Shown here: one piece after another, positions 1 through 64,000 of the stretch
How the letters are laid out: each line of letters starts with the position of its first letter
Numbering within the stretch: position 1 is the stretch's first letter
Assembly: GCA_938084925.1 (NCBI GenBank)
Contig: CALKFY010000038.1
Location: 1-64,000 of the forward strand
Source of the DNA: an uncultured Pseudomonadales bacterium
Lineage (GTDB): Bacteria > Pseudomonadota > Gammaproteobacteria > Pseudomonadales > Balneatricaceae
Length of the DNA stretch: 64,000 nucleotides
Direction of reading: 5' to 3'
The notes under the pieces: generated by a model
What the model saw: only the letters and a program-made list of their open reading frames with translations
Database searches by the model: none
Told to the model about the DNA's origin: nothing
Made by a program: the position numbers and the translations under genes

Positions 1-227
<227 letters not shown>

Positions 228-255
228 TCAAAAAAAGCATATAGGTTATGCTTTT

Positions 256-2112
256 TTATTGCGCAGAAACCGCTTGCAATACCTGCGCAAACTGTTCAGG
301 GGTTGGTACACCTACGATCGTGCTTTGCATTAGCCAATTACCCTTACGATCAATGAACAACAAACCTGGTGGCCCTACTAACTCATACTTGGCCAGCAAG
401 TCCTTATCCATTTGACTATTACCCGTAACGTCTACCTTGATCACTACATAGTCTTTCAAAGCAGCACGTACTTGTGGATCAGGGAAGACAAAGCTATCTA
501 GCTCTTTACAAGATACACACCAGTCAGCATAGAAGTCGATCAGCACTGGCTTGTTAAGCTGCTGTGCTTGCTCAACAAGCCCAGCCACCTGTTCAGACTG
601 TACCTTTGGAAATGGCTTGGCTTGTACTTGCTGCACCCCACCAGTAACAGCAACAGCGCTTTTTAGAGGGCTAATCAAGCTTGGTTGGCCAGCCAGCATG
701 GATATTAGCAACGCAACACTGTAGCCGGTCATCAATATGGCAGTAACATAGACGATAGCGCGGCCAAATATGCTTTCTACTGGGGGAGCCCAGCGGTGTG
801 CTTGCCAGAATAAAAGACCACCAGTCAAGGTCACCAACATTACTAAAGTAAGGGTGGCGCTAGGGGCAATACGGTCAAGCATCCAGATAGCCATATATAG
901 CATAAGGAAACCAAAACCATACTTAACGCGGTTCATCCAAGCGCCAGCTTTTGGTACCAGCTTGCCAGCGGAGGTGCCAACTGCCAGTAGAGGTACCCCC
1001 ATACCTAAGCCTAGAGCCAACAGCGCCAAGCCGCCCGTATAAGGGTCGCCTGTCTGGCTTATGTACAACAAGGCACCGGCAAGTGGGGCTGCCACACAAG
1101 GGCCTACTACGAGGGCAGAAACCACCCCCATCACACCTACGCCCACAAAATGGCCGCTGGATTGCTTTTGGTTAAAGCTATTAAGGCGGTTTTGAATACC
1201 TGCAGGCATTTGCACTGTGATCCAGTCAAACATGGCCGCTGCAAAGACCAAGAACAAGAGTACCATCACAGTAATCACTGCAGGGTGCTGTAAAGCTGCC
1301 TGCAAGTTCGCGCCACTTAGGCCTGCTGCGACGCCCGCCAAAGCATAGGTGACGGCCATGGCCAGCACATAAGTCAAAGACAAGAAGAAGCTCTTAACAG
1401 GACCAGGCTTAGGCTTCATGCCTACGATCAGGTTAGAAAGAATAGGCACCATAGGCAACACACAAGGTGTTAAGGCTAAGCCCAAACCGGCTAGGAAAAA
1501 GGTAATAATCACCGTTCCCATACCTGCACTGGTTAGCTGGCGCGTAAACCAGCTGGCATCGGTACCCGAGATACCGCCAGCGTCGCTTACCACAGGTACT
1601 GCTTGTACTGGACTAGTACTTGGAGCCGAAGCCGAAACAGGTGTCGCTTGCGCAGGTGCAGATACCGATTGCAAGGTTACATCAGTCGTCTGTGGTGGGT
1701 AGCATACGCCCCCTTCCCAGCAACCTTGATAACCAACAGTTAGCACATCCCCGGCGGCGGCCTGAGGCAGCTTAACCATAACAGATACTTGTCCGTAATA
1801 CACATAGGTGCTGCCAAATAAAGGATCGTCTTTTAGCTTGGCTTTTGGCAACTCACCGCGGCTAGTTATGTCATTACCAGCAAGCGTGATGCTTATCTTG
1901 TCTTGATATAGATAGTAATTTTCAGAGATATTCCAAATAATAGCTAGCTTGCCATCAACTTGCTGACTACTAATGGCAAAAGCTTTTTCAGGTTGCAACG
2001 GGTGTTGACTTGCAGATTGGCCAAATAAACTATCGGCAGATACTAAACTTGCTGCAAAACTAGCCCAAACTACAAAAACAGCTAGCCAAAGGGAACGAAA
2101 ATAAGACGTCAT
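256..2112 (-). CDS. dsbD: Thiol:disulfide interchange protein DsbD
   Basis: Signal peptide, N-terminal DsbD domain, CcdA-like TM region (LTPCVLPMVPIL) and C-terminal thioredoxin domain (YADWCVSCKELD). Confidence 0.95.
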   Translation of the reverse strand: MTSYFRSLWLAVFVVWASFAASLVSADSLFGQSASQHPLQPEKAFAISSQQVDGKLAIIWNISENYYLYQDKISITLAGNDITSRGELPKAKLKDDPLFGSTYVYYGQVSVMVKLPQAAAGDVLTVGYQGCWEGGVCYPPQTTDVTLQSVSAPAQATPVSASAPSTSPVQAVPVVSDAGGISGTDASWFTRQLTSAGMGTVIITFFLAGLGLALTPCVLPMVPILSNLIVGMKPKPGPVKSFFLSLTYVLAMAVTYALAGVAAGLSGANLQAALQHPAVITVMVLLFLVFAAAMFDWITVQMPAGIQNRLNSFNQKQSSGHFVGVGVMGVVSALVVGPCVAAPLAGALLYISQTGDPYTGGLALLALGLGMGVPLLAVGTSAGKLVPKAGAWMNRVKYGFGFLMLYMAIWMLDRIAPSATLTLVMLVTLTGGLLFWQAHRWAPPVESIFGRAIVYVTAILMTGYSVALLISMLAGQPSLISPLKSAVAVTGGVQQVQAKPFPKVQSEQVAGLVEQAQQLNKPVLIDFYADWCVSCKELDSFVFPDPQVRAALKDYVVIKVDVTGNSQMDKDLLAKYELVGPPGLLFIDRKGNWLMQSTIVGVPTPEQFAQVLQAVSAQ

Positions 2113-2274
2113 TGAGAAATCTCTTAAAATTATAAGCTATAAGGTTATTCCATAATGCTACCATAAAAAAACTCTCTACAACTATGGTTTTACACGAACT
2201 TATGGAGACCCTTTACAAAGTATGGTACAACGTAATGCTTTATTATAGCGTCATTATTTATCTAGAGAACTACC

Positions 2275-3351
2275 ATGATCGATCAACGCGTCGAAAACTT
2301 AAATATAGAGAGCCAAACGGTTCTTACAACACCCGAAGAATTGAAAGCCAAGCTACCAGCAACCGATGCTATCACTCATTCTGTTTTACAGGCCCGCCAA
2401 GTGGTGAAAGACATTTTAGACGGTACTGATAAGCGTCTATTTGTTGTTGTTGGTCCCTGCTCTATCCATGATCCAAAGGCAGCGATCGAATATGGTCAGC
2501 GTTTGGCAGTGCTAGCAGAAGAGCTAAAAGACTCTTTGTATATCATCATGCGCGTTTACTTTGAAAAGCCACGAACTACTGTTGGTTGGAAAGGTCTGAT
2601 CAATGACCCGCATATGAACGACACCTTTGACATGGAAACGGGTTTAACCGTGGGTCGTGAACTAATGCTAGAACTGGCAGAAATGGGCTTGCCGCTGGCT
2701 ACCGAAGCTTTAGACCCCATTTCTCCTCAGTATCATTCGGACCTTTGGACTTGGGCTGCTATCGGCGCTCGTACTACGGAATCTCAAACTCACCGTGAAA
2801 TGTCCAGTGGCTTATCCTGCCCTGTAGGCTTTAAGAACGGTACCGATGGTGGCCTAACCGTTGCTGTTAACGCCCTAGAATCTGTAGCGGCACCGCACTC
2901 CTTTTTAGGTATTAACTCGGACGGCCAAGTTTCTATCACTCGCACTAGCGGCAATCAATACGGACACGTTGTACTACGTGGTGGTGACGGCAAGCCTAAC
3001 TACGACTCTGTTAACGTCGCTATTTGTAATCAAGAATTGAGCAAGCAAGGCCTAAAAAACAACATCATGATTGATTGTAGCCACGCTAACTCCAACAAAG
3101 ACCCAGCTTTGCAGCCATTGGTATTGGATAACGTGACTCAACAGATCGCCGAAGGCAATACTTCCATCGTGTCATTGATGATTGAAAGTAATCTAAACTG
3201 GGGAAATCAGAAAATTCCTGCTAACTTGAACGACTTGCAGTACGGCGTATCCGTTACCGATTCATGTATAGACTGGGAGACTACTCAGAACAGCTTGCGT
3301 GACATGGCTACTAAGCTAAAGGATGTATTGGCTCAGCGTGATCGCAGCTAA
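2275..3351 (+). CDS. 3-deoxy-7-phosphoheptulonate (DAHP) synthase, class I (AroF/G/H type)
   Basis: VVGPCSIHDPKAAIEYG, RVYFEKPRTTVGWKGLINDP, DCSHANSNKD motifs. Confidence 0.95.
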   Translation: MIDQRVENLNIESQTVLTTPEELKAKLPATDAITHSVLQARQVVKDILDGTDKRLFVVVGPCSIHDPKAAIEYGQRLAVLAEELKDSLYIIMRVYFEKPRTTVGWKGLINDPHMNDTFDMETGLTVGRELMLELAEMGLPLATEALDPISPQYHSDLWTWAAIGARTTESQTHREMSSGLSCPVGFKNGTDGGLTVAVNALESVAAPHSFLGINSDGQVSITRTSGNQYGHVVLRGGDGKPNYDSVNVAICNQELSKQGLKNNIMIDCSHANSNKDPALQPLVLDNVTQQIAEGNTSIVSLMIESNLNWGNQKIPANLNDLQYGVSVTDSCIDWETTQNSLRDMATKLKDVLAQRDRS

Positions 3352-3360
3352 ACGTTATTT

Positions 3361-3475
3361 GCGTCATTGTGAACGATACCACCTCGTCATTGCGAACAAA
3401 GTGAAGCAATCTCTTTCAGCGTTGCACCTTACCTGCTAGAGGTTGCCGCGGCCTACGGCCTCGCTATGACGGTAC
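3361..3475. repeat. REP/MITE-like palindromic repeat, family CGTCATTGCG, copy 1
   Basis: CGTCATTGTGAACG...CGTCATTGCGAACAAAGTGAAGCAATCTCT...AGAGGTTGCCGCGGCCTACGGCCTCGCTATGACGG. Confidence 0.8.
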
Positions 3476-3483
3476 TCTAGATA

Positions 3484-3527
3484 CAAAAAAACCGGCGCCT
3501 TTTTCGATACAAGGAGCCGGTTTTTTG
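3484..3527. terminator. Bidirectional Rho-independent terminator between convergent DAHP synthase and nfuA
   Basis: AAAAAACCGGC...GCCGGTTTTTT hairpin flanked by A and T tracts. Confidence 0.8.
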
Positions 3528-3541
3528 TGACTTAGTATTGC

Positions 3542-4135
3542 TTACATGTAAGCATTTTCGCGTACAGTGTGATCGGTTTCATCACGTACGCCATCAAGGC
3601 CTGATACGTTAGATACTAGAGTCTTTTCAACACCGTCTTTCAATGTCATATCAACGGCGCTACAGCCCTGACAACCACCACCAAATTGCAGAATAGCGAT
3701 ATTCTTACCGTCTTCTTCAATAATGCCCACTAGGTTAACCACACCACCGTGTGAAGCTAGACCTGGGTTAACTTCGGTGTACAAGTAATAATTAATCTGT
3801 GCATCCATTGGGCTATCTGCATCAACCTTGGGCATCTTAGCATTAGGCGCCTTGATGGTTAGTTGCCCACCCATACGATCAGAACTGTAGTCGATCATGG
3901 CTTCTTCTAGGTACGGAACGCTATTAGGTTCTACGTACAAACGAAACATATCCAAGTCTTCAAACTCGTCAGTGATCTTGACTTCATCTGGCTTGCAGTA
4001 AGCTAAGCAGGTTTCTGCATTAGGAGTGCCTGGATCAGCCACAAAGATACGTACGGCAATACCTTCTGCATTTTGTTTGGCCAATAAATCAGCTAAATAT
4101 TCTTCAGCACCAGGGGTAATATTTACATACTGCAT
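3542..4135 (-). CDS. nfuA: Fe-S biogenesis protein NfuA
   Basis: N-terminal degenerate A-type domain plus Nfu domain with [19 protein letters not shown]; start chosen at [14 protein letters not shown] instead of the longer ORF. Confidence 0.93.
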
Positions 4136-4367
4136 AACAACCTCAAATCTTGTCTCGATATCCATATCTACTAAAGCCTACCTAAGTAATCCCTAGAGCT
4201 TTGCAGAAATATACCCATATTATATACCCTAGTGTTTTACTTGGGTATTACAATTAGCAACTATTCATCAGGCTTTTTGATCGACATTAATTATGTCATC
4301 ATGAAAGCTACTGCTCGAACAGGTATAATGTGGCCAATTTCTCACAATTCAATGTCTATAATCACGC

Positions 4368-5687
4368 ATGCCGACACCTTTGAAACCTAATCTACGCGGA
4401 TTGATGAAACTAGCCCTACCTTTGAGTGGCGCTATGGCTTCGCAGGCCGTGATTAATATGGTGGATACGGCATTGGTAGGCAACCTTGGCGGCCTAGCCT
4501 TAGCCAGCGTTAGTATTGGTAGCTATCTGGCTTTTATACTGGTGGCTATTCCCGTGGGCTTTGCCATTGGCATGCAGAGTTTGATGTCACGCCACAAGGA
4601 TGCTGAAGATTACAATCATTGGTTGATGGCCGGCGTTACCCTCAGTGTTACACTGAGCTTACTACTCACAATCATTGGCGACCTGTATTCCTACACCGCC
4701 ATTGAGCTCTATGTTGCCGATGATCGCATGTCCGGTGTGGCGCAGACCTATTTCGATTGGCGCTTATTATCTATTCCCGGTATTGCCTTAAGTCTGGCTA
4801 TACGCAGCTATTGGGCTAGCCAACATCAAGCTTGGCATTACTCCAAGTTGCTTATTGCTACCCATATCAGCAACGTACCCATTAGCTATGCGCTTATTTA
4901 TGGCTTTGGCCCCATCGAAGCCATGGGTGCAGCTGGTGCGGGCCTAGGTACAACCATTAGTATTTATCTCGGTTTTGCTCTACAGCTTTATACCCTACCT
5001 AGGGGCTTGTTTTGGAACAACATGCGCCTTATCCCGGTAAGCCTTAGCTACTGGCCTTGCATGGTACGAACAGCTTTGCCTGGTGCTATTCAGCAGTTGG
5101 CCTTCGCCTTACACCTAGCAATGCTATTATGGATAGTAACGGCTTTAGGCGCCACGGCGTTGGCCGCAAGCTTTACCGTCTTGAACTTAGGTTTGGTTAT
5201 ATTGTTGCCGCTTATGGGTTTAGCTCAGGCTACTTCTAGCTTGGTAGCTCAAACCTATATACAGCACCCACGCAATGCTTGGCGCTGGAGTAAACTTGCC
5301 CTAATGTCGGCAATTGCCAGTGGCTTGGCCAGTTTGTTCTTAGCGTCTTTGTTAGACCAAATATTCTTACCTTGGATATTGGTGAACCGCGAAATCATCA
5401 CTATGGCAGCAACGGCATTGCCGGTTTATGCTTTTGCCTTGGTTTTTGATAGTCTTATTCAAATTGCCAGCCGCAGCCTGGTAGCCACTCAACAAGCCAA
5501 AAAGGCCGCTATAATTAACATCTTTGCCCAATGGGGATTATTGTTGCCTATAACGGCTTGGTTAGTACCTATATATGGTTTTATGGCTATCTGGTGGTTA
5601 CAAGTCATCTATCGATTAGTTCTTGGCTTTGGGCTGTGGGCTTATTGGTATTGGCATGCCAGAATGTTACAACTGAAAAAGATCTAA
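4368..5687 (+). CDS. MATE family efflux transporter (DinF-like)
   Basis: 12-TM protein with MATE N-terminal signature LPLSGAMASQAVINMVDTALVGNLG. Confidence 0.88.
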   Translation: MPTPLKPNLRGLMKLALPLSGAMASQAVINMVDTALVGNLGGLALASVSIGSYLAFILVAIPVGFAIGMQSLMSRHKDAEDYNHWLMAGVTLSVTLSLLLTIIGDLYSYTAIELYVADDRMSGVAQTYFDWRLLSIPGIALSLAIRSYWASQHQAWHYSKLLIATHISNVPISYALIYGFGPIEAMGAAGAGLGTTISIYLGFALQLYTLPRGLFWNNMRLIPVSLSYWPCMVRTALPGAIQQLAFALHLAMLLWIVTALGATALAASFTVLNLGLVILLPLMGLAQATSSLVAQTYIQHPRNAWRWSKLALMSAIASGLASLFLASLLDQIFLPWILVNREIITMAATALPVYAFALVFDSLIQIASRSLVATQQAKKAAIINIFAQWGLLLPITAWLVPIYGFMAIWWLQVIYRLVLGFGLWAYWYWHARMLQLKKI

Positions 5688-5733
5688 CAGCCGTAACTTA
5701 ATAGAACATAGAGTTAACAAAGGAAATTGTCCT

Positions 5734-6903
5734 ATGTATGGAGACTCCGTCGTCTTCTCGTTTTTTCTCATCTTCGCTGGCGCTAGCGTACTGGCCACCC
5801 TGTCTTTGTACTTCCGGCAGCCAATTCTTATCGCCTATATATTGCTGGGCGGCCTGTTAGGCCCTTACGGTTTCTCACTTATTGGTGATACAGCGTTGCT
5901 TGAGGATGTATCCCATATAGGCATTATGTTCTTGCTGTTCTTAATCGGTTTGGACATGCAACCAACTCACCTACTTAGCATGCTTAAGAAAGGTTCTTGG
6001 GTCGCTGTAGCAAGCTCATTTATCTTTGCTTCCACTGGCTACGCCGGCGCTTGGTTGTTTGGCTTTAGCCATATAGACAGCCTCATCATTGGTGGCGCTA
6101 CTATGTTCTCTAGCACTATCATTGGTATCAAACTGTTACCCACCACCGTGCTGCATCATAAGCAAACCGGAGAAATGGTAGTAGGTTTGCTGTTGTTACA
6201 AGATTTAATTGCCATTGTGCTATTAATCATTGTTACTGCTAGCTCCGATACTGCTAAAGACTCAAGTGCTATTGTCTATAGCCTCCTGGCCTTGCCGTTG
6301 TTGGTAGGTATTAGTTTGGCAACAGTGCGCTGGGTCATTTTACCTTTGATCACCCGTTTTGACCGCTTCCATGAGTATATCTTTTTGCTGGCTATAGGTT
6401 GGTGTTTGGCCTGTGCCGAAACGGCAAGCATGGCTGGCTTATCAGCAGAAATAGGCGCCTTTATCGGTGGCGTAAGCTTGGCTTCCAGCCCTATCAGTCA
6501 GTACATAGCCATTAACCTCAAACCGATTCGTGATTTCTTCTTGGTGCTGTTTTTCTTTTCCATTGGTGCGGGCTTCAACATTCAGCTAATCGGCGCCATT
6601 TGGCTACCCACATTGGTGATGAGTCTGATGGTGATGCTCGTAAAGCCAGCAGCCTTCGGTTGGTTGGTAAAGCCACTGTGCCGTCAGCAGGGCACGCGCT
6701 GGGAGGTTGGCTTTCGTTTAGGTCAAACCAGTGAGTTCTCAATTCTCTTGGCTGCGCTGGCCTTATCTACTGGCCTTATCTCTGAGTCGGCGGCTATGCT
6801 AATTCAAGCCACGGCGATTGTTACTTTTATCACCTCATCTTATCTGGTGGTTTGGTTCTTTAAGTCCCCTATTGCTATCAAAGATCATTTGCGCCACGAC
6901 TAG
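5734..6903 (+). CDS. CPA2 family cation:proton antiporter (KefB/C-like membrane domain only)
   Basis: Na_H_exchanger-type TM core (LLFLIGLDMQPTHL, LLLLQDLIAIVLL); no C-terminal RCK/TrkA-N domain in 389 aa. Confidence 0.85.
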   Translation: MYGDSVVFSFFLIFAGASVLATLSLYFRQPILIAYILLGGLLGPYGFSLIGDTALLEDVSHIGIMFLLFLIGLDMQPTHLLSMLKKGSWVAVASSFIFASTGYAGAWLFGFSHIDSLIIGGATMFSSTIIGIKLLPTTVLHHKQTGEMVVGLLLLQDLIAIVLLIIVTASSDTAKDSSAIVYSLLALPLLVGISLATVRWVILPLITRFDRFHEYIFLLAIGWCLACAETASMAGLSAEIGAFIGGVSLASSPISQYIAINLKPIRDFFLVLFFFSIGAGFNIQLIGAIWLPTLVMSLMVMLVKPAAFGWLVKPLCRQQGTRWEVGFRLGQTSEFSILLAALALSTGLISESAAMLIQATAIVTFITSSYLVVWFFKSPIAIKDHLRHD

Positions 6904-6922
6904 CTTATAGCTAATTAGTTAC

Positions 6923-6960
6923 AAAAAAGCCCGTGTAGAATCTTCCACACGGGCTTTTTT
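6923..6960. terminator. Bidirectional Rho-independent terminator
   Basis: AAAAAAGCCCGTGT...ACACGGGCTTTTTT between convergent genes. Confidence 0.85.
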
Positions 6961-6979
6961 ATTGCACAAGAAATTAAGC

Positions 6980-7597
6980 CTACTGCTGCTTGATAACCTT
7001 AGCACGCACCATTACGTCAGCACGGCGGCTAGCTGTCATGTCTTCTTGGCCATTCACCATAACAAGGTTCTTTTCGCCCATGGCCATGGTTGCAGTTGCA
7101 CGTACGTCTTGTGCTTCTAGGTAAGCTTTCACAGCATCAATACGCTGGGATGATAGATCCATGTTGTAAGCTTCGCTACCGCGGCTATCGGTATTACCTT
7201 TGATCTGTAAAGCAGAAAGATGGTAAGCGTTATTAGCAAATTCAATTACCTTATCTAACTGCGCTTTACCTGCAGCAGTCAGCATTGCACTATCAGTATC
7301 AAACAGAACTCGATACTCTTCCCGTTGGAACATATAAACAGGTTCTGCTGGCTCAGGTGCTGCAGCAGGCTCTACCTTTTCGATAACCTCTGCAACTGCG
7401 ACAACGGCTTTGTCATGACAAGATTCCTTGCCTAGTTCATCAAAATCGATGGCACGTACGCACTCGCCATTAGCTGACAAGATGGCTGCCCCTTCTGCAT
7501 CTGTCCAGACGGTGTTGCCGCCATGGCCGTCGTGGGCGAAGGCTAAGTTTGTTGCTAGGCCTACCGCTAGTACAAGACCAAGTTTTTGCAATTTCAT
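6980..7597 (-). CDS. OmpA family protein
   Basis: Signal peptide plus C-terminal OmpA domain (LQIKGNTDSRGSEAYNMDLSSQRIDAVKAYL). Confidence 0.88.
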   Translation of the reverse strand: MKLQKLGLVLAVGLATNLAFAHDGHGGNTVWTDAEGAAILSANGECVRAIDFDELGKESCHDKAVVAVAEVIEKVEPAAAPEPAEPVYMFQREEYRVLFDTDSAMLTAAGKAQLDKVIEFANNAYHLSALQIKGNTDSRGSEAYNMDLSSQRIDAVKAYLEAQDVRATATMAMGEKNLVMVNGQEDMTASRRADVMVRAKVIKQQ

Positions 7598-7723
7598 GTG
7601 TTACTCCCCTTACGGTGTTGATTATTTCTAAATTGATAACACCTAAACTATAGTAGAGATTTATGAAAATGCTGGGGCTGCAAAGAAAGCCTATTAAATG
7701 TGTTTTTAATAATCTAGCGGGCA

Positions 7724-7757
7724 CAAAAAAGGCCTTTCTTGAAACCCAAGAAAAGCC
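7724..7757 (-). terminator. Rho-independent terminator downstream of gor
   Basis: Hairpin GGCTTTTCTTG-GGTTT-CAAGAAAGGCC followed by T-run on the minus strand. Confidence 0.7.
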
Positions 7758-7780
7758 TTTAGGGCCATCAACAAAGAATA

Positions 7781-9133
7781 CTAGGTGACAGGAGTACGCA
7801 TAGTCACCAGCTCTTCGGCTGAGGTAGGATGGATACCAATGGTAGCGTCAAACTGTGCCTTAGTAGCACCGCACTTCATGGCAACGGCAAAGCCCTGCAG
7901 GATTTCACCTGAGCCTTCACCGACTATGTGCAACCCAATGACACGATCACTATCTTTATCAACAACAAGCTTCATTAAACTGCGTTCGTCACTACCGCTT
8001 AAGGTATGTTTCATTGGACGAAATTCAGAACGGTAGATCTCCACATTGGTGTATTCTTCACGCGCTTCTTGTTCCGTGAGACCGACTGTGCCGATGTTTG
8101 GATGAGTAAACACAGCCGTAGCAATATTGGAATAATCCATGCGACGTTTGTCTTCGCCAAACAAATGATCTACTAGGGTCATGGCTTCGGCCAAAGCAAC
8201 TGGTGTTAATTCTGGCGCACCTACGATATCACCAAGAGCATAAACGCCTGGTACGTTACTGGCGAATACGTCATTAACCTTAATAGTGCGATTGCTATTT
8301 TGTTCTACACCGATTTTTTCTAGGCCAATATTGGATAGTCTAGGTTCACGGCCTAGGGCCATTAGCACCTGATCAACTTCGTGTTCAAAACCGTTATCCA
8401 AGGTTACCAATAGGCCAGTGGCAGTCTTGGTAATGCTGTCTATATTAGAGTTGTAGTGAACGTTAATGCCTTGCTTGTGCAACTCATGGTCCATAAAGGG
8501 ACGTATGTCTTGGTCAAAACCACGTAGCACCGAATCACCACGGTAAGATACATCTACCTTAGCCCCCATACCTTTAAAGATACAAGCAAACTCCAGAGCG
8601 ATATAACCTGCGCCTACAACAAACAGGCGTTGTGGAAATTCCGGTAAATCAAATACCTCATCAGAAGTAATGGTATGCTCGGACCAATCGTTGGGTGGGC
8701 GATATGGCGTACCACCAGTAGCAATGAGTACGTTTTTAGCCGTATAGTGGATGCCATTTACAGATACAGTATTGGCATCGACAAAGCTAGCAAAGCCCTT
8801 TAGCACCGTCACATTAGCGCCTTCAAGCATATTGCCGTAAATACCGTTCAGGCGAGAGATTTCTTGTTTCTTTGCAGTCACAAGGTGATGCCAATCAAAT
8901 GCTGGTTTTTCATCTACCTGCCAACCGAAACCCTTAGCGTCAGAAAAATCATGACCATAGTGACTAGCATAGGTATAAAGCTTCTTTGGTACGCAACCGA
9001 CGTTCACACAAGTACCGCCTAAGGCTTTGTCGTCGGCTACAGCAACACGTGCACCGGCAGCAGCTGACATGCGTGCGGCTCGTACACCGCCAGAGCCAGC
9101 GCCAATTACAAATAGATCAAAATCAAAACTCAT
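7781..9133 (-). CDS. gor: Glutathione-disulfide reductase
   Basis: FAD-binding IGAGSGGVRAARMSA, redox-active GGTCVNVGCVPKKL, C-terminal HPTSAEELVTMR; start chosen at MSFDFDLFVIG. Confidence 0.95.
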   Translation of the reverse strand: MSFDFDLFVIGAGSGGVRAARMSAAAGARVAVADDKALGGTCVNVGCVPKKLYTYASHYGHDFSDAKGFGWQVDEKPAFDWHHLVTAKKQEISRLNGIYGNMLEGANVTVLKGFASFVDANTVSVNGIHYTAKNVLIATGGTPYRPPNDWSEHTITSDEVFDLPEFPQRLFVVGAGYIALEFACIFKGMGAKVDVSYRGDSVLRGFDQDIRPFMDHELHKQGINVHYNSNIDSITKTATGLLVTLDNGFEHEVDQVLMALGREPRLSNIGLEKIGVEQNSNRTIKVNDVFASNVPGVYALGDIVGAPELTPVALAEAMTLVDHLFGEDKRRMDYSNIATAVFTHPNIGTVGLTEQEAREEYTNVEIYRSEFRPMKHTLSGSDERSLMKLVVDKDSDRVIGLHIVGEGSGEILQGFAVAMKCGATKAQFDATIGIHPTSAEELVTMRTPVT

Positions 9134-9300
9134 ATCGCTTTCCACATCACTCAATCGTTATTAGATCCAAATCGGCCACTAAAAAATAACAAAAAAAAAG
9201 GGCCTTTAAGTGGATTAGTATAGTATCATTTTCCCAACAAAAACGGGGCATTTGCTATACCTGTTATATGTCCTTTTAAGCGTTATTCAAGGAGCCATCA

Positions 9301-10116
9301 GTGCATTTTATTTCTTTCAATATCAATAGTGTTCGCGCCCGTATTCACCAAGTCCAAGCTATTGTTGAAAAGTACCAACCAGCAGTCATTGGTCTGCAAG
9401 AAACCAAGGTGCAAGATAGTGAGTTTCCACATGCTGATTTAGCTGACTTAGGCTATGACATCATTACTCATGGTCAAAAGGGACACTATGGTGTGGCCTT
9501 AATGACTAACTTGCCGATTCTAGAATCCTACAAGGGTTTACCTGGTGATACAGAAGAAAGTCAAAAACGCCTCGTAGGCGCCAAGTTAGATGCCGGCAAC
9601 GGTAACCATGTGGTGGTTTACAACGGTTACTTCCCGCAAGGCGAAAGCATTACCCACGAAACCAAGTTCCCTGCTAAGCGTGCTTTCTATCAAGGCTTGC
9701 AAGACTTATTAGAAGACCAGCATCAGGCTAGTGACCAGCTAATCGTTATGGGTGATGTAAATATCTCGGCTACTGACACAGACATTGGTATCGGTGAAGA
9801 CAACCGCAAACGTTGGTTAAAAACCGGTAAGACAAGCTTTCAGCCAGAAGAGCGCGAATGGATGCAGCGTTTGTATGATTATGGATTCACTGACAGCTAT
9901 CGCGATCTGTATCCAGAAGGTGACCATTACAGCTGGTTTGATTACCGCTCCAAGGGCTTTGAGAGAGAGCCGCGCCGCGGTCTACGTATTGATCAAATCA
10001 TGTTAACAGACAGCTTAATGCAAAAATGCCAGGACGCCGGCATCGATTATGAGATCCGGGGCATGGAAAAACCATCAGATCACTGCCCAATTTGGACAAA
10101 AATTGATTTCTCTTAA
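9301..10116 (+). CDS. xthA: Exodeoxyribonuclease III
   Basis: FNINSVRARIHQ, LQETKVQD, GDVNI, SDHCPIW motifs of the EEP nuclease family; GTG start. Confidence 0.95.
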   Translation: MHFISFNINSVRARIHQVQAIVEKYQPAVIGLQETKVQDSEFPHADLADLGYDIITHGQKGHYGVALMTNLPILESYKGLPGDTEESQKRLVGAKLDAGNGNHVVVYNGYFPQGESITHETKFPAKRAFYQGLQDLLEDQHQASDQLIVMGDVNISATDTDIGIGEDNRKRWLKTGKTSFQPEEREWMQRLYDYGFTDSYRDLYPEGDHYSWFDYRSKGFEREPRRGLRIDQIMLTDSLMQKCQDAGIDYEIRGMEKPSDHCPIWTKIDFS

Positions 10117-10218
10117 TAACCATATGCTTTGTTTATTGTCGATTTTTACTAATTGTTGTAATATGAACATCAATTAAGCATTTTCTTATTTAGAGATTCA
10201 TTTTTTAGGGCACTTATC

Positions 10219-10539
10219 ATGTCAGATGCAGCAACAATGGAATCCACTTTAGACGACGTAAAGGCAAACGCCCAAACAGCAGCACAAATGCTCAAGGCCA
10301 TTGCTAACGAAAGCCGACTATTAATTCTATGCAACTTAGAAGGCAAAGAGTTATCTGTATCTGAGTTGAATGAACAGGTTAACCTAAGCCAGTCTGCCCT
10401 ATCGCAGCATCTCGCTGTTTTGCGCAAAGATGGACTAGTTAAAACTCGTCGTGAGTCCCAGACTATCTTTTACTCTTTAGGTGATAGTCGTGCATCCGAA
10501 GTCATTCGCACGCTGCATCAGCTTTACTGCAAGGTCTGA
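10219..10539 (+). CDS. ArsR/SmtB family regulator, BigR/SqrR-like (Cys38/Cys104)
   Basis: wHTH LSQSALSQHLAVLRKDGLVKTRRESQTIFYSL; two cysteines, LLILCNLEGKE and LYCKV at the C-terminus. Confidence 0.9.
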   Translation: MSDAATMESTLDDVKANAQTAAQMLKAIANESRLLILCNLEGKELSVSELNEQVNLSQSALSQHLAVLRKDGLVKTRRESQTIFYSLGDSRASEVIRTLHQLYCKV

Positions 10540-10582
10540 TATGTGTGTGCTAGCCAACTAGCAGACATCAAACATCCAAACA

Positions 10583-10613
10583 TAAAAAAAGGGCAGTTTT
10601 AACTGCCCTTTTT
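10583..10613. terminator. Bidirectional Rho-independent terminator (ArsR/htpG convergent)
   Basis: AAAAAAAGGGCAGTT-TT-AACTGCCCTTTTT. Confidence 0.88.
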
Positions 10614-10643
10614 CGTACCTGCTAGTTAGAACCCCGCAACGAC

Positions 10644-12545
10644 TTACGCAGATAGCTCCAACAATAGCTTGTTCAAGCGGCTTACATAAGCAGCCGGGTC
10701 AGTAAGCTGACCACCTTCGGCTAACAAAGACTGATCAAATAGTACCTTAGTTAGATCGGCAAAGCGTTCTTCGTCGGCTTCTTGATCCAGCTTAACCACG
10801 AGCGGGTGCTCAGGGTTTAGTTCAAGAGTAGGCTTGGTATCAGGCATAGCCTGACCTGCGGCTTCCATAATACGGCGCATCTGTGCACCCATTTCGTGCT
10901 CGGCTACCACTAGGCAAGCGGGAGAGTCTGTTAGACGTTGGGTAACACGTACACTTTCAACTTCTGCTGAAAGCTGGCTTTGCACTCGTTCTACTAGGTC
11001 TTTGAATTGTTCTTCCTGCTCTGCTTGACTGGCCTTGTCAGCTTCGTCTTCAATATCCCCTAGGTCTAGGCTACCTTTAGCAACGTCTTGGAGCTGCTTG
11101 CCGTCAAAGTCCATCATATGAGACATTAACCACTCATCAACACGATCAGACAATAGCAACACTTCAATACCCTTCTTGCGGAAGATCTCTAGGTGCGGGC
11201 TGTTTTTAGCTGTGTTGTGGTTCTCTGCTACTACGTAGTAGATCTTGTCTTGGCCTTCTGGCATGCGAGCAATGTAGTCAACCAAACCATGAGTCTGCTC
11301 TGACTTGTCGTCATGACTGCTAGCAAAGCGAAGTAGTTTAGCAATCTTGTCTTTGTTAGCCATGTCTTCGGCAGGGCCTTCTTTCAAGACCTGACCAAAT
11401 TCCAACCAAAACTGAGCGTATTTCTCGGCATCCTTCTTGGCCATTTTTTCTAGCATATCCAAAACACGTTTGGTCAATGCAGAACGCATGGAGTCGATAA
11501 CAGGATCCTTTTGTAGGATCTCACGAGAAACGTTGAGGGATAGGTCATTAGAATCCACCACACCCTTCATAAAGCGTAGGTACATTGGCAAGAACTGCTC
11601 TGCCTCGTCCATAATAAATACGCGCTGCACATATAGCTTTAGACCACGGTTGGCATCACGCTGCCACATGTCAAACGGTGCCTTGCTTGGCAAGTACAGC
11701 AAGCTAGTGTATTCCAGCTTACCTTCCACCTTGTTGTGGGACCAGTTAAGGGCATCTTGGAAATCATGGGAGATATGCTTGTAGAACTCTTGGTATTGCT
11801 CGTCTTCTACTTCAGTACGGGACTTGGTCCACAGGGCCGTGGCAGCATTAACGGTTTCGTCTTCTGGCTCAGCAGGTGCGTCTTCCTCACCCATGTGTTG
11901 CTTGGGCATGATCACTGGAATCGAAATGTGATCGGAGTATTTACGTACTAGGTTGCGCAAACGGAAGGCATCAGCAAATTCTGTTTCGTCATCTTTCAAG
12001 TGCAAGATGATAGTCGTACCACGTTGTGCCAGCTCGACGGCCTCAATAGTAAAGTCACCCTCACCTGCTGAACGCCAACTAACACCCTCAGATGCGTCAG
12101 TGCCAGCCTTACGAGTGCGCACTTCAACTTCTTTGGCAACGATAAAAGAGGAGTAAAAACCAACACCAAACTGACCAATCAACTGGGAGTCCTTCTGCTG
12201 GTCGCCAGTTAGGTTTTGTAGGAACTCAGAGGTACCAGATTTAGCGATAGTACCTAGGTGTTCGATAACGTCATCGCGGTTCATACCAATGCCGTTATCG
12301 GCGATAGTCAGAGTCTTGGCGTCGGCATCAAAGCTCAAACGAATGGCCAGTTCACTATCGCCTTCATATAGATTGCCATCGGCAAGAGCGGCAAAGCGCA
12401 TCTTGTCGGCCGCATCAGAGGCATTAGAAATTAGTTCACGAAGGAAAATTTCCTTATTGCTATACAATGAGTGAATCATCAAATGTAATAGCTGTTTCAC
12501 TTCCGTTTGAAAGCCTAAGGTTTCCTTTTGTGCTGTGTTACTCAT
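10644..12545 (-). CDS. htpG: Molecular chaperone HtpG (Hsp90)
   Basis: [40 protein letters not shown] and full-length GHKL/Hsp90 protein. Confidence 0.97.
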
Positions 12546-12663
12546 GAAATAATAAACTCCAAATCTACAGGGTATGTTTAATACGGGAATATTGACCCGT
12601 TACCTAAGCAAATATGGGGTTGCGGAATATGATTTCAAGGTAGGCAGGCAATGAAGGGTAGTA

Positions 12664-12849
12664 TTAGCCCTTATTGTCGTCAACAAACTGCTGATAGACG
12701 GATTTTTGCTTCTTTTTAACAGCCATGCCTTTTTGCTTTCGCGTACGATAGCTTTCAGGATGGAAACCTTCTTTCTCGGGCTTTTTCTTCTTCTGAGGGT
12801 TGAAGGTATGGCCAGCCACGGAAGGCATTTTTTTCTTTTGTCGAGTCAT
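12664..12849 (-). CDS. Small lysine-rich hypothetical protein (61 aa)
   Basis: ORF in the short gap between htpG and the DUF3524 gene, same strand; 18 of 61 residues are K or R. Confidence 0.55.
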   Translation of the reverse strand: MTRQKKKMPSVAGHTFNPQKKKKPEKEGFHPESYRTRKQKGMAVKKKQKSVYQQFVDDNKG

Positions 12850-12895
12850 GGTGCAGTACTAGCGTTAAGCTATGAATGAATTGGCGGCCATTCTA

Positions 12896-14017
12896 TCACA
12901 GGCCTGCAGTGGCTTCTATGCAAGCTTGGTACGCCGGGCCAAGACTTGGCCAAGTATAAGACTGTACCGGCAGGCTTTGCCATATTGTCTGGCGTTGTTC
13001 TGGTGGTAGGCTTTGCCAAACTCTAATTTGTGCAACAAAAGCCATGGCCTGATGTTCTATATCGCCCGCGGCATCGAAACAATGTTCTGTGCCAACCAAC
13101 CCTGGATAACTCAAGCGATTCGGCAACAAAGGCAAGCAACCACACTGTACGGCTTCCCCCACAGCAAGACCTTGAAACTCGTGATAAGCCGTAGAAATAA
13201 CAAAATCACAAGTTTGCAGAAGTGCTTCGTAGTCTAGTTTCGAATCAACAAAGCCCACCTGCCCCAACTGGTCCAAAAACTCAGCCTGAACAGACTCCAG
13301 GGCCTCTGGCTGTTTGCGGAACTGCTGCCCTAACAAGTGCAGTTTGAAGTCTAGCTTCTGTGCTCTTAACTCACGCAGGCAAGCCAACAATAAGTCTGGC
13401 CCCTTGTCGTACTCCCAACGATGATTCCACACAAGATTAATAGGCTTATTTAAACTATTAACCATGCGATTGACGCTAGACTGTAGCGCAATAGGAATAG
13501 GCAGCACTTGGGACTTATTAAGCAAATCATCCAGCAAACTAGCAGGTAGCTTTTCTGGTAGGCGTTTCATCAAATCAGCTACACCAGCAATAAAGCTATC
13601 CCGATTATAGGCACTGTTAAATGCCAACTGAGTAGCACAAACGGCGGTATACAAATTGACCATCATGGGTTCAATATTGGCCTGCTTAGCCGTATTGGTT
13701 TGTTGCTGGCTCACGGGATAGGCAAACTGGTTCTCGTGAAAATACACCAGACTAGGAATAGATGCCAGGTTAGGCACCATGCCTTTCAAAGCTGACAGGT
13801 CTACCATAGAAGTAGCTATTATGAGGTCATAATCTTGCTCTAGCTTATGCCTTTTAGTCAGCGCCCATTGCAAGCTGTTGCCACGAATGCGCCAATTGAA
13901 ATAGCGCCCAGGCAAGACCAGCTGAGTCCAATCATAACCACAAAACTGAGAAACGATTTGCTGACGCCAATAGCGATGACTATCCGCATCGTAGGCCGAA
14001 AGCAAAAGGATGCGCAT
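12896..14017 (-). CDS. DUF3524-domain glycosyltransferase, homologue of tRNA-queuosine alpha-mannosyltransferase (GTDC1/QTMAN)
   Basis: LVYFHENQFAYPV, LAFNSAYNRDSFIAG, LVWNHRWEYDKGPDLLL and VISTAYHEFQGLAVGEAVQCGCLPLLPNRLSYP match the GTDC1 signatures as I recall them. Confidence 0.88.
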   Translation of the reverse strand: MRILLLSAYDADSHRYWRQQIVSQFCGYDWTQLVLPGRYFNWRIRGNSLQWALTKRHKLEQDYDLIIATSMVDLSALKGMVPNLASIPSLVYFHENQFAYPVSQQQTNTAKQANIEPMMVNLYTAVCATQLAFNSAYNRDSFIAGVADLMKRLPEKLPASLLDDLLNKSQVLPIPIALQSSVNRMVNSLNKPINLVWNHRWEYDKGPDLLLACLRELRAQKLDFKLHLLGQQFRKQPEALESVQAEFLDQLGQVGFVDSKLDYEALLQTCDFVISTAYHEFQGLAVGEAVQCGCLPLLPNRLSYPGLVGTEHCFDAAGDIEHQAMAFVAQIRVWQSLPPEQRQTIWQSLPVQSYTWPSLGPAYQACIEATAGL

Positions 14018-14796
14018 TACTTAGGCTCAGTATCGCGGATAAACCGAGATACTAGGCGCACGAACAAGTCAGGCTTTTCGGCATGCAGCCAATGGCCACA
14101 ATCCGTCATGACTTTAAGCTGTGTTTTAGGGAACAAGCTAGCAAATGCCGCTTTATGCTCTGGCAAAATATAGGCGGACTTCTCACCCTTTAGGGCTAGC
14201 ACAGGACCTTGATAGGCCGTGCCTTCTGGCGCGGCACTAATATTTTGATACTGCTCTTCAATAGTCTTTAGATTGAAACGCCAAGCAAATTCCTTGCACT
14301 CAGTGCGGTACAAGCTCTTAATCAGAAACTGACAAACCTTAATGTCAGGTTCATAGTTATTGAGCACTTCAAGACCTTGCATGCGACTCTTAAGATTAAC
14401 CAGATCAACGGCATTTAAGCCTGCCAAGATATCCTGATGACGCGGTGCATAAGGCACAGGAGCAATGTCAGCAAGGATCAAACTCGCGACAAGCTGAGGG
14501 TTGTTCAGTGCAAGCTGTGCAGCCACCTTGCCACCCATAGAGTGACCAAGGATGTGTGCTTGCTTGATACCTAGGTGTTCTAACAAAGCCACCACGTCAT
14601 CCGCCATATGGGCATAGGACATGTCAGGAGAATGAAAGGAATAACCGTGGTTACGCAGATCCAAACTGATGACGTGGCGTTCTTCGCTCCAGCGCACTAC
14701 ATGAGTGCGCCAATTGTCAGCGGCACCAAACAAGCCGTGTATAACAACTAGTGGTACGCCCTCGCCTGCATTGAACTGCTGATAGCTTAATAACAC
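14017..14796 (-). CDS. Alpha/beta fold hydrolase (YbfF-like esterase)
   Basis: VVIHGLFGAADNWRTHV, nucleophile elbow GHSMGGKVA, GHWLHAEKP. Confidence 0.9.
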   Translation of the reverse strand: MLLSYQQFNAGEGVPLVVIHGLFGAADNWRTHVVRWSEERHVISLDLRNHGYSFHSPDMSYAHMADDVVALLEHLGIKQAHILGHSMGGKVAAQLALNNPQLVASLILADIAPVPYAPRHQDILAGLNAVDLVNLKSRMQGLEVLNNYEPDIKVCQFLIKSLYRTECKEFAWRFNLKTIEEQYQNISAAPEGTAYQGPVLALKGEKSAYILPEHKAAFASLFPKTQLKVMTDCGHWLHAEKPDLFVRLVSRFIRDTEPK

Positions 14797-14800
14797 GCAG

Positions 14801-15184
14801 TTATTTCCAGATAGGTTCCATGAGGTTTTCTAGGTCGCCGTTGATTTCTACATCCACTTCTTCATAAGGGATTTCAAAGTCTTCTACCGGTTGCCATTCA
14901 GCACCAGGTGGGCGTTCCCAAACACTACCAGCGTTGTTATCCAACAAAGCTTCCAAGCTAGGGTCCTTTTCAACAAGTGGTTCTAACGGAAACGGTGGTA
15001 GGTTTTCAAATTCAGCTAGGAATTCGTCACTTTCATAACCAGTGAACAGGCGCCAACCAGTGTCATTGGCGTGTTCCGGAACGGTCTTGTACATAAAGCG
15101 TACAGGTAAGGCTTCGTCGCCCAAGGCTAGCTTGGAAACACGCGCCATATGACCATGGCGCGTTTGGCGTGGAGTATCACTCAT
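14801..15184 (-). CDS. DUF2185-like domain protein
   Basis: VRFMYKTVPEHANDTGWRLFTGYESDEFLAE resembles the DUF2185 signature. Confidence 0.7.
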   Translation of the reverse strand: MSDTPRQTRHGHMARVSKLALGDEALPVRFMYKTVPEHANDTGWRLFTGYESDEFLAEFENLPPFPLEPLVEKDPSLEALLDNNAGSVWERPPGAEWQPVEDFEIPYEEVDVEINGDLENLMEPIWK

Positions 15185-15192
15185 AAGGTATC

Positions 15193-16047
15193 TTAGATCA
15201 GTCCCAAATGTTGCGCATGATAACGCATATGTTCGCCGATGAAACTACTAATATAGTAGTAACTATGATCATAACCTTCACGGCTATGATACTTCAGCGG
15301 ATGCGCAATGGCTTCACAGGTGGCCGAGAATACCTCTGGGCGTAGCTGCTCAGCATAAAACGGATCAGCATCACCTTGGCAGATAAACAACTCTTGTGGC
15401 GCAATACCTTGGACCTTGTTGGCTTGTACAAGCTCATTAGCATCCCAGTTGGTCCATTCGGCCTTGTCTGCACCAATGTAACCTGTGAATGCTTTGTCGC
15501 CCCATGGGCACAAGCTAGGCGAAGAAATTGGCGCCATGGCTGATACAGAAGAAAAACGCCCAGGCTGCTTAAGGGCACTAATCAAAGCGCCATGACCACC
15601 CATAGAATGACCGCTAATAGAACGCTGGTCAGTAACCGGGAAATTGGCTTCGATTAAAGCCGGCAGTTCCTGATTCACATAATCGTACATATGATAGTTA
15701 TCAGACCAAGGCGCTTGCGTGGCGTTGACATAGAAACCGGCACCACTACCAAAATCATAAGCATCATCTTCGCCAGGCAAACCTAAACCACGAGGGCTGG
15801 TATCAGGCATAACAATGGCTAAACCTAGTTCTTGCGCTAAACCAAAGGCACCGGCCTTTTGGCTGAAATTTTCATCAGAGCAGGTCAAACCAGACAACCA
15901 GTACATCACTGGAGCTGGTGTATTTTGAGTGCTAGATGGCAAGAAGATGGCAAATACCATATTGCTGCTTACAGTGGCTGAGTCGTGTTCGTAGCGCTGC
16001 AACTGACCGCCGTGTACTCTAACATCAGAAAGTAATTTTAGGGACAT
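15193..16047 (-). CDS. fghA: S-formylglutathione hydrolase
   Basis: VMYWLSGLTCSDENFSQKAGA, SISGHSMGGHGALI, directly downstream of frmA. Confidence 0.95.
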   Translation of the reverse strand: MSLKLLSDVRVHGGQLQRYEHDSATVSSNMVFAIFLPSSTQNTPAPVMYWLSGLTCSDENFSQKAGAFGLAQELGLAIVMPDTSPRGLGLPGEDDAYDFGSGAGFYVNATQAPWSDNYHMYDYVNQELPALIEANFPVTDQRSISGHSMGGHGALISALKQPGRFSSVSAMAPISSPSLCPWGDKAFTGYIGADKAEWTNWDANELVQANKVQGIAPQELFICQGDADPFYAEQLRPEVFSATCEAIAHPLKYHSREGYDHSYYYISSFIGEHMRYHAQHLGLI

Positions 16048-16068
16048 TGCTGTTTCCTATAATTGAAC

Positions 16069-16121
16069 AAAAAAGGGGCTGTGGTTGCCGTCTTTAACTG
16101 ACTAGGCACCAAACCCCTTTT
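16069..16121 (-). terminator. Possible terminator or attenuator between frmA and fghA
   Basis: AAAAGGGG...CCCC-TTTT-type stem within the intergenic gap. Confidence 0.4.
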
Positions 16122-16140
16122 CGATTAGTAACGAATACTA

Positions 16141-17301
<1,161 letters not shown>

Positions 17302-18417
17302 TTAATTGTTGTTAGCTAGCCAACTACGTAACTCATTGGCAGTACCGCGAATTACCACCCTTTCTTGCTTCAATGAAAGTTGGTAATCATACATGGGGTC
17401 ATAATACCGGTTAAGCAGGAAACGAATCCAATCTCTGTGCGCAGAAAAGTTGTCTGTAAGCGACTGCTGCTGTAGCGCATTGGCAAGTAGTTTCTGCCCT
17501 TCCTCGTGAGCCTCTGCTCCTAGACGCTTACGAATGCGATACATACTGTCTTGCAAGCCTTCCGAAAGATGTTCAAAAGCCGCTTGCTTGTCTGCCAAAC
17601 GCTCTTCACGCACGGCAGTGGCTTCAACCACGTATTCTTCTAAAATACGATCAACACGGGCTTCTACATCATCTTCTAGCACAAGGATAGGAGAGGCCTT
17701 GAGCTTAGCTTGTAGACACTCAGGTAACATGCAGCGGCCTATTAGGCGGCTTTCATCTTCAAAAGCTACGGGTTGATTACCCGCTCGGGCTAATTGCAAC
17801 AAACGTAGGGTCAGCGCACTTTCAAAATTAATCTGACTAGGCTGTGGGTCAAACTGTTTGCCAAAGCTAGAACCCCGGTGATGGGCTAAGCCTTCTAGAT
17901 CTACATAGCGAGGAAAATCTACCAAAACGCGTGTCTTACCTGTGCCGGTGCGGCCACTCAATACCAAAGCAGGCAATTGCTCCACCAGCTCTTCGGTACG
18001 CGTAATACAGTGTTGACGCATGGCCTTGTAGCCACCTTCAACAAAGGCAATAGGATAACCGGCTTCGGCCAACCATTGTTGCGATATACGTGAGCGTAGG
18101 CCACCACGGAAGCAATACATGATGGTATCTGGCTTTGCTTGCATCTGCTCTACCCAAGCATCTACACGCTGTTGCTTAACGTCGCCGTTAACTAGCTCAT
18201 GTCCTAGTTTGATCGCAGCATCTTGGCCCTGCTCTTTGTAACAGGTACCAATCAGCTCACGCTCTTGATCGGTCATTAGAGGCAAGCTGACGCTACCGGT
18301 AAATGCGCCCTTTTCAAATTCGATAGGCGCGCGTAAATCGATCATGGGACGTTCACTCAGCAGGAGTTCGTCAAATTGATCTGAAGTTAGCGCGGTAGGC
18401 ATCTGTGTGGTAGTCAT
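17302..18417 (-). CDS. selU: tRNA 2-selenouridine(34) synthase
   Basis: N-terminal rhodanese domain (MYCFRGGLRS) plus P-loop domain (LSGRTGTGKTRVL), directly coupled to selD. Confidence 0.95.
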   Translation of the reverse strand: MTTTQMPTALTSDQFDELLLSERPMIDLRAPIEFEKGAFTGSVSLPLMTDQERELIGTCYKEQGQDAAIKLGHELVNGDVKQQRVDAWVEQMQAKPDTIMYCFRGGLRSRISQQWLAEAGYPIAFVEGGYKAMRQHCITRTEELVEQLPALVLSGRTGTGKTRVLVDFPRYVDLEGLAHHRGSSFGKQFDPQPSQINFESALTLRLLQLARAGNQPVAFEDESRLIGRCMLPECLQAKLKASPILVLEDDVEARVDRILEEYVVEATAVREERLADKQAAFEHLSEGLQDSMYRIRKRLGAEAHEEGQKLLANALQQQSLTDNFSAHRDWIRFLLNRYYDPMYDYQLSLKQERVVIRGTANELRSWLANNN

Positions 18418-19460
18418 TAGCTTAGGGTTACCCAGCTACCACCATCTGTCTTGTCACTTAGTTCACCGATCCAATGTACAGGCATGCCTTGGCTTTCTAG
18501 TAGCTCTTCGACCTGCTGTTTGGCATCTGCGGACACGGAAACTAGTAGACCACCACTGGTTTGTGGATCACATAGCACATTGATTTGACGATCCGTCATT
18601 CTCGGTAAGTGCTGACCATAGCTGGCATGGTTACGACCACTACCTCCAGGTACGGCATTTTTATCCAGATAAAAATCCAAGTCCGTTAGTAACGGCACTT
18701 GAGATTCCTTAACCGTAGCTTGTAATTCACTGCCACGGCAGACTTCCAACAAGTGTCCCATCAAGCCAAAACCAGTAACGTCAGTCATGGCGTTAACACC
18801 TTCAACCTTGGCTAGCTTTGCGCCAATGATGTTGAGTTTAACCATGTTATCGCGCGCTAGCTGGGTGTCTTCGCCACGCAGCAAACCTTTCTTTTCAGCG
18901 GTAGTAAGAATACCCACGCCAAGAGGCTTAGTTAGCAGCAAACAATCACCAGCTTTGGCTTGGTCATTACGCTTTAACTGATCAATATCGACACGACCGG
19001 TCACAGCCAAACCAAAGATAGGCTCTGGTGCATCAATACTGTGACCACCAGCTAACATCATGCCAGCTTCTGTACACACCTGACGGGCACCATCAATTAC
19101 TTGGCCAGCAACTTCTGGGGCCAGCTTATCAATTGGCCAACCCAAGATGGCAATGGCCATCAGTGGCGTACCGCCCATGGCGTAGATATCACTAATAGCG
19201 TTGGTGGCAGCAACACGACCAAAATCAAAGGCATCATCAACAATAGGCATAAAGAAATCGGTGGTACTTACCACCGCTGTGCCGTCGCCTAGGTCATAAA
19301 CGGCAGCATCGTCACGACTGTCATTGCCAACCAAAAGATTAGCATCATTAGCAGTTGCCATAGCCGGCAACTGACTTTGAAGAATAGTATCTAAAACCTG
19401 CGGTGCAATTTTGCAGCCGCAGCCAGCACCGTGGCTGTATTGGGTAAGCTTAATGGTCAC
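18417..19460 (-). CDS. selD: Selenide, water dikinase (Cys-type)
   Basis: [43 protein letters not shown]; active-site residue is Cys, not Sec. Confidence 0.96.
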
Positions 19461-19541
19461 TTGAAACTCTTTAAAATCAACAATTTTTACAAGGCACTAT
19501 TATCTGCCCTGAGTCTATGGAGTACAACCTTTTCTTTTGTT

Positions 19542-21617
19542 TCACATGAACGGCAGAAAGTCGTCTTGCAGTGGTAATTGCTGCCCTGCTACTTGACGAG
19601 TAAGCTGTGTGTACTGCTTTTGATTAAGCTGGGGCTGCCAGTGATGGCTCAGCCATTGTATTTCATTGCTAAGCAAGTGTTCTTTACGTAACAGCGCTAA
19701 GTACAAATATCCTTGGACGCCATAGACATTGCCATGGTAGTTGGCCACCTGGTCAATCAGATTTACCAATAATTCACTAGGCACACCACGGTAAGCCGGC
19801 GCCAGCAAAGCCAAGATGGCCTGGCTTAGCGGTGAAACCCAATATAACTGACCGTAGTAATGATAGAAGTTGGCCTGTAACAACTTACATAGCCTGGAGC
19901 CTTGGCTTTGCAATGGTAATACTACCTGCACACTTGGCAAACCTGTAGCAGCATCAAGGCGCTGCCCCGCCCACACTACTTGGTAGCCTGCTGTTTGCCA
20001 AAAGCGAATCACATCCGGCTCGGCGGCAAAACTAGATCCCAGCCATTGGGTTGTCCCTGAAGCTTGGTAAAACCCCTTTATTTGCTGCAACATAGCACGC
20101 CCAATGCCTTGTCCCTGAAGATTAGGATGCACGGCAATACGCTGAATACGCTGCATAGACAACTGGGCAGCCTCAGCACAACCTGCCTGTTGCGCTAATA
20201 TTTGTGCTAGCAAGTGACCTTTTACCCGCCTTTGTCCACGGGCCACCGCCACGCTTAAATCAGCTGCTAGATTACCTTCGGCCATTAGACAAGCAACGCC
20301 AATGAGATTACCTTGCTGGTCCAACCAACAATGGCTAGTCAGATCTGGATGATCTAGCAGCAAACGCAAATCTTGGGGTGTGGTTTGATAATGCGCCAAG
20401 CTCAATAGACCGTATACTTGGGACAATAACGCACTGTGTAGGGCTAACTCAGCGCCGCTAAACTGACGATATTTAACACGCGCCATATCTAACGTGGAAC
20501 TCATTTGCGGAAATACCGGCGCTAAAAAGCTTTGTTGAATAAGATCTTCTAACAGATCGCCTGCTTGCCACCGAATCGGTTGGCTTAGCTCTATTTGGCT
20601 TAGCTCGAAATGATGACGTTGAGCCAACGCTGGCAGTTTCAATGACAAACCTTGGCCGGTGCCTTCGTAACCATCACTAGAACTCACTAACACCAATAAG
20701 CAAAAGCGCTGCATTAAGGCTTGCAACAAGGCTTGCGGCAGACTTGCCGCCTCTTCAACAACCAGTATAGAACTGCTCGGTTGGGCTGGCGTATGTTGTA
20801 ACAACTGATCAATGGGCAAGTAACGAGCTTGGTCACCATGTTGATGCAACACAGCCCCTGCCGTTTGACTGGCAGCACTAGTAATTAGTGAATCGATGCC
20901 GTTAGCTGCTAAGTGCTCTAGAGCCTTGGCCACAGCGACGCTTTTACCCCGGCCTCTTGCGCCAGACACCCAAATTAATTGCCTGTTAGAGGGGCTAGCC
21001 AAATCTGCCAGTTCAACTAACTGGCCAAGCAATTGTTGCTGATCTGGCAGCAAACTAATCGATGTTAGATCAGGCGCAGATTTAATTGCGGGCAGCGTCG
21101 GCATATCAACATCCGCGTTACCTAGGTTCTGCTGTGCTTGTTTAGACAACTGCATAACACCACGCTGGTGCTGCCATAAACCTTGCCACCAGTTTTTAAA
21201 GGGCGATTTAACTGTATCCGCGCTATAGCCATAGTCAGCCCCTTGAGCGTCTAATTGCTCTTGCCAAGGCTCACCCGCAGGTACGATCAATACAGCTAAG
21301 CTAGCCCCTATTAAGGTGCCACAAAGGGCACTAAAACTATTAACATTGAATTCGTCACAGGCACGGTAGATAACTAGGTTGTGACTACGCCCCAAGTACT
21401 GTATTGCCTGTTGCGGCTTGATGTTGCGCACACCTAGCAAATCACTATCGGGCAGGTTGACGCTTACACCGGATAAGTCTGCCTCAGCAACCAGTTTAGG
21501 CAGTGTTTGCTGATAGGTTTCTGCGCACTCCTCAAGAACCAATAGTCCACGACTAGCTTGGGACTGAAGCTGTCTCCAATACTGGGTAAAGTCGGACCAA
21601 TGATGGAACTGAGGCAT
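19542..21617 (-). CDS. tmcA: tRNA(Met) cytidine acetyltransferase
   Basis: Helicase-like ATPase (VSGARGRGKSVAVAKAL) plus GNAT domain (IAVHPNLQGQGIGRAML); start chosen at MPQFHHW to avoid overlap with the divergent gene. Confidence 0.93.
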   Translation of the reverse strand: MPQFHHWSDFTQYWRQLQSQASRGLLVLEECAETYQQTLPKLVAEADLSGVSVNLPDSDLLGVRNIKPQQAIQYLGRSHNLVIYRACDEFNVNSFSALCGTLIGASLAVLIVPAGEPWQEQLDAQGADYGYSADTVKSPFKNWWQGLWQHQRGVMQLSKQAQQNLGNADVDMPTLPAIKSAPDLTSISLLPDQQQLLGQLVELADLASPSNRQLIWVSGARGRGKSVAVAKALEHLAANGIDSLITSAASQTAGAVLHQHGDQARYLPIDQLLQHTPAQPSSSILVVEEAASLPQALLQALMQRFCLLVLVSSSDGYEGTGQGLSLKLPALAQRHHFELSQIELSQPIRWQAGDLLEDLIQQSFLAPVFPQMSSTLDMARVKYRQFSGAELALHSALLSQVYGLLSLAHYQTTPQDLRLLLDHPDLTSHCWLDQQGNLIGVACLMAEGNLAADLSVAVARGQRRVKGHLLAQILAQQAGCAEAAQLSMQRIQRIAVHPNLQGQGIGRAMLQQIKGFYQASGTTQWLGSSFAAEPDVIRFWQTAGYQVVWAGQRLDAATGLPSVQVVLPLQSQGSRLCKLLQANFYHYYGQLYWVSPLSQAILALLAPAYRGVPSELLVNLIDQVANYHGNVYGVQGYLYLALLRKEHLLSNEIQWLSHHWQPQLNQKQYTQLTRQVAGQQLPLQDDFLPFM

Positions 21618-21693
21618 AGGTGATATTTTGGATGGCAAAAAGTACAGACTATTGTACACTCTGCCTGATACAAGCAGAACAAATAAAACCACC

Positions 21694-23745
21694 ATGCCCA
21701 GAATAGCCACAACCTGCCCTCACGACTGCCCTAGCACTTGCGCTCTGCAAGTGGAACGTCTAGATCAGAACACCATTGGTGGTGTCTACGCGTCCAAGGA
21801 CAATAGCTACACACAAGGCGTACTATGCGCCAAGGTAGCGCGTTACGCAGACCGCGTGCATCATCCTGACCGACTGACAAGCCCCCTACTACGTGTTGGC
21901 CCTAAGGGCGTGGGCAAAGAATCCTATCGCGAGATTGATTGGGACACAGCATTAGATATTTTGGCTGACCGATTTCGTAACATTGCCAAAGAACATGGTG
22001 CGCAATCCATCTGGCCTTATTATTACGCTGGCACTATGGGCTTGGTACAAAGGGATAGCATTAACCGTTTGACCCGAGCCCTGGGCTATACACGTCAGAA
22101 GTCTACTATTTGCGTAGGTATTTCTGATGCTGGCTTTATAGCGGCAACGGGCGCCAAACGAGGCGTTGACCCGCGTGAAGTAAAGCATAGCAAGTTAGTT
22201 GTGGTTTGGGGTGGCAACCCTGTACATACACAAATCAATTTTATGCACCACATTACCAAAGCCAAGATTAATAACGATGCTAAATTGGTTGTCATTGACC
22301 CCTATGAAACGGCCACGGCTAAAAAAGCCGATCTACACCTCATGCTACGCCCTGGTACTGACGGCGCCCTAGCGACCGGAGTTATGCATTACTTGTTTGC
22401 CAATGACTTGGTAGATTGGGACTACTTAGAAGAATACACAGACGACCCACACGGTTTAGCCGAACATGTGAAGCATCGAGATCTTGATTGGGCGGCTGAT
22501 ATCACTGGCGTTCCGGCTGCGCAAATAGCTGAATTCGCCCAACTCTACGGCGCTACCCCCCAGTCCTTTTTGCGTCTAGGCTATGGTTTTACGCGTTCCC
22601 GTAATGGTGCTTTCAATATGCATGCGGCAGCATGTTTGCCTGCTGTCACAGGCGCTTGGCAACACCTAGGCGGAGGTGCGCTGTATAGTAATGGTGGGCT
22701 CTATCCAATTAACCAGCGACTAGTTGTTGGTGCAGACTTGCCTACGCCTAGAGGCAGATACCTAGATCAGTCCCGTATTGGCCCCATACTCACAGGTAGC
22801 GACTACGATTTACAGGGCCAAGGTCCTATAAAAGCGATGTTGATCCAAAACACCAATCCTATGGTGGTGGCGCCAGAATCAAAACTTGTACACCAAGGCA
22901 TGGCCAGAGAAGACCTTTGGCTATGTGTGCATGAACAGTTTATGACAGAAACAGCCGCTATGGCTGATCTCGTATTACCCGCTACTATGTTTGTTGAGCA
23001 CAATGACATTTATGCCAGCGGTGGCCATACTCACCTACAGCTAGGTCGAAAAGTGATCGATGGCCCTGATTTGTGCCGCAGTAACAACTGGCTTATCAAT
23101 GAGCTTGGCAAGCGCCTTGGCGCCACGTCAGAAGCTTTTTATATGAGTGATATAGAGCTAGTTAAAGATTTAGTGGAGCGCAGTGGCTTAGATTGGGCCA
23201 AGATGTCAGCTGACAATTGGATTGATTGTGCTTTGCCATTTGAAACTGCTCACTATTTAGACGGCTTTGGCCATGCCGATGGCAAGTTTCACTTCCGCCA
23301 TGGCTGGCAAAAGATACCGCGCAGCAAGGTTAAACTATCAGGTTTCCCCGATCACGTGGCGATTACTGATGAAGTTGCTGGTGATCGACAGTGGCGCTTG
23401 ATAACCGCTCCAGCAAGGCATTTTTTAAACACCTCGTTTAACGAATCACCTATTAGTCAGAAACTGGAAAAACGTGCAGACCTACTGATTCATGTAGATG
23501 ATTTAAAAGATCTAGGATTAGAGGATGGAGCCGAAGTGATGATTGGTAACCGACATGGTTCGCTTGTCATACCGGCTAAAGCCACCAAAGGCATATTACC
23601 AGGAACCCTTGTGTGCGAAAGCTTGTGGCCTAACAAGGCTTTTAAACAAGGTGTTGGGATTAATTTGCTAACTAGTGCTCATGAAGCCTTCCCTAACGGT
23701 GGTGCCGTATTCCACGACACCGCCGTTTGGCTAAAGCCAGCCTAA
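21694..23745 (+). CDS. Molybdopterin-dependent oxidoreductase (DMSO reductase superfamily, N-terminal 4Fe-4S motif), substrate unknown
   Basis: TTCPHDCPSTCALQVE...GVLCAKVARYADR cluster motif, IWPYYYAGTMGLVQRDSINRLTRALG, C-terminal MoCo dinucleotide-binding domain; start chosen at MPRIATTCP. Confidence 0.9.
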   Translation: MPRIATTCPHDCPSTCALQVERLDQNTIGGVYASKDNSYTQGVLCAKVARYADRVHHPDRLTSPLLRVGPKGVGKESYREIDWDTALDILADRFRNIAKEHGAQSIWPYYYAGTMGLVQRDSINRLTRALGYTRQKSTICVGISDAGFIAATGAKRGVDPREVKHSKLVVVWGGNPVHTQINFMHHITKAKINNDAKLVVIDPYETATAKKADLHLMLRPGTDGALATGVMHYLFANDLVDWDYLEEYTDDPHGLAEHVKHRDLDWAADITGVPAAQIAEFAQLYGATPQSFLRLGYGFTRSRNGAFNMHAAACLPAVTGAWQHLGGGALYSNGGLYPINQRLVVGADLPTPRGRYLDQSRIGPILTGSDYDLQGQGPIKAMLIQNTNPMVVAPESKLVHQGMAREDLWLCVHEQFMTETAAMADLVLPATMFVEHNDIYASGGHTHLQLGRKVIDGPDLCRSNNWLINELGKRLGATSEAFYMSDIELVKDLVERSGLDWAKMSADNWIDCALPFETAHYLDGFGHADGKFHFRHGWQKIPRSKVKLSGFPDHVAITDEVAGDRQWRLITAPARHFLNTSFNESPISQKLEKRADLLIHVDDLKDLGLEDGAEVMIGNRHGSLVIPAKATKGILPGTLVCESLWPNKAFKQGVGINLLTSAHEAFPNGGAVFHDTAVWLKPA

Positions 23746-23765
23746 GCATTTGTCTAACTACTGGT

Positions 23766-24842
23766 TTAGCTGTGAATATTGGTGTTGCGGCTTTGGCTCC
23801 ACAGACGTGTAGAAACGGTTTCAACTACGCTAGATGCGGCCAAACCTAGCTTTTCACCCACGCTTTTCTTTTCTTCGTAGCTAACCAAAATAACCGAAGC
23901 GTCTTGCTTCACTAGTTGCTGTAAGTAATCATCGGATGTGCCCAAGGCATCAACAAGGTTGTTTGTTAACGCTTGCTGGCCGTACCAAACATCGCCATTT
24001 GCCACTTCTTTGATATTCACTTGTGGGCGTTGCTGGGCAACCCAGTCTTTAAACAAATCATGAGTGATTTGTAGGTCTTCCATAAATTTGTCTTTGCCTT
24101 TCCGCGTATTCTCACCCATTACCGTTAGGCTGCGCTTATGCTCGCCCGCTGTAAGTACGTCTACGTCGATGTCGTGTTTCTTAAGTAGGCGATGAATGTT
24201 GGGGACTTCGGCCACAACGCCGATAGAACCTAAGATGGCAAACGGTGCCGCCACGATCTTGTTGCCAAGGCAGGCCATCATATAGCCACCACTAGCAGCT
24301 ACCTTATCGACACAAATGGTCAAATTAAGGTTAGCTGCACGTATACGTTCTAACTGTGACGCGGCAAGGCCGTAGGCGTGTACCATGCCACCGGCAGATT
24401 CCAGGCGTAAAACAATTTCATCTTGTGGCTGAGCCACGGATAAAACAGCGGTAATTTCTTGACGCAGTTCTTCTACTGCGGAAGCGCGAATGTCGCCATC
24501 AAAGTCCAGTACGTAGTGCTGCGGTTTAACTTCGACTGGAGTGTCATCAGACTTACTTTTGTTTTGCTTAGCAAGTTTTTTAGCTTGCTTCTCTTCTTCT
24601 TTAAGCTGCTTGTCCTGAGCTTTGCGGCGGCTCTTAAGCTGATACTTATCCATGATTAAATCTTCAATGGTATCAGTCATGTCTTCGACATCTTCATTGT
24701 ATTTACGTACTTCAATATAGCCCTGCTTTGGTGTGCGTCGCGCCTGACCGGCAGCCACCATAAGGCCGATAATAGCCCCTATAGCGATAACCACCGTAAC
24801 AGCCTTAGCCAAAAACAAACCGTATTCTTGTAGAAATTCCAA
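23766..24842 (-). CDS. sohB: Inner membrane protease SohB (S49 family)
   Basis: N-terminal TM, VLRLESAGGMVHAYGLAASQL, VDKVAASGGYMMACLGNKIVAAPFAILGSIGVV. Confidence 0.93.
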   Translation of the reverse strand: MEFLQEYGLFLAKAVTVVIAIGAIIGLMVAAGQARRTPKQGYIEVRKYNEDVEDMTDTIEDLIMDKYQLKSRRKAQDKQLKEEEKQAKKLAKQNKSKSDDTPVEVKPQHYVLDFDGDIRASAVEELRQEITAVLSVAQPQDEIVLRLESAGGMVHAYGLAASQLERIRAANLNLTICVDKVAASGGYMMACLGNKIVAAPFAILGSIGVVAEVPNIHRLLKKHDIDVDVLTAGEHKRSLTVMGENTRKGKDKFMEDLQITHDLFKDWVAQQRPQVNIKEVANGDVWYGQQALTNNLVDALGTSDDYLQQLVKQDASVILVSYEEKKSVGEKLGLAASSVVETVSTRLWSQSRNTNIHS

Positions 24843-25041
24843 ACTGATATCCTCGAAAGAGAAGCATGTATGTTGTTGATGCGCGGAAAAGTATCCTTCT
24901 GACCTACTTTATAGTGGTGATTAGATAAGATAACAAGCTATAGATGGTAGGCTTTAAATTAATTTTCAAACGACTGTTTGATTTTTTCACTAATAAAGCC
25001 TAGAATCAGGTTTTTCATCAATCCAAACATAGGATATCCAA

Positions 25042-25356
25042 ATGGCTGTAGCAGAAATTATGGCGCGTCTAGCTGGTGCATTCAACGCAGACGAAGCTGA
25101 CGATCTAGAAGCAACCTTTCAGTTCATGATTGACGGCGACGACGATTTTTACATTACTATTGAAAACGAAGCTTGTGAAGCATCCATGGGTGAACACGAT
25201 GATCCAGATATCACCATGATAATGGACGTAGACACGCTTAAAGAGATCGTGACTGGCGAACTAGACGGCATGCAAGCCTTTATGGGTGGCCGCCTGAAAG
25301 CTGAAGGCGACGTTATGCTAGGCACCCGCCTAAGCCAATTGTTTGATCTAAGCTAA
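25042..25356 (+). CDS. SCP2 sterol-binding domain protein
   Basis: Small stand-alone SCP2 fold: MIMDVDTLKEIVTGELDGMQAFMGGRLKAEGDVMLGTRLSQLF. Confidence 0.85.
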   Translation: MAVAEIMARLAGAFNADEADDLEATFQFMIDGDDDFYITIENEACEASMGEHDDPDITMIMDVDTLKEIVTGELDGMQAFMGGRLKAEGDVMLGTRLSQLFDLS

Positions 25357-25358
25357 GC

Positions 25359-26081
25359 TTAAACAGATTTTGCCAGGCCTATATCAACAAGTTGTCGTGC
25401 TATCGAGAACTTGGGCGGCAAATCCGGTAGGCAGTCTGGGTTAAACCAGTCTGCCTCATCAATTTCTATACCATCTTCCTGAATTTCACCTGACTCGTAA
25501 GTGGCCATAAAGCCCATCATTAATGAATGGGGGAATGACCAAGACTGGCTACCCACGTACTCTAAGTCACGTATCTCTATACCCACTTCTTCCCTAACCT
25601 CACGATGCACAGCTGCCTCGATAGTTTCACCGGCTTCGACAAAACCCGCTAAGGCGCTAAAACGACCGGCAGGAAAACGCGTATTGTGCGCCAACAAAAT
25701 GCCTTTAGGGCCTGTGATCACAACAATGACACAAGGTGATAAGCGTGGATACTGTGTATGAGCACAAGTCTCACAGTGCATGCCATAATCAGACTTGTGT
25801 AACTGCGTTGCCTGACCACAGCGGCCGCAATACTGATGATCCCGTAACCAATGCGAAAGCTGTAAGGCTCTGGCCAGCAAATCTGCCTGAGCTGCAGGCA
25901 GTACCGACATCATTTCACGACCATGGTGAGAAACTAACTGGCATTCTTGATCAGATTCCAATACCTGTAGATACACGTCTTCGCCATCAAGTTCCGCAAC
26001 GAACAAAGGTTGCTCCAGCCAAGCCACATGGCTTAGTTGACTAGCCTCAGTATGCAGCCAAGTATCTTCAGTGGCAGACAT
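25359..26081 (-). CDS. nudC: NAD(+) diphosphatase
   Basis: Zinc ribbon (CGRCGQAT...CETCAHTQYPRLSPCVI) and Nudix box (GFVEAGETIEAAVHREVREEVG); start chosen at MSATEDTW. Confidence 0.93.
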   Translation of the reverse strand: MSATEDTWLHTEASQLSHVAWLEQPLFVAELDGEDVYLQVLESDQECQLVSHHGREMMSVLPAAQADLLARALQLSHWLRDHQYCGRCGQATQLHKSDYGMHCETCAHTQYPRLSPCVIVVITGPKGILLAHNTRFPAGRFSALAGFVEAGETIEAAVHREVREEVGIEIRDLEYVGSQSWSFPHSLMMGFMATYESGEIQEDGIEIDEADWFNPDCLPDLPPKFSIARQLVDIGLAKSV

Positions 26082-26314
26082 AATATTGCCGCCTTGCATA
26101 TAGATATAACGGCTGGTTATTGATGTAGCTTCACTTCTATTCTTTATATGCATAAAAACTAGACCTTTGGTGCATAGTGTCACATTGATTAAAGCGCTTT
26201 AAACACGTAAAATGTTGCGCCAAATCAAAGTTTAACACATCACTGCTTGCTACCTACAAGTGCCCGACAGTGTCCAGTTTGAATAAATTATAAATCATTA
26301 TAGGATCCGCTCTT

Positions 26315-27820
26315 ATGCAACAAGCCAACACCCTGTTTCAGGCTTTTCAGGCAAACTTCCTAGGTAATTCGCCTACTTGGTACAAGCAGGTAATTCTAGG
26401 TTTCCTAATTATCAACCCAATCCTGATGGCTACTGCCGGTCCAACTATTGCTGGCTGGATACTAATTTTTGAATTCATTTTCACTTTAGCCCTAGCGCTT
26501 AAGTGCTACCCACTTCAGCCAGGTGGTTTGCTAGCCATTGAAGCAATCGCCATTGGTCTAGCATCTCCATACGGTGTTTACCACGAAGTATCAGCTAACT
26601 TACAAGTTATCTTGTTGTTGATGTTCATGGTTGCTGGCATCTACTTTATGAAAGACATGCTATTGGATGTATTCACCCGCTTGCTAGTAGGTGTGCGCTC
26701 CAAAATGCTATTGTCTTTGCTGTTCAGCATGTCTGCTGCCCTATTGTCTGCCTTCTTGGATGCGCTAACAGTAACAGCGGTACTAATCAGTGTTTCTGTT
26801 GGTTTCTACGGTGTTTATCACAAGGCGGCATCACAAGCTGGTTCTCACGCCCATGACCACGCCAACGATGACTTGTTGCATGAACATCATCGTGAAGATT
26901 TAGAACAGTTCCGAGCTTTCCTACGTAGCTTGATGATGCACGGTGCCGTTGGTACAGCACTAGGTGGCGTAATGACCCTAGTAGGCGAACCACAAAACCT
27001 ACTTATTGCCGAGAAAGCTGGCTGGAACTTCGTTGAATTCTTCTTAATGATGGCTCCAGTTACCTTACCTGTATTTGGCATTGGTATCCTAACTTGTATC
27101 GTTACTGAGAAGTTCAAAATCTTTGGTTACGGCGCTCAGTTACCTGATGCAGTACGCACAGTTCTTGAAGAATTCGCTACTCGTGAAAAGGAAAAGCGCA
27201 CCTTGCGTGACAAGGCTGCTTTGATAATTCAAGGTATCGTGGCTTTGCTACTTGTATTCGCTTTGGCTTTCCACATTGCTGAGGTTGGTCTAGTTGGTTT
27301 GATGATCATCATCCTATTGACTGCTTTCAACGGTATTGTTGAAGAACACCAAATTGGTCATGCTTTTGAAGAAGCTCTACCGTTTACCGCCCTTTTGGTA
27401 GTTTTCTTCTCTATCGTAACCGTGATTCATGAACAGCACCTGTTCAACCCAATCATCGATTACGTATTGAGCCTAGAGCGCGGCGTACAGCCAAGTGTAT
27501 TCTTCGTAGCTAACGGTATCTTGTCAGCTATCAGTGACAACGTGTTCGTAGCCACTATCTACATCAACGAAGTTAAGGCTGCGTTTGATGCCGGCACTAT
27601 TGATCGTGCACACTTTGATACCCTAGCTATTGCTATCAACACTGGTACTAACTTGCCAAGTGTGGCAACGCCTAACGGTCAAGCTGCCTTCTTGTTCTTG
27701 TTGACCTCTGCTGTGGCACCATTGATTCGCTTGTCTTACGGCACCATGGTATACATGGCTCTACCTTATACCATCACCATGAGTCTGATGGGTTACTTTG
27801 CTGTGCTTAACTTTATCTAA
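26315..27820 (+). CDS. nhaB: Na(+)/H(+) antiporter NhaB
   Basis: [59 protein letters not shown]. Confidence 0.96.
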
Positions 27821-27847
27821 GCGCATTTAGGAGTTACGTCCAAGCAT

Positions 27848-27877
27848 AAAAAAAGCCGCTCAATTGAGCGGCTTTTT
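27848..27877. terminator. Bidirectional terminator between nhaB and dnaQ
   Basis: AAAAAAGCCGCTCAATTGAGCGGCTTTTT. Confidence 0.9.
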
Positions 27878-27929
27878 CGTATCTAGGTGCTTATAGGGCC
27901 AGACCTCAGCTCCGACCTCGCTTATAGCT

Positions 27930-28670
27930 TTATTCAGTAGAGCTTTCTACTTCAGTCCACATAGCAGAACCACCAGCGGCTTTGGCTACCACTTCAAGCT
28001 TATCAGCGTGAGCTATCAGCTCTTCACTGCTAGCATACACTACGGTTAGGCCACCGCCATCAACACGGGTCTGCACTTGTTTAGCGTTATCGCCTTGACC
28101 CGCTTCGGCGTCATTGCCGGCTAGCAGCAAGTTGGTTTGACCACCGGTCATAGCAAGATAAACGTCTGCTAGTATCTCGGAGTCCAACAAGGCCCCGTGT
28201 AGCTCACGGTGACCGTTATCTATGTAGTAACGTCGGCATAAGGCATCTAGGTTGTTCTTTTGCCCAGGATGCTTCTGACGCGCCATAATCAAGGAATCGG
28301 TAACATCACAGATGTCACGAATCTTAGGTAACTTAGTACCACGAGCTTTGGCTAGCATGCCTAACTCGTTGTCAAGGAAGCCAACGTCAAAAGGCGCGTT
28401 ATGGATAATTAGCTCAGCACCATCGATATAAGCCAAAAACTCATCAGCTACAGCCGCGAATACAGGCTTATCGGCCAAGAACTCTTCTGTGATACCGTGT
28501 ACAGCCTGGGCTTCCATGGGTACATCACGTTCTGGCTGTATATATTGATGATAGTTGTTGCCCGTTAGACGACGGTTAATCATCTCCACGGCACCAATTT
28601 CTACCAGCTTGTCACCCCGTTTAGGGTCAAGGCCTGTAGTTTCCGTATCTAGTACGACTATTCTTCCCAC
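27930..28670 (-). CDS. dnaQ: DNA polymerase III epsilon subunit
   Basis: IVVLDTETTGLDPKRGDKLVEIGAVE, HNAPFDVGFLDNEL. Confidence 0.95.
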   Translation of the reverse strand: MGRIVVLDTETTGLDPKRGDKLVEIGAVEMINRRLTGNNYHQYIQPERDVPMEAQAVHGITEEFLADKPVFAAVADEFLAYIDGAELIIHNAPFDVGFLDNELGMLAKARGTKLPKIRDICDVTDSLIMARQKHPGQKNNLDALCRRYYIDNGHRELHGALLDSEILADVYLAMTGGQTNLLLAGNDAEAGQGDNAKQVQTRVDGGGLTVVYASSEELIAHADKLEVVAKAAGGSAMWTEVESSTE

Positions 28671-28735
28671 TGTTACACTCTCATGTTTACTAAGATAATC
28701 TTAGCTTATCAATTATAAGCGACCAGTAACCAACC

Positions 28736-29170
28736 CTATACCTGCTCTGCAGCGCCTAGGTTTGCTAGCTGATCGGCAATTTCGTTTTCCTCATGACCAC
28801 TATGGCCTTTCACCCAGTGCCAGTGCACTTCGTGTTTTTGTACCTGTTGGTCTAGCTGTTGCCATAGGTCGGCATTCTTTACTGGCTTGCGCGCAGCGGT
28901 CATCCAACCTTTGGCTTTCCAGCCGTGAATCCACTCGGTAATACCTTGGCGCACATACTGGGAGTCAGTTGTAAGCTGTACAACACAAGGACGCTTGAGG
29001 GCGGCTAAGCCCTTGATCGCGGCCATTAGCTCCATGCGGTTGTTAGTGGTGAGTATCTCGCCACCATGTAAACGCTTATCTTGTTGCTTGTAACGCATTA
29101 GTACGCCCCAACCACCTGGCCCCGGATTACCTTTACAGGCACCGTCCGTGAACATTTCAATCTCATCCAT
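28736..29170 (-). CDS. rnhA: Ribonuclease HI
   Basis: [53 protein letters not shown]. Confidence 0.97.
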
Positions 29171-29931
29171 TACTTTTGTCTCGACCTAACTTGGCCATCT
29201 ACTTTTGCTAAACCTAATTGCGGGCGTCTAATCTTGGCACGCCAAGATGGCTTGTGATTGCGCAAACGCGTTTCCTGCTTAACAGCGCTCATGACATACA
29301 CAGCACCAAAGCGTTTGGCGAACCCCTGCCCCAAGCGTTCCATTTTAACAGTACGCTGCAACCATTTGTGATTATTTATAGGTAATCGGTAAAAACTTCG
29401 GCTACATTCGACTACTTTGAAATTTAATAGACTCAACCAGTCCTGCAAGCGCTGAGCAGACAAGAAACGGTTCTTCCATGGAAAGCCTCGATGCATACGC
29501 AGAGCACGCCACAACCCCCATGAGCTGTATGGATTAAAACCACAAATAATCATGCGCCCACCGGGCATCACTACTCTTGCTGCCTCGCGCAGCATATCAT
29601 GGGGATCTTGGGAGATATCAAAGACGTGCTGTATAACCAATGCCTGCACGGAGTCATTAGCCAAGGGCAAATTATGGGGGTCCATAATAACTTGCGTATC
29701 CATACCGGCGTGAGCGCCTAGCAAGATAGTACGGGGCATATTGGCAGAAAGCTGTGCTGCGCAATCTGAGCCAGGGCCCACGTGTACACGATAGACGCCA
29801 AAGCATTGTTTTAAATGGCTGCCTAGCTCATGATTTTCTGATTCTAATAAGGCTTGACCAAGGGGGCTTCGCAACCATTCTTCAAAGCTTAGTTGTTCTT
29901 GGTCATAGCTTGTTAAACCACGAATTTGCAT
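29170..29931 (-). CDS. SAM-dependent class I methyltransferase (YafS-like)
   Basis: [23 protein letters not shown]; positioned between rnhA and gloB as in E. coli yafS. Confidence 0.85.
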
Positions 29932-30011
29932 AATTTAAACACTTCCACTTGCTAGTCGTTACAAGCAACTATAGGCTTGTAAAATATAAGCGATAAGTAC
30001 CTGAGGCACAA

Positions 30012-30788
30012 ATGACAAATACTATTACACCACTTGCTGCATTTGACGACAATTATATATGGTGTATCGCTGATGCACAGCAAAAAAAAGCGGCTGTTGT
30101 CGACCCAGGTGACGCCCAACCCGTACTCGACTTTATTGAAGAAAATGGCTATGAGCTAGTCGCCATACTAGTAACCCACCACCATTTTGACCATACAGGG
30201 GGCATTACCAAGATTATCGACACCTTAGGCGATATGCCGGTTTACGGCGGTACCGATACCCCTTGCGCCCACATTAATCATCCACTACAAGACAAAGATA
30301 GTATTAATGTATTAGCTCAGGACTTCCAGCTGCTCACTATTCCAGGCCATACCCTTGATCATGTTGCCTACCATGACGCTAAGAACCAACACCTATTTTG
30401 TGGTGACACTTTGTTTCTTGGTGGCTGTGGCCGCGTGTTTGAAGGCACTATGCCGCAAATGCACGCCTCTTTGCACACTCTAATGTCTTTGCCTGCTGAC
30501 ACCTTGGCTTATCCTACGCACGAATACAGCTTAGCCAACTTGGCTTTTGCCGAGGCCGTTGAACCAGACAATCTAGATATACAGAAAGCTATTGAGCAAG
30601 CCCAGAAATTACGCCAAACAGGCACACCAACATTGCCCACGCAACTTGCTACAGAAGCCCTAATCAATCCTTTTGTACGCTGCCATATACCTAGTGTTAT
30701 TGTTGCCGCTCAACAAAGAGCCGAAAGCAAACTCGATAGTCAGGCCGACGTCTTTGCCACCTTAAGAGAATGGAAAAACAACTTTTAA
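30012..30788 (+). CDS. gloB: Hydroxyacylglutathione hydrolase (glyoxalase II)
   Basis: FDDNYIWCI, THHHFDHTGG, GHTLDHVAYH, CGDTLFLGGCGRVFEGT. Confidence 0.96.
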   Translation: MTNTITPLAAFDDNYIWCIADAQQKKAAVVDPGDAQPVLDFIEENGYELVAILVTHHHFDHTGGITKIIDTLGDMPVYGGTDTPCAHINHPLQDKDSINVLAQDFQLLTIPGHTLDHVAYHDAKNQHLFCGDTLFLGGCGRVFEGTMPQMHASLHTLMSLPADTLAYPTHEYSLANLAFAEAVEPDNLDIQKAIEQAQKLRQTGTPTLPTQLATEALINPFVRCHIPSVIVAAQQRAESKLDSQADVFATLREWKNNF

Positions 30789-30913
30789 GCCAATGTCAGG
30801 CCCTTTATAGGCAAAAAAGGCTGAAAACCTTGGCATCAGTAGCCTAGTTTCTTGCAATATGACGTACCTATACCTAAAATTAGGCACTTCTTTTTTGTGC
30901 TACATCTTTGTCC

Positions 30914-32932
30914 ATGCCTCGACTCCCAAGCTTACAACGTAAAACCCCGCTTACCCGCACTAGCCGTTTTTGGCTTGTTGCATCAATGACATTGGTTTTG
31001 TCAGCTTGTGAGCAAAATAGTGTACAACCAAAAATCGCACAAGGTACAACAGCTGAGCAAAAAACCTTACCAACACAAGTTGCCGTTAAAGCTACCGAGC
31101 TAACTACCGAGCAGCAAATAGCAGCCCGCCAAATGTTCTCACCTCGCACCCTTGAGGACTCTCCTTCTGTCGACGTAACGCCAGAAATACAACTAACGCT
31201 AGCAAAACCAGCAGTTGAACAAAGCCCACCAACGAAGCAAGCTGACGTTATCAGATTCAGTAGCGAAGATATTAGCGAAACTGAGCCAACCATAGAATCC
31301 GAACAACAAGACACTGCTGCTCAGTTATTGGCTAAGCCATATGCTGAACTAGGCTTGCCAGAACAACTTGTGGTTGAAACTACTAAAACTCCTGTAGTTA
31401 CTGAATTTACTGACGCTACTAATACACTACCCCAAGCTGCCGCAATCGACCTAGAACAAGTTGTAGTTATCGAGCCAGCGTTACCGGTTGAGCCTGTACA
31501 ACCCCCACCAATTTTGGACCTATGGCAAATAACCGCCAATCACTTTAGCTTACCAGACATTGATGAAACAGCAGCCATTGCTTCACGTATTGCACCTTAT
31601 GATGCCCGCTACCGAAAAAGAACGGATTACATGCAAAAGGTAACCGCACGCTCAAGCCGTTACTATCATTATGTTCTAAGTGAAGTTCTAGAAGCAGGTT
31701 TGCCTGGCGAACTTGCCCTACTACCTTTTATTGAAAGTGGATTTGATACCTTTGCCTATTCCCACGGCCGCGCTGCCGGTGCCTGGCAATTTATCCCATC
31801 TACCGGCCGTATGTTTGGTTTAAAGCAAACCTGGTGGTACGACGGTCGCCGTGACATAGTCGCATCCACTGGCGCAGCGATTAAGTACCTAAGCCAACTA
31901 CATAAGCGTTTTGACAACGATTGGTATTTGGCTATTGCAGCTTATAATGGCGGCCCAGGTACCGTTAGCAAAGCTATTAAGGCTAACAAAAAATTAGGCA
32001 AGGCTACCGATTACTGGTCCTTGAGCCTGCCTAAAGAAACTATGCATTATGTGCCTAAGTTACTGGGTTTCAGCCAAGTTATTTATGATCATGCAGGTAC
32101 TGACAAGCTCACCACCGTTGCTAACGAATCACATTTTGAAATTGTGGGCATTGCATCGCAAATCGATTTAGCCCTAGCCGCAGAACTTGCCGATATCTCG
32201 ATTGAAGAGCTATATCGTTACAACTCTGGTTTCAACCAATTTGCTACGGACCCAGATGGGCCTCATCAGCTAGTATTGCCTATTGAGAAGGCCGCCGCAT
32301 TTAGCGCCAAAATCGATGCTTTACCCGCCACAAAGCGCATTCAATGGCGTCGTATCACCATCAAACAAGGTGATAGCCTTCTAGGCCTGGCCAAGCGTCA
32401 CAATATCTCTGTCGATGCAATTCGATCCCTTAACAACATTCGTGGTAACGTGATTGTAGCCGGCAAGCCACTATTGATCCCAACTGCCAGCAAGGACGCC
32501 CAGGCCTACAGCCTTAGCGCAGCACAGCGGGTGCTTTTACATCAGCAAAAGCAATCTCAAAAGAATGCCAGCAACCGTATAGAACACAAGGTCAAAAGCG
32601 GTGAAAGCCTTTGGCTTATCGCTAAGCAGTACAAGGTGACGGTTAACCAAATCGTTGCTTGGAATAAAATTGGTCTGCGTGCCCCACTACAAATTGGCCA
32701 AAAGCTAAATGTGTGGCCACGTGTACCTAGCACCAAGTTATCTGACGGTTCACGTCAGGTGGTCAAAAAGCTTACTTACAAGGTACGCAGTGGCGACAAC
32801 CTATCCAAGATTGCCTGGCGTTTTAATGTCAGCATCAATGATATCAAGCGTTGGAACGATGACCTCAAGAAGTACATCCAACCAGGTCAAAAGCTTACCC
32901 TCTACATTGACGTGACTAAGTCTCGCAGCTAA
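30914..32932 (+). CDS. mltD: Membrane-bound lytic murein transglycosylase D, lipoprotein with three LysM repeats
   Basis: Lipobox LVLSAC; SLT domain (LALLPFIESGFDTFAYSHGRAAGAWQFIPSTG); three LysM motifs; ATG start at 30914 or TTG at 30908. Confidence 0.94.
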   Translation: MPRLPSLQRKTPLTRTSRFWLVASMTLVLSACEQNSVQPKIAQGTTAEQKTLPTQVAVKATELTTEQQIAARQMFSPRTLEDSPSVDVTPEIQLTLAKPAVEQSPPTKQADVIRFSSEDISETEPTIESEQQDTAAQLLAKPYAELGLPEQLVVETTKTPVVTEFTDATNTLPQAAAIDLEQVVVIEPALPVEPVQPPPILDLWQITANHFSLPDIDETAAIASRIAPYDARYRKRTDYMQKVTARSSRYYHYVLSEVLEAGLPGELALLPFIESGFDTFAYSHGRAAGAWQFIPSTGRMFGLKQTWWYDGRRDIVASTGAAIKYLSQLHKRFDNDWYLAIAAYNGGPGTVSKAIKANKKLGKATDYWSLSLPKETMHYVPKLLGFSQVIYDHAGTDKLTTVANESHFEIVGIASQIDLALAAELADISIEELYRYNSGFNQFATDPDGPHQLVLPIEKAAAFSAKIDALPATKRIQWRRITIKQGDSLLGLAKRHNISVDAIRSLNNIRGNVIVAGKPLLIPTASKDAQAYSLSAAQRVLLHQQKQSQKNASNRIEHKVKSGESLWLIAKQYKVTVNQIVAWNKIGLRAPLQIGQKLNVWPRVPSTKLSDGSRQVVKKLTYKVRSGDNLSKIAWRFNVSINDIKRWNDDLKKYIQPGQKLTLYIDVTKSRS

Positions 32933-32983
32933 ATCTTCGCCCTAATTAGTGGCACTAACATTGACGTTTGTGCCAAGCAACCG

Positions 32984-33182
32984 CATGGCCTGAACACTTA
33001 TCTGTATGGCCTTAGTTCCTTGGCTGGCTTTGCCAGCTTCCCTGCGCATCCAGCTAGTCCATGGGCGCTGCGGAACTCGGTCTAAAAGACAGACCTCAGA
33101 CAGTCCTCGCGCTATTCCTATGATCTAGCAGCCCTGCTCGGCTGCGTCATAATCGGCCACACAGATAAATGTTCAGGCCCTG
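32984..33182. repeat. About 200-bp imperfect palindromic element with 28-bp terminal inverted repeats
   Basis: Left 32984-33011 CATGGCCTGAACACTTATCTGTATGGCC; right 33155-33182, reverse complement CAGGGCCTGAACATTTATCTGTGTGGCC. Confidence 0.75.
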
Positions 33183-33300
33183 ATAGATTCTGTCAATACC
33201 CATAGAGCTAAGGCCACATCGACAAAAGCCATGCTTCGGCGACAGCTTAGCAGTGCCTAGAACACTAACCAAGCACTGGCCAAACACTGTCTAACAAGCA

Positions 33301-33330
33301 CAAAAAAGCCCCGCTGTGCGAGGCCTTTTG
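33301..33330 (-). terminator. Rho-independent terminator for the BMP ABC operon
   Basis: Minus strand: AAAAGGCCTCGC-ACA-GCGGGGCTTTTTT. Confidence 0.7.
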
Positions 33331-33349
33331 GATAAGGGTTTAGACTAGC

Positions 33350-34414
33350 TTATAGCTTGTCGTCTACACCTTGTACATACCAGTTCATACCTAGAAGGTC
33401 GCCGATGGCAACAGTTTCGCCTTCAGCTGCAGCTAGAGTACCGTCTTGCTTGTAAACAGGACCAGCAAATGGGTGTAGCTCACCGCTAGTGATAGCAGCA
33501 GTAGTGGCTTCAGCCATCGCCTTCACGTCAGCTGGCATGTTTTCAAATGCGCCCATGCCAACCATACCTGAGTCCATGCCACCGAAAGTATCAGTGCTTT
33601 CCCAAGTACCGTTCAACGCCGCTTCAGTACGTGCGATGTAGTACGGTGCCCAGTCATCAATGATAGAAGTCAAAACAGTCTTAGGACCGAAAGCAGACAT
33701 ATCAGAAGCCTGACCGAATGCGTAGACGCCCTGCTCTGCAGCAACCTGTACGGCAGCAGTAGAGTCAGTGTGCTGAGTAATAATATCAGCACCCTGGCTG
33801 ATTAATACCTTAGCAGCGTCAGCTTCTTTACCTGGATCAAACCAAGAGTTAACCCATACAACCTTTAATTTGAAGTCTGGGTTTACAGTTTGTGCACCCA
33901 ACAAGAAGGCGTTGATGCCACGTACAACTTCTGGAATTGGGAAAGATGCGATGTAACCAGCAGTACCAGTCTTAGACATCTTGGCCGCTATCTGGCCGAT
34001 AACATAACGACCTTCATAGAAACGAGAAGAATAAGTAGCTACGTTGTCAGCACGCTTGTAACCTGTAGCGTGTTCAAACTTAACATCTGGGAACTTCTTG
34101 GCTACCTTAAGAGTAGGATCCATGTAACCAAAAGAAGTAGTGTAGATAAGGCCTGCGCCCTGACGAGCTAGACGTGTGATTGTACGTTCAGCATCTGGAC
34201 CTTCTGGAACGTTTTCTACAAATACAGTTTCAACCTTATCACCTAGCTTTGCTTCAACAGCTAAACGACCTTGGTCGTGCTGGTAAGTCCAACCATGGTC
34301 GCCTGGAGGGCCAATGTAGATAAAACCAACTTTCAACTTGTCAGCAGCAAACGCTGATACGGACATAGCGGATGCTAATGCCACTGCAGCGGCTGCAGTA
34401 AACAACTTTTTCAT
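33350..34414 (-). CDS. BMP family ABC transporter substrate-binding protein
   Basis: Signal peptide; KVGFIYIGPPGDHGWTYQHDQGRLAVE...; clustered with the matching permeases and ATPase. Confidence 0.93.
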   Translation of the reverse strand: MKKLFTAAAAVALASAMSVSAFAADKLKVGFIYIGPPGDHGWTYQHDQGRLAVEAKLGDKVETVFVENVPEGPDAERTITRLARQGAGLIYTTSFGYMDPTLKVAKKFPDVKFEHATGYKRADNVATYSSRFYEGRYVIGQIAAKMSKTGTAGYIASFPIPEVVRGINAFLLGAQTVNPDFKLKVVWVNSWFDPGKEADAAKVLISQGADIITQHTDSTAAVQVAAEQGVYAFGQASDMSAFGPKTVLTSIIDDWAPYYIARTEAALNGTWESTDTFGGMDSGMVGMGAFENMPADVKAMAEATTAAITSGELHPFAGPVYKQDGTLAAAEGETVAIGDLLGMNWYVQGVDDKL

Positions 34415-34524
34415 GAACAATTCTCCTCAGTATTATAAAACTGGCGTATGCCAGACTGGGCACTTCAGTTGTGCCTTTTATTATTGTGTGGTCAGGCGAT
34501 TATACGCCTAACCGACATAAATTA

Positions 34525-35445
34525 TCAGCGATCAGGGACAAATCCTCGCCCTAACGACGCCGGCGTATTTATCACGGACAGTCTACGATTTGTTGAGATA
34601 ACAATCAAAGCTAAAATGGTCGCAACATAAGGTAGAGATGATAACAATTGTGAAGGGATACCCATCCCCATACCTTGAGCGTATAAACCAAGAATCCAAA
34701 CACCACCGAATAAGTATGCGCCGGCCGCCAAACGACCTGGTAGCCAAGTAGAAAATACTACCAAAGCCAAGGCAATCCAGCCACGACCTGCGGTCATATT
34801 CTCGATCCACTGAGGTGTATAAACCAATGACAAGTAGGCACCAGCCAAACCGGACGTCATGCCACCAAAAGCAATACACGCGTAACGCACTTTGATAACC
34901 GAATAACCTAACGCGTGGGCAGAATCATGATTTTGCCCTACAGCACGGATAATCAACCCCATACGAGTACGTTTGAGTACATAGGCCACACCAACCGTAA
35001 GACCAAGGGAGATATACACCAAAGGATCCTGGCCAAATACAAGCTTACCAACATAAGGCAAGTCTGTTAGTACTGGAATGGACACATAGCCAAGTTTAAT
35101 GCCAGGCATACCGACAAAACCACTACCGATCAAACCTGACAACCCCAAGCCTAACAAAGTAATCGATAAGCCCGTGGCCACCTGATTTGTGACTAAGGTT
35201 TGCGTCATGAAAGCAAATAGTAACGACATGGCGGTACCAGCAACCATAGCCATCAATATCCCAACCCAAGCTGAACCAGTAATCTGAGCCATAGCAAAGC
35301 CGCTCACAGCCCCCATAACCATCATACCTTCGATACCGAGGTTAAGAACGCCAGAGCGCTCTACCACTAACTCACCAATAGCAGCTAGCAATAACGGCGT
35401 AGAGGCCGTGATAATGGTTAAGATAATGGCTTCATAGGCACTCAT
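34525..35445 (-). CDS. ABC transporter permease (nucleoside/BMP type)
   Basis: ASTPLLLAAIGELVVERSGVLNLGIEGMMVMGAV signature of the BPD_transp_2 family. Confidence 0.93.
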   Translation of the reverse strand: MSAYEAIILTIITASTPLLLAAIGELVVERSGVLNLGIEGMMVMGAVSGFAMAQITGSAWVGILMAMVAGTAMSLLFAFMTQTLVTNQVATGLSITLLGLGLSGLIGSGFVGMPGIKLGYVSIPVLTDLPYVGKLVFGQDPLVYISLGLTVGVAYVLKRTRMGLIIRAVGQNHDSAHALGYSVIKVRYACIAFGGMTSGLAGAYLSLVYTPQWIENMTAGRGWIALALVVFSTWLPGRLAAGAYLFGGVWILGLYAQGMGMGIPSQLLSSLPYVATILALIVISTNRRLSVINTPASLGRGFVPDR

Positions 35446-36515
35446 TGTGCACCTCCTTTGGCTTTAAGCAGACGCACGCGATAATGAATCAAGGTATCGC
35501 ACATAAGAATAAAAAATAACAACATGCCCTGGAATACCTGGGCCGTTTTATCGGAAATGCCCAGTTCAATTTGCACACCCTCACCACCTATATAACTAAT
35601 AGCAAGTAATAGACCGGCAAAGATCACCCCAATGGGGTTAAGACGTCCCAAGAAGGCCACGATAATGGCGGTAAAACCATAGTTAGGTGAAATATTAGGT
35701 TGTAACTGACCAATAGGGCCAGCTACTTCAATGATGCCAGCTAAGCCTGCAAGGCCACCGGACAACAAGAAGCAGAACCACACCATTTTGGTTTGCGAGA
35801 AACCAGCAAAGGCACCAGCACGCGGCGCATTACCAATCACGCGTACCTCAAAGCCCTTGATAGTGCGGTGCATTACCCAGTACAAGATAAGCGCCGTAAC
35901 CAAAGCTATGATCAAACCTAGATGCACACGACCATCGCCAAACATGGGGATCAGATGCCAGCCATCAAAAGCTACTGACTTAGGAAAGTTGTAGCCATGT
36001 GGATCTTTCCAAGGCCCCCTTACCAGCCAATCAAGTAGCAATTGTGCGATGTAAACCAACATTAAACTAGTTAGGATTTCGTTAACCCCAAAGCGGATCT
36101 TTAGAAACGCCGGTATGGCAGCCAACAAAGCACCACCCAGCATACCTAAAGCCAACATGGCCACAAACGCTAGTGGCGATTGCCATTCAGCAAAGAAAAT
36201 AGGAATAATTGCGCCTAGTATAGCGCCTGCTGTAAGCTGACCTTCGGCACCAATGTTCCACACGTTAGCGCGGAAAGTTACCGACAGACCGACACCTATC
36301 AATACCAAAGGTGCGGCTTTTACCAATACTTCTTCAATGGACCAAAGGTTGGTCAAAGGGTCGATAAAGTAGATATATAGCGCTGTTAAAGGCGGTTGAC
36401 CCATGGCAGCAAAGACAACACCACCCAAAAGAACTGTTAAAGTGATCGCCAATAACGGTGAGGCAAAGTGCATCAAGCGTGAGGCCTGAGCGCGTTTTTC
36501 TAATATCAACTGCAT
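35442..36515 (-). CDS. ABC transporter permease (nucleoside/BMP type)
   Basis: GLSVTFRANVWNIGAEGQLTAGAILGA; start chosen at MQLILEKRAQ. Confidence 0.92.
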   Translation of the reverse strand: MQLILEKRAQASRLMHFASPLLAITLTVLLGGVVFAAMGQPPLTALYIYFIDPLTNLWSIEEVLVKAAPLVLIGVGLSVTFRANVWNIGAEGQLTAGAILGAIIPIFFAEWQSPLAFVAMLALGMLGGALLAAIPAFLKIRFGVNEILTSLMLVYIAQLLLDWLVRGPWKDPHGYNFPKSVAFDGWHLIPMFGDGRVHLGLIIALVTALILYWVMHRTIKGFEVRVIGNAPRAGAFAGFSQTKMVWFCFLLSGGLAGLAGIIEVAGPIGQLQPNISPNYGFTAIIVAFLGRLNPIGVIFAGLLLAISYIGGEGVQIELGISDKTAQVFQGMLLFFILMCDTLIHYRVRLLKAKGGAQ

Positions 36516-36516
36516 C

Positions 36517-38097
36517 TTAGTGGCCTCCTTCGCTGGCTGTATTGGTTGGTTTTTCGTGGGCACCGGACATCAACAAGCCGATTTCCTCACGTGTCATTTC
36601 ACTAGCAGCATGAGCTTCTGAAAGCTGGCCACGAGAAATAACGGCAATGCGATCGGCAAGCTCAAAGATTTCATCCAAGTCTTGGCTGATCACCAAGATA
36701 GCACTACCCTGACGTGACAAATCGATTAGTGCCTGGCGAATCAACGCTGCCGCACCGGCATCCACACCCCAAGTGGGCTGGTTAATCACCAACACCTTAG
36801 GCTGACGATCAAGCTCACGACCAACAACAAACTTCTGTAGGTTACCACCTGACAGAGAACCGGCTTCGGCATCAACGCTAGCACTACGCACATCGTAGGT
36901 TTGGGCAACATGACTATTGATGCGGCTAAGTTCAGCTTGATTAATACCTGCCCAACCTTTGTGTACAGGCACATCACCATCGGTAACAGCATGACGAGAT
37001 AACAATATATTTTCGGTCAAGCTAAAGTCACCAACGGCACCGTGGCCATTGCGCTCTTCTGGTACAAAGGCAGTGTCCAATTGACGACGGCCATTGATGC
37101 CCAGCTGACCACAGGATACGTCCTGAATAATCACCGCATCAAAGTCTTTGTTAGTTTGTTCGCCAGAAATTGCCGCAAACAATTCACCTTGGCCATTACC
37201 GGCTACACCAGCAATAGCAACTATTTCGCCACTACGCACCTGCAGATTAATGTCTATCAAGTCCACCCCAAAGGGTGTATCGGAAGCCTGTTTTAAATTC
37301 AATAATTGCAGCAACACTTCGCCAGCTTCGTGACTATCGTGACGGCGAACCTCATGCACACTTGAGCCAACCATATGTTGAGCCAAGGTAGATGCCGTTT
37401 CTTCCTGCGGATCCAACTGCGCAACTACCTCACCGTGACGCAAGATAGTGGCATCGTGACAAAGCTGCTTTACTTCTTCTAAACGGTGAGAGATATACAG
37501 AACTGCGCAACCCTCTTGTGTTAAACGATTTAGCGTAGCAAACAAGGCATCAGCTTCTTGTGGCGTTAATACAGCCGTAGGCTCGTCCATGATCAACAAG
37601 CGAGGTTCTTGTAACAAACAACGTACAATTTCGATACGCTGACGTTCACCCACTGATAAGTCTGCCACAAGGGCATGAGGATTTAGCGGTAGGCCATAAT
37701 CTTTAGACAAGGTAGCAATACGTTCTTCCAGATCATGGGTACGAAGCTGAGGAGGTAAAGCTAGGCTGATGTTTTCGGCAACGGTTAAGGCTTCAAACAA
37801 AGAGAAATGCTGAAATACCATGCCGATACCCAACTCACGCGCAGTAGCCGGGTTATCAATTTTCAATTCTTGGCCCTGCCAAATGATGGAACCCGCGGTA
37901 GGCTGCAGAGCACCATAGATCATTTTAACGAGGGTGGATTTACCTGCCCCGTTCTCGCCCAACAAAGCGTGAGTTTTACCCGCCTCAAGAACAAGATCGA
38001 TAGATTGGTTGGCAGCGAAATCGCCAAACTTCTTGGTGAGAGCACGCACTTCAAGCAACACTTGAGGCGAATTCTCTACAGAACTAGTGCTAGACAT
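36517..38097 (-). CDS. ABC transporter ATP-binding protein (duplicated ATPase, nucleoside/BMP type)
   Basis: GENGAGKSTLVKMIYG, DLSVGERQRIEIVRCL, second domain LSGGNLQKFVVGREL. Confidence 0.94.
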   Translation of the reverse strand: MSSTSSVENSPQVLLEVRALTKKFGDFAANQSIDLVLEAGKTHALLGENGAGKSTLVKMIYGALQPTAGSIIWQGQELKIDNPATARELGIGMVFQHFSLFEALTVAENISLALPPQLRTHDLEERIATLSKDYGLPLNPHALVADLSVGERQRIEIVRCLLQEPRLLIMDEPTAVLTPQEADALFATLNRLTQEGCAVLYISHRLEEVKQLCHDATILRHGEVVAQLDPQEETASTLAQHMVGSSVHEVRRHDSHEAGEVLLQLLNLKQASDTPFGVDLIDINLQVRSGEIVAIAGVAGNGQGELFAAISGEQTNKDFDAVIIQDVSCGQLGINGRRQLDTAFVPEERNGHGAVGDFSLTENILLSRHAVTDGDVPVHKGWAGINQAELSRINSHVAQTYDVRSASVDAEAGSLSGGNLQKFVVGRELDRQPKVLVINQPTWGVDAGAAALIRQALIDLSRQGSAILVISQDLDEIFELADRIAVISRGQLSEAHAASEMTREEIGLLMSGAHEKPTNTASEGGH

Positions 38098-38180
38098 ATT
38101 TTACTCAGTCTTATTTTTAACAAACAATCTACCCAATACGGAATCACTGGTCAACAATAGTTGACCAGTTAATCAGGTTT

Positions 38181-41102
38181 TTATACCTTATATAATTCAA
38201 ACTCTTTAAAGTAATCGCTATCAGCTAGATCTTTAGGACCAACAACCGCCTCTGAACAAGGCTGATCCACAAAATAGATGTTTGCCACTCGCAGCACATC
38301 CGCCACCGTTACGTCTAGAATACGCTTACGGAAATTCTTTCGTAATTGTGGGGTGCGATCGTGTAGATTATTTTGGTGTGCAGATATTGCCTCACCGGCT
38401 GGAGAACCTGGCTTATCAAGACTACCTATCACGCCCAATACAGCTTCTTCTAGATGCTGGTCATTGATGCTATCCGCTGATGTAGCCCAAGCAATTGCAC
38501 CATCGTAATCGGCAAACGTTTCTGCACTACGCGGGTCACGATAGGAATAAAAACGGAAACAAGCGCCGTTATTATCTTGGCTAGCTCCACCGCCATAAGC
38601 ACCGCCCTGCTCACGAATGGCACGATGCAAATAGCCATTGCGTAAGATCTCACCCAAAACGATCAAGGCAGGAGAGTCCGCATGACTCGATGTCACGGTG
38701 TTATATGCACGGGCACAGAAGTTAACTTGGGTATTGGTGGTCCATAGATGCTTAATATGAGCCTGTTGATAGTCCCAGGACACACGGCCATCTACGGCGC
38801 CAGTATAGACACCAAAGGCTTCTTGCATAGCCGCTTCTAGCTCTTGTTGATGCTGACTTTCGGCAACGGTTACCATTTCCATAGGACCAGCTATAACAAG
38901 TTTTTGCAAAGCGCTCAGCTTGTCGCAGAGTTTGGCTAGTTCGGCGTTGTCGGCAAGGCTGTCATCCAACTTCTGCAACCAGATAATAGCACCGAGGCCG
39001 GACATGGCATTGCCCATGTTAGCTGCGGCACTTAAGTTTTGGCTAGCGCAAGTCATAGCTAGACTATGGCCACCGTTAACCACGCTTTGCTGACGTCTAG
39101 CGCGCAGTTGCGCCACTAGTTCGCGCACGCGTTGCTGCTCATCAAAACGGCAGTTAAACAAACTGTCTTTTAACAATGCTTGCATGGCATCTTGCTTATC
39201 CAGCAAGCCTTTAATAGCTAGCGTGAAATAAGCTTTTAGCTGATCGGCACTATCAGCACTACCACGCTTGGACAAGAAGGCAGAGATGCTGCCACATACC
39301 GCTGCCTGACGGCCCTGAGTTTGTAGGTAATCGTCTGAGCCTACACCCATTTCTGTGTATAGCTGAGCTAGCAAACCCAAATAAGGCAAGTCACCAGCCT
39401 GTAGTTTGGGCCACGGCAAAGACAACTGGTGATACACCAAGCCGTTGGTACCGGCTTGGTAATATGTCTGCTGGTTATATACGGCCGTTTCAGCTTCTGG
39501 GATCTGCGTATCGGCGGGAATATCATGACGAGTAACTGTAGGCAGTAAGCCCGCGTCGTCTTCTTGCATTTGGCGTTCGTTAAGGGCGGCAGCCAAATCT
39601 CTTACTTGCTGCTTGGCATCGTCATCCATAGCATCATGCATGGCCGCTAAACTAGCTTCTTCCGCAGCGTCGCGGAAACCCGCTAGCTGTTCGTCTGGGT
39701 GCATGCTATAAGTAAGACGATGTGGATTACCTAATAGCAACTCACGCACCAAACGTGGGATATAGTCAGCGTCTTCGATATCTTTATGCAACCGCGCAAT
39801 GACGGGATCTAAATTTAAGGCAGCTAAAGGATCACCATGGTGAATAGCGGCAGGCATAGCAGTAAGAATGAGCTGCATACCGAACGGATAGCCGTCGCCG
39901 CCTATTTCGCGCTGGCTTAACTCTAACTGATGCAAAGCAGAGGTAACTAGTTCGTGATCGACGCCCTCGTCGGCGATTTCTTCAAGACAACCCAATACCA
40001 TCTGTTCAAAGGCTTCAGCCTCTTGTCTGTCAGCACCTTCCACGCCACAAACAAAGGTCATTTCACGATTAGAATCTTCTAGGCCACACAGTGGCGACGG
40101 CGCACTGCCTACCCCGCCAGTTTCTAGTATCTTACGCAATGGTGAAGCGCTGTTGTCGAGCAATACGCGGGATAGCAAGTTAGCCTGTAACTGCTGATAC
40201 AAGTCAGTACTGTGGCCAAGCAACCAAGCCATAACATGATGACTCTTAGCTAGCTCATCACCCGGTTCAACAGCGTAACCTTCTTGTACACGTATAGGGC
40301 TGTAGTAGCGTTTTTCATCACTTATATGTAAGTGATCCATAGACTGGGCTGCAAACTTATGCAAAGCCAAAGTTTGGAAACGTTCTTGTAGCTCATCAGC
40401 TGGGATATTACCGCTGGTCATAAACACGGCGTTAGAAGGATGGTAATGACCGCGGTAGAAGTCTAGCAACTGCTCATGGGTCAGATCTGGAATATCCACC
40501 GGTTCACCACCACTGTTGTAGTGATAGGTAGTGGATGAAAACAAATGTTTGCTAACATTCTGCCAAAGCTGACTGATAGGTGAGCTCATGGCACCTTTCA
40601 TTTCGTTAAACACCACGCCTTTGTAGGCAAGCTTCTCAGTGCCGTCTGCTGCCGTTTCCAGCTCCACACGGTGACCTTCTTGGGCAAAATCCAAAGCATC
40701 TAAACGAGCAAAAAAAGTGGCATCCAAATACACTTCTAAAAGGTTTTGATAATCCTTGTAGTTTTGGCTAGCAAACGGATAAGCCGTCCAGTCACTACTA
40801 GTAAAAGCGTTCATAAAGGTATTCAAAGAACGACGAATCATCATAAAGAATGGGTCGCGTACTGGGAATTTTTCACTACCACAAAGGGATGTATGCTCTA
40901 GGATATGTGCTACGCCTGTAGAATCCATGGGCATGGTGCGAAACGCCACCAAGAACACATTTTCATCTTGTCCAGTATCTAAGTGAATGTGCATAGCACC
41001 GGTGTCATTGTGCTGGTATAGCTGGGCGTCTAGTTGTAAAGATTGAATGGTTTCTTGACGAACAAAAGAAAAACTGGGGTGTGCACTAGGGGTATTGGAC
41101 AT
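38181..41102 (-). CDS. Insulinase family (M16C, PreP-like) zinc metalloprotease
   Basis: Inverted zinc motif HILEHTSLCGSEKFPVRDPFFMM, GAMSSP, M16C domain length (973 aa). Confidence 0.92.
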   Translation of the reverse strand: MSNTPSAHPSFSFVRQETIQSLQLDAQLYQHNDTGAMHIHLDTGQDENVFLVAFRTMPMDSTGVAHILEHTSLCGSEKFPVRDPFFMMIRRSLNTFMNAFTSSDWTAYPFASQNYKDYQNLLEVYLDATFFARLDALDFAQEGHRVELETAADGTEKLAYKGVVFNEMKGAMSSPISQLWQNVSKHLFSSTTYHYNSGGEPVDIPDLTHEQLLDFYRGHYHPSNAVFMTSGNIPADELQERFQTLALHKFAAQSMDHLHISDEKRYYSPIRVQEGYAVEPGDELAKSHHVMAWLLGHSTDLYQQLQANLLSRVLLDNSASPLRKILETGGVGSAPSPLCGLEDSNREMTFVCGVEGADRQEAEAFEQMVLGCLEEIADEGVDHELVTSALHQLELSQREIGGDGYPFGMQLILTAMPAAIHHGDPLAALNLDPVIARLHKDIEDADYIPRLVRELLLGNPHRLTYSMHPDEQLAGFRDAAEEASLAAMHDAMDDDAKQQVRDLAAALNERQMQEDDAGLLPTVTRHDIPADTQIPEAETAVYNQQTYYQAGTNGLVYHQLSLPWPKLQAGDLPYLGLLAQLYTEMGVGSDDYLQTQGRQAAVCGSISAFLSKRGSADSADQLKAYFTLAIKGLLDKQDAMQALLKDSLFNCRFDEQQRVRELVAQLRARRQQSVVNGGHSLAMTCASQNLSAAANMGNAMSGLGAIIWLQKLDDSLADNAELAKLCDKLSALQKLVIAGPMEMVTVAESQHQQELEAAMQEAFGVYTGAVDGRVSWDYQQAHIKHLWTTNTQVNFCARAYNTVTSSHADSPALIVLGEILRNGYLHRAIREQGGAYGGGASQDNNGACFRFYSYRDPRSAETFADYDGAIAWATSADSINDQHLEEAVLGVIGSLDKPGSPAGEAISAHQNNLHDRTPQLRKNFRKRILDVTVADVLRVANIYFVDQPCSEAVVGPKDLADSDYFKEFELYKV

Positions 41103-41176
41103 AAACCCTTTCCATATAAAAACGCACCTGTTGCGTGAACTGCGGACAGGTGCGTGGTGGTGTAATTGAAGTTGCC

Positions 41177-41575
41177 TTAACCGAAGGTTGCGCCAGGAAT
41201 AATCGTTTCCAAGGCGGCCAAAAAAGTACCTTCATCAAAGGGTTTGCTAAGATAAAAATCTGCGCCTGCCTCTAGGCCTTCACGACGTTCTCGATCACTG
41301 GCTTTGGCGGTTTGCATAATAACAGCTAGGTCCTTAATACGGTCTGTGGCACGTACTTTTTGCAGTACCTCTAGACCGCTTATACCAGGCATCATCCAAT
41401 CAAGGAAAACAACGTCAAAATTATAATCAACGTTTTCTAGTACTTCTAAGGCTGATTCACCATCAGGGACGGTCATCACAGAGAGCCCCGCAGCTTCAAG
41501 ATAGTCTGCAAGAATCTCTAGGTTTACTTCATCGTCATCTACGATGAGAGCGGAATATACTTTAAGATCATTCAT
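41177..41575 (-). CDS. Stand-alone response regulator receiver protein
   Basis: ALIVDDDEVNLEILADYLEAAG, VVFLDWMMPGISGLEVL, YLSKPFD; no output domain; start chosen at MNDLKVYS. Confidence 0.9.
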   Translation of the reverse strand: MNDLKVYSALIVDDDEVNLEILADYLEAAGLSVMTVPDGESALEVLENVDYNFDVVFLDWMMPGISGLEVLQKVRATDRIKDLAVIMQTAKASDRERREGLEAGADFYLSKPFDEGTFLAALETIIPGATFG

Positions 41576-41680
41576 ATTGTTGTTTTTAACTGTGTAGAAC
41601 AAAAAAGTTAGGCTACAGTATAAGGCAAAAACACACTGCACGAAAAGGCCTGAGCACAGACAAATACCAAGATTGGCTAA

Positions 41681-42928
41681 TTATCCTACCCAACGCCCTA
41701 ATACTTTGCCTGCTGTGGAGGTAACATCCTGCATACCCATAGCGTAACGAATCACTTGACGTTTGATAGGCGTCAAATTAGCCATAGCCAAAACGCCGTT
41801 GCGCAACCATTTAAGACCACTTTGTTCATTACTAAAGCCGTGATAAAACGCATCCATAGACTGCATCATCAGGCGGTTTGCCCAACGGCGACGCTGTTGG
41901 TAGTCCTGTAATACATCTGCTCGCCACCAATCTTTGCCTGCAGCGCGTGCATCAGCAATAACTTCATCCAAGCAGGCCACATCCTGAAACCCTAGGTTGA
42001 CGCCCTGCCCAGCCAATGGATTGATCATATGTGCGGCATCACCTATCAAGGCTAAACCATCTTGCACATAATCCTGTGCATGTTGCTTTTGCAGATTGAA
42101 ATAGCTCTTTTCTAAGACTTCAATTTGCCCAAGCTGTTGTGGAAATTGACTCATAATCTCTTGTGCCAATTCTTCGTTGCTAAGCTTATTTAAACGCCTC
42201 ACTTCGTCGGCATGGTGATACCAAACCACAGACCCATGCTGACCAGGCAAAGGCAAGAAGGCTTGCGGGCCAGTAGCGGTAAAGCGCTGCCAAGTGATGT
42301 CTTGCTGACCTAACGCTGTATTCACCGATACCACCAAACACGCTTGCTCGTACTGACCACGGTTAACACCAATACCAAATTGCTGACGCACCATGGACGG
42401 GCCGCCATCTGCGGCAACCAATAGTTTGCCGGTGTAGGTTTTGCCGGCTTCGGTGTGGACAAATACCTGATCACCTTGGCGATAGGTTTTTACTGGTTTC
42501 TCGGGGCACAATACAGTCACTTCTGGCATATCGGCAATGGTTTGCCACAAAGCCAGCTGAGTGACACGATTTTCTACAATATGTCCGAGTTCAGAGGCTT
42601 GCACTTGGGTAGCATCAAAAGTGAGATCGCCAAAGCCCTGCATCTCCCACACGCGCATGCGGCGGTATGGGCAAGCGCGCATGGCTTGTAGTTTCTGCCA
42701 AGCATCGGTGCGCTCCAATACAGATTTTGTTTGCGGACTTAACGCAGAGATACGCAAGTCAAAGGCTTGGGACAGATCAAACTCGGCCGGTTTCTGTGCC
42801 TCAAACACGGCAACAGTTAAGCCTTGTTTAGCAAGCACAGAAGCTAAGCCAGCTCCGGTCATGCCACCGCCACAAATCAACACATCAAAAGATTTTTCGG
42901 TCACTGGTAATTCCTTGATTTTGCTCAA
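41681..42928 (-). CDS. UbiH/UbiF/VisC family FAD-dependent hydroxylase
   Basis: FDVLICGGGMTGAGLASVLAKQG, ALIGDAAHMINPLAGQGVNLGFQDV. Confidence 0.92.
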   Translation of the reverse strand: MSKIKELPVTEKSFDVLICGGGMTGAGLASVLAKQGLTVAVFEAQKPAEFDLSQAFDLRISALSPQTKSVLERTDAWQKLQAMRACPYRRMRVWEMQGFGDLTFDATQVQASELGHIVENRVTQLALWQTIADMPEVTVLCPEKPVKTYRQGDQVFVHTEAGKTYTGKLLVAADGGPSMVRQQFGIGVNRGQYEQACLVVSVNTALGQQDITWQRFTATGPQAFLPLPGQHGSVVWYHHADEVRRLNKLSNEELAQEIMSQFPQQLGQIEVLEKSYFNLQKQHAQDYVQDGLALIGDAAHMINPLAGQGVNLGFQDVACLDEVIADARAAGKDWWRADVLQDYQQRRRWANRLMMQSMDAFYHGFSNEQSGLKWLRNGVLAMANLTPIKRQVIRYAMGMQDVTSTAGKVLGRWVG

Positions 42929-43129
42929 TAAACGACGTATTTAATTAAGCATACACTAGTAGCTAGGTAACTTGTTGTACAAAAATATTTACGGTTCGGT
43001 CTTTTTTTCCAAGCCTACTTGTGGTTTAGTTAATACAGGCTCGCTGCAAAGCACAGTCAAACAAAGCCACAAAGGAGACCCTATCTAGTTACCATTTTTC
43101 CTGTAACCCTCGATCAGAAGGAATCGATT

Positions 43130-43477
43130 ATGCAAATGAACATTACAGCACGTCACGACGCCAAAGCCACCGATGGCATTAAAGAACGAATTATGGCCAA
43201 GCTTCAGAAAAACGAAAGCCACTTTGATCACATCACCAATATACAAGTCACTATCGACAAAGACGGAAAGCAGGACATTGCCGAAGCCACCCTCCATCTC
43301 GACACCGGCAGCGAGATCTTCGCCAAAGCAAGTGGCGACAATATGTATAGCGCAATCGACGCACTCAGCTCCAAGATAGAAACTCAGCTACAAAAAGCCA
43401 AATCTAAAATCCAAAGCCGCAAAGGTGCTGCTCAAGGCAAACGCACCCCAATTGAAGAAGCAGAAGAAGTCGCTTAA
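43130..43477 (+). CDS. hpf: Ribosome hibernation promoting factor (HPF/RaiA family)
   Basis: MNITARHDAKATDGIKERIMAKLQKNESHFDHI...YSAIDALSSKIETQLQKAKSK. Confidence 0.9.
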   Translation: MQMNITARHDAKATDGIKERIMAKLQKNESHFDHITNIQVTIDKDGKQDIAEATLHLDTGSEIFAKASGDNMYSAIDALSSKIETQLQKAKSKIQSRKGAAQGKRTPIEEAEEVA

Positions 43478-43561
43478 TTCCTAAGCGAGCAGAAGCGGAG
43501 CCGTTTAAGGCCGGTTCCGCCTACTCTTCTCACCGCTCTCTACTACCGCCAACCTAGTCAG

Positions 43562-44011
43562 TTACGTCTCTAGCTGTTCTGTAATAGTGGTGTAAGCCTC
43601 ACAATCATTCACACCCAACGCATCAGGCGAGCTCAACGCCATAGGATCCGATGCCAAGTGCTCCGGCACTACTACCAATCCATCACTAAACGACACTACC
43701 TGCAAGCCAACCTGTTTACAATGGGCAAACACCTTTTCTAAGGCTTGAACCACCTGCTCTTGATCTTGCCTATGCTGCGTGCGATGTGCCTGTTGCTGTT
43801 CGTTAGCTTGATACTTATATTGCTCTATAACCTGATTACCAGGCCCCAGTAGCAATACTAAAATATTGGCCCACCGCCATTCCTTGAGCAAGGCTTTCGC
43901 TACTTGAAACTGACGCACATCGAGACAATGCACCCGATCTCCAGAGCGCAATTGTCGCAGCTGATCCATGACTTTTGCTTGACTAAAGTCAGCCGCTAGA
44001 AGGATATGCAT
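43562..44011 (-). CDS. Hypothetical protein
   Basis: ORF from MHILLAADFSQAKVMDQ (internal start; the ORF track extends further upstream); family not recognised. Confidence 0.6.
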   Translation of the reverse strand: MHILLAADFSQAKVMDQLRQLRSGDRVHCLDVRQFQVAKALLKEWRWANILVLLLGPGNQVIEQYKYQANEQQQAHRTQHRQDQEQVVQALEKVFAHCKQVGLQVVSFSDGLVVVPEHLASDPMALSSPDALGVNDCEAYTTITEQLET

Positions 44012-44238
44012 ATTCAAAGCCGTGTTTATAAAATCGGTGCCTAGTTTAACAGAGCTCAAGGGCAAAGGCTCGTAAACACAAGACTGACGAGTTTTCATTG
44101 CAAGCCTTGTCATAAAAGGCCAAAATAAGTCGGCTAAACACAAGTCTTGGCATATGTTCTTGCCTACACTTAATATTATAGATGGTACGACTACTTCGTA
44201 TCGATACTAACTAACAAATTAAATAAAGAGGTTATGCC

Positions 44239-45906
44239 GTGGAACGTGAATCTATGGAGTTTGACGTTGTCATCGTTGGTGCAGGCCCTGCTGGTCTATC
44301 CACCGCGTGTAAACTGCTTCAAATGGCCCAAGAGAAAGAACAAGAACTAACTGTTTGCGTTGTTGAAAAAGGTTCTGAAGTAGGTGCGCATATTCTATCT
44401 GGTGCAATCCTTGAGCCTACGGCTTTAAATGAACTATTTCCTGATTGGAAGGAAATGGGGGCTCCCTTATCCACACCTGTAGCCAAAGATGAAATGCACA
44501 TCCTAACCAGTGCAGAATCAGGTATTGGCATGCCTGGCTTCTTTATTCCTAAGCCAATGCACAACGAAGGCAACTACATCGTAAGCCTTGGTAACGTTTG
44601 CCGCTGGTTGGCAGAACAAGCAGAAAACCTAGGTGCCGAAGTATTCCCAGGCTTTGCTGCAGCAGAAGTACTATACAATGAAGACGGCAGCGTTAAAGGT
44701 ATTGCTACCGGTGACATGGGCGTTGGTGAAGACGGCGAACCAAAAGATGGTTACATGCCAGGTATGGAACTGCATGCCAAATACACCATTTTCTCCGAAG
44801 GCTGCCGTGGTCACCTAGGCAAGCAACTTATTGATAAGTTTAACCTTGATGATGATACTGTATCCCAGCATTACGGTATTGGTATTAAAGAACTTTGGGA
44901 CATCCCTGCCGAAAACCACAAGCCTGGCCTTGTAGTACATGGTTCTGGTTGGCCTCTAACTAGCGGCCTAGCCCAAACTGGTGGTGCTAGTGGTGGTTGG
45001 TTCCTCTACCACGGTGACAACAACCAAGTAGTTGTTGGCCTAATCATAGACTTGAACTACGACAACCCGCACCTAAGCCCATTTGACGAATTCCAGCGCC
45101 TTAAGCACCACCCAGTGTTAAAGCAACACTTGCAGGGTGGTAGCCGCGTATCTTACGGCGCACGTGCCGTAGAAAAAGGCGGTTTATTCGCCCTACCACG
45201 CATGAGCATGCCTGGCGCAATGCTAATTGGTTGTGATGCTGGCACCATGAACTTCTCCAAGATCAAGGGTAGCCACACAGCTATGAAGTCCGGCATGTTG
45301 GCAGCAGAAACCATCTTTACTGAGCTCGCTGCTAGCGGTGAAGGCGGCAAGCAACTTCCACTAGACGAGAACTTCAAGCAATCTTGGTTGTACGACGAAC
45401 TACACCGTGCCCGTAACTTTGGTGCCGCAATGCACAAGTTTGGCACATGGATTGGTGGTAGCTTCAACTGGGTTGACCAAAACATCTTTGGAGGCAAGTT
45501 ACCAATCAACCTAAAAGACGACAAGCCGGACTACTCAGAAATGAAGCCTGCTAGTCAAGTGCCTGCCATTGAATACCCTAAGCCAGACGGCGTAATCAGC
45601 TTCGACAAGCTATCTTCCGTATTCCTATCCGGTACCAACCACGAAGAAGACCAGCCGTGTCACTTGCAGCTTAAAGACGCTAGCCTACCGCTAGGCGTGA
45701 ATATGGCTAACTGGAATGAACCCGCACAACGCTACTGCCCTGCAGGTGTTTATGAAATCATTGATGACGAGAACGGTAAACCACAGTTCCAAATAAACGG
45801 CCAAAACTGCTTACACTGCAAGACCTGTGATATTAAAGACCCAAGCCAGAACATCACCTGGGTAGTACCAGAAGGTGCTGGTGGTCCAAACTATCCAAAT
45901 ATGTAA
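44239..45906 (+). CDS. Electron transfer flavoprotein-ubiquinone oxidoreductase
   Basis: FDVVIVGAGPAGLSTACKL, GAHILSGAILEPTAL, C-terminal 4Fe-4S NCLHCKTCDIKDPSQNITWVVPEGAGGPNYPNM; GTG at 44239 or ATG at 44254. Confidence 0.96.
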   Translation: MERESMEFDVVIVGAGPAGLSTACKLLQMAQEKEQELTVCVVEKGSEVGAHILSGAILEPTALNELFPDWKEMGAPLSTPVAKDEMHILTSAESGIGMPGFFIPKPMHNEGNYIVSLGNVCRWLAEQAENLGAEVFPGFAAAEVLYNEDGSVKGIATGDMGVGEDGEPKDGYMPGMELHAKYTIFSEGCRGHLGKQLIDKFNLDDDTVSQHYGIGIKELWDIPAENHKPGLVVHGSGWPLTSGLAQTGGASGGWFLYHGDNNQVVVGLIIDLNYDNPHLSPFDEFQRLKHHPVLKQHLQGGSRVSYGARAVEKGGLFALPRMSMPGAMLIGCDAGTMNFSKIKGSHTAMKSGMLAAETIFTELAASGEGGKQLPLDENFKQSWLYDELHRARNFGAAMHKFGTWIGGSFNWVDQNIFGGKLPINLKDDKPDYSEMKPASQVPAIEYPKPDGVISFDKLSSVFLSGTNHEEDQPCHLQLKDASLPLGVNMANWNEPAQRYCPAGVYEIIDDENGKPQFQINGQNCLHCKTCDIKDPSQNITWVVPEGAGGPNYPNM

Positions 45907-45920
45907 TCTGCTTTGTATAA

Positions 45921-45949
45921 ATGGGGTCAGGCCTGAAGTCTGACCCCAT
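45921..45949. repeat. GGGGTCAG palindrome, copy 1 (may act as terminator between convergent ETF-QO gene and upp)
   Basis: ATGGGGTCAGGCCTGAAGTCTGACCCCAT. Confidence 0.8.
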
Positions 45950-45956
45950 AAGTCTA

Positions 45957-46586
45957 CTACATAGTACCGAAAATCTTATCACCAGCATCGCCTAGGCCTG
46001 GCAGTATGTAGCCCTTATCGTTTAAGCAATCATCTATACCGGCCACCCAGCAGGTTACGTCTGGATGAGCTTCTTCTACACGGGCAGCTCCTTCTGGTGA
46101 AGCTACTAGGAACAAGCCAACGATATCTTTACAGCCTTTGGCTTTTAGCAGTTCAATGGTTGCCAGCAAGGTACCACCGGTAGCTAGCATGGGGTCGATG
46201 ATGATGGCTCTACGTTGGCCGACATGCTGTATGACTTTATCAAAATAGGCTACTGGCTCTAGAGTTTCTTCATCACGGTATAGGCCCACAACGCTGACGG
46301 TTGCTGTGGGTAGTATTTGTAGACAACCATCCATCATGCCAAGGCCCGCACGCAAAATAGGCACAAGTGTTGGATCAGACTGTTTTAGAGATTGCACGGG
46401 TATAGGACTTCCCTGCCAGCCATCTACGTAGGTGTCTTCTAGTGCTAGATCAGCACAAGCTTCGGCCATTAGCAATGATGCTATTTCGTTGCTCAAGCGA
46501 CGAAAATCTAACAATGGTAAATTCGCCTGACGCAATAAACCCAGTTTATGTTTTACTAAGTTGTGCTGCACTTCAATAATTGCCAT
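45957..46586 (-). CDS. upp: Uracil phosphoribosyltransferase
   Basis: VQHNLVKHKLGLLRQANLPLLDFRRLSNEIASLL, IIDPMLATGGTLLATIELLK. Confidence 0.96.
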   Translation of the reverse strand: MAIIEVQHNLVKHKLGLLRQANLPLLDFRRLSNEIASLLMAEACADLALEDTYVDGWQGSPIPVQSLKQSDPTLVPILRAGLGMMDGCLQILPTATVSVVGLYRDEETLEPVAYFDKVIQHVGQRRAIIIDPMLATGGTLLATIELLKAKGCKDIVGLFLVASPEGAARVEEAHPDVTCWVAGIDDCLNDKGYILPGLGDAGDKIFGTM

Positions 46587-46618
46587 TGCTGTTACTCTCT
46601 CTTTTGCATTTAATCTAG

Positions 46619-47155
46619 TTATTCTAAAAGACCAAAATCATATACACAGTTACCACTTTGTAGTTGCGCAATAGTTTTACCATCGCGCTCTATAGTTTCT
46701 ACTGCTAAGGCCAAGTCGTAATACACCTGACGTGACAAGCTGGCCCATAGGTTATCGCGCACGAGTATTTCTGGGATAACGTCAGGCCTGGTCATATCTA
46801 CACGTAGCTGACCTGAGTTAGTTAACTGCATCTGATCGCCCACACTGGTGGTAAATTGCCAAACACCGGCATCAAGCTGTTGGCAGCTAACAATAACAAA
46901 AGGTAGTTTTTCTACTTGGATAGCCAGCTGTTCTACGGGGGTTACTAAACAGTACTGGCCATCGCGATAAGCCAGTAAACGGCTAAACAGCTGCACTAGT
47001 TTTTGTCGTGTGAACACACTACCTTCGTGCCACCAGCTCCCATCAGCCTTGATATTGATATCGATACTGCCATGTCGTTCTGGTTGCCATTTGTGCACAG
47101 GATAATCAGGCATTTGTTCTGCTGCCCCGATTAGGCTTTTTAGATCCATGCTCAT
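46619..47155 (-). CDS. DUF1285 domain-containing protein
   Basis: HGSIDINIKADGSWWHEGSVFTRQKLVQLFSRLL signature. Confidence 0.85.
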   Translation of the reverse strand: MSMDLKSLIGAAEQMPDYPVHKWQPERHGSIDINIKADGSWWHEGSVFTRQKLVQLFSRLLAYRDGQYCLVTPVEQLAIQVEKLPFVIVSCQQLDAGVWQFTTSVGDQMQLTNSGQLRVDMTRPDVIPEILVRDNLWASLSRQVYYDLALAVETIERDGKTIAQLQSGNCVYDFGLLE

Positions 47156-47883
47156 TAGGCCTTGCCTGGCTCTACGGGAGTCTCAGCAGTAGGCCCTTCT
47201 TGATCACCTTGCGGTGCATATCCTGTCTGACCCAAGTTGCCCATGCGCATGCCTATTTGTAGCAAGAATTCAAAAAACGCTTCTTTATCTTCTATGTAAT
47301 TGCGGAAATAGTCGGACTGATGCAAAGCCAAGGCGCCATGTACCAATGCCCATGATGCGGAAAGGTGGAAATAAGCTGGCACAGGCTCCAATTTGCCTGA
47401 ATCGATGCGTTTGCTCACGAGCTTAGCTAGGATCTCCATATTCTCAGAGCGTACGTCATGGATAATTTTAACGGCTTCTTGGTACTGACCGTCTTTGACT
47501 AACTTCTCTTCTAAGCGTCCAAATAAGATGGCTTGCTCAGGGTCACCCATACGAAAGCCAAAGTAACTACGCCAGATGGATTCTGGATCGCTGAAGTCTT
47601 CGGTTTCTAAGAGGCTTTTTAGGTCTTGTTCGTATTTACCTAGCAGGCGTAGGTAAATGTCCGATTTCGATTTGAAGTGTTTGTAGATAGTGCCTTTACC
47701 AATGCCTACGCTATCGGCAATCACTTCTACGGTAATCTTGTCTTCACCATGGGTCTTGAAGAGCGCTAATGAAGATTCCAGGATTTCTTCTTCTCTGCGC
47801 TTAAATTCGCGCACCTTACGGCTTTCTTTTTCGCGCGGAAAATATTCCGGAATCTTTGGTTTTGCAGCGATACCCCAGTTCAT
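47155..47883 (-). CDS. TetR/AcrR family transcriptional regulator
   Basis: N-terminal HTH ILESSLALFKTHGEDKITVEVIADSVGIGKGTIYKHFKSKSDIY. Confidence 0.9.
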   Translation of the reverse strand: MNWGIAAKPKIPEYFPREKESRKVREFKRREEEILESSLALFKTHGEDKITVEVIADSVGIGKGTIYKHFKSKSDIYLRLLGKYEQDLKSLLETEDFSDPESIWRSYFGFRMGDPEQAILFGRLEEKLVKDGQYQEAVKIIHDVRSENMEILAKLVSKRIDSGKLEPVPAYFHLSASWALVHGALALHQSDYFRNYIEDKEAFFEFLLQIGMRMGNLGQTGYAPQGDQEGPTAETPVEPGKA

Positions 47884-47957
47884 ATGAACTTAATCCATTT
47901 TGTGACTATAGAGAGTCAATTATTCACAAAATAAACAAAGGTACAAGAAAATTATTT

Positions 47958-48734
47958 TTACGACTCTGACAAGCCAAATAGTCGGTGGAAGTTCTGGGTC
48001 GTCACTGTTGCCAATTCATCTAAGCTAACGCCCTTAATGTCCGCCACAAACTGCGCCACATAAGACACGAATAACGGCTCATTCTGCTTGCCTCTATGTG
48101 GCACAGGAGCTAGATATGGCGCATCAGTTTCTACCAAAATTCTATCTAGGGGCAAGTGCCTTATAACATCACGCAAGGCATCGGCATTGCGGAAGGTTGC
48201 TATGCCCGAAATAGAAATATAAAAACCTAAGTCCAAGCAGGCATCAGCCATAGCTTGGTCTTCGGTAAAACAATGAATAATACCGCCTACATCAAGATTA
48301 GCGTTTTCACGTAATAGCTCCACCGTGTCTTGGCGTGCACTACGGCTATGCACGATTAACGGCTTTTTAACTTCATTGGCAATACGCATATGCTGCATAA
48401 ATGCATCAAGCTGAATGTCTTTTGTTTCTGGTGCGTAGTGATAATCTAGGCCTGTCTCCCCTACTGCAATCACCTTATCTAAGGCTGCCTGCTCCGCTAG
48501 TAGAACCCAATCTGTATCGGCCTTTACACCCAGTGGATGCACACCAGCCGAGGCATGAATAAACTCATAATCCTGAACCTGTGCCAACATCAAAGGAAAC
48601 TGCTGGGTATTAACACCTATGCATAGCATTTCTGTTACGCCGGCAGCGTGAGTAGTGGTGATTAGTTCATCCAAACCACCGGCATAGTGGCTTACATCTA
48701 GCTTATCTAAGTGGCAATGGGAATCGATTAACAT
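47958..48734 (-). CDS. TatD family hydrolase
   Basis: MLIDSHCHLDKL, GETGLDYHY, ILVETDAPYLAPVPHRGKQNEP. Confidence 0.95.
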   Translation of the reverse strand: MLIDSHCHLDKLDVSHYAGGLDELITTTHAAGVTEMLCIGVNTQQFPLMLAQVQDYEFIHASAGVHPLGVKADTDWVLLAEQAALDKVIAVGETGLDYHYAPETKDIQLDAFMQHMRIANEVKKPLIVHSRSARQDTVELLRENANLDVGGIIHCFTEDQAMADACLDLGFYISISGIATFRNADALRDVIRHLPLDRILVETDAPYLAPVPHRGKQNEPLFVSYVAQFVADIKGVSLDELATVTTQNFHRLFGLSES

Positions 48735-48774
48735 AGTCAGTAAAGGCTTTGAGTAGAATTTGTATTAATAAGGA

Positions 48775-49773
48775 TTAGATCAGTTGATACCAACGGTACA
48801 GCAACTGTTCTAACATCAGTTGCTGGTTGATGTTGCGGCGTTGATTCAAGCTATTGAGAGCCTGTAGCACTTCATCATAAAGGGCAAATATAGGTGCCAT
48901 GTCCGTCTTGCGGGCAACGGCTTGCAATAGCTTCACCACATCTTGGTTTAATACCGTGCTAGGATCTTCGGTCTGCTTTAGCTTTATCAAGTCTTGTAGC
49001 CATTGAAGCCACCAGTCTAATACCTGTTTAACAGGGGCTTTGACCCAAGTTTCGGCCACTTGTGCAACACTGGTTTGGTTTCGCAGTAAAGCTGTGAGAT
49101 CCACTAATGTTTGATGCCGCAATGCTGGTGCTTCTTGCTTCAGATAACGCAGGGCCAACAAGGGCGCACCGTGGGCCATATGCATTACTTGAGACAGGTC
49201 TTCTTGGCTAGCTTGTGGTTGCTGCTCAGCTAACCATTGAATGCCCGCATCAAGCTCAGGTGGCAATACATCTTGGCCTTGGCAACGGCTACGAACAGTA
49301 GCTAACAAGGGCTTGGGCCAATGGTGTAATAATAAAAAATAAGTATCTCGGCCTGGTTCTTCCAAGTTCTTTAGCAAGGCGTTGGCAGCATTAACGTTGA
49401 GCTCGTTAGCTGGTTCGATTAATACGACCTTAGCACCACCTTGTTGTGCGGTCGCTGCCAACCAAGGTTGTAACTTACGCACAGAGTCTACTAAGATGGC
49501 CTTGCCCTCATCTTCAGGCTCTAGGCGTTTAATATCAGGATGACTACCAGCCAAACGTAATAAACAGCTTTTACACTGATCACAGGCATGGCCGTTTTGT
49601 GGCGACTGACAGATTAACCTGGCCAACAAGGCTTCCGCCAACTGTCGCTTACCTAGGCCAGGTAAACCGCCCAGTACCATACCATGAGGCAAACGCTGTT
49701 GTTCCAGCATTTGTTGCAAGCGTGCCCAGTTTGGGTCTAGCCAGGTAGGTAGGTTTACAGTTTCACTAATCAT
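48775..49773 (-). CDS. holB: DNA polymerase III delta' subunit
   Basis: AAA+ protein, GGLPGLGKRQLAEALLARLICQ, zinc module CDQCKSCLL; between tmk and tatD. Confidence 0.93.
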   Translation of the reverse strand: MISETVNLPTWLDPNWARLQQMLEQQRLPHGMVLGGLPGLGKRQLAEALLARLICQSPQNGHACDQCKSCLLRLAGSHPDIKRLEPEDEGKAILVDSVRKLQPWLAATAQQGGAKVVLIEPANELNVNAANALLKNLEEPGRDTYFLLLHHWPKPLLATVRSRCQGQDVLPPELDAGIQWLAEQQPQASQEDLSQVMHMAHGAPLLALRYLKQEAPALRHQTLVDLTALLRNQTSVAQVAETWVKAPVKQVLDWWLQWLQDLIKLKQTEDPSTVLNQDVVKLLQAVARKTDMAPIFALYDEVLQALNSLNQRRNINQQLMLEQLLYRWYQLI

Positions 49774-49780
49774 GCTATAC

Positions 49781-50407
49781 CTATTCTGCTAACAAGCCTT
49801 CAAGGGCTTGCTGTAACTGCTGCTCAACACCAGGAATATCTTGGCTGGCATCAATCACACGAAATCGTTGTGGTTCTGCCTTGGCGCGGCTCAAATAGCC
49901 TTGGCGTACGGCTTCAAAGAAAGACATAGCTTCGGATTCAATACGGTCTAACTCGCTACGTTGGCGTGCCCTGCCCATGCCTACTTCAATATCTAGGTCC
50001 AACAAGCAGGTCATGTCTGGATTAGTATCGCCATGTACCCATTTGGCCAAGTTATCTATAAATTCTAGAGGCAGTTCACGGCCATAGCCCTGATAGGCAT
50101 AGCTGGCATCAGTAAAACGATCACACAATACCCATTTGCCAGCCGCCAAGGCCGGTTGGATAACTTGCGTAACATGCTGGCGACGCGCGGCGAACATCAT
50201 TAGCAGCTCTGTATAAGGATCAATTTTTTCGTCGTGGTGATTAAGCAGCAATTGGCGTAGCTGTTCAGCTAATTGGGTACCACCAGGTTCGCGGGTAGAA
50301 ACCAGCTCGATACCTCGGCTTTGCAAGAAGTCTTGAATAAAGGCCACACTGGTAGACTTACCTGCGCCTTCGCCGCCTTCTATCGAGATAAAACGCCCGT
50401 TGTTCAC
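49781..50407 (-). CDS. tmk: Thymidylate kinase
   Basis: RFISIEGGEGAGKSTSVAFIQDFL, TREPGGTQLAEQLR. Confidence 0.96.
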   Translation of the reverse strand: MNNGRFISIEGGEGAGKSTSVAFIQDFLQSRGIELVSTREPGGTQLAEQLRQLLLNHHDEKIDPYTELLMMFAARRQHVTQVIQPALAAGKWVLCDRFTDASYAYQGYGRELPLEFIDNLAKWVHGDTNPDMTCLLDLDIEVGMGRARQRSELDRIESEAMSFFEAVRQGYLSRAKAEPQRFRVIDASQDIPGVEQQLQQALEGLLAE

Positions 50408-50482
50408 AAACTGCTTCCCTTACTTATTAACTTGGCAAAAACGCCATTATACGCCAATTGCAGAGCAATCGACGCCGTGTAT

Positions 50483-51481
50483 TTATTTTTTCAGCTGATA
50501 TTGTCGCACGTAGGCTTGGTGTTGCGACAAGGTAGCAGAGAACGCACTACTACCATCACCACGAGCCACAAAGTACAAGGCGTCACCTTGATCCGGGTGT
50601 AGCGCTGCATGAATGGAGCTGAGCCCTGGCAAAGCAATAGGCGTGGGAGGCAAGCCACGAATCACATAGGTATTGTAAGGTGTGGCTTCACGCAGATGTT
50701 TACGCGTGATATTGCCATCAAACTTATCACCAATACCATAAATAACTGTTGGGTCCGTTTGCAGGCGCATACCCTTTTGTAATCGTCTAACAAATACGCC
50801 TGCTATCTGCTCACGCTCGCTGGCCAAGCCTGTTTCCTTTTCAATAATAGAAGCCATAATCAAGGCTTCATAAGGTGATTGATAAGGTAAATTCTTTGCC
50901 CTTTTCGCCCACTGTTCCGCAAGGATTTGGGTTTGTCTTTGCCAAGCCTGTTCTACTACCTGAGTAGGTGTTTGGCTGCGAGTAAATACGTAAGTAGAGG
51001 GAAACAACAGGCCTTCTGCAGAGGCATTGTTAGAGGCCTTGCCCCATTCTGCAAAATCTGGCACAGGCTTATCTTGCATAACCGGATGCTGCATCAAGAT
51101 GTCGATAAACTGTCCGTAGGTATAGCCTTCTGGCACGGTAATGCTATAGCTTTGCACATCACCTGCCACTAATTTGGCAAGAATGCTCGGCGCGGTTGTT
51201 TGTCCGGCAAAGGTATATTCACCAGCTTTAATGTTTTGGTCAAAGCCATAAAAGCGGCTGTAATAACGTAGCGCCAAGGCATTAGGCGTGACGCCTATGG
51301 TTTCAAGCTGTTGTGATATTGTCACCATACCAGTGCCTGGCTTGATGGTAAGGTGTTTAACTTCGGTGAGTACCTGCGGTTCAAAAAGCCAACCTTGTAC
51401 TTGACGCCAAGCGCCGTAGCTAAGGCTAGCCAATACCAAGAGTAACAGGATAAAGCCCCATAAAAATGACCTTTTTAGCAT
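50483..51481 (-). CDS. mltG: Endolytic transglycosylase MltG
   Basis: LIMASIIEKETGLASEREQIAGVFVRRLQKGMRLQTDPTVIYG, YNTYVIRGLPPTPIALPG. Confidence 0.95.
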   Translation of the reverse strand: MLKRSFLWGFILLLLVLASLSYGAWRQVQGWLFEPQVLTEVKHLTIKPGTGMVTISQQLETIGVTPNALALRYYSRFYGFDQNIKAGEYTFAGQTTAPSILAKLVAGDVQSYSITVPEGYTYGQFIDILMQHPVMQDKPVPDFAEWGKASNNASAEGLLFPSTYVFTRSQTPTQVVEQAWQRQTQILAEQWAKRAKNLPYQSPYEALIMASIIEKETGLASEREQIAGVFVRRLQKGMRLQTDPTVIYGIGDKFDGNITRKHLREATPYNTYVIRGLPPTPIALPGLSSIHAALHPDQGDALYFVARGDGSSAFSATLSQHQAYVRQYQLKK

Positions 51482-52353
51482 GCTAGTGACTCAGTAGAAG
51501 CTTGCAGCTGACTTTTTAAGGCGCCTTGAATTTGACGACAGGTATCGGTAATGGGGAAAGTTTGTTGGCCAAGCAAGACCACTGGCCACACGCCATTGAG
51601 GCTATTAGTCAGCATGACACCGTCACTGGCATAAACAAAATCGAGGCCAAAGGCCTGCTGTTTGACCGGAATATTAAGACTTCTAGCAACCTGCATCACT
51701 TGTTTGGCCATAATGCCATCTATGCCTGCGGTGTCGTTAATTGGGGTATAAAGCACCCCGTCCTTTTCCACAAATACATTGCTCATAACACCAGACTGAA
51801 CGTTACCGGCCTGGTTACACATCAGGCCTTCATGGTGAATGTCATCACGCCATTCTTGGCGAGCTAATACCTGGTCTAAACGATTGAGATGTTTAAGGCC
51901 AGCTAAAGCCGAGTTACACCCCCACGCATGTTGGCAAACATGCACTTGAGCGCCATCAGTAGCAACATGCTCACGACCTTGTGGCCAAGCTGAAATTTGT
52001 ACTATACGGTTTGGGCTGGCTGATTCTGGTGGCAAATAGCCGCGCCCACCAACCCCGCGAGTAATGGTAATTTTAAGTACGCCACGAGACTCTTGGCTAG
52101 CCGAGTTAGCATTAGCCCAAACCCCTAAGGCATGCTTAACATCTGTGCAGATCTGGACGTACAATTCATCGAGGTCATTAGTAAAGCCAAGCTTCACAAG
52201 GCCTTGACTAAGTCGCTGCCAGTGGGTTTGCCATAATTGTGGCTGCGCACTGGCATCTAAAGCAATAGTTTCAAATACACCATCCCCATAGGCCAAGCCG
52301 CGGTCCCCTATGGGTAAGTCCGTTGCTACCTGGCCGTTGAGGTACAAGATCAT
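51475..52353 (-). CDS. pabC: Aminodeoxychorismate lyase
   Basis: IGDRGLAYGDGVFETI, class IV aminotransferase fold; between fabF and mltG. Confidence 0.93.
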   Translation of the reverse strand: MILYLNGQVATDLPIGDRGLAYGDGVFETIALDASAQPQLWQTHWQRLSQGLVKLGFTNDLDELYVQICTDVKHALGVWANANSASQESRGVLKITITRGVGGRGYLPPESASPNRIVQISAWPQGREHVATDGAQVHVCQHAWGCNSALAGLKHLNRLDQVLARQEWRDDIHHEGLMCNQAGNVQSGVMSNVFVEKDGVLYTPINDTAGIDGIMAKQVMQVARSLNIPVKQQAFGLDFVYASDGVMLTNSLNGVWPVVLLGQQTFPITDTCRQIQGALKSQLQASTESLAC

Positions 52354-52362
52354 GTATAAGAC

Positions 52363-53601
52363 CTATATGCGGCTAAAGATAAGTGTGCCGTTGGTACCAC
52401 CAAAACCAAATGAATTACTCATGGTGGCGTCTATTTTGGCTTCTTGGGCGGTATGGGCAACATAGTTTAGATCACAACCCTCTGACGGGTTGTCTAGGTT
52501 GATGGTTGGTGGCGCTACTTGGTCACGAATGGCCAAAATGCTAAACACTGCTTCTACTGCCCCGGCGGCACCTAATAGGTGGCCGATCATGGACTTGGTA
52601 GAACTCATGCGTACTTGATCCGCCCCACTACCTAACACGAGCTTGGCCGCATTGGATTCAGCAATATCACCAGCAGGTGTCGAGGTACCGTGGGCATTGA
52701 TATATTGGATCTGATCACCATTTAAGCCAGCATCACGCATGGCATTGCGCATAGAAGCAGCAGCACCACGGCCATTTTCTGGTGGTGATGTCATGTGATA
52801 AGCATCGCCACTCATACCAAAACCAGACAGTTCAGCATAAATGCGTGCACCACGGGCTTTGGCCGTTTCGTATTCTTCTAGGACCAGCACACCAGCACCG
52901 TCTCCTAGTACAAAACCATCACGATCACGATCCCAAGGGCGGCTGGCGGCCTGAGGGTTGTCGTTGCGGGTAGATAAAGCTCGGGCGGCACCAAAGCCAC
53001 CTAAACCAAGAGGTGTTGTGGCCATTTCCGCGCCACCGCACACCATTACATCGGCATCACCATAAGCAATCATACGCGCAGAAGCACCAATGTTGTGAGT
53101 ACCCGTAGTACAAGCGGTAGTAATGGCAATGTTTGGCCCCTGCATGCCATACATGATGGACAGGTTGCCAGAAATCATATTGATAATGCTGCCTGGCACA
53201 AAGAATGGAGATATACGTCGAGGGCCGCTATTATTTAAAGCGTCGTGAGTTTTTTCGATTAGTGGCAAACCACCAATACCAGAACCAATGGCCACACCTA
53301 TACGTTCGGCGTTTTCTTCAGTCACTTCTAAGCCAGCATCTTGGATAGCTTGGATGCCTGCTGCCATACCGTATTGGATAAATAAATCCATTTTACGGCC
53401 GTCTTTAGGTGGCATGTAAGGGCTCAAGTCGAAGTCCTTTACACTGCTAGAAAAACGCGTACCAAAAGCTTCTGTATCAAAGGCTGTTATGTCTGCTGCC
53501 CCACTTACACCAGCAAGGATATTTTGCCATGAATCAGCAACGTTATTGCCCACGGGAGTTAACAAACCCATGCCAGTAACTACTACACGCCTACGACCCA
53601 T
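52363..53601 (-). CDS. fabF: 3-oxoacyl-ACP synthase II
   Basis: [54 protein letters not shown]. Confidence 0.97.
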
Positions 53602-53720
53602 TTATAGCTCCTTTTCTAGTCTAATGACAACAACCCAATACAACTGAACCATTTTAGCTGTTACGCTCAAATTTGCCAAACTTACAAGCAAACTTTAAGC
53701 AAACGCTTGTTTTAAAACCA

Positions 53721-53758
53721 GAAAAGCCGCGTCTAATAAAATTAGACGCGGCTTTCTG
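53721..53758 (-). terminator. Strong stem-loop/terminator between acpP and fabF
   Basis: AGCCGCGTCTAAT-TTT-ATTAGACGCGGCTTTT on the minus strand, 13-bp stem. Confidence 0.85.
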
Positions 53759-53791
53759 AATGCAGTACAAAGTACCGACTTTAACGCAACC

Positions 53792-54025
53792 TTACTGGTT
53801 GGCGTTAACGTAGTCGATAGCAGACTGTACTGTAGAGATCTTCTCAGCTTCTTCGTCTGGAATCTCAGTTTCAAATTCTTCTTCTAGGGCCATTACTAGC
53901 TCAACTGTGTCTAGCGAGTCAGCGCCTAGGTCATCAACGAAAGATGCTGCGTTGGTCACTTCGTCTTCTTTAACGCCCAGTTGTTCTGCAACAATTTTCT
54001 TTACGCGTTCTTCAATAGTACTCAT
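53792..54025 (-). CDS. acpP: Acyl carrier protein
   Basis: [63 protein letters not shown]; start corrected from the longer ORF. Confidence 0.97.
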
Positions 54026-54236
54026 AGTCGTTCCTAATTGGTTTTTTTGTGTCGCCATCGCCGTCAATAATGCGTGGTCTGACCTCAAAATGGCAGCCAG
54101 TTTGGGTGGCTTTTAAGCTATTTTGCAACTCTTATGAAGAGTGAGGCCATTATCAACAAATTGACGAAAATTTCAACCTTTAACAGTAACTAAACAGAAT
54201 TAATTAGCTTAAGTCGTGCCCTTTTGGGGTATCGAC

Positions 54237-54986
54237 TTAACCCATATACATGCCGCCATTCACATGAATGGTTTCGCCGGTAATGTAACTACCAGCATCG
54301 CTCACCAAAAAGCCGACTAAGGAGGCAATATCTTCTGGTGTACCCAAGCGCTGCAATGGTATTTGCGTGCGCAATGCATCTTTTTGCTCTTCACCTAAAG
54401 CATCGGTCATATCCGTAGCAATAAAGCCAGGAGCAATAGAATTAACAGTGATGTTACGAGAGGCCACTTCACGGGCCATAGAGCGACTAAAGCCTTCTAC
54501 GCCAGCCTTAGTAGCTGCATAGTTAGTCTGCCCCATATTACCCATGGAACCCACTACAGAGCTGATATTTACAACACGACCCCAACGCGCCTTGGTCATG
54601 CCACGCAGGCAACCCTTGGCTAGACGGAACATGGAGCTTAGGTTGGTGTTTACCACTGCATCCCATTCGTCTTCTTTCATACGCATAAGTAGGTTGTCTT
54701 TGGTGATACCAGCGTTGTTAACTAGTACTGTCGGCGCACCAAATTCAGCGACTAGCTCTTTTAGTACAGACTCAACAGACTCGCTATCAGAAACATTAAG
54801 AATCATGCCCTTACCGCCGTTACCAGCTGCATTTAAATAAGCGCTAATAGCAGCAGCACCAGACTCGGATGTGGCAGTACCAACAACCGTGGCACCCTGA
54901 CTTGCTAATTGCAGGGCAATCGCTTTACCAATACCGCGCGTAGCGCCAGTAACTAGAGCAACTTTACCTTCAATACTCAGCATCAT
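54237..54986 (-). CDS. fabG: 3-oxoacyl-ACP reductase
   Basis: ALVTGATRGIGKAIALQLA, NNAGITKDNLLMRMKEDEWDAVVNTNL, YAATKAGVEGFSR. Confidence 0.97.
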   Translation of the reverse strand: MMLSIEGKVALVTGATRGIGKAIALQLASQGATVVGTATSESGAAAISAYLNAAGNGGKGMILNVSDSESVESVLKELVAEFGAPTVLVNNAGITKDNLLMRMKEDEWDAVVNTNLSSMFRLAKGCLRGMTKARWGRVVNISSVVGSMGNMGQTNYAATKAGVEGFSRSMAREVASRNITVNSIAPGFIATDMTDALGEEQKDALRTQIPLQRLGTPEDIASLVGFLVSDAGSYITGETIHVNGGMYMG

Positions 54987-54994
54987 CTATTCCT

Positions 54995-55924
54995 CTACAT
55001 GTCCAGGGCGTTTTGCACGCTGGCACTATCATTGATGGCGGCACCGGCTACAGCTTTGTTAATACGCTTAGTTAGGCCGGTCAGCACTTTACCTGGGCCA
55101 CATTCTAACATAAGTTCAACGCCTTGTTGGGCCATATTCTCGACACAACCCGTCCAACGCACTGGTTGGTACAATTGTGCAACCAAGTTGGCTACAAGCT
55201 CTTGCGCATTTTGTGGAGCTTGAGCATTGACGTTTTGAATTACTGGGATGCTTGGCATAGTCACTTCAATAGCACCAAGCTGTACCGCTAGCTGCTCTGC
55301 AGCTGGCTGCATTAGTTCGCAATGAGATGGCACACTCACTGGTAAAGGCAAGGCACGCTTGGCACCGGCTTCTTTACATGCTGCCATAGCGCGCTCTACT
55401 GCGGCTACCTGACCAGCAATAACTACTTGGCCTGGAGAATTATAATTAACAGGCGCTACCACTTCACCCTGTGCAGATGCTTCACATGCTGCAGCAATGC
55501 CATCATCATCCAAACCAATAATCGCTGCCATGGCACCTGTCCCTGCTGGCACAGCCGCTTGCATAAACTCACCACGGGCTTTAACCAAAGCTACAGCATC
55601 AGCAAAAGCGATAGCACCGGCACAAACAAGGGCCGAATATTCACCTAGACTATGGCCGGCCATAAACGCTGGCTGTTTGCCACCACGCTCACACCACAAA
55701 CGCCACAAGGCAACACTAGCTGTAAGCAACGCGGGCTGAGTAATATGCGTCTGGTTTAACTGACCTTGATCGTCATTTTGCACTAGATCCCATAGATCAT
55801 AGCCCAAAACAGCGCTAGCTTCGGCAAAGGTGTCGATTACAATAGATTCGCCGGATAAGTCTGCAAGCATACCAACGGTTTGAGAACCTTGACCAGGAAA
55901 AACAAAGGCAAGTGTAGAAGTCAT
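54995..55924 (-). CDS. fabD: Malonyl CoA-ACP transacylase
   Basis: FVFPGQGSQTVGML, AGHSLGEYSALVCAGA. Confidence 0.97.
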   Translation of the reverse strand: MTSTLAFVFPGQGSQTVGMLADLSGESIVIDTFAEASAVLGYDLWDLVQNDDQGQLNQTHITQPALLTASVALWRLWCERGGKQPAFMAGHSLGEYSALVCAGAIAFADAVALVKARGEFMQAAVPAGTGAMAAIIGLDDDGIAAACEASAQGEVVAPVNYNSPGQVVIAGQVAAVERAMAACKEAGAKRALPLPVSVPSHCELMQPAAEQLAVQLGAIEVTMPSIPVIQNVNAQAPQNAQELVANLVAQLYQPVRWTGCVENMAQQGVELMLECGPGKVLTGLTKRINKAVAGAAINDSASVQNALDM

Positions 55925-55981
55925 AGATAAAGTCTCTCTAATTAGCTATTAGAGACCTTTATATAAAGGTCTCTATTTATA

Positions 55982-56992
55982 TTATTCTGTAATGGCGCCA
56001 GTCAACTGCTCAGTAAACTGCATTTCTAAGTATTGCACAGCTGAGGTTATTGCGGCTACAAGAGCAGTAGCATCGGCATAACTATGGGATTTAACTACCA
56101 AACTTTGCAAACCCAACAAGAAAGCACCGTTCAACTTACGCGGATCTAATCGCGACTGCAACGGCTGCAGGAGCTTAGCCTGGGTGTCATTACTTTCATC
56201 GCCCTGTTGTTGCACCAGAGATTGAAACATACCACCCAGCATTTGACCCACGCCTTCAGCCGACTTTATGAGAATGTTTCCGGCATAGCCATCGCATACT
56301 AAAACGTTAACCTTACCTTTAAATACGTCTTGGGGTTCGATAAAGCCATAATAGGACACGTCATCATGCCCTAACAGCAGATCGTGCGCCGCTTGCACTT
56401 CAGGCTGCCCCTTACCGGCTTCTGCGGCAATATTAAGCAAACCAACTTGTACTAGTGAATTAGGCTGCATAGCCTGCTCTAGAACCTGCCCGGAGATTGC
56501 GTACTGCAGCAACTGATCAGCACTCGGCGATAAGTTAGCCCCCATATCCACAACCAAACATGGTGCACCGGCAGTAGGAATATGACTAGCAAAAGCTGGG
56601 CGATCAAAACCAGGCAGGGTTTCTAATAACTGGCGACTTAAAGCCATAAGGGCTGCCGAATTGCCACATGTAACACAGGCGTCAGCCAAACCGTCGGCTA
56701 CACGTTGCAGGGCAATAGACATAGAGGAATCTTGTTTTTGGCGTAGAGCCACAAGCACATCGTCAGCGAGTTCGACAACATCGTCGGCGCCAACAATAGA
56801 AATGCGAGATAGCAGGTGCTGCTGGTCTACTGGCACTTGGGCCAACATACCTTGAAGCTGATTGACGGGGCCAATCCACTGCAAACGAAGTCGCGGAAAC
56901 GAATCGAGGCAGACTAATGCTGCCTCGAGACTGGGTTGGGGACCTAAGTCCCCGCCCATGGCGTCAAGCGCCAGGGTATAGCTTTTCGACAA
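55982..56992 (-). CDS. plsX: Phosphate acyltransferase PlsX
   Basis: LALDAMGGDLGPQPSLEAAL, CDGYAGNILIKSAEGV. Confidence 0.96.
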   Translation of the reverse strand: MSKSYTLALDAMGGDLGPQPSLEAALVCLDSFPRLRLQWIGPVNQLQGMLAQVPVDQQHLLSRISIVGADDVVELADDVLVALRQKQDSSMSIALQRVADGLADACVTCGNSAALMALSRQLLETLPGFDRPAFASHIPTAGAPCLVVDMGANLSPSADQLLQYAISGQVLEQAMQPNSLVQVGLLNIAAEAGKGQPEVQAAHDLLLGHDDVSYYGFIEPQDVFKGKVNVLVCDGYAGNILIKSAEGVGQMLGGMFQSLVQQQGDESNDTQAKLLQPLQSRLDPRKLNGAFLLGLQSLVVKSHSYADATALVAAITSAVQYLEMQFTEQLTGAITE

Positions 56993-56994
56993 AC

Positions 56995-57174
56995 TTATTC
57001 AGCGTCTTTGTTTACTACCTGACGGCCTTTGTAGAAACCATCAGCAGTCACGTGGTGACGAAGATGAGTTTCGCCAGTAGTAGAATCTACGGACAAGGTA
57101 GCGCTGGTCAAAGCATCGTGTGCACGACGCATGTTACGCTTGGAACGGGTGACCTTATTCTTCTGTACAGCCAT
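56995..57174 (-). CDS. rpmF: 50S ribosomal protein L32 (59 aa, below the ORF-track cut-off)
   Basis: Manual translation [59 protein letters not shown]; lies between yceD-like gene and plsX. Confidence 0.96.
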
Positions 57175-57206
57175 GGCTGATTACTCCTAAAATGGAATTA
57201 CGTTAA

Positions 57207-57716
57207 CTAATCTTTTTGCAACAAACCGGCAAGTACCCCAAACGGGTTTTCCTTTTGCTGCTCAGCCCCAGCGTCGCCGTATTGGGTTTCGACTTCACAG
57301 TCTACGTGATACGGCACGATGGGCAAACTCAATATCAATTCTTGGTCTAGAAGTTCGCGTAAATTGAGCTGGCCATCTTCAACAATCCAAGCATCACGCT
57401 CGGCCGGAAGCTTCTCAGCTTGCGATTCATCTAACACCACTGTCACGTCCAGGTCGACACGCAAATCATGCGGGGCGATCTGCAAACAACGTTGACAGAT
57501 AATTTCTACACCCTTGGCTTCAACCAACCCAGTAACAGTTGGACGACGGCGCTCATCTCGTTGAAACTGCAAAGTAACTTCTACGTTACCCTGATCAGAT
57601 TCTAAGTAAGAAAGCAGGCCATTGAGCTCTGCAACCTGAATACTTCCCTTGATTAATTGCTCTGCATCGCAGACCTTTCGGGCATCAAGTCTTGGGGCTA
57701 TTGGTGTATCAAACAT
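57207..57716 (-). CDS. yceD: YceD family protein (DUF177)
   Basis: VEIICQRCLQIAPHDLRVD...LNLRELLDQELILSLPIVPYHVDCE; upstream of rpmF. Confidence 0.9.
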   Translation of the reverse strand: MFDTPIAPRLDARKVCDAEQLIKGSIQVAELNGLLSYLESDQGNVEVTLQFQRDERRRPTVTGLVEAKGVEIICQRCLQIAPHDLRVDLDVTVVLDESQAEKLPAERDAWIVEDGQLNLRELLDQELILSLPIVPYHVDCEVETQYGDAGAEQQKENPFGVLAGLLQKD

Positions 57717-57856
57717 GGCGCGATATGATAAGGAGGAAGACCTTGTTTGTCAAAGAAAAATACCTCTGTATACGAAAAAACAGGCAATTAATCTGAGTTT
57801 TTTGCATAATAACCTAACTAAACCATTATTAACGGCTTTATTGCCCTACTAACGCC

Positions 57857-58456
57857 ATGTCCACAGCCATTATTTTAGCATCAACTAGCCCCTACCGTCG
57901 CGCTTTATTAGAACAGTTGCAGCTACCTTTTAGTTGCGCCAATCCAGAAGTAGATGAAGCCTTGATAGAAGGCGAATCAGCTCGCCAGACAGCGCTAAGG
58001 TTGGCTCAACTAAAAGCCCAAGCTATCGCCTTGCACCACCCTATGAGCGTAGTCATCGGTAGTGATCAGCTAGCTAGTTGCGAAGGCCGTATCCTGGGCA
58101 AACCAGGCAGCCACACCAAGGCCTTTGAACAGCTAAAGTTTATGTCAGGCAAAGCCCTCACCTTTCACACTGGCTTATGCGTTCTACAAGGCGGCGAACG
58201 CCATACCTTGGTAGAGGACTTTAAAGTACACATGCGCGAACTAACAGACCAACAAATCGATTGTTACCTGCACCGTGAACAACCCTACGATTGCGCAGGT
58301 TCTTTTAAAGTAGAAGGTTTGGGTATTAGTTTGTTTGAGCGCTTGGAAGGCAAAGACCCAAATGCTCTTATTGGCCTACCGTTGATCTCGTTAATCAGTA
58401 TTTTAAATACACTCGATTGCGGCCCTCTACAAAGAGACCCGCAACTGTGTGGGTAA
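57857..58456 (+). CDS. Maf family nucleotide pyrophosphatase (YceF-like)
   Basis: IILASTSPYRRALLEQLQLPFSCANPEVDE, VIGSDQLA, YDCAGSFKVEGLGI. Confidence 0.93.
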   Translation: MSTAIILASTSPYRRALLEQLQLPFSCANPEVDEALIEGESARQTALRLAQLKAQAIALHHPMSVVIGSDQLASCEGRILGKPGSHTKAFEQLKFMSGKALTFHTGLCVLQGGERHTLVEDFKVHMRELTDQQIDCYLHREQPYDCAGSFKVEGLGISLFERLEGKDPNALIGLPLISLISILNTLDCGPLQRDPQLCG

Positions 58457-58461
58457 ATCCC

Positions 58462-59502
58462 TTAGCGCAGGCTTGGGGTTTGCAACCAGGCCTGCAAACG
58501 CACACTGGCTTGCGCACCCATTTCATCCATCAATTCTTGCAACGGCGTTTGCTGCGGGCGATACAACTCAAGCTCGGCAATGCCAATTTGCTCACGAGCA
58601 ACGGTGTAAATACTGCCCAGGCCGTCTATAAGACCCATTGCAACGGCTTTCTCACCATTCCATACTGCGCCACTAAACACTTCAACACTGTCCTTGAGGC
58701 GATCACCACGGCCTGCCTTGACTACATCTACAAACTGTTCGTGCACTTCACCTAACAAGCGCTCAAAGTCGGCTTTCTGGCTAGGCTTCTCTACTTGGAA
58801 CGGATCCAAGAAGTCTTTGTTGTTACCGGCAGTGTAAGAACGTCTCTCTACACCCACCTTTTGCATCAGCTCAGTAAAACCAAAGCCGCTACCAATAACC
58901 CCAATAGAACCCACCATACTAGCCTTGTCGGCATAGATATAATCAGCAGCTGCTGCAATGTAGTAAGCACCAGACGCACCAACATCACTAATTACTGCAT
59001 ACACAGGTTTGTTAGGGTATTTAGACTGAAGACGATTCAATTCATCATAAACAATACCGGACTGCACTGGGCTACCACCAGGGCTATTGATGTCCAAGAT
59101 CACAGCTTTGGCTGCATCTTCTTCAAAAGCGGCTACCAGGCTGGCAACAATTTGATCACTGCTAGCTGGCGCGCCACTCATGATTGGGCCATAAACCTCT
59201 ACCAGAGCAATATGCTCTTTTTGACTAACGGTTGACTCATCAACACCATACCAAGCACCAAACAGCAGACTAAATAGAAATACAAACGTCAGGCTCTTAA
59301 ACAAGATTCCCCAACGGCGGCTACGTACCTGCTCTTGTTGCATATCCCTTACTAGGGTACTGACCAGACGCCACTCTTTACTATTCTCGACATCGCGACT
59401 AACGTCATTTGCTTGAGTCTTTGCTGCTGCGCCGGCAGATGTATCTGTACTAGCTGTATCAGGGTCACTTTTATCTAGCTGCTGCCACTGGTTTTCGCTC
59501 AT
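58462..59502 (-). CDS. sppA: S49 family signal peptide peptidase (SppA-like)
   Basis: VILDINSPGGSPVQSGIVYDEL, SDVGASGAYYIAAAADYIYADKASMVGSIGVI. Confidence 0.92.
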   Translation of the reverse strand: MSENQWQQLDKSDPDTASTDTSAGAAAKTQANDVSRDVENSKEWRLVSTLVRDMQQEQVRSRRWGILFKSLTFVFLFSLLFGAWYGVDESTVSQKEHIALVEVYGPIMSGAPASSDQIVASLVAAFEEDAAKAVILDINSPGGSPVQSGIVYDELNRLQSKYPNKPVYAVISDVGASGAYYIAAAADYIYADKASMVGSIGVIGSGFGFTELMQKVGVERRSYTAGNNKDFLDPFQVEKPSQKADFERLLGEVHEQFVDVVKAGRGDRLKDSVEVFSGAVWNGEKAVAMGLIDGLGSIYTVAREQIGIAELELYRPQQTPLQELMDEMGAQASVRLQAWLQTPSLR

Positions 59503-59608
59503 TGGTATATTTCCGTGATTATCAATAACGCCATTGTCATAGGCTAATTATGGGGGCAATGGCAGGAAATATCAGCCCCAGTGCTAAATAATATCGTACA
59601 ATGGTTAG

Positions 59609-59715
59609 GGAAACCTCGTCATTGCCAGCGTAACACACGTCATTGCGGGCGCAGCGAAGCAATCTCTTATCCTTAGCACTTCGCCAGCTAGAGATTGCCA
59701 CGGCATTACACGCTG
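59609..59715. repeat. REP/MITE-like palindromic repeat, family CGTCATTGCG, copy 2 (right arm degenerate)
   Basis: CGTCATTGCCAGCG...CGTCATTGCGGGCGCAGCGAAGCAATCTCTTATCC...AGAGATTGCCACGGCATTACA. Confidence 0.75.
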
Positions 59716-59786
59716 AGCAAAGACCGAGCGTGATACACACCTCGTAAAAACGAAGTGCATTCACCGACACTAGACAAGGAAGCATT

Positions 59787-61151
59787 ATGGACACCGTAGA
59801 CGCATTGATATCACCCCAAGGTAGCTTGGACATCCTCACCCTCGACGAAGTTGAATTACTACAACAATCCACCGACACAGGCTTATACAACCTGTTCCGC
59901 CAATGCTGCCTTGCAGTACTTAACTGCGGTAACGACGAAGACGATATTGCCGAACTACTAGCCCGCAACGAGCCCTTTCGCGTTACCATTGTACGCCAAC
60001 CCCGTGGTGCTTTATTGCAACTCTACAATGCCCCGACTAGCGCCTTTGTAAATGGTGAAATGATACTTGGCATCAAAGAAAACCTGTTTGCCGTACTCAG
60101 GGATATTGTCTATATCCACAACCATCTATTCCAAGCGGACGAAAATAAGCTCCTCAGCGGCACTGAAATTACCAACCTAGTATTTCAGATACTACGCCAC
60201 GCTCAAGCCTTGGCGCCACGCCGCGCCCCTAAAATAGCTGTTTGCTGGGGAGGCCACTCGATCAGTGAGTACGAATACAAATACACCAAACAAGTAGGCT
60301 ATGAACTTGGTTTACGTGGCCATGATATCTGTACCGGTTGCGGCCCAGGCGCCATGAAAGGCCCAATGAAAGGCGCGCATATTGCCCACGCCAAACAACG
60401 CTGTCAGGACTTCCGTTACATAGGCATTACCGAACCTGGCATCATCGCTGCCGAATCACCGAACCCTATGGTCAATGAATTGATCATCATGCCTGATATC
60501 GAAAAGCGCCTTGAGGCTTTCGTACGCCTTGGTCACGCCTTTGTTGTGTTCCCTGGAGGTGTTGGTACCGCAGAAGAGATTCTTTACCTACTGGGCATCC
60601 TACTGCACCCAGACAATGCCCATATCAAAATGCCATTAATCTTTACCGGACCAGAAAACAGCGCCGCATACTTCGAGCAAATTGACGCTTTCATAGGTGC
60701 CACTTTAGGTAGCGTAGCCCAAAGCCGTTACGAGATTATCGTGGATGATGCTGCCACCGTAGCAGAAAAGGTTTACGCCGCCACACAAGAAGTATCCGAG
60801 CAACGCCAAAGCCTAGGCGATGCCTTCCACTTCAACTGGCACCTGCATATAGACGAAGAGCTACAACAGCCTTTCGTACCCACACACCAGAACATGGCTG
60901 CCCTACCCTTAAATAAAAACCAAGGCGCTAACAAGATGGCGGCTAACCTACGCAAGGCCATGAGTGGTATCGTTGCTGGTAACGTTAAACAGTTTGGTTT
61001 AGAGCAGGTGCGCCTACACGGCCCTTATTGCTTACAGGCCGATGCAGAACTAATGGAGAAATTAGATAAGCTGCTAAAGAGCTTTGTAGACCAACAACGC
61101 ATGAAGCTGCCAAGTGCCAAGCAGTATGTGCCTTGTTATACGGTGAAGTGA
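59787..61151 (+). CDS. ppnN: Nucleotide 5'-monophosphate nucleosidase PpnN (YgdH family)
   Basis: VCWGGHSISEYEYKYTKQVGYELGLRGHDICTGCGPGAMKGPMKGA, VVFPGGVGTAEEILYLLG. Confidence 0.93.
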   Translation: MDTVDALISPQGSLDILTLDEVELLQQSTDTGLYNLFRQCCLAVLNCGNDEDDIAELLARNEPFRVTIVRQPRGALLQLYNAPTSAFVNGEMILGIKENLFAVLRDIVYIHNHLFQADENKLLSGTEITNLVFQILRHAQALAPRRAPKIAVCWGGHSISEYEYKYTKQVGYELGLRGHDICTGCGPGAMKGPMKGAHIAHAKQRCQDFRYIGITEPGIIAAESPNPMVNELIIMPDIEKRLEAFVRLGHAFVVFPGGVGTAEEILYLLGILLHPDNAHIKMPLIFTGPENSAAYFEQIDAFIGATLGSVAQSRYEIIVDDAATVAEKVYAATQEVSEQRQSLGDAFHFNWHLHIDEELQQPFVPTHQNMAALPLNKNQGANKMAANLRKAMSGIVAGNVKQFGLEQVRLHGPYCLQADAELMEKLDKLLKSFVDQQRMKLPSAKQYVPCYTVK

Positions 61152-61161
61152 TAACTTAATG

Positions 61162-61572
61162 CTAGGCCACTTCTACAGATACGCTGGCCAACAGTGACTT
61201 TTCTTTAGCTAATACCTTGAGCAAGTTACTAGCGGGCCGCGGAATCAAAACCTCACCCGACTCATAACGAGAAAAAGCATTCTTCCCGCCACCGCATATA
61301 GCAGCGGCTTGCTGTTGATTCAGCTGAAGTGATTTTCGGGTTGTTCTGATTTCATCTGGGGCTAAAAGATTATCAACCTTTGCTTTAAATGCCGCCAGCG
61401 CATTACGAGTACTCTTTAAATCAGATGCAGAAAGGATAGACTCACCACAAGATTGACAATAATGACCCGGCTGAGATAAAACAACAGAGCGATCTTTGTA
61501 GTAATACTCCATAGTTCTAGTAGCGCATTTCATGAAAATCTCACCACATAACTCACACAATGTCTTTGCCAT
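61162..61572 (-). CDS. mqsA: MqsA-type antitoxin (zinc-finger plus HTH_XRE)
   Basis: CELCGEIFMKC...CQSCGESIL zinc motif; LQLNQQQAAAICGGGKNAFSRYESGEVLIPRPASNLLKVL HTH. Confidence 0.92.
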   Translation of the reverse strand: MAKTLCELCGEIFMKCATRTMEYYYKDRSVVLSQPGHYCQSCGESILSASDLKSTRNALAAFKAKVDNLLAPDEIRTTRKSLQLNQQQAAAICGGGKNAFSRYESGEVLIPRPASNLLKVLAKEKSLLASVSVEVA

Positions 61573-61583
61573 AACCCCTCCTG

Positions 61584-61878
61584 TCATCCATGTTTGAAGG
61601 ACAATTGCCCTGATGATAAGACTTGAAACTTTATATACAAGTCGACTCCCTTAAAGCCCGGTTTATAAACATCATGCATTGCAGAGAAGCTCCTATTAAC
61701 AGGAGGCATTGTCTTAAAAAAAGTCAGCTAAAGTTAACGCTTGAACCGCATCAACCACATCCAGATCAGTAAACCTTAGCGCCACAGCCCCTTGCCTTGC
61801 GGAACCTGTCATACGTAGATTAGCAATACTGCTGAATGTCTATTTTATCATCACCAAGTCATAAGATGGTGCTGACAT
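61584..61878 (-). pseudogene. mqsR: Degraded mqsR toxin gene (in-frame TAG plus frameshift)
   Basis: MSAPSYDLVMIK*TFSSIANLRMTGSARQGAVALRFTDLDVVDAVQALTLADFF[fs]KTMPPVNRSFSAMHDVYKPGFKGVDLYIKFQVLSSGQLSFKHG*; immediately upstream of mqsA. Confidence 0.88.
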
Positions 61879-61891
61879 GCCGCCTCACTTT

Positions 61892-61906
61892 TACCCTCTA
61901 AGGGTA
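61892..61906. promoter_or_regulatory. Putative MqsA operator upstream of mqsR
   Basis: Perfect 6-3-6 palindrome TACCCT-CTA-AGGGTA, same layout as the E. coli mqsRA operator TAACCT-TTT-AGGTTA. Confidence 0.65.
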
Positions 61907-61987
61907 ATTCTAGAAAAATAGTTATCTAACTATCAAATAAAGACGGGAATTTAAAAAGTGCTTACAAGTGAATGATTCTGGATGGGT

Positions 61988-62020
61988 ATTCGGGGTCAGG
62001 GGGTAGACCTGACCCCGAAT
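61988..62020. repeat. GGGGTCAG palindrome, copy 2
   Basis: ATTCGGGGTCAGG...CCTGACCCCGAAT, 3' of the CoA-transferase gene. Confidence 0.78.
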
Positions 62021-62029
62021 ATAGGTTTA

Positions 62030-63256
62030 TTAAGCAATAGTCTGTGTTTGATGCAGTTCAGCCATTTGTTCAGCGTTAAGCTGTAACCAATCTTGCAATA
62101 CTTCTTGCGTGTGCTGCCCAAGCATTGGGGCACCATTTTCGTACTGAATTGGCGTGGCAGAGAACTTGATAGGGTTGGCGACACTGGCGGCTTTGCCTAG
62201 GCCCTTGTGAGGCAAATCTAACTGCATACCACGGGCTTGTACTTGCGCATCGGCAAACACCTGATCAAGGGTATTAATCGGCCCACACGGTACACCCACC
62301 TTGTTTAGCTCAGCCAGCCACCATTCGGTAGTCTGCTGGCTCATAAAAGCTTGTAGCTGGGGAATCAGTGCTTCACGGTTAGCTACGCGCAATGCGTTGG
62401 TAGCAAAGTCTTCATGCATACCTAAAGCCTCACTGCCCCCTACCTGACAAAAACGTTGGTATTGGCTGTCGTTGCCTACGGCGATAATCATATGGCTATT
62501 GGCAGTGGCAAACACCTGATAAGGCACGATGTTAGGATGAGCATTACCTAGTCGCTTAGGGTTATCCCCTGTGGCAAGGTAATTCATAGCCTGGTTAGCC
62601 AGGGTAGCTACTTGTACGTCTAACAAAGCCAAATCAATATGTTGACCTTGGCCAGTACGCAACTGATGAATAAGGGCTGCTTGAATAGCATTACTGGCGT
62701 AGAGACCGGTCATAACGTCGGCCAGAGCCACCCCTACTTTCATAGGTTCACCATCGGCTGCGCCGGTGATGCTCATCAAGCCGCCTGTAGCTTGAATCAT
62801 AAAGTCATAACCAGCACGGTCTTTATCTGGGCCGGTTTGCCCAAAGCCTGTGATAGAGCAATAGATTAGTTTTGAATTGAGCGCAGTTAAGCTAGCAAAG
62901 TCCAAACCATACTTGGCAAGACCACCTACCTTGAAGTTTTCAATCACCACATCCGCTTCCGCTGCTAAGCGCTGTATCAGCGCTTGACCAGCTGGTAAGG
63001 CCATGTCAATACAGATAGATCGCTTACCACGGTTAGCCGACTGGAAGTACGCTGACTCACGGACAGATTCATCACCGCCCTCTTTAATAGGCATGTAAGG
63101 CGGAGCCCAAGCACGCGTATCATCGCCTTTGCCAGGACGCTCGACCTTAATGACATCGGCACCTAAATCTGCCAGCATCTGTCCAGCCCACGGGCCTGCG
63201 AGAATACGGCTTAAATCAAGTACTTTGATACCTTCAAGGGGTAGTTGCATGCTCAT
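62030..63256 (-). CDS. CaiB/BaiF family CoA-transferase (probably glutarate-associated)
   Basis: GIKVLDLSRILAGPWAGQMLADLGADVIKVERPGKGDDTR; adjacent to gcdH. Confidence 0.94.
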   Translation of the reverse strand: MSMQLPLEGIKVLDLSRILAGPWAGQMLADLGADVIKVERPGKGDDTRAWAPPYMPIKEGGDESVRESAYFQSANRGKRSICIDMALPAGQALIQRLAAEADVVIENFKVGGLAKYGLDFASLTALNSKLIYCSITGFGQTGPDKDRAGYDFMIQATGGLMSITGAADGEPMKVGVALADVMTGLYASNAIQAALIHQLRTGQGQHIDLALLDVQVATLANQAMNYLATGDNPKRLGNAHPNIVPYQVFATANSHMIIAVGNDSQYQRFCQVGGSEALGMHEDFATNALRVANREALIPQLQAFMSQQTTEWWLAELNKVGVPCGPINTLDQVFADAQVQARGMQLDLPHKGLGKAASVANPIKFSATPIQYENGAPMLGQHTQEVLQDWLQLNAEQMAELHQTQTIA

Positions 63257-63290
63257 GGGGTCAAATCTCTGTGTGCCTGATGTGGCTTAT

Positions 63291-63315
63291 GGGGTCAGAC
63301 CTAAGGTCTGCCCCC
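63291..63315. repeat. GGGGTCAG palindrome, copy 3
   Basis: GGGGTCAGACCTAAGGTCTGCCCCC between gcdH and the CoA-transferase gene. Confidence 0.75.
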
Positions 63316-63335
63316 GAGCGAAGCGATATTAAAGA

Positions 63336-64000
63336 TTAGCAGAAAGCCTGAATACCTGTCTGTGCACGGCCTAGGATCAAGGCGTGAACGTCATGGGTAC
63401 CTTCATATGTATTCACTGCTTCTAGGTTCATCACGTGACGGATAACACCGAACTCATCGCTGATACCGTTGCCACCGTGCATATCACGAGACTGGCGTGC
63501 CACATCCAAGGCCTTGCCGCAGTTGTTACGCTTCAACAAAGAAATCAATTCTACTGGGCAGTTGTCTGCATCCATCAAACGACCCATTTGCAAGCAACCC
63601 TGTAGGCCTAGGGAAATTTCAGTTTGCATATCGGCTAGCTTCTTCTGAATTAACTGAGTAGCCGCTAGAGGACGACCAAACTGGGTACGGTCTAGTGTGT
63701 ATTGACGCGCTACATGCCAGCAGAATTCTGCCGCACCCATGGCACCCCAAGCAATACCGTAACGTGCCTTGTTCAAGCAACCAAATGGGCCGGCAAGGCC
63801 TTTGGCGTTAGGTAGCATGTTTTCAGCAGGTACAAAAACGTTGTCCATAACGATTTCGCCCGTAGTGGACGCACGCAAGGAGAACTTGCCTTCAATCTTT
63901 GGAGTAGTTAGACCTTCCATACCGCGCTCTAGAACGAAGCCGCGGATAACACCGTCAAGTTTAGCCCAAACAACCATCACATCAGCGATTGGCGAGTTGG
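63336..64000 (-). CDS. gcdH: Glutaryl-CoA dehydrogenase (5' end lies beyond the window)
   Basis: [30 protein letters not shown]...[47 protein letters not shown]; frame open to 64000. Confidence 0.92.

Follow-up and report, generated by a model that had tools for sequence, protein, structure and literature searches.

In an uncultured marine bacterium of the Pseudomonadales (Gammaproteobacteria) we identified a gene of the QTMAN (GTDC1) family, to which the animal tRNA-queuosine alpha-mannosyltransferase belongs. The gene lies on the minus strand at positions 12896-14017 of the window, by which we mean the whole 64,000-nucleotide stretch of DNA that was analysed. Taking together the family, the fold, the catalytic residues, the queuosine (Q) pathway of the genome, the selection acting on the gene and its placement near tgt in relatives, we consider it likely that the encoded protein, P0001, is a retaining GT-B enzyme that glycosylates Q at position 34 of tRNAs with a GUN anticodon. 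QTMAN is a family already catalogued in databases, and the window gene is an intact, selected bacterial member of it in a Q-making genome.

Family, fold and catalytic residues of P0001

The interval 12896-14017 holds a single complete open reading frame of 373 amino acids on the minus strand, running from ATG to stop, and the plus strand is closed by many stops in that frame. In Pfam, P0001 matched PF12038 (QTMAN_N) with an E value of 4.8e-53 over residues 2-176, which covers positions 1-168 of the 168 in the profile and scores 180 bits against a curated cut-off of 25. PF00534 (Glycos_transf_1) matched residues 195-312 with an E value of 1.3e-10. Judged from the profiles, these matches are far above chance, and they are independent of the human GTDC1 motifs that had led the original prediction to propose a bacterial GTDC1/QTMAN homologue. 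All four peptides quoted there are present in P0001 in the order stated, and 41 of 57 positions are identical to the human motifs as given there, a count that serves as a lead only. The QTMAN_N domain (13490..14014, minus strand) contains the invariant residues W42, R43 and H94-E95-N96, as placed by the Pfam match and the alignment. A search of NCBIfam with P0001 gave nothing above a family cut-off, and a sequence search of the PDB gave no close relative, the nearest entries being distant GT4 enzymes.

The original prediction had suggested a comparison based on AlphaFold. We built an AlphaFold (AF2) model of P0001 from a 10-sequence alignment (A1) and obtained a confident GT-B fold (mean pLDDT 87, pTM 0.86). 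The nearest solved folds belong to retaining GT-B enzymes of the GT4 and GT5 families (glycogen synthase, MshA, SenB, PimA), and for SenB, with a TM of ~0.65 to the model, the likeness is at the level of the fold only. The retaining GT-B fold seen in the model fits the family assignment, and on the two Pfam matches, the AF2 model and its nearest folds we annotate the gene as a QTMAN-family glycosyltransferase.

Residue numbering and alignment place the loop HEFQGLAVGE of the catalytic domain at residues 279-288 (13154..13183, minus strand), where E280 and E288 form the E-x7-E motif of GT4 enzymes. R200, K205 and E288 are invariant in the ten sequences of A1, with either E or D at position 280 throughout. 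R200, K205 and the E280-x7-E288 pattern fit what we take to be a GT4-type active site. In sequence and model, P0001 combines a GT-B fold with a GT4-type domain for nucleotide sugars that bears R, K and E-x7-E. The residue that follows the aromatic position in H-[ED]-[FY]-Q-G is Q in 108 of 111 relatives, F in two and Y in one; the human GTDC1 motif, as given in the original prediction, is H-E-F-F-G. A divergent bacterial subgroup with ~30% identity to P0001 (L003 in G104 and L009 in G066) carries F-F-G or Y-F-G. The F-F-G of this subgroup resembles the motif given there for the animal enzyme, the main bacterial group having F-Q-G.

Within the genus, QTMAN copies are 45-94% identical, compared with ~90% identity to the window's gene for frmA and ~80% for htpG. 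The two closest pairs gave dN/dS values of 0.16 (G249/G251) and 0.26 (G240/G252). These values and the retention of the catalytic residues argue that the gene is functional despite its divergence. Judged from these comparisons, QTMAN in the genus is under purifying selection and is a fast-evolving yet functional gene.

Queuosine genes, GluQRS and genomic context

The window's genome (2.38 Mb in 141 contigs, 87% complete) contains adjoining queA-tgt-yajC-secD genes as well as queG. Our call of a Q pathway rests on a search that covered queA, tgt and queG, as distinct from the early steps queC, queD, queE and queF. The original prediction regarded a genome lacking the Q pathway as evidence against it and named tgt, queA, queG and gluQRS among the genes to look for. 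All four were found, and with tgt, queA and queG in place the objection of a missing Q pathway does not apply. The PF12038 match, the GT-B fold, the catalytic residues and the Q pathway in the genome all bear out the proposed homology to GTDC1/QTMAN.

GluQRS (YadB) is the glutamyl-queuosine tRNA(Asp) synthetase, which attaches glutamate to the cyclopentene ring of Q34 in bacteria. The protein of the window's genome scored 366 bits and shares 46% identity with its E. coli counterpart across the part compared. GluQRS was above cut-off in 10 of the 12 QTMAN carriers among genomes drawn from the class and in ~114 of 192 non-carriers; it was clear in 35 of 36 named carriers, Mariprofundus having a weaker candidate. 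The original prediction had contrasted the animal modification with bacterial glutamylation; the two are no either/or, because GluQRS is present here and coexists with QTMAN in nearly all carriers tested. We also considered QTMAN as a replacement for GluQRS and ruled this out: both genes occur in the same genomes, including the window's own, without mutual exclusion, and QTMAN is no substitute for GluQRS.

A draw of 204 gammaproteobacterial genomes contained 12 with QTMAN_N (~6%), one of them stop-broken. The domain was also detected in 23 of 38 genomes of a set of relatives that includes the window's own, and in 11 of 15 genomes of the window's genus. The stop-broken homologue (L012 in G048) has an in-frame stop and is apparently decaying, and tgt and GluQRS are kept in that genome. 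Across GTDB genomes the domain occurs at at least 576 places, and the best 80 of these loci are nearly all from Gammaproteobacteria, with one from Mariprofundus, and mostly come from genera or samples taken to be marine. Marinobacter and Microbulbifer species are among the cultured carriers. The gene had no match in collections of phage and plasmid records, on which ground we rejected carriage by phage or plasmid; the window's QTMAN gene is chromosomal. All 12 carriers of the class draw and 35 of 36 named carriers have tgt, and queG was found in 26 of 27 carriers. In G066, the genome of L009, queG was not detected. As tgt is near-universal in the class (197 of 204 genomes of the draw), its co-occurrence with QTMAN is uninformative as proof of a link to Q.

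In the window, QTMAN is the last gene of a co-directional array on the minus strand. Upstream of it lie genes for a ybfF-like alpha/beta hydrolase (14017..14796), a conserved 127-aa ORF (orf127, 14801..15184), a frmB-like S-formylglutathione hydrolase (15193..16047), a frmA-like class III alcohol dehydrogenase (16141..17250), a selU-like tRNA 2-selenouridine synthase (17302..18417), a selD-like selenophosphate synthase (18417..19460) and a tmcA-like tRNA(Met) cytidine acetyltransferase (19542..21710); apart from orf127, all were named by eye. The order tmcA-selD-selU-frmA-frmB-orf127-ybfF-QTMAN is kept in G249, G251, G252 and G240, and G253 and G244 have part of it at the ends of contigs. In each of the 10 further genomes of the genus that carry QTMAN, ybfF adjoins it. 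In the window the stop codon of ybfF and the start of QTMAN overlap (TAATG), and translation of the two is therefore probably coupled. With TmcA, SelD/SelU and, if it acts as proposed, QTMAN, the array would bring together three systems for tRNA position 34. Across 12896-21710, enzymes that act or are proposed to act on this position share the array with frmA and frmB, two genes of formaldehyde detoxification.

Two recurrent gene orders, with names again given by eye, are seen outside the genus. Cellvibrionales-like genomes have tsaB-uppP-...-QTMAN-trpS, and in Pseudohongiella/OM182-like genomes QTMAN faces tgt-yajC-secD-secF. In the former order, queA-tgt lies ~4.5-6 kb downstream of QTMAN in L061, L087 and L098, a placement seen in Zhongshania and Spongiibacter thalassae, and queA starts close to where L084 ends. 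In the latter, tgt lies ~6 kb from QTMAN on the other side (L050, L052, L077). Since these placements represent two lineages only, we regard the link to tgt as suggestive, not strong. None of these placements is an operon with tgt, and the window's copy and tgt are on different contigs. Among 80 named loci, trpS follows QTMAN on the same strand in 21 (including L032, L037 and L061), mostly directly.

Possible sugar donor and acceptor

We propose that P0001 would move a hexose from a nucleotide sugar, by a retaining GT-B mechanism, onto the cyclopentene ring of queuosine already located at position 34 of a tRNA with a GUN anticodon, yielding glycosyl-Q, with Q-tRNA as the presumed substrate. 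As a guess from the animal enzyme, the sugar might be mannose from GDP-mannose, with Q of tRNA-Asp as the acceptor and an alpha linkage at the allylic hydroxyl. With GluQRS encoded in the same genome, the glycosyl and glutamyl forms of Q would either both be made on tRNA-Asp or be divided between different Q-tRNAs. Counting against the proposal are the near-universal occurrence of tgt, the restriction of the near-tgt placements to two lineages, the location of the window's copy and tgt on different contigs, the absence of ManC from the window's genome and most of its genus, and the F-Q-G of the bacterial group, which differs from the F-F-G given for the human motif. Glycosylated Q in this bacterium, as suggested in the original prediction, stands as the best inference from family, fold, residues and Q pathway; mannose as the sugar should not be assumed, as no ManC was found in the genome, whose assembly has gaps in the region that holds such genes in relatives.

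We weighed three narrower forms of this explanation, which overlap with it, so that their probabilities need not sum to one together with its own. P0001 might be a true QTMAN in all its properties, using GDP-mannose to attach alpha-mannose to Q34 of tRNA-Asp at the allylic hydroxyl, in competition with GluQRS. We regard this as a serious possibility that falls somewhat short of an even chance. It is favoured by the family shared with the animal enzyme, whose product, manQ, is Q of tRNA-Asp bearing alpha-mannose at the allylic hydroxyl (PMC8654956; PMC12518689). It is also favoured by ManC/AlgA, which outside the genus was present in each of the 26 carriers tested (split over contigs in one) compared with 23 of 30 hand-picked non-carriers (p ~0.009, calculated by hand and uncorrected for kinship and genome size). 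GluQRS, which acts on tRNA-Asp too, is however present in nearly all carriers, and a search for ManC (GDP-mannose pyrophosphorylase) found none in the window's genome and none in 7 further carriers of QTMAN from its genus, a negative result whose weight is reduced by the gaps that incomplete assemblies have at polysaccharide islands. ManC is present in 3 of the 11 QTMAN carriers of the genus, with the frame broken in two of these. The coexistence with GluQRS, stable in the class draw (10 of 12) and among the named carriers (35 of 36), would also fit a division in which QTMAN glycosylates Q of some other tRNA and leaves tRNA-Asp to GluQRS. Vertebrates offer a parallel by dividing galactose on tRNA-Tyr and mannose on tRNA-Asp between two enzymes, but both bacterial enzymes could share tRNA-Asp, and we rate this arrangement as somewhat unlikely.

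The donor in the genus might instead be UDP-HexNAc or another sugar nucleotide than GDP-mannose. A search with PF00483 returned a GlmU-sized protein alone (460-469 aa) in the window's genome (G000) and in G240, G243, G244, G249, G251 and G253, this GlmU-like protein being the sole NTP_transferase protein found in these seven carriers, and QTMAN is intact and constrained in the GlmU-only genomes. In G249, a genome with a completeness rating of 100%, an rfaH-like gene stands between yciO and core genes, and the site holds no island; this rfaH-like gene (7778-8209 of L176), beside the empty polysaccharide-island site, is without its N-terminal part. On the other side, manC and galU were found in polysaccharide islands located on short contigs or close to the ends of contigs (G246, G247, G250, G252); in G250 and G252 galU comes after yciO and a gene resembling rfaH. 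The yciO flank of the island site is absent from the assemblies of G000, G240, G243, G244 and G253, so that assembly gaps may account for the ManC absences in these five genomes. A second yciO copy in G251 lies with a wecA-like gene beside a recombinase-like gene on a 5.2-kb contig (L178), possibly a truncated island start. A non-mannose donor in the genus appears unlikely to us. With the flank absent from the window's genome and four others and only G249 fairly clean, we dropped a firm claim that the genus is without GDP-mannose, which is possible as the donor there. A change of H199 to alanine, seen in part of the genus, was discarded as a marker of ManC loss since it does not track with ManC absence. 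A bolder combination, in which marine Gammaproteobacteria would make glutamyl-Q and QTMAN-made glycosyl-Q in parallel and the window's genus would take the sugar from UDP-GlcNAc and not use mannose, strikes us as quite unlikely. We know of no report of a UDP-GlcNAc-derived Q nucleoside.

An acceptor other than Q, such as a small molecule, a selenosugar (a SenB-like role, with selD nearby) or a surface glycan, would accommodate SenB among the fold neighbours and selD and selU in the array. QTMAN_N, however, spans the whole N-terminal domain, and no SenB family model in NCBIfam matched P0001 at an E value of 0.001. selD is paired with selU, flanks fetched from relatives outside the genus contained no selD, and the gene recurs there in the neighbourhood of tgt or trpS and not in glycan clusters. 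We consider such an acceptor very unlikely and rejected the selenosugar enzyme on the family match and the lack of selD near relatives outside the genus.

Relation to known systems and significance

The proposed Q34 glycosyltransferase shares with animal QTMAN (GTDC1) a full-length QTMAN_N followed by a GT4-type C-terminal domain and the motifs HENQ, HRWE-DK and H-E-F-x-G-x4-E, the human ones as given in the original prediction. It differs in its bacterial host, where Q is made de novo and GluQRS coexists, and in having F-Q-G for the F-F-G given there. With MshA, PimA, SenB and glycogen synthase, retaining GT-B enzymes of GT4/GT5, P0001 has in common the fold and presumably the catalytic layout, whereas identity is ~10-15% and the N-terminal domains and acceptors are different. 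GluQRS, also encoded in the window's genome, likewise decorates the Q34 cyclopentene ring in bacteria but is a synthetase paralogue adding glutamate, unrelated to P0001 in fold and chemistry. Our literature search for bacterial manQ or DUF3524, which did not include Zhao et al. 2023, reportedly the discovery paper of QTMAN and QTGAL, found no study testing a bacterial member. QTGAL, the vertebrate Q galactosyltransferase, also glycosylates Q34 (PMC12518689), yet adds beta-galactose to the other hydroxyl and acts on tRNA-Tyr.

In the literature that we read, glycosylated queuosine is described as an animal or vertebrate modification. Going by its gene content, the bacterium may make two decorated forms of Q, glutamyl-Q and glycosyl-Q. 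If the bacterial homologue makes glycosyl-Q, the modification would be much older or would have passed between bacteria and animals. Bacteria would then have a second way of decorating Q34 beside glutamylation, and the long-open role of Q sugars would become testable in cultured Marinobacter and Microbulbifer carriers.
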